Shown here in pieces: positions 1 to 9,636 of a stretch of 9,636 nucleotides of DNA. The stretch is from assembly GCA_019308645.1 (NCBI GenBank), contig JAFDHR010000118.1, forward strand, positions 1-9,636. Direction: 5' to 3'. Made by a program: the position numbers and the translations under genes. The notes beneath the pieces are model-generated. The model worked only from the letters and a program-made list of their open reading frames with translations. It was not told the origin of the DNA and ran no database searches. The DNA comes from Deltaproteobacteria bacterium. Lineage in GTDB: Bacteria > Desulfobacterota > DSM-4660 > Desulfatiglandales > B25-G16. Positions within the stretch are counted from its first letter, which is position 1, and each line of letters begins with the position of its first letter.

Positions 1-402
1 AAAAGATGGGCTCCACGGAACATGTGTTCCCCCTGTGATCTGAATTTGAGAGGAGATCTTTCCTAAGAGCAGGAATGGAATCATGGCCTGCAAAACCAGA
101 CCAGTTGAACCGGCAGTTCCAATATGAAATGAGTAATTTCCTTCATGTATCTCGCCGGGTTCAAAGATAAGTTCATGTGAGTCGATTGTAGCACCTTGAA
201 CTTTAGCTTTAGTAATAGTTGCCAGTGAATTTATTGCTATTAGGTGTTGGGGTCTGAGTCCTGGCTTTTTCCTATTACCCCTGATGTGGTGAATGTATAG
301 TGGTACTTGACAGATGGCGGATAATGTTAAGGCTGTTCGAAGGATCTGACCACCTCCCTCACCGTGCCTGCCATCTATTTGAATTTTTTTATTTATTTGC
401 AC
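1..402 (-). CDS. rtcA: RNA 3'-terminal phosphate cyclase, N-terminal part (cut by left window edge)
   Basis: RtcA uses ATP to convert an RNA 3'-phosphate into a 2',3'-cyclic phosphate, through an adenylated enzyme intermediate, and is linked to RNA repair with the ligase RtcB. Reading the minus strand from 402 gives 134 open codons to the window edge, about 40% of the usual ~340 residues. Family signatures are clear: IDGRHGEGGGQILRTAL (residues 9-25), KPGLRPQHL (46-54), FEPGEIHEG (80-88), HIGTAGSTGLVLQ (93-105) and GGTHVPWSP (124-132). The catalytic histidine lies in the missing C-terminal part. The start is GTG at 402-400, preceded on the minus strand by a GAGG Shine-Dalgarno sequence 8 bases upstream; no ATG fits, and the family homology begins within ten residues. 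The gene is divergent from ilvE. No rtcB or rtcR is in the window. The family assignment is firm; only the end and the exact start are open. Confidence 0.95.
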   Translation of the reverse strand, partial: MQINKKIQIDGRHGEGGGQILRTALTLSAICQVPLYIHHIRGNRKKPGLRPQHLIAINSLATITKAKVQGATIDSHELIFEPGEIHEGNYSFHIGTAGSTGLVLQAMIPFLLLGKISSQIQITGGTHVPWSPSF

Positions 403-470
403 AATTCTATCCTCGCATAGGTCAAAAAGTATCAGCTCAATATTTAGGGGAAGCGGAGCGGCTTCAGCAA

Positions 471-521
471 CCAGCCCCTGGGCAGGAGGGCTTTTCTTCC
501 TATCCGAGCCTCCCGGGCTGG
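471..521. repeat. GC-rich long hairpin in the rtcA-ilvE gap
   Basis: CCAGCCC at 471-477 is the exact reverse complement of GGGCTGG at 515-521. Inside, GGAGGGC (about 485-491) faces GCCTCC (about 508-513) with one bulge, leaving a loop of about 16 bases. The stretch is far richer in G+C than its surroundings and holds no credible ORF on either strand. On the minus strand it would fall in the leader of rtcA. The structure has no clear run of T after it in either direction, so it is not a convincing terminator. It may be a structured RNA, a leader element or a dispersed repeat; sequence alone does not decide. Confidence 0.5.
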
Positions 522-620
522 TCTTTTCAGTGACTTATCTGCGGGGGATTTTTACCCCCTCCGCATTCCCCTCGACAAGCTCAGGGCTGCGGTTTCCCCC
601 ACTGATAAGTCACGAAAAGA
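522..620. repeat. Nested inverted-repeat element
   Basis: The outer arms are TCTTTTC-a-GTGACTTATC (522-539) and GATAAGTCACGAAAAGA (604-620), identical in reverse complement apart from one extra base. The loop contains a second hairpin at 541-564 (GCGGGGG facing CCCCC-t-CCGC around ATTTTTA) and a near-palindrome at 568-585 beginning CCCTCGACAAGCTC. Motifs like the last one are familiar as dispersed intergenic repeats in environmental bacterial genomes. There is no coding capacity. The remaining gap to ilvE (621-703) shows only a short CGACAGTCG palindrome. It is most likely a dispersed repeat unit rather than a regulatory site of either neighbour. Confidence 0.55.
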
Positions 621-703
621 CGGCGCCCTCCCGACAGTCGCGTCAGAAAAACCCTCCTACCCCTTTTTATTGAGCTATTACGCAAAATCGGTAACTAAAC
701 TCC

Positions 704-732
704 TTGACATAGATTTTTTTATCCCTTAGTTT
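704..732 (+). promoter_or_regulatory. Candidate sigma70 promoter for ilvE
   Basis: A consensus -35 hexamer TTGACA lies at 704-709, with a weak -10, TAGTTT, at 727-732 after a 17-base spacer. Transcription would begin about 55 bases before the ilvE start. The -35 is perfect but the -10 matches only three of six positions, so the site is plausible rather than certain. No leader peptide or attenuator with a run of branched-chain codons is visible in the short leader. Confidence 0.45.
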
Positions 733-793
733 TTGTTAGATAGACATTTCGTGAGTCAATGCGTAATAATTTTTTTAAAAAGGAAGGAAGAGC

Positions 794-1852
794 ATGAAAA
801 TTAAAGTGAATCTCTCTACTCATCTGAAAGAAAAACCGACCGATGAATCCAAACTTGGTTTTGGTCGAATATTTACCGATCACATGCTCCTCATGGACTA
901 CGATACAGATAGGGGCTGGCATAACGCCAGGATAGATCCATATGGAGCACTCAAGCTTGATCCGGCTGCTGTTTGTCTCCACTATGGGCAAGAGATATTT
1001 GAGGGCCTTAAGGCCTATTACGGCAAAGATAGTGGGATATATCTTTTTAGACCATCCGATAATTTCAAGAGACTCAATGGTTCGGCAAGAAGGGTATGTA
1101 TGCCAGAACTCGATACAGAGATAGCAATGGAGGCCTTAAAAAAGCTCATCAGGGAATGGATTCCTAAAACTCGCGGAACCTCCCTCTATATTAGACCAAC
1201 AATGATTGCAACTGAACCATTCTTAGGTGTTCAAGCAGCAAATAGATATCTCTTTTATATTATTATAGGACCTGTCGGATCCTACTATCCCGGGGGGCTC
1301 AATCCAGTAAAAATATATGTTGAGGATAGATACGCCAGGGCTGTCCCTGGTGGTACCGGCGAGGCCAAAACAGGAGGTAACTATGCAGCCAGCTTGTTAG
1401 CAGCAGCGGAGGCAAAGAAAAAGGGTTTCAGCCAGGTTCTCTGGCTGGATGGATGCGAAAAGAAATGGGTAGAGGAGGTGGCAGCCATGAATATGTTCTT
1501 TGTAATAGGTGATGAAGTCATAACTGCACCTCTTACAGGATGCATTCTAAGAGGCATCACTCGCGATTCTGTAATCAAGATGGTGGGAGATTGGGGTTTG
1601 AAGATAAAGGAGAAATTAGTTTCTATCAACGACGTTCTTGCTGCTGCCAGTAGTGGTAAGCTTAAAGAGGCCTTTGGCACTGGAACCGCAGCTGTTATAT
1701 CACCAGTTGGACAAATCACATATAAGGACAAAGATTATATTATAGCAAACGGTAAGATGGGCGAGCTATCGCAAAAACTGTATGATGAGATTATAGCCAT
1801 CCAGTATGCGGAAAAGCCAGATCCCTATGGATGGACAGAAAAGATAGGATAG
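794..1852 (+). CDS. ilvE: Branched-chain amino acid aminotransferase
   Basis: This PLP-dependent class IV aminotransferase transfers the amino group between glutamate and the 2-oxo acids of leucine, isoleucine and valine, the last step of their synthesis, in the cytoplasm. The 352 residues match the longer, eukaryote-like BCAT subgroup rather than the ~310-residue E. coli type. Key segments are HYGQEIFEGLKAY (63-75), RPSDNFKRLNGSARR (86-100), the PLP lysine K192 in GGTGEAKTGGNYA, QVLWLDG (214-220), EVAAMNMFF (228-236, with the conserved glutamate) and GTGTAAVISP (295-304), part of the cofactor phosphate pocket. The redox CxxC pair of the mammalian mitochondrial enzyme is absent. The ATG start is preceded by AGGAAGGAAG at 781-790, a good ribosome binding site. 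The thymidylate synthase gene follows after 123 bases on the same strand. No other ilv or leu gene is in the window. Function is well supported by complete, intact motifs. Confidence 0.95.
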   Translation: MKIKVNLSTHLKEKPTDESKLGFGRIFTDHMLLMDYDTDRGWHNARIDPYGALKLDPAAVCLHYGQEIFEGLKAYYGKDSGIYLFRPSDNFKRLNGSARRVCMPELDTEIAMEALKKLIREWIPKTRGTSLYIRPTMIATEPFLGVQAANRYLFYIIIGPVGSYYPGGLNPVKIYVEDRYARAVPGGTGEAKTGGNYAASLLAAAEAKKKGFSQVLWLDGCEKKWVEEVAAMNMFFVIGDEVITAPLTGCILRGITRDSVIKMVGDWGLKIKEKLVSINDVLAAASSGKLKEAFGTGTAAVISPVGQITYKDKDYIIANGKMGELSQKLYDEIIAIQYAEKPDPYGWTEKIG

Positions 1853-1975
1853 GGAAAGGGGTAGAGACGATAACAACTTTTGGCATAAATAAAACGGGCA
1901 ACTACCTTCGAGGTTATTTGGGAAAGGGTTTCTAAAATGATTAACACTATCATTTGTGCTGTGAGGGGGTAACAA

Positions 1976-2632
1976 ATGAACCTTGAATTTATTAAGGCAA
2001 GAGATTTACCAGATGCCTGGTTTCAGTGTGTTTATCAGATACTTGACACTGGAAGGACATACACAATAGATAGGGGAAGCTATGAAGGGCAGAAAAGGAT
2101 TGAGTTTGACTATATAACAGTACACATAAAATACCCAGGTAAAAGACCGCTATTGCCCGACATCCCTCCCGCTTTAGGAATACCTAATCCGGTAGATAAT
2201 GATTACCTCGATCAATACCTTCCATACGTTATGACCTCTACAAAAAAGGAAGGGGAAGAGTACACATACGGGGAGTATCTTGAGCCGCAAATAAAAGAAG
2301 TGATAAGGATGTATAGGGAAGATGGCCATGGTACAAACCAGGCCTATATGACAGTAGGCGATCCTAAAACATTATATCTTAGCGATCCTCCCTGTCTCAG
2401 AGGAATTGATACCAGAATCAAGGACAACAAGCTCCACTTTGTTGTCTATTTCCGCTCATGGGATCTGTGGAATGGATTTCCAGCTAATTTAGGTGCCATT
2501 CAATTATTGAAAGAGTATATGGCTGAGAGTATAGGTGTTGAAGACGGGCAAATCATAGCTGCAAGCAAAGGCCTTCATCTTTACGATTATATCTGGGAAT
2601 TAGCAAAATTACGGACACGGACTATGAAATGA
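1976..2632 (+). CDS. thyA: Archaeal-type thymidylate synthase
   Basis: The product likely methylates dUMP to dTMP with a folate methylene donor, supplying thymidylate for DNA synthesis. At 218 residues it is shorter than standard ThyA (~264) and resembles the compact family known from methanogens. The active-site set is complete: YTYGEYL (96-102), catalytic C140 in DPPCLRG, the FRSWDLWNGFPANLG block (159-173) with R160, D163 and N171, and H201/Y203 in GLHLYDY, which match the phosphate- and uracil-contacting residues of E. coli thymidylate synthase. The ATG is preceded by GAGGGGG at 1963-1969, six bases away. A -10-like TAAAAT lies at 1933-1938 without a good -35, so it may instead be read from the ilvE promoter. 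A related activity such as pyrimidine-nucleotide hydroxymethylation cannot be excluded from sequence, but the retained D163/N171 pair and general housekeeping context favour dTMP synthesis. Confidence 0.88.
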   Translation: MNLEFIKARDLPDAWFQCVYQILDTGRTYTIDRGSYEGQKRIEFDYITVHIKYPGKRPLLPDIPPALGIPNPVDNDYLDQYLPYVMTSTKKEGEEYTYGEYLEPQIKEVIRMYREDGHGTNQAYMTVGDPKTLYLSDPPCLRGIDTRIKDNKLHFVVYFRSWDLWNGFPANLGAIQLLKEYMAESIGVEDGQIIAASKGLHLYDYIWELAKLRTRTMK

Positions 2633-2640
2633 GGAGGGAA

Positions 2641-2694
2641 ATGATCAATCATAGATATAGACTAGCGAAGCTTCGCCTCAAACCGACGAGTTAA
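2641..2694 (+). other. 17-codon ORF with strong ribosome binding site, or remnant of a gene start
   Basis: Directly after the thymidylate synthase stop, GGAGGG (2633-2638) is followed by ATG at 2641 and 17 codons to TAA at 2692-2694, encoding a basic peptide beginning MINHRYRLAK. The ribosome binding site is better than those of several real genes here. The ORF runs into the palindromic repeat that begins at 2665, so its second half is repeat sequence. It is either a genuine micro-ORF or the start of a former third gene whose body was replaced when the repeat arrived. No homology can be recognised over eight pre-repeat codons. Confidence 0.25.
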
Positions 2695-2836
2695 AGGAGT
2701 AAATATCACATTGCTTGAGGTGAAGCGATGTTGGTTTCGTCTAACGTTCTAAGGTTGCGCTGCTGGTTTTCCCGATATGTCGGGATTAAACGTTAACCGA
2801 TTCGAGCTGCGCAACCGATAACCGTTTTACGCAACC
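2665..2836. repeat. Compact inverted-repeat element, GC-richer than its flanks
   Basis: Several arms are packed here. GCGAAGCTTCGC (2665-2676) is a perfect palindrome. GCTTCGCCTCAA (2670-2681) pairs with TTGAGGTGAAGC (2715-2726) with one mismatch. GGTTGCGCTGCT (2753-2764) pairs with AGCTGCGCAACC (2805-2816), 11 of 12. CCCGA-tatg-TCGGG (2771-2784) forms a tight hairpin between them. AACGTT occurs at 2744 and again at 2790, interleaved with the GGTTGCGC arms. There is no coding capacity and no transposase. It looks like a non-autonomous mobile or dispersed repeat. The GTCTAAC at 2739-2745 recalls an integron attC R'' box, but no matching R' box follows. The right boundary is uncertain. Confidence 0.5.
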
Positions 2837-2870
2837 TGCATATCATTTTGTATTGGACGTCTTCAAAAAC

Positions 2871-2918
2871 TTGACATAAATTTTAAGATCTTTACTTATA
2901 TAGACACCTAGATCTTAA
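2871..2918 (+). promoter_or_regulatory. Promoter-like site overlapped by a perfect inverted repeat upstream of rlmN
   Basis: TTGACA at 2871-2876 is followed by TTATAT at about 2896-2901, a somewhat long 19-base spacer. TTAAGATCT (2883-2891) and AGATCTTAA (2910-2918) are perfect nine-base inverted arms that straddle the putative -10 and start site, as an operator would. The distance to rlmN is about 230 bases, so either the transcript has a long leader or the real rlmN promoter is nearer. A second TTGACA at 3063-3068 lacks a convincing -10. The arms could also be a weak terminator for the upstream pair, but no T-run follows. Confidence 0.35.
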
Positions 2919-2949
2919 GAAAAAGATTTTGGGTTTGCAATATATTTGA

Positions 2950-3070
2950 GAATGCCAAATGCCAAAGTTCAAAATCCAAACGAATGTCAAAATCCAAATG
3001 CTCAATAGAAACGCTTTGACATTAAAGCATTTGGGTTTGATTTGACAGCCGGGTTTTATCATTTGACATT
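2950..3070. repeat. CAAA/TTTG-rich dispersed repeat with imperfect inverted arms
   Basis: The left half repeats motifs such as CCAAATGCCAAA and TCAAAATCCAAA, and the right half carries their complements (CATTTGGG, TTTGATTTGACA). Arms at 2985-3002 and 3026-3047 are reverse complements apart from one substitution and a four-base insertion. The loop contains a second small hairpin, GCTTT-gacatt-AAAGC (3013-3028). Similar CAAATG-type repeats are familiar in intergenic regions of uncultured bacteria. There is no coding capacity. Confidence 0.5.
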
Positions 3071-3151
3071 TCCACTAATGTGATGATTTTGCAAAATCTT
3101 GCATATTAGAAGGACTAAGCCCTCAAGAAATATTATTTTAAAGATTAATTG

Positions 3152-4180
3152 ATGATGGTAAAGGTAGATCTCAAAGACCTGGATCTGGAAGAGACAAAGG
3201 CATATCTAAAAAAAATCGGACTCGAAGCCTATAGAGCCAAACAGATCAGGCAATGGATATTTGGCCACAAATCTAAATCATTCGAGGGAATGACCAATAT
3301 TTCTAAGGATTTAAGGAGCTATCTTAGCTCCTCTTGCATTATAAGCCAGCTAAAAATTACTAAAACCGAAATCTCTCTTGATGGTACAAAAAAGGTCTTA
3401 TTTGAACTTGAGGATGGTAACAGGATAGAATCTGTTCTTATCCCTGAAAAAAACCATTTTACCGCATGCATATCATCCCAGGTTGGTTGTGCCATGGGAT
3501 GTAAGTTTTGCCTTACCGCCAAGCAGGGATTTATACGGAGCTTGAAGACTTCTGAGATAATAAACCAGGCCATCCAGATCAGGGAATTACTCGATCAACC
3601 AGAAAAACTTACAAACATTGTTTTTATGGGTATGGGTGAGCCATTGGCAAATTTCGAGGCGGTAAAAAAGGCAGTCAAAAATATAATCTCTTCAGATGCC
3701 CTTAATTTTTCCCGCCGTCGGGTAACTCTTTCGACATGCGGCCTTGTACCGGAAATAGAAAGGCTTGGTAAAGATTTCCCAATCAATTTGGCTGTTTCCC
3801 TGAATGCTGGCGATGATAAAACCAGGAACATCCTTATGCCAATCAATAAAAAATACCCTTTAAAAAAATTAATAGAAACACTTAAGCATTTCCCTTTACA
3901 CAAGGGCAGGAGAATTACCTTTGAATACATCCTTATAAAGGATATTAATGATAGGCTTAGTGATGCTACTAACTTGGCGAGACTCCTTAAAAATATCAGG
4001 GCAAAGATAAACCTGATTCCATTCAATCGCTATAACGGGAGCCCCTTTGAGGAACCTGATGAAAAGAGAATTCTCGCATTTCAGGATGAGCTGATAAGAA
4101 AAAACTATACTGTTATGATCAGAAAAAGCAAGGGGGCTGATATCTCTGCTGCCTGCGGGCAATTGATAACAGCTACGTAA
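3152..4180 (+). CDS. rlmN: Dual-specificity RNA methyltransferase RlmN (23S rRNA A2503 / tRNA A37)
   Basis: RlmN is a radical SAM enzyme that methylates carbon 2 of A2503 in 23S rRNA and A37 in some tRNAs. The 342 residues carry every expected element: the CxxxCxxC cluster motif CAMGCKFC (C113, C117, C120) inside SSQVGCAMGCKFCLTAKQGF; C106 just before it, matching E. coli C118; the SAM-binding GMGEPL (160-165); TLSTCGLVP (192-200); VSLNA (215-219); and C335 in DISAACGQL, the methyl-carrying cysteine. The chloramphenicol-resistance relative Cfr modifies carbon 8; the GMGEPL and AACGQL forms fit RlmN better. TTG (3149), ATG (3152) and ATG (3155) are all in frame just after a TAA at 3146-3148, so the start lies within these three codons. 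None has a good Shine-Dalgarno sequence; AGAAGGA at 3108-3114 is too far. The gene converges on the DUF4384 gene with 23 bases between stops and no visible terminator. Confidence 0.95.
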   Translation: MMVKVDLKDLDLEETKAYLKKIGLEAYRAKQIRQWIFGHKSKSFEGMTNISKDLRSYLSSSCIISQLKITKTEISLDGTKKVLFELEDGNRIESVLIPEKNHFTACISSQVGCAMGCKFCLTAKQGFIRSLKTSEIINQAIQIRELLDQPEKLTNIVFMGMGEPLANFEAVKKAVKNIISSDALNFSRRRVTLSTCGLVPEIERLGKDFPINLAVSLNAGDDKTRNILMPINKKYPLKKLIETLKHFPLHKGRRITFEYILIKDINDRLSDATNLARLLKNIRAKINLIPFNRYNGSPFEEPDEKRILAFQDELIRKNYTVMIRKSKGADISAACGQLITAT

Positions 4181-4203
4181 GATTCTTCGATAAACACCGA
4201 TTC

Positions 4204-5091
4204 TTAGTCTTCCACAGTATTCACCCCTATTTTAACCTCACCAACCTCTACCAATCCCCCTGGACGATTTCCTTTTTTTTCTGTAATTTTCACTCCCCTG
4301 GTCTTCGCCCCAGCTTCCATCGTACCGGTCTGCACCATGTAGATACCTTGAGATGGAATGAGGTCCAGCTCCCCGAGCAGGGTAGTAAAAGCATAAAGGG
4401 TAATACCCTTCAACCCCAGAGGCGGACTTACTTCCATTTCAAATCTACCTCTCCCTGAAGGTATTTCATAGATGACACCGCCATTGAAATAATTGTCAAT
4501 TCTGTACGGATTAGGAATGAGTTGGATGAGATAATCTGCAGCATCCTGGTAAATAATTCTGGCAAAAAGGGGTTTGTTGCCTTTAAGATAAATCTTTATT
4601 TTCTCACCAATTTGGTATCTTTTCTTATCAGTCCAAAGCTTCACTGTGAGAGGTGCATTAGGGTCATCAAGGAGGGCCTTTCCCTTGATAACCTTCCTTA
4701 GAGAATCTGGGTCAGGGGCAACCTCAGCCTTGATTTTTACCTTATAGCATTCACCAGCATACTCAGTTTTGAACCATCCTTTCTCCATTTCTTCAATAAC
4801 TCTCACCTTTGCCTGAGCATAGGCATTTATAATGTCTGAGCTCACAATGGCATTTTTTACCTCTGTCTCACTTTTTATATACGTGAGGGCCATTTCAGCA
4901 GCTTTTCTTTTTGTCTCAGCCATGGCAAGTTCCCTGGTTTCCTTCCTGGATTTATCCTCTCCCATACAGGCATGACCCTCTGCTTCCAGTATTACCGAGC
5001 TTTGTACATCAAAGCCTTCCATCTGTGCCAAGGCCTGAGAGCTGCCCAAAAAAAGCCCAGCACTTGCTACAAAAATCCACCAGCTCTTCAT
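4204..5091 (-). CDS. Secreted DUF4384 protein, likely partner of the upstream caspase
   Basis: The 295-residue product has a Sec signal peptide (MKSWW, hydrophobic stretch to about residue 20, cleavage probable after ALA at 22), placing it in the periplasm or outer membrane space. Residues ~30-125 form a domain resembling LPP20/FlgT N-terminal-like exported folds (VILEAEGHACMGEDKSR, a basic helix, then CYKVKIKAEV), with two cysteines, C42 and C115, that could form a disulfide. Residues ~147-235 match the DUF4384 pattern: PLTVKLWTDKKRYQIGEKI, then YLIQLIPNP, YFNGGVIYEIP and a closing strand. In many proteobacteria DUF4384 is fused to or encoded beside caspase-like proteins, and here the caspase gene lies 148 bases upstream on the same strand. 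The start is ATG at 5091 with AGGGGG six bases upstream. The domain assignment comes from remembered motif patterns; the biochemical role is unknown. Confidence 0.8.
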   Translation of the reverse strand: MKSWWIFVASAGLFLGSSQALAQMEGFDVQSSVILEAEGHACMGEDKSRKETRELAMAETKRKAAEMALTYIKSETEVKNAIVSSDIINAYAQAKVRVIEEMEKGWFKTEYAGECYKVKIKAEVAPDPDSLRKVIKGKALLDDPNAPLTVKLWTDKKRYQIGEKIKIYLKGNKPLFARIIYQDAADYLIQLIPNPYRIDNYFNGGVIYEIPSGRGRFEMEVSPPLGLKGITLYAFTTLLGELDLIPSQGIYMVQTGTMEAGAKTRGVKITEKKGNRPGGLVEVGEVKIGVNTVED

Positions 5092-5159
5092 CCTTTACCC
5101 CCTATTTAGTCTAAAGCTCCCTTGCTTTACATGGGCCTTATCATTTTCCTTCTCTTTTC

Positions 5160-5180
5160 AAAAAAACTTCCTTTTGGAAA
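5160..5180 (-). terminator. Weak terminator-like hairpin between the caspase and DUF4384 genes
   Basis: On the minus strand, TTCC-aaaa-GGAA is followed by G and seven T (plus-strand 5160-5179). The stem is only four base pairs, so it could at most reduce read-through from the caspase gene into the DUF4384 gene. The rest of the 148-base gap is A+T rich with no clear promoter. Confidence 0.25.
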
Positions 5181-5239
5181 AATATAGAAAATATATTTAG
5201 CCCCTCTTAAATTATTCCTTACATACCTGTTTAAATCTC

Positions 5240-7204
5240 TCAATTAATGATGCCTAAAATCAAACGTCCTTTAACAATACCTTTTTTAACAGGGTGTTGT
5301 TCTTGACCTGTCGCTTGAGGTACCTGCTTGGATACATAGCTATACGCCTCATCTACAGTGACTACTCCGTCTTTGTCAGTATCTGCCTTTCTTCGAAGCC
5401 CTTTAAGCAAAAAATAGGTAAAAACCCCGTGGTGAAGTTTCTCATCCTCACTGCTGACCTCATTGGCTCCACTGGCTGTCAATATAATCCTCCCTTTCCC
5501 ACCTGCAATTCGATCTAAAAAGGCATCAGAGATATTTGCCCGCATTCCTGTTAAACTAATGGTTCGCCCCCCACTTGCACCACTGTAGCAGGAGTCAGCA
5601 ATGAAGATTAAGCGTTCTGATCGTATCCGGTGAAAAATGTGAGAGATCTCTCTCATTGGTAGTGCAGATGCATAGAGGTCCTTTGGGTCAGCATCATAGG
5701 GAAGAAGGTATTTCTCTAATCCATCGCCATCTGGACTCATCACATCTTTTTCAGTTGCTCCGTGTCCGGCAAAATAGATAATAACCATATCATCCTTGCC
5801 CGCCTTACTCTTTAAATGGGTCCCAAGGATACTTCTTACTTTCGTAAGGTTAGCCTCCTGGTTTAAAAGGAGGGTAACATTTTCAGCAGGTATCTGGTTG
5901 GAGTGTACTAAATGATCATAAAATGCCCTTGCATCATTCACAGCATATTTTAACTGGCGAACATGTGGATAGTTATCTATTCCAATGACTGCAGCCCATA
6001 TGTTTTTACGTATCTCAACTTTATGAACTGTGAGTATCTTCTCAGATAAAAGGCCATCAGAGTCAATAGCACGTAGCTTAATTCTATTTTCCCCTATTTC
6101 AAGTGGAATTCGCTCGGCAAAGTCAAGACGCCTTGGATATCTCTTTCCTTTTACCTTAATGCCACGGCCCATTTTCTTTTCTATAGGCCTGTTATTTATG
6201 TAGATTTCCAGCCTCTCTAAGCCCTGGTCATCTTCCGCTACTCCGGAAAGTTGGATTATATTACTTTCCACCTTACTACCGTCTTTTGGTGAAGCAATTA
6301 CAATAATAGGAGGAGTTTTGGAGCCAGCCTCCAGTTTAGTTAACAGATCCTTCTCCTTCATTTCTTTTTCTGCAAGTTCTTTACTGAGAAGCTCTGCCTT
6401 TTTTCTCTCCTCCTCAAATTTCTTTTTCATCTCCTCCAGTTGGGCAAGTGTTGCTGTGAGTTTTGACAGTCTTGTCTCGAGCTGGGCGACTTTATCTTGC
6501 TTTTTAGCCTCAACTGGTGATGGTTTGGCCCGTTGCACTTCTTGCTCTGGTTTTTCTTTCAATTTCCGCAATTCTTTTTTTGTTTCCTCTATCTCTTTTA
6601 AGGCCTTTGCTTTGGCAAGATATGCCTCTTTTCGTCCATTAGCCTGATAGAGTGCATCAATAATAGCCTTGTTATCAGGTTCTCTTTCTTTCATCTTCTC
6701 AAAAAAATCCGCAATCTGCGCCCAATCCTTTTTTTCCCAGACAATAATATCCACACTGAAAAAACCTACATTCCGATGATACCACTCTGGATTGAGCGGT
6801 TCTCCATATTTGTCAACATCTCCCCTTCTTATTCCTAAATATAGATTTCCTGAATAAGACGCATATGTTATGATGCCATTAACACCCCTGAGTGGACTAA
6901 ACCTCAGATTCTCGCCGACCCTTACCATAAGTGGCCAACCATGTTCTGGCCTAACATTAGGATAATTAGTACTCATACTAATACTCCCTGTAGCAAGAAT
7001 AGAATAAAGGTTACCTTTCGATACATAGATCCCTGTATTCACCATGCCAGGATGACTTCCTGAAAGCGTGGTATGTTTATATTCCTTGATAATGGGTGGT
7101 AAATATTTTGGCATCTTGAGAATGGGTTTAGAACATCCAGTGATCAACAAGAAAAAAGAGATGAGAAGATAAAACAATGAAGAAAGAAATCTATGCCGTT
7201 TCAT
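5240..7204 (-). CDS. Exported caspase-family lipoprotein with LecA-like, coiled-coil and Ig-like domains
   Basis: The 654-residue protein is a multidomain lipoprotein. Residues 1-24 form a lipoprotein signal ending in LITGC, with lipidated C24; S25 at the next position suggests outer-membrane sorting. Residues ~45-156 resemble the galactose-binding LecA (PA-IL) fold: GMVNTGIYVSKG, YSILATGSI, SGNLYLGIRRG and RNVGFFSVDIIVW. Residues ~160-292 are charged coiled coil rich in K and E. Residues ~298-395 form an Ig-like domain (PPIIVIASPKDGS, GENRIKLRAIDSDG). Residues ~402-654 form a peptidase C14 caspase domain with H481 in YFAGHGA and C539 in IADSCYSGASGG, the catalytic pair. A perfect 12-residue EF-hand loop, D608-E619, sits near the C-terminus. 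The ATG at 7204 follows GGGAGG by eight bases. It likely heads an operon with the DUF4384 gene. Caspase-like enzymes usually cut after Arg or Lys in bacteria; the substrate here is unknown. Confidence 0.9.
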   Translation of the reverse strand: MKRHRFLSSLFYLLISFFLLITGCSKPILKMPKYLPPIIKEYKHTTLSGSHPGMVNTGIYVSKGNLYSILATGSISMSTNYPNVRPEHGWPLMVRVGENLRFSPLRGVNGIITYASYSGNLYLGIRRGDVDKYGEPLNPEWYHRNVGFFSVDIIVWEKKDWAQIADFFEKMKEREPDNKAIIDALYQANGRKEAYLAKAKALKEIEETKKELRKLKEKPEQEVQRAKPSPVEAKKQDKVAQLETRLSKLTATLAQLEEMKKKFEEERKKAELLSKELAEKEMKEKDLLTKLEAGSKTPPIIVIASPKDGSKVESNIIQLSGVAEDDQGLERLEIYINNRPIEKKMGRGIKVKGKRYPRRLDFAERIPLEIGENRIKLRAIDSDGLLSEKILTVHKVEIRKNIWAAVIGIDNYPHVRQLKYAVNDARAFYDHLVHSNQIPAENVTLLLNQEANLTKVRSILGTHLKSKAGKDDMVIIYFAGHGATEKDVMSPDGDGLEKYLLPYDADPKDLYASALPMREISHIFHRIRSERLIFIADSCYSGASGGRTISLTGMRANISDAFLDRIAGGKGRIILTASGANEVSSEDEKLHHGVFTYFLLKGLRRKADTDKDGVVTVDEAYSYVSKQVPQATGQEQHPVKKGIVKGRLILGIIN

Positions 7205-7235
7205 CTGAGGTACCTCCCTAATTTTTTCACCTTTG

Positions 7236-7263
7236 ATGATAGCAGACCAACATAGTTTTGCAA
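7236..7263 (-). promoter_or_regulatory. Sigma70-type promoter of the caspase-DUF4384 unit
   Basis: On the minus strand, TTGCAA (7263-7258) and TATCAT (7241-7236) are separated by 16 bases and match the -35 and -10 consensus at four and five of six positions. Transcription would begin near 7229, giving a leader of about 25 bases that contains the GGGAGG ribosome binding site. That site overlaps a perfect ten-base palindrome, GAGGTACCTC (7207-7216), which could modulate access to it. Confidence 0.55.
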
Positions 7264-7284
7264 GGAAAATCAGGTTGGTTTTTT
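7246..7284 (+). terminator. Inverted repeat with T-run overlapping the caspase promoter
   Basis: ACCAAC (7246-7251) pairs with GTTGGT (7274-7279), with an inner TTTT/AAAA pairing, and five further T follow on the plus strand. This has the shape of a rho-independent terminator reading rightward, yet no plus-strand gene precedes it. It overlaps the caspase promoter spacer, so it might instead be a regulator's operator or stop antisense transcripts. Positions 7285-7610 beyond it hold no gene. Confidence 0.3.
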
Positions 7285-7610
7285 GTCCACAAGTATTTCG
7301 TATGTGCTAATGAACTTGTCAAATCCTTTAGCCTGATATGCCCTAAAAATTCATTAATGGTTTGGATTTTTAAGCACTTATTGAAGTAAACAGATATTTT
7401 CACAATATCATTTATTATGGAATCTTTGAATAATAATTTTCAAAATGAAATCCATCATTAGTAATCTTATTCTATTTCTATGACAAGAATTGTATGAGCG
7501 CTGGCTCTGGGATTTCCACACTATAGAGAATGGCTCTGGAGCAGTACGAAGTATAAAGTGATGGGAAATTAACCTTTCAACAAGTAATGCAATCTGAGAT
7601 TAAACCAATA
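7285..7610. other. Non-coding A+T-rich gap with minor repeats
   Basis: No ORF or RNA gene was found. Two small structures are visible. An A+T-rich imperfect hairpin at 7417-7455 pairs ATGGA with TCCAT and TTTGAA with TTCAAA. A nine-base direct repeat, TGGCTCTGG, occurs at 7502-7510 and 7531-7539, 29 bases apart. Neither has a recognised function. Confidence 0.4.
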
Positions 7611-7643
7611 AAAAAGGGGGTTACCGATAAAGCCGATAGCCCC
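7611..7643 (-). terminator. Rho-independent terminator of tRNA-Val
   Basis: On the minus strand, GGGG-c-TATCGG pairs with TCGGTA-a-CCCC through ten base pairs with two G-T wobbles and one mismatch, around the five-base loop CTTTA, and is followed by C and six T. It begins 11 bases after the tRNA CCA end, exactly where the tRNA transcript should stop. Confidence 0.85.
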
Positions 7644-7654
7644 TTGATTTTATA

Positions 7655-7729
7655 TGGTGGGCGGTGCGGGGTTTGAACCCGCGACTTCCACCGTGTGAAG
7701 ATGGCACTCTCCCGCTGAGTTAACCGCCC
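7655..7729 (-). tRNA. tRNA-Val with anticodon CAC
   Basis: The 75-base minus-strand gene folds fully. The acceptor arms are GGGCGGT (7729-7723) and ACCGCCC (7665-7659), followed by discriminator A and an encoded CCA (7657-7655). The D stem is ACTC/GAGT with G18-G19 in the loop AGCGGGA. The anticodon stem CCATC/GGTGG holds the loop TTCACAC, so the anticodon is CAC, reading the valine codon GUG. The variable loop is AAGTC, and the T stem is GCGGG/CCCGC. The T loop reads TTTGAAC, with T where nearly all tRNAs have C56; the G19 partner could still form a wobble. Because the CAC anticodon reads only GUG, another tRNA-Val elsewhere must read the other valine codons. Promoter and terminator flank it, so it is a single-gene transcript. 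Confidence 0.95.
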
Positions 7730-7755
7730 GAATATATACCTACACATAGATTGAT

Positions 7756-7784
7756 ACTATAGTAAAAAAATATTTGCAAATAAA
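7756..7784 (-). promoter_or_regulatory. Promoter of tRNA-Val
   Basis: On the minus strand, the -10 TATAGT (7761-7756) matches five of six consensus bases. A weak -35, TTTATT (7784-7779), lies 17 bases upstream in a very A+T-rich stretch. The start would fall about 20 bases before the mature tRNA 5' end, a usual precursor length. Confidence 0.45.
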
Positions 7785-7807
7785 ATTAATCAAGCCCGTT
7801 ATTAGCC

Positions 7808-7898
7808 AGCCACAAATTATCACGAACAATTATTTAACAATCCCGCCTGCCGGATGGCGGGCAGGTTCATTTGTGTACATTGGTGTCCATTCGTGGCT
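7808..7898. repeat. Palindromic dispersed repeat with GC-rich centre
   Basis: The centre pairs CC-c-GCCTGCC (7842-7851) with GGCGGGC-a-GG (7856-7865) around GGAT. The outer arms are imperfect: AGCCACAAATTATCAC from 7808 faces GTGTCCATTCGTGGCT ending at 7898. It lies just downstream of the pseudouridine synthase gene, whose stop is at 7905. It has no T-run, so termination by it is doubtful. CATTCGTGGCTGA-like sequences are familiar as intergenic repeats in environmental genomes. Confidence 0.5.
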
Positions 7899-7904
7899 GA
7901 ATAG

Positions 7905-8651
7905 TTAATCGAGCCCAACTGATTTACGTAAGGCCTTTACTTCCACATTTTTAAGGTGCCGGTATCTTCCAACCTTTAGGTCGCCTAAATCGAGATTACC
8001 ATACCCTATCCGGGTAAGCTTTAGGGTTTTATGCCCCACAGCTTCAAGCATCCTTCTTATTTCTCTGGATCTACCCTCAAAGATGGTAATCCTTGCTACA
8101 CTTCTGTCCTGTTGTTTCTCTATTATCCTCACACGAGCTGAATTAGTTGGCCCATCATCAAGAACAACACCCTTTTTTAATCTCTCAACTGACTTATCTG
8201 ATATAGAACCCTCAATAATTACCTTATACGTCCTTGGGATATGGAATTTTGGGTGCATGAGCCTAAAGGCAAGATCACCATCATTTGTAAGAATTAAGAG
8301 CCCGGAGGAATCAAAATCGAGGCGTCCAATAGGATAAACCCTCTCCTTAACATCTTTAACCAGATCCCGGATGATAGGCCTTCCTTCCGGGTCATGCAGG
8401 GTACTCACATAGCCAAACGGTTTATTTAAAAGGAAATAGATTTTTTTCGGAGGATCAGGAATAGGGTGACCATCAACGCTTATTGAATCTACTCCCCATA
8501 CTGCCTTTGAGCCAACTCTTTTCTCCACCTGCCCATTCACTGCTACAAGACCTAAAGATATAAGTTCATCGGCCCGTCTTCTGGAGGCAATACCAGATAT
8601 AGCAATAATCTTGTTTAAACGCTCCTTTTTTGTATCATTCTTCTTCTCCAT
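7905..8651 (-). CDS. rluB: Ribosomal pseudouridine synthase, RluB/RsuA family
   Basis: These enzymes isomerise a specific uridine to pseudouridine in rRNA; RluB acts on 23S U2605 and RsuA on 16S U516 in E. coli. Counting from ATG at 8651, residues ~10-55 form an S4 RNA-binding domain (RLNKIIAISGIASRRRADELI, VAVNG). The catalytic domain follows with YFLLNKPFGYVST, the active-site aspartate D112 in GRLDFDSSGLLILTNDG, RTYKV, and GRSREIRRMLEAVGH. The 248 residues are typical of the family. Placement after scpB is the conserved arrangement in which the gene is usually called rluB, so 23S is the likelier target. GTG at 8654 directly precedes the ATG and either may start the protein. The gene overlaps the end of scpB by 17-20 bases, and its ribosome binding sequence AAAGGAG lies within scpB, so the two are translationally coupled. 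Confidence 0.92.
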   Translation of the reverse strand: MEKKNDTKKERLNKIIAISGIASRRRADELISLGLVAVNGQVEKRVGSKAVWGVDSISVDGHPIPDPPKKIYFLLNKPFGYVSTLHDPEGRPIIRDLVKDVKERVYPIGRLDFDSSGLLILTNDGDLAFRLMHPKFHIPRTYKVIIEGSISDKSVERLKKGVVLDDGPTNSARVRIIEKQQDRSVARITIFEGRSREIRRMLEAVGHKTLKLTRIGYGNLDLGDLKVGRYRHLKNVEVKALRKSVGLD

Positions 8652-9171
8652 CACCTAGCTCTTCTATCTCCTTTAGAGTTGGAAGGGAGGAGATATCTTT
8701 TAAATCAAAAACCTCGAGAAACTTTTTTGTTGTACCATAGATTATTGGCCTACCAGGCAAAGATTTTCGGCCCACAATCCTAATCAATCCTTTTTTGAGT
8801 AACATCTTTAATATACCGCCTACCTCTACACCCCGTAGCCTTTCAATCTCTTGACGTATAATGGGTTGTTTATATGCAATAATAGTCAATGTCTCCATAG
8901 CTGCCTTACTCAATCTGGATTGGGTTGACATAAGCATATTGGCAATGTGCGGCCTAAACTTAGGGAGAGAGCGGAACTGGAACCCTTCGGCAACCTCCTT
9001 GATAAGGAAGCTCCTTTTCATTGTTTCGTATTCGTCTTTAAGCTCTTTGAGTACCTCCTTTATGTCTTTAAGATCTTTTCCTGGAAGCAGATCTCGGATT
9101 TGGCGAGGGCTTAGAGGTTCACCAGATGCAAAAAGAAGAGATTCGACTATTAATTTTAGGTGATTATCCAT
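8635..9171 (-). CDS. scpB: Chromosome segregation and condensation protein ScpB
   Basis: ScpB dimers bind the kleisin ScpA and, with SMC, form the bacterial condensin that organises and separates chromosomes. The 178 residues show two winged-helix domains: the first at ~3-78 (LIVESLLFASGEPLSPRQI), the second at ~84-155 with the family hallmark ETLTIIAYKQPIIRQEIERLRGV (written in part, 93-115) and GRPIIYGTTKKFLEVF (140-155). The acidic tail ending GDGEEE is normal. The start at 9171 fits the family, but only a weak TAGG lies upstream, at eight bases, because a tandem repeat occupies the leader. The scpA gene is upstream with 197 bases between, an unusual separation for this pair. The downstream pseudouridine synthase gene overlaps its 3' end. 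Confidence 0.94.
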   Translation of the reverse strand: MDNHLKLIVESLLFASGEPLSPRQIRDLLPGKDLKDIKEVLKELKDEYETMKRSFLIKEVAEGFQFRSLPKFRPHIANMLMSTQSRLSKAAMETLTIIAYKQPIIRQEIERLRGVEVGGILKMLLKKGLIRIVGRKSLPGRPIIYGTTKKFLEVFDLKDISSLPTLKEIEELGDGEEE

Positions 9172-9176
9172 AAGAA

Positions 9177-9213
9177 GTGCCTAAAGTGCCTAAAGTGAGC
9201 TAAAGTGCCTAAA
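9177..9213. repeat. Tandem repeat of a 9-base unit in front of scpB
   Basis: GTGCCTAAA occurs at 9177-9185, 9186-9194 and 9205-9213, with a variant GTGAGCTAAA at 9195-9204. The array begins five bases upstream of the scpB start codon and thus forms its leader. On the minus strand each unit supplies a TTTAGG that is the only Shine-Dalgarno-like sequence present. Confidence 0.75.
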
Positions 9214-9226
9214 GTTATTAATAACT

Positions 9227-9366
9227 GTTCACCGTTATCCGTTGTCCGAAAGGGGAAATATTCCTCTGGATCAACCCATTATTTGGCCTGTTGATGGATA
9301 TGTCTATTTGAGCGGTTCATTGCCACTGTTGGCCTATCGGTGAACGGTGAACTGCCAACGGTGAAC
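9227..9366. repeat. CGGTGAAC repeat family between scpA and scpB
   Basis: GTTCACCGTT at 9227-9236 is the inverse of AACGGTGAAC copies at the other end, where CGGTGAAC occurs at 9338-9345, 9345-9352 and 9359-9366. Between them lie a smaller inverted pair, ATCAAC (9270-9275) and GTTGAT (9290-9295), and two GGCC-containing segments. There is no ORF. The arrangement of opposed outer copies suggests a dispersed palindromic repeat unit inserted between the two condensin genes. Confidence 0.6.
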
Positions 9367-9368
9367 GC

Positions 9369-9635
9369 TTACGCTTGTTTTATTGCCTCAAGCATAATAT
9401 CACTACTTTCTTTGCCCTGAAAAACATTTACAAAGCCAGTCCTTATGAGCTCAAGCAATGCTAAAAAGGTTGCGATCATTTCTGAAACAGATTCCATCGT
9501 AGAGAATAGGTCACCAAGCAACAGATTTTTTTTCTCTTTTAATATCCTTATTATTTCAATCATCTTTTTCTTAATAGACCATGACTCAGCGGTGAATCTA
9601 AGAGCTATACCAGGATGTTTTTTTCTTATAACCTT
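9369..9635 (-). CDS. scpA: Segregation and condensation protein ScpA, C-terminal part (cut by right window edge)
   Basis: ScpA is the kleisin that bridges SMC heads and binds ScpB. The last 88 codons are present and run open to the right edge: KVIRKKHPGIALRF, then a helical stretch, then the C-terminal winged-helix block (FSTMESVSEMIATFLALLELIRTG and the FQGKESSDIMLEAI ending), which inserts into the SMC head. MESVSEMIATFLALLEL is the classic ScpA tail, usually written as ...vvvtFLAlLELik. The stop is TAA at 9371-9369. An internal ATG at 9563 is not the real start, since homology continues upstream of it. The next gene on the strand is scpB. Confidence 0.93.
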   Translation of the reverse strand, partial: KVIRKKHPGIALRFTAESWSIKKKMIEIIRILKEKKNLLLGDLFSTMESVSEMIATFLALLELIRTGFVNVFQGKESSDIMLEAIKQA

Positions 9636-9636
9636 T

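Follow-up and report, generated by a model that had tools for sequence, protein, structure and literature searches.

Organization of the locus

The window—the whole stretch of 9,636 nucleotides analysed here—carries on its minus strand, where all the features described below lie, two adjoining open reading frames (4204-7204): a gene for a caspase lipoprotein of 654 aa (5240-7204), then a gene for an exported protein with a DUF4384 domain, of 295 aa (4204-5091), separated by 148 bp. This is the arrangement given in the original prediction, and the intact caspase domain and the export signal that it announced are likewise found. The eight window proteins submitted to Pfam comprise this pair and housekeeping-type genes; a search of the window found no CHASE2 gene, i.e. 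the receptor component of the clusters discussed below is not encoded there.

Purine runs resembling Shine-Dalgarno sequences precede both starts, as read from the sequence. A good promoter had also been claimed ahead of the genes; it did not stand out, since the scan of 4000-7700 on both strands gave 6 promoter-like sites, where shuffled sequences gave 8.3 +/- 3.0. The best site (10/12 matches, 7443-7414) precedes the caspase start by about 210 bp. The gap between the genes (5092-5239, from the ORF boundaries) holds a 9/12 site at 5210-5181, which is at chance level, and no terminator-like site was found in it by the scan of 4000-7700. By such signals the two genes may form a single transcription unit or two.

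The caspase lipoprotein

The protein is composed, in this order, of a lipoprotein signal, a sandwich resembling LecA/PllA, a helical stalk, an Ig-like domain and a caspase domain with an EF-hand-like loop. Among the best 120 of 1556 relatives, 119 cover 88-100% of the protein at 59-84% identity, the remaining one being a partial sequence at 96%.

The lipoprotein signal (residues 1-24, 7133-7204), recognised from the sequence and the conservation of Cys24, ends in the lipobox LITGC with Ser at +2; Cys24 is invariant in the 26 aligned sequences of one set and kept in at least 90% of the 78 of the other. Sorting of lipoproteins depends on the residue at +2 after the lipobox Cys, and LITGCS has no Asp there, as for outer-membrane lipoproteins. 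Going by the lipobox, the caspase is probably anchored in the outer membrane.

Residues 30-158 (6731-7117), modelled with a pLDDT of about 90, adopt a predicted LecA/PllA/EclA-like beta sandwich: Foldseek retrieved 6ygq (E 6.7e-7 for 6ygq_A; TM 0.71 by target and rmsd 2.2 for 6ygq_D), 5odu (7.5e-6) and 2vxj (3.2e-5). Profile A6 reached the lectin chains with E values from 4.9e-4 (6ygq) to 0.43, interspersed with unrelated designed proteins, the best of them at 0.0033, and no lectin family appeared among the Pfam matches of the protein up to E 1. Caspase-fold chains took up the list that VIA-align gave for the caspase model, so that the lectin-like domain was barely tested there. A helical or coiled-coil stalk follows (residues 161-293, 6326-6724; predicted helices 161-174, 179-216 and 230-293), then a bacterial Ig-like domain (residues 299-395, 6020-6310; Big_7 25.9 bits for a Pfam cut-off of 24.1).

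The caspase domain (residues 400-637, 5294-6007) matches Peptidase_C14 (PF00656, residues 403-639) with 62.1 bits, above the curated Pfam cut-off of 21.4. The catalytic dyad is present: His481 (codon 5762-5764), Cys539 (codon 5588-5590) and also Asp537 do not vary across the 78 aligned sequences, window included; L004, a more distant relative, has Arg where Cys539 stands. Asp537, two residues before the catalytic Cys, presumably takes part in an acidic S1 pocket accommodating Arg or Lys. The EF-hand-like loop DTDKDGVVTVDE (residues 608-619, 5348-5383) was delimited by sequence conservation: D608, D610 and D612 are invariant in the 78 sequences, and D-x-[DN]-x-[DN] is kept in all the more distant loci where the loop region is present. 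The Pfam EF-hand match at this place (E 0.08) lies under the cut-off. According to a review, C14 enzymes other than animal caspases favour Arg or Lys at P1, and orthocaspases lacking p10 have been proposed to be Ca2+-independent (PMC5756287).

The DUF4384 protein

The second protein begins with a predicted signal peptide (residues 1-22, 5026-5091) which, read from the sequence, ends in ALA before Q. Its DUF4384 domain (PF14326, residues 159-234, 4390-4617) scores 64.7 bits for a curated Pfam cut-off of 27 and is modelled as a macroglobulin-like beta sandwich. In between, the model has an alpha/beta domain (residues 33-125, 4717-4995) that weakly resembles Lpp20 and Tip-alpha (Foldseek 2wcr E 0.010, 5ok8 E 0.026); no Pfam match of the LPP20 or FlgT type was found for the window protein, and FlgT_N in one relative (E 0.0069) stays under the cut-off. 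A sequence search of the PDB gave no match up to E 1.

At the other end, pLDDT falls below 50 over residues 241-280, ahead of a final predicted strand (283-293). Within this low-confidence linker Arg265 (codon 4297-4299), a candidate cleavage site by its conservation and its place in the model, is Arg in 73/73 rows of alignment A4 and in all 34 sequences of a second alignment, a set that leaves out L104, L105, the broken gene of L148 and the short DUF4384 proteins of CHASE2 clusters.

Conservation of the exact pair

The exact pair of orthologues was not seen conserved. In 85 genomes of one order, the caspase family and the DUF4384 subfamily of the window share one genome, independence giving 0.6 at the cut-offs used; in the five genomes having both families (G004, G006, G008, G027 and G472) they always lie on different contigs.

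The relative L148 has the synteny of the window (scpA, scpB, rluB, tRNA-Val, DUF4384, rlmN) with the caspase absent, and its DUF4384 gene contains a stop and a frame break, which assembly errors could also produce. In L146, the blastn blocks matching 4203-5177 and 7239-7458 of the window sit 41 bp apart: the stretch holding the caspase coding sequence (5178-7238) is missing, and the DUF4384 gene is joined to what is, in the window, the region upstream of the caspase, with no window-type caspase in between. A different caspase gene stands divergently beside this DUF4384 gene and is the sole PF00656 match of the genome at E 1e-5. The L146 contig, 4084 bp long, has no match to the window outside the two blocks; these therefore represent a homologous block and do not imply the same chromosomal site.

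An insertion scar around the caspase segment was considered and rejected. The longest repeat common to both edges is 9 bp, a length reached by 33% of 300 shuffles, and is thus no sign of target-site duplication.

Linkage of the gene classes

At the level of gene classes the picture is different. We used 32 related caspase loci, collected by a scan with two peptide patterns, many of whose flanks stop at contig ends. A DUF4384 gene is present at 12 of them, on the same strand in 11 cases, and directly downstream of the caspase, as in the window, at four (L002, L015, L024 and L032); at L001 it is 6.7 kb off and closer to another caspase-like ORF, and the 20 other loci show none. Conversely, the DUF4384 subfamily of the window has, at 9/29 loci, a caspase-domain gene no more than about 8 kb away, always on the same strand (at L089 the caspase is a 107-aa piece only), and no nearby caspase at 20. 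Seven further loci of this subfamily gave four with a caspase nearby, three on the same strand and one divergent. Where tested, the caspases near these DUF4384-subfamily genes differ in architecture from that of the window.

Random placement expects 0.32 of the 31 genomes for the caspase loci and 0.52 of the 29 DUF4384 genomes, where Pfam alone finds a caspase near DUF4384 in 8. PF00656 matches are absent from seven of these 29 genomes, wrongly so for G008, whose caspase is missed by PF00656 and scores 782 bits with profile A3. Under random independent placement the P values are 3e-17 (12/31) and 1e-8 (8/29); these give only orders of magnitude, because caspase genes cluster, because the genomes, often incomplete, are related to one another, and because the G008 caspase escaped PF00656. 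The data support a linkage of the caspase and DUF4384 gene classes far above random placement.

A CHASE2 receptor gene accompanies the caspase at 9 of the 32 loci, and DUF4384 and CHASE2 matches adjoin each other in 14/31 genomes. The nine CHASE2 proteins submitted to Pfam—seven from the 32 caspase loci, plus those of L092 and L154—carry as output a guanylate cyclase (4), SpoIIE (3) or a sigma54 activator (2).

The counts leave out L114/L009, L119/L016, L112 and L153, as well as a truncated gene of L154. L114 and L009 are two contigs of one genome, with DUF4384 and CHASE2 on the other contig and an exact 99-bp overlap of the ends; L119 and L016 also come from one genome, L119 having DUF4384/CHASE2 and the front part of a divergent caspase-family gene; L112 is a second caspase locus of G005, with DUF4384 and CHASE2. 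Besides, in G161 about 9 kb separate the DUF4384 gene from caspase genes, a distance beyond the 8-kb limit.

Discussion

The original prediction saw in the caspase and the DUF4384 protein one system, to be refuted if homologues were rarely adjacent. Rare adjacency is indeed what we find for the exact orthologues (1/85 genomes, separate contigs); the gene classes, by contrast, are often neighbours (12/32 loci against about 0.3 expected). The reading that we favour, with a probability of about 0.4, is that the pair is a local and loosely held member of wider envelope caspase/DUF4384 clusters, many of them with a CHASE2 receptor.

It is also quite possible that the two genes are chance neighbours in this lineage, DUF4384 being a resident of the rluB/tRNA-Val/rlmN site with a separate role, and the caspase having arrived or been lost independently. 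The caspase-free synteny of L148, the association in L146 of the DUF4384 gene with the stretch found upstream of the window caspase, itself absent there, and the single genome of 85 having both families would all fit this history. However, the same loci can be turned against it: in L146 another caspase, the genome's only one by PF00656, stands beside DUF4384, and likeness to the window ends with the two blocks; in L148 the DUF4384 gene is broken where the caspase is missing, assembly errors permitting. Linkage of the classes is, besides, far over random.

The two remaining alternatives concern what the proteins do. The DUF4384 protein might be a substrate, a caspase cut after Arg265 in the flexible linker freeing or swapping the last beta strand and so altering the binding of a partner. 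The invariance of this Arg, its place just before that strand and the preference of non-animal C14 enzymes for Arg/Lys at P1, as stated in PMC5756287, agree with such a cut; but Arg265 is also kept in genomes without a PF00656 match at E 1e-5 (e.g. G103, G180, G262 and G182). This residue is thus not necessarily cut by a caspase, and we retain this improbable reading as a minor rival. Still less probable is a role in defence or programmed death, with the caspase killing the cell upon a signal. A PADLOC caspase model, run on the two proteins only, does match (E 2e-15), as does the NCBIfam EACC1-associated caspase (NF047832, 96.9 bits); yet the latter score does not reach its cut-off of 140 and PADLOC models come without any. 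Moreover the lipoprotein signal would put the caspase outside the cytoplasm, and the other window proteins scanned are of the housekeeping type.

Returning to the membership of wider envelope clusters, we infer that the window caspase functions as an envelope-located, Arg/Lys-specific and possibly Ca2+-controlled enzyme, drawn from an exchangeable caspase/DUF4384/CHASE2 signalling kit. A gene-class neighbourhood that includes a membrane receptor suggests signalling through protein cutting outside the cell. The caspase would sit in the outer membrane, its lectin-like head tethering it to a glycan or an envelope polymer. Cleavage, after Arg or Lys, may be switched on by Ca2+ in the EF-hand-like loop, and the DUF4384 protein may serve as adaptor or as substrate. 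Where its gene is present, the CHASE2 receptor might read the state of the DUF4384 protein and pass the signal to a cytoplasmic cyclase, a SpoIIE phosphatase or a sigma54 output. As no receptor gene lies near the window pair, this pair would act without a receptor or with one encoded elsewhere. That the scheme should hold in several phyla—a glycan-docked, Ca2+-gated extracytoplasmic caspase with its DUF4384 adaptor, CHASE2 leading to cyclic nucleotide, phosphatase or sigma54, parts being exchangeable and the window representing a form of two genes in which the DUF4384 subfamily has been exchanged—seems to us rather unlikely in its entirety.

Comparison with known systems

Bacterial caspase homologues are discussed mostly around cell death, and to our knowledge their substrates are largely unknown. 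In the open-licence literature searched we found no account of a caspase/DUF4384/CHASE2 cluster, in keeping with the earlier view of the system as undescribed. The nearest relatives are the bacterial orthocaspases and metacaspases (C14), which share with the window protein the His/Cys dyad, the Asp two residues before Cys and the caspase fold; in archaeal orthocaspases, PMC6426788 reports Big_7 and EF-hand as accessory motifs. The window caspase differs in being a lipoprotein with a LecA-like head and a helical stalk: no lectin-like accessory domain is named in the available portions of these accounts, and the word "lectin" occurs 0 times in PMC8283722. In the latter, 23 cyanobacterial orthocaspases are listed with DUF4384 (co-occurrence of DUF4384 and caspase also in PMC7475262); there both domains belong to one protein, whereas the window has two proteins with export signals, encoded by neighbouring genes.

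On the receptor side, the BiofilmReg operon of Burkholderia, as described in PMC5192318, associates a LysM-FecR protein with a CHASE2 histidine kinase, thus an exported partner gene beside a CHASE2 receptor gene, as in the caspase/DUF4384/CHASE2 clusters of the relatives. That paper contains neither the word "caspase" nor "DUF4384", and the window itself differs by having no CHASE2 gene. The same text reports the factors recognised by CHASE2 receptors as unknown.

Other likenesses concern folds. The N-terminal domain of the caspase has the fold of the galactophilic lectins LecA, PllA and EclA, as a distant likeness, the identity being 16-22% in the Foldseek rows and the domain being here part of a protease; the DUF4384 domain has the beta-sandwich fold of the macroglobulin (MG) domains of C3, C5 and alpha2-macroglobulin, at 10-19% identity, from which we draw no functional inference. 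A family of lipoprotein, lectin-headed caspases tied by neighbourhood to DUF4384 and CHASE2 would provide each with a partner: the caspase would gain a candidate substrate or adaptor, and the CHASE2 receptor a candidate input.

Results

On the minus strand of the window, the 654-aa caspase lipoprotein gene (5240-7204) is followed, 148 bp beyond, by the gene of a 295-aa DUF4384 protein with a signal peptide (4204-5091). Pfam matches above cut-off were obtained for Peptidase_C14 and Big_7 in the first protein and for DUF4384 in the second, so that the arrangement claimed by the original prediction, a lipoprotein caspase and then an exported DUF4384 gene on the same strand, is confirmed. The neighbours of the pair are housekeeping-type genes: rlmN (3149-4180), convergent with the pair, on the DUF4384 side; tRNA-Val (7655-7729) and, on the same flank, rluB-like, scpB and scpA genes beyond the caspase side. 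Such bacterial genes also adjoin a thymidylate-synthase-like protein (1976-2632, plus strand) whose nearest model is the methanogen-type TIGR03283 (93.4 bits, under the cut-off of 174.55). As for Arg265 of the DUF4384 protein (codon 4297-4299), it is invariant in the subfamily, within an otherwise variable low-confidence linker, and is also kept in genomes with no detected caspase.

By scanning genome contigs, 32 caspase loci (L-numbers) were found in 31 genomes (G-numbers). A DUF4384 gene is present at 12 of them, against about 0.32 expected per 31 genomes by random placement, and lies on the caspase strand everywhere except L026. It is the next downstream gene in L002, L015, L024 and L032; in L010, L012, L013, L027, L029 and L030 it is upstream, with a CHASE2 gene in between; in L001 it is 6.7 kb from the family caspase and closer to another caspase-like ORF. 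The other 20 loci, several of which are truncated by contig ends, have no DUF4384 gene in the DNA covered. Genome-wide, DUF4384 occurs in 27 of the 31 genomes, as a single copy in 16.

An interruption splits the caspase gene of L013 (7990-10856), behind which its front part recurs as another, incomplete copy. In an endosymbiont relative (L004, 9995-12031), one alignment places Arg at the catalytic Cys, with His and Asp retained; judging by sequence, this is a possible pseudo-orthocaspase. At all eight Nitrospirota loci (L017-L023 and L025) a 332-344-aa protein with a common C-terminal motif lies downstream of the caspase, followed in seven by a second same-strand gene; in L017, the one locus run, they match a YNCE-like propeller (Pfam) and a FecR domain.

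Proteins closely related to the window's DUF4384 product (at E 1e-30 or below) were found in 26 of 395 genomes of one phylum and in four of the 31 caspase genomes, G008 being common to both samples. A caspase-domain ORF, in one case a 107-aa piece, lies within about 8 kb in 9/29 loci, always on the same strand; by Pfam alone, this holds for 8/29 genomes vs 0.52 expected. Of eight of these caspases, from seven loci, run through Pfam, seven carry WD40 and one ankyrin repeats. Seven further DUF4384 loci, from one order, include four with a neighbouring caspase gene, which lies on the same strand in three and is divergent in the fourth; the caspases encoded there contain FGE-sulfatase, PEGA or Lcl_C domains.

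CHASE2 genes are found at nine of the 32 caspase loci: the six where they separate the two genes, and L002, L015 and L032. A same-strand CHASE2 match is also near DUF4384 in 4/29 loci (L085, L086, L088 and L092, the last checked by Pfam). Nine CHASE2 proteins, those of L092 and L154 included, were run through Pfam for output domains, which gave SpoIIE (L010, L012, L013), guanylate cyclase (L002, L032, L092, L154) and a sigma54 activator domain (L027, L029). DUF4384 and CHASE2 matches adjoin in 14 of the 31 caspase genomes (G002, G004, G005, G007, G009, G010, G012-G015, G026, G028, G029, G031), and in G009, G010, G012, G026, G028 and G029 they are the sole match of each. In L154 (7859-9253), a gene encoding the lectin-like head, the stalk and a partial Ig-like domain lacks the caspase domain, its frame entering unrelated sequence; DUF4384 and CHASE2-cyclase genes lie divergent beside it.

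Discussion

These data indicate that the caspase and DUF4384 gene classes belong together, the two orthologues of the window being a loose case of this association. The co-occurrence expected by the original prediction thus stands for the classes but is not supported for the exact orthologues: in a survey of 85 genomes from a single order, seven encode a member of the caspase family (E 1e-100), seven one of the DUF4384 subfamily (E 1e-30), and one encodes both, on separate contigs, as again in the other four genomes found to carry both.

The one syntenic locus, L148, shares the surroundings of the window (scpB, rluB and partial rlmN at 93%, 86% and 91% protein identity) in the order rluB, tRNA-Val, DUF4384, rlmN; the caspase gene is absent, and the DUF4384 gene (7474-8359) is in pieces by an in-frame stop and a frame break, possibly through sequencing error. 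L146, a 4084-bp contig, encodes a DUF4384 protein 86.8% identical to that of the window and matches 4203-5177 and 7239-7458 in blocks separated by 41 bp, so that the caspase coding sequence is absent and its upstream region retained. Its outer flanks are unlike those of the window, so that L146 may represent another chromosomal site; upstream of its DUF4384 gene, in divergent orientation, lies the gene of another kind of caspase, one with Lcl_C, which is the sole PF00656 match of that genome. The difference may reflect a gain in the lineage of the window or a loss in the others; repeats flanking the window's caspase segment did not exceed chance.

What the window itself displays is an intact caspase with a lipoprotein signal adjoining a DUF4384 protein with an export signal; from there on we infer. 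Of the readings considered, the likeliest is that exported caspases and DUF4384 proteins make up an envelope kit of exchangeable parts, to which a CHASE2 receptor often belongs; the Arg/Lys-specific, possibly Ca2+-controlled protease of this kit would be the caspase. In searches of the open-licence PMC literature we found no account of the caspase/DUF4384/CHASE2 cluster, nor of a lectin-headed lipoprotein caspase, and an operon survey (PMC3501461) does not use the term DUF4384. Both DUF4384 and CHASE2 are known from three papers (PMC7475262, PMC8283722, PMC3501461) as accessory domains of cyanobacterial orthocaspases.
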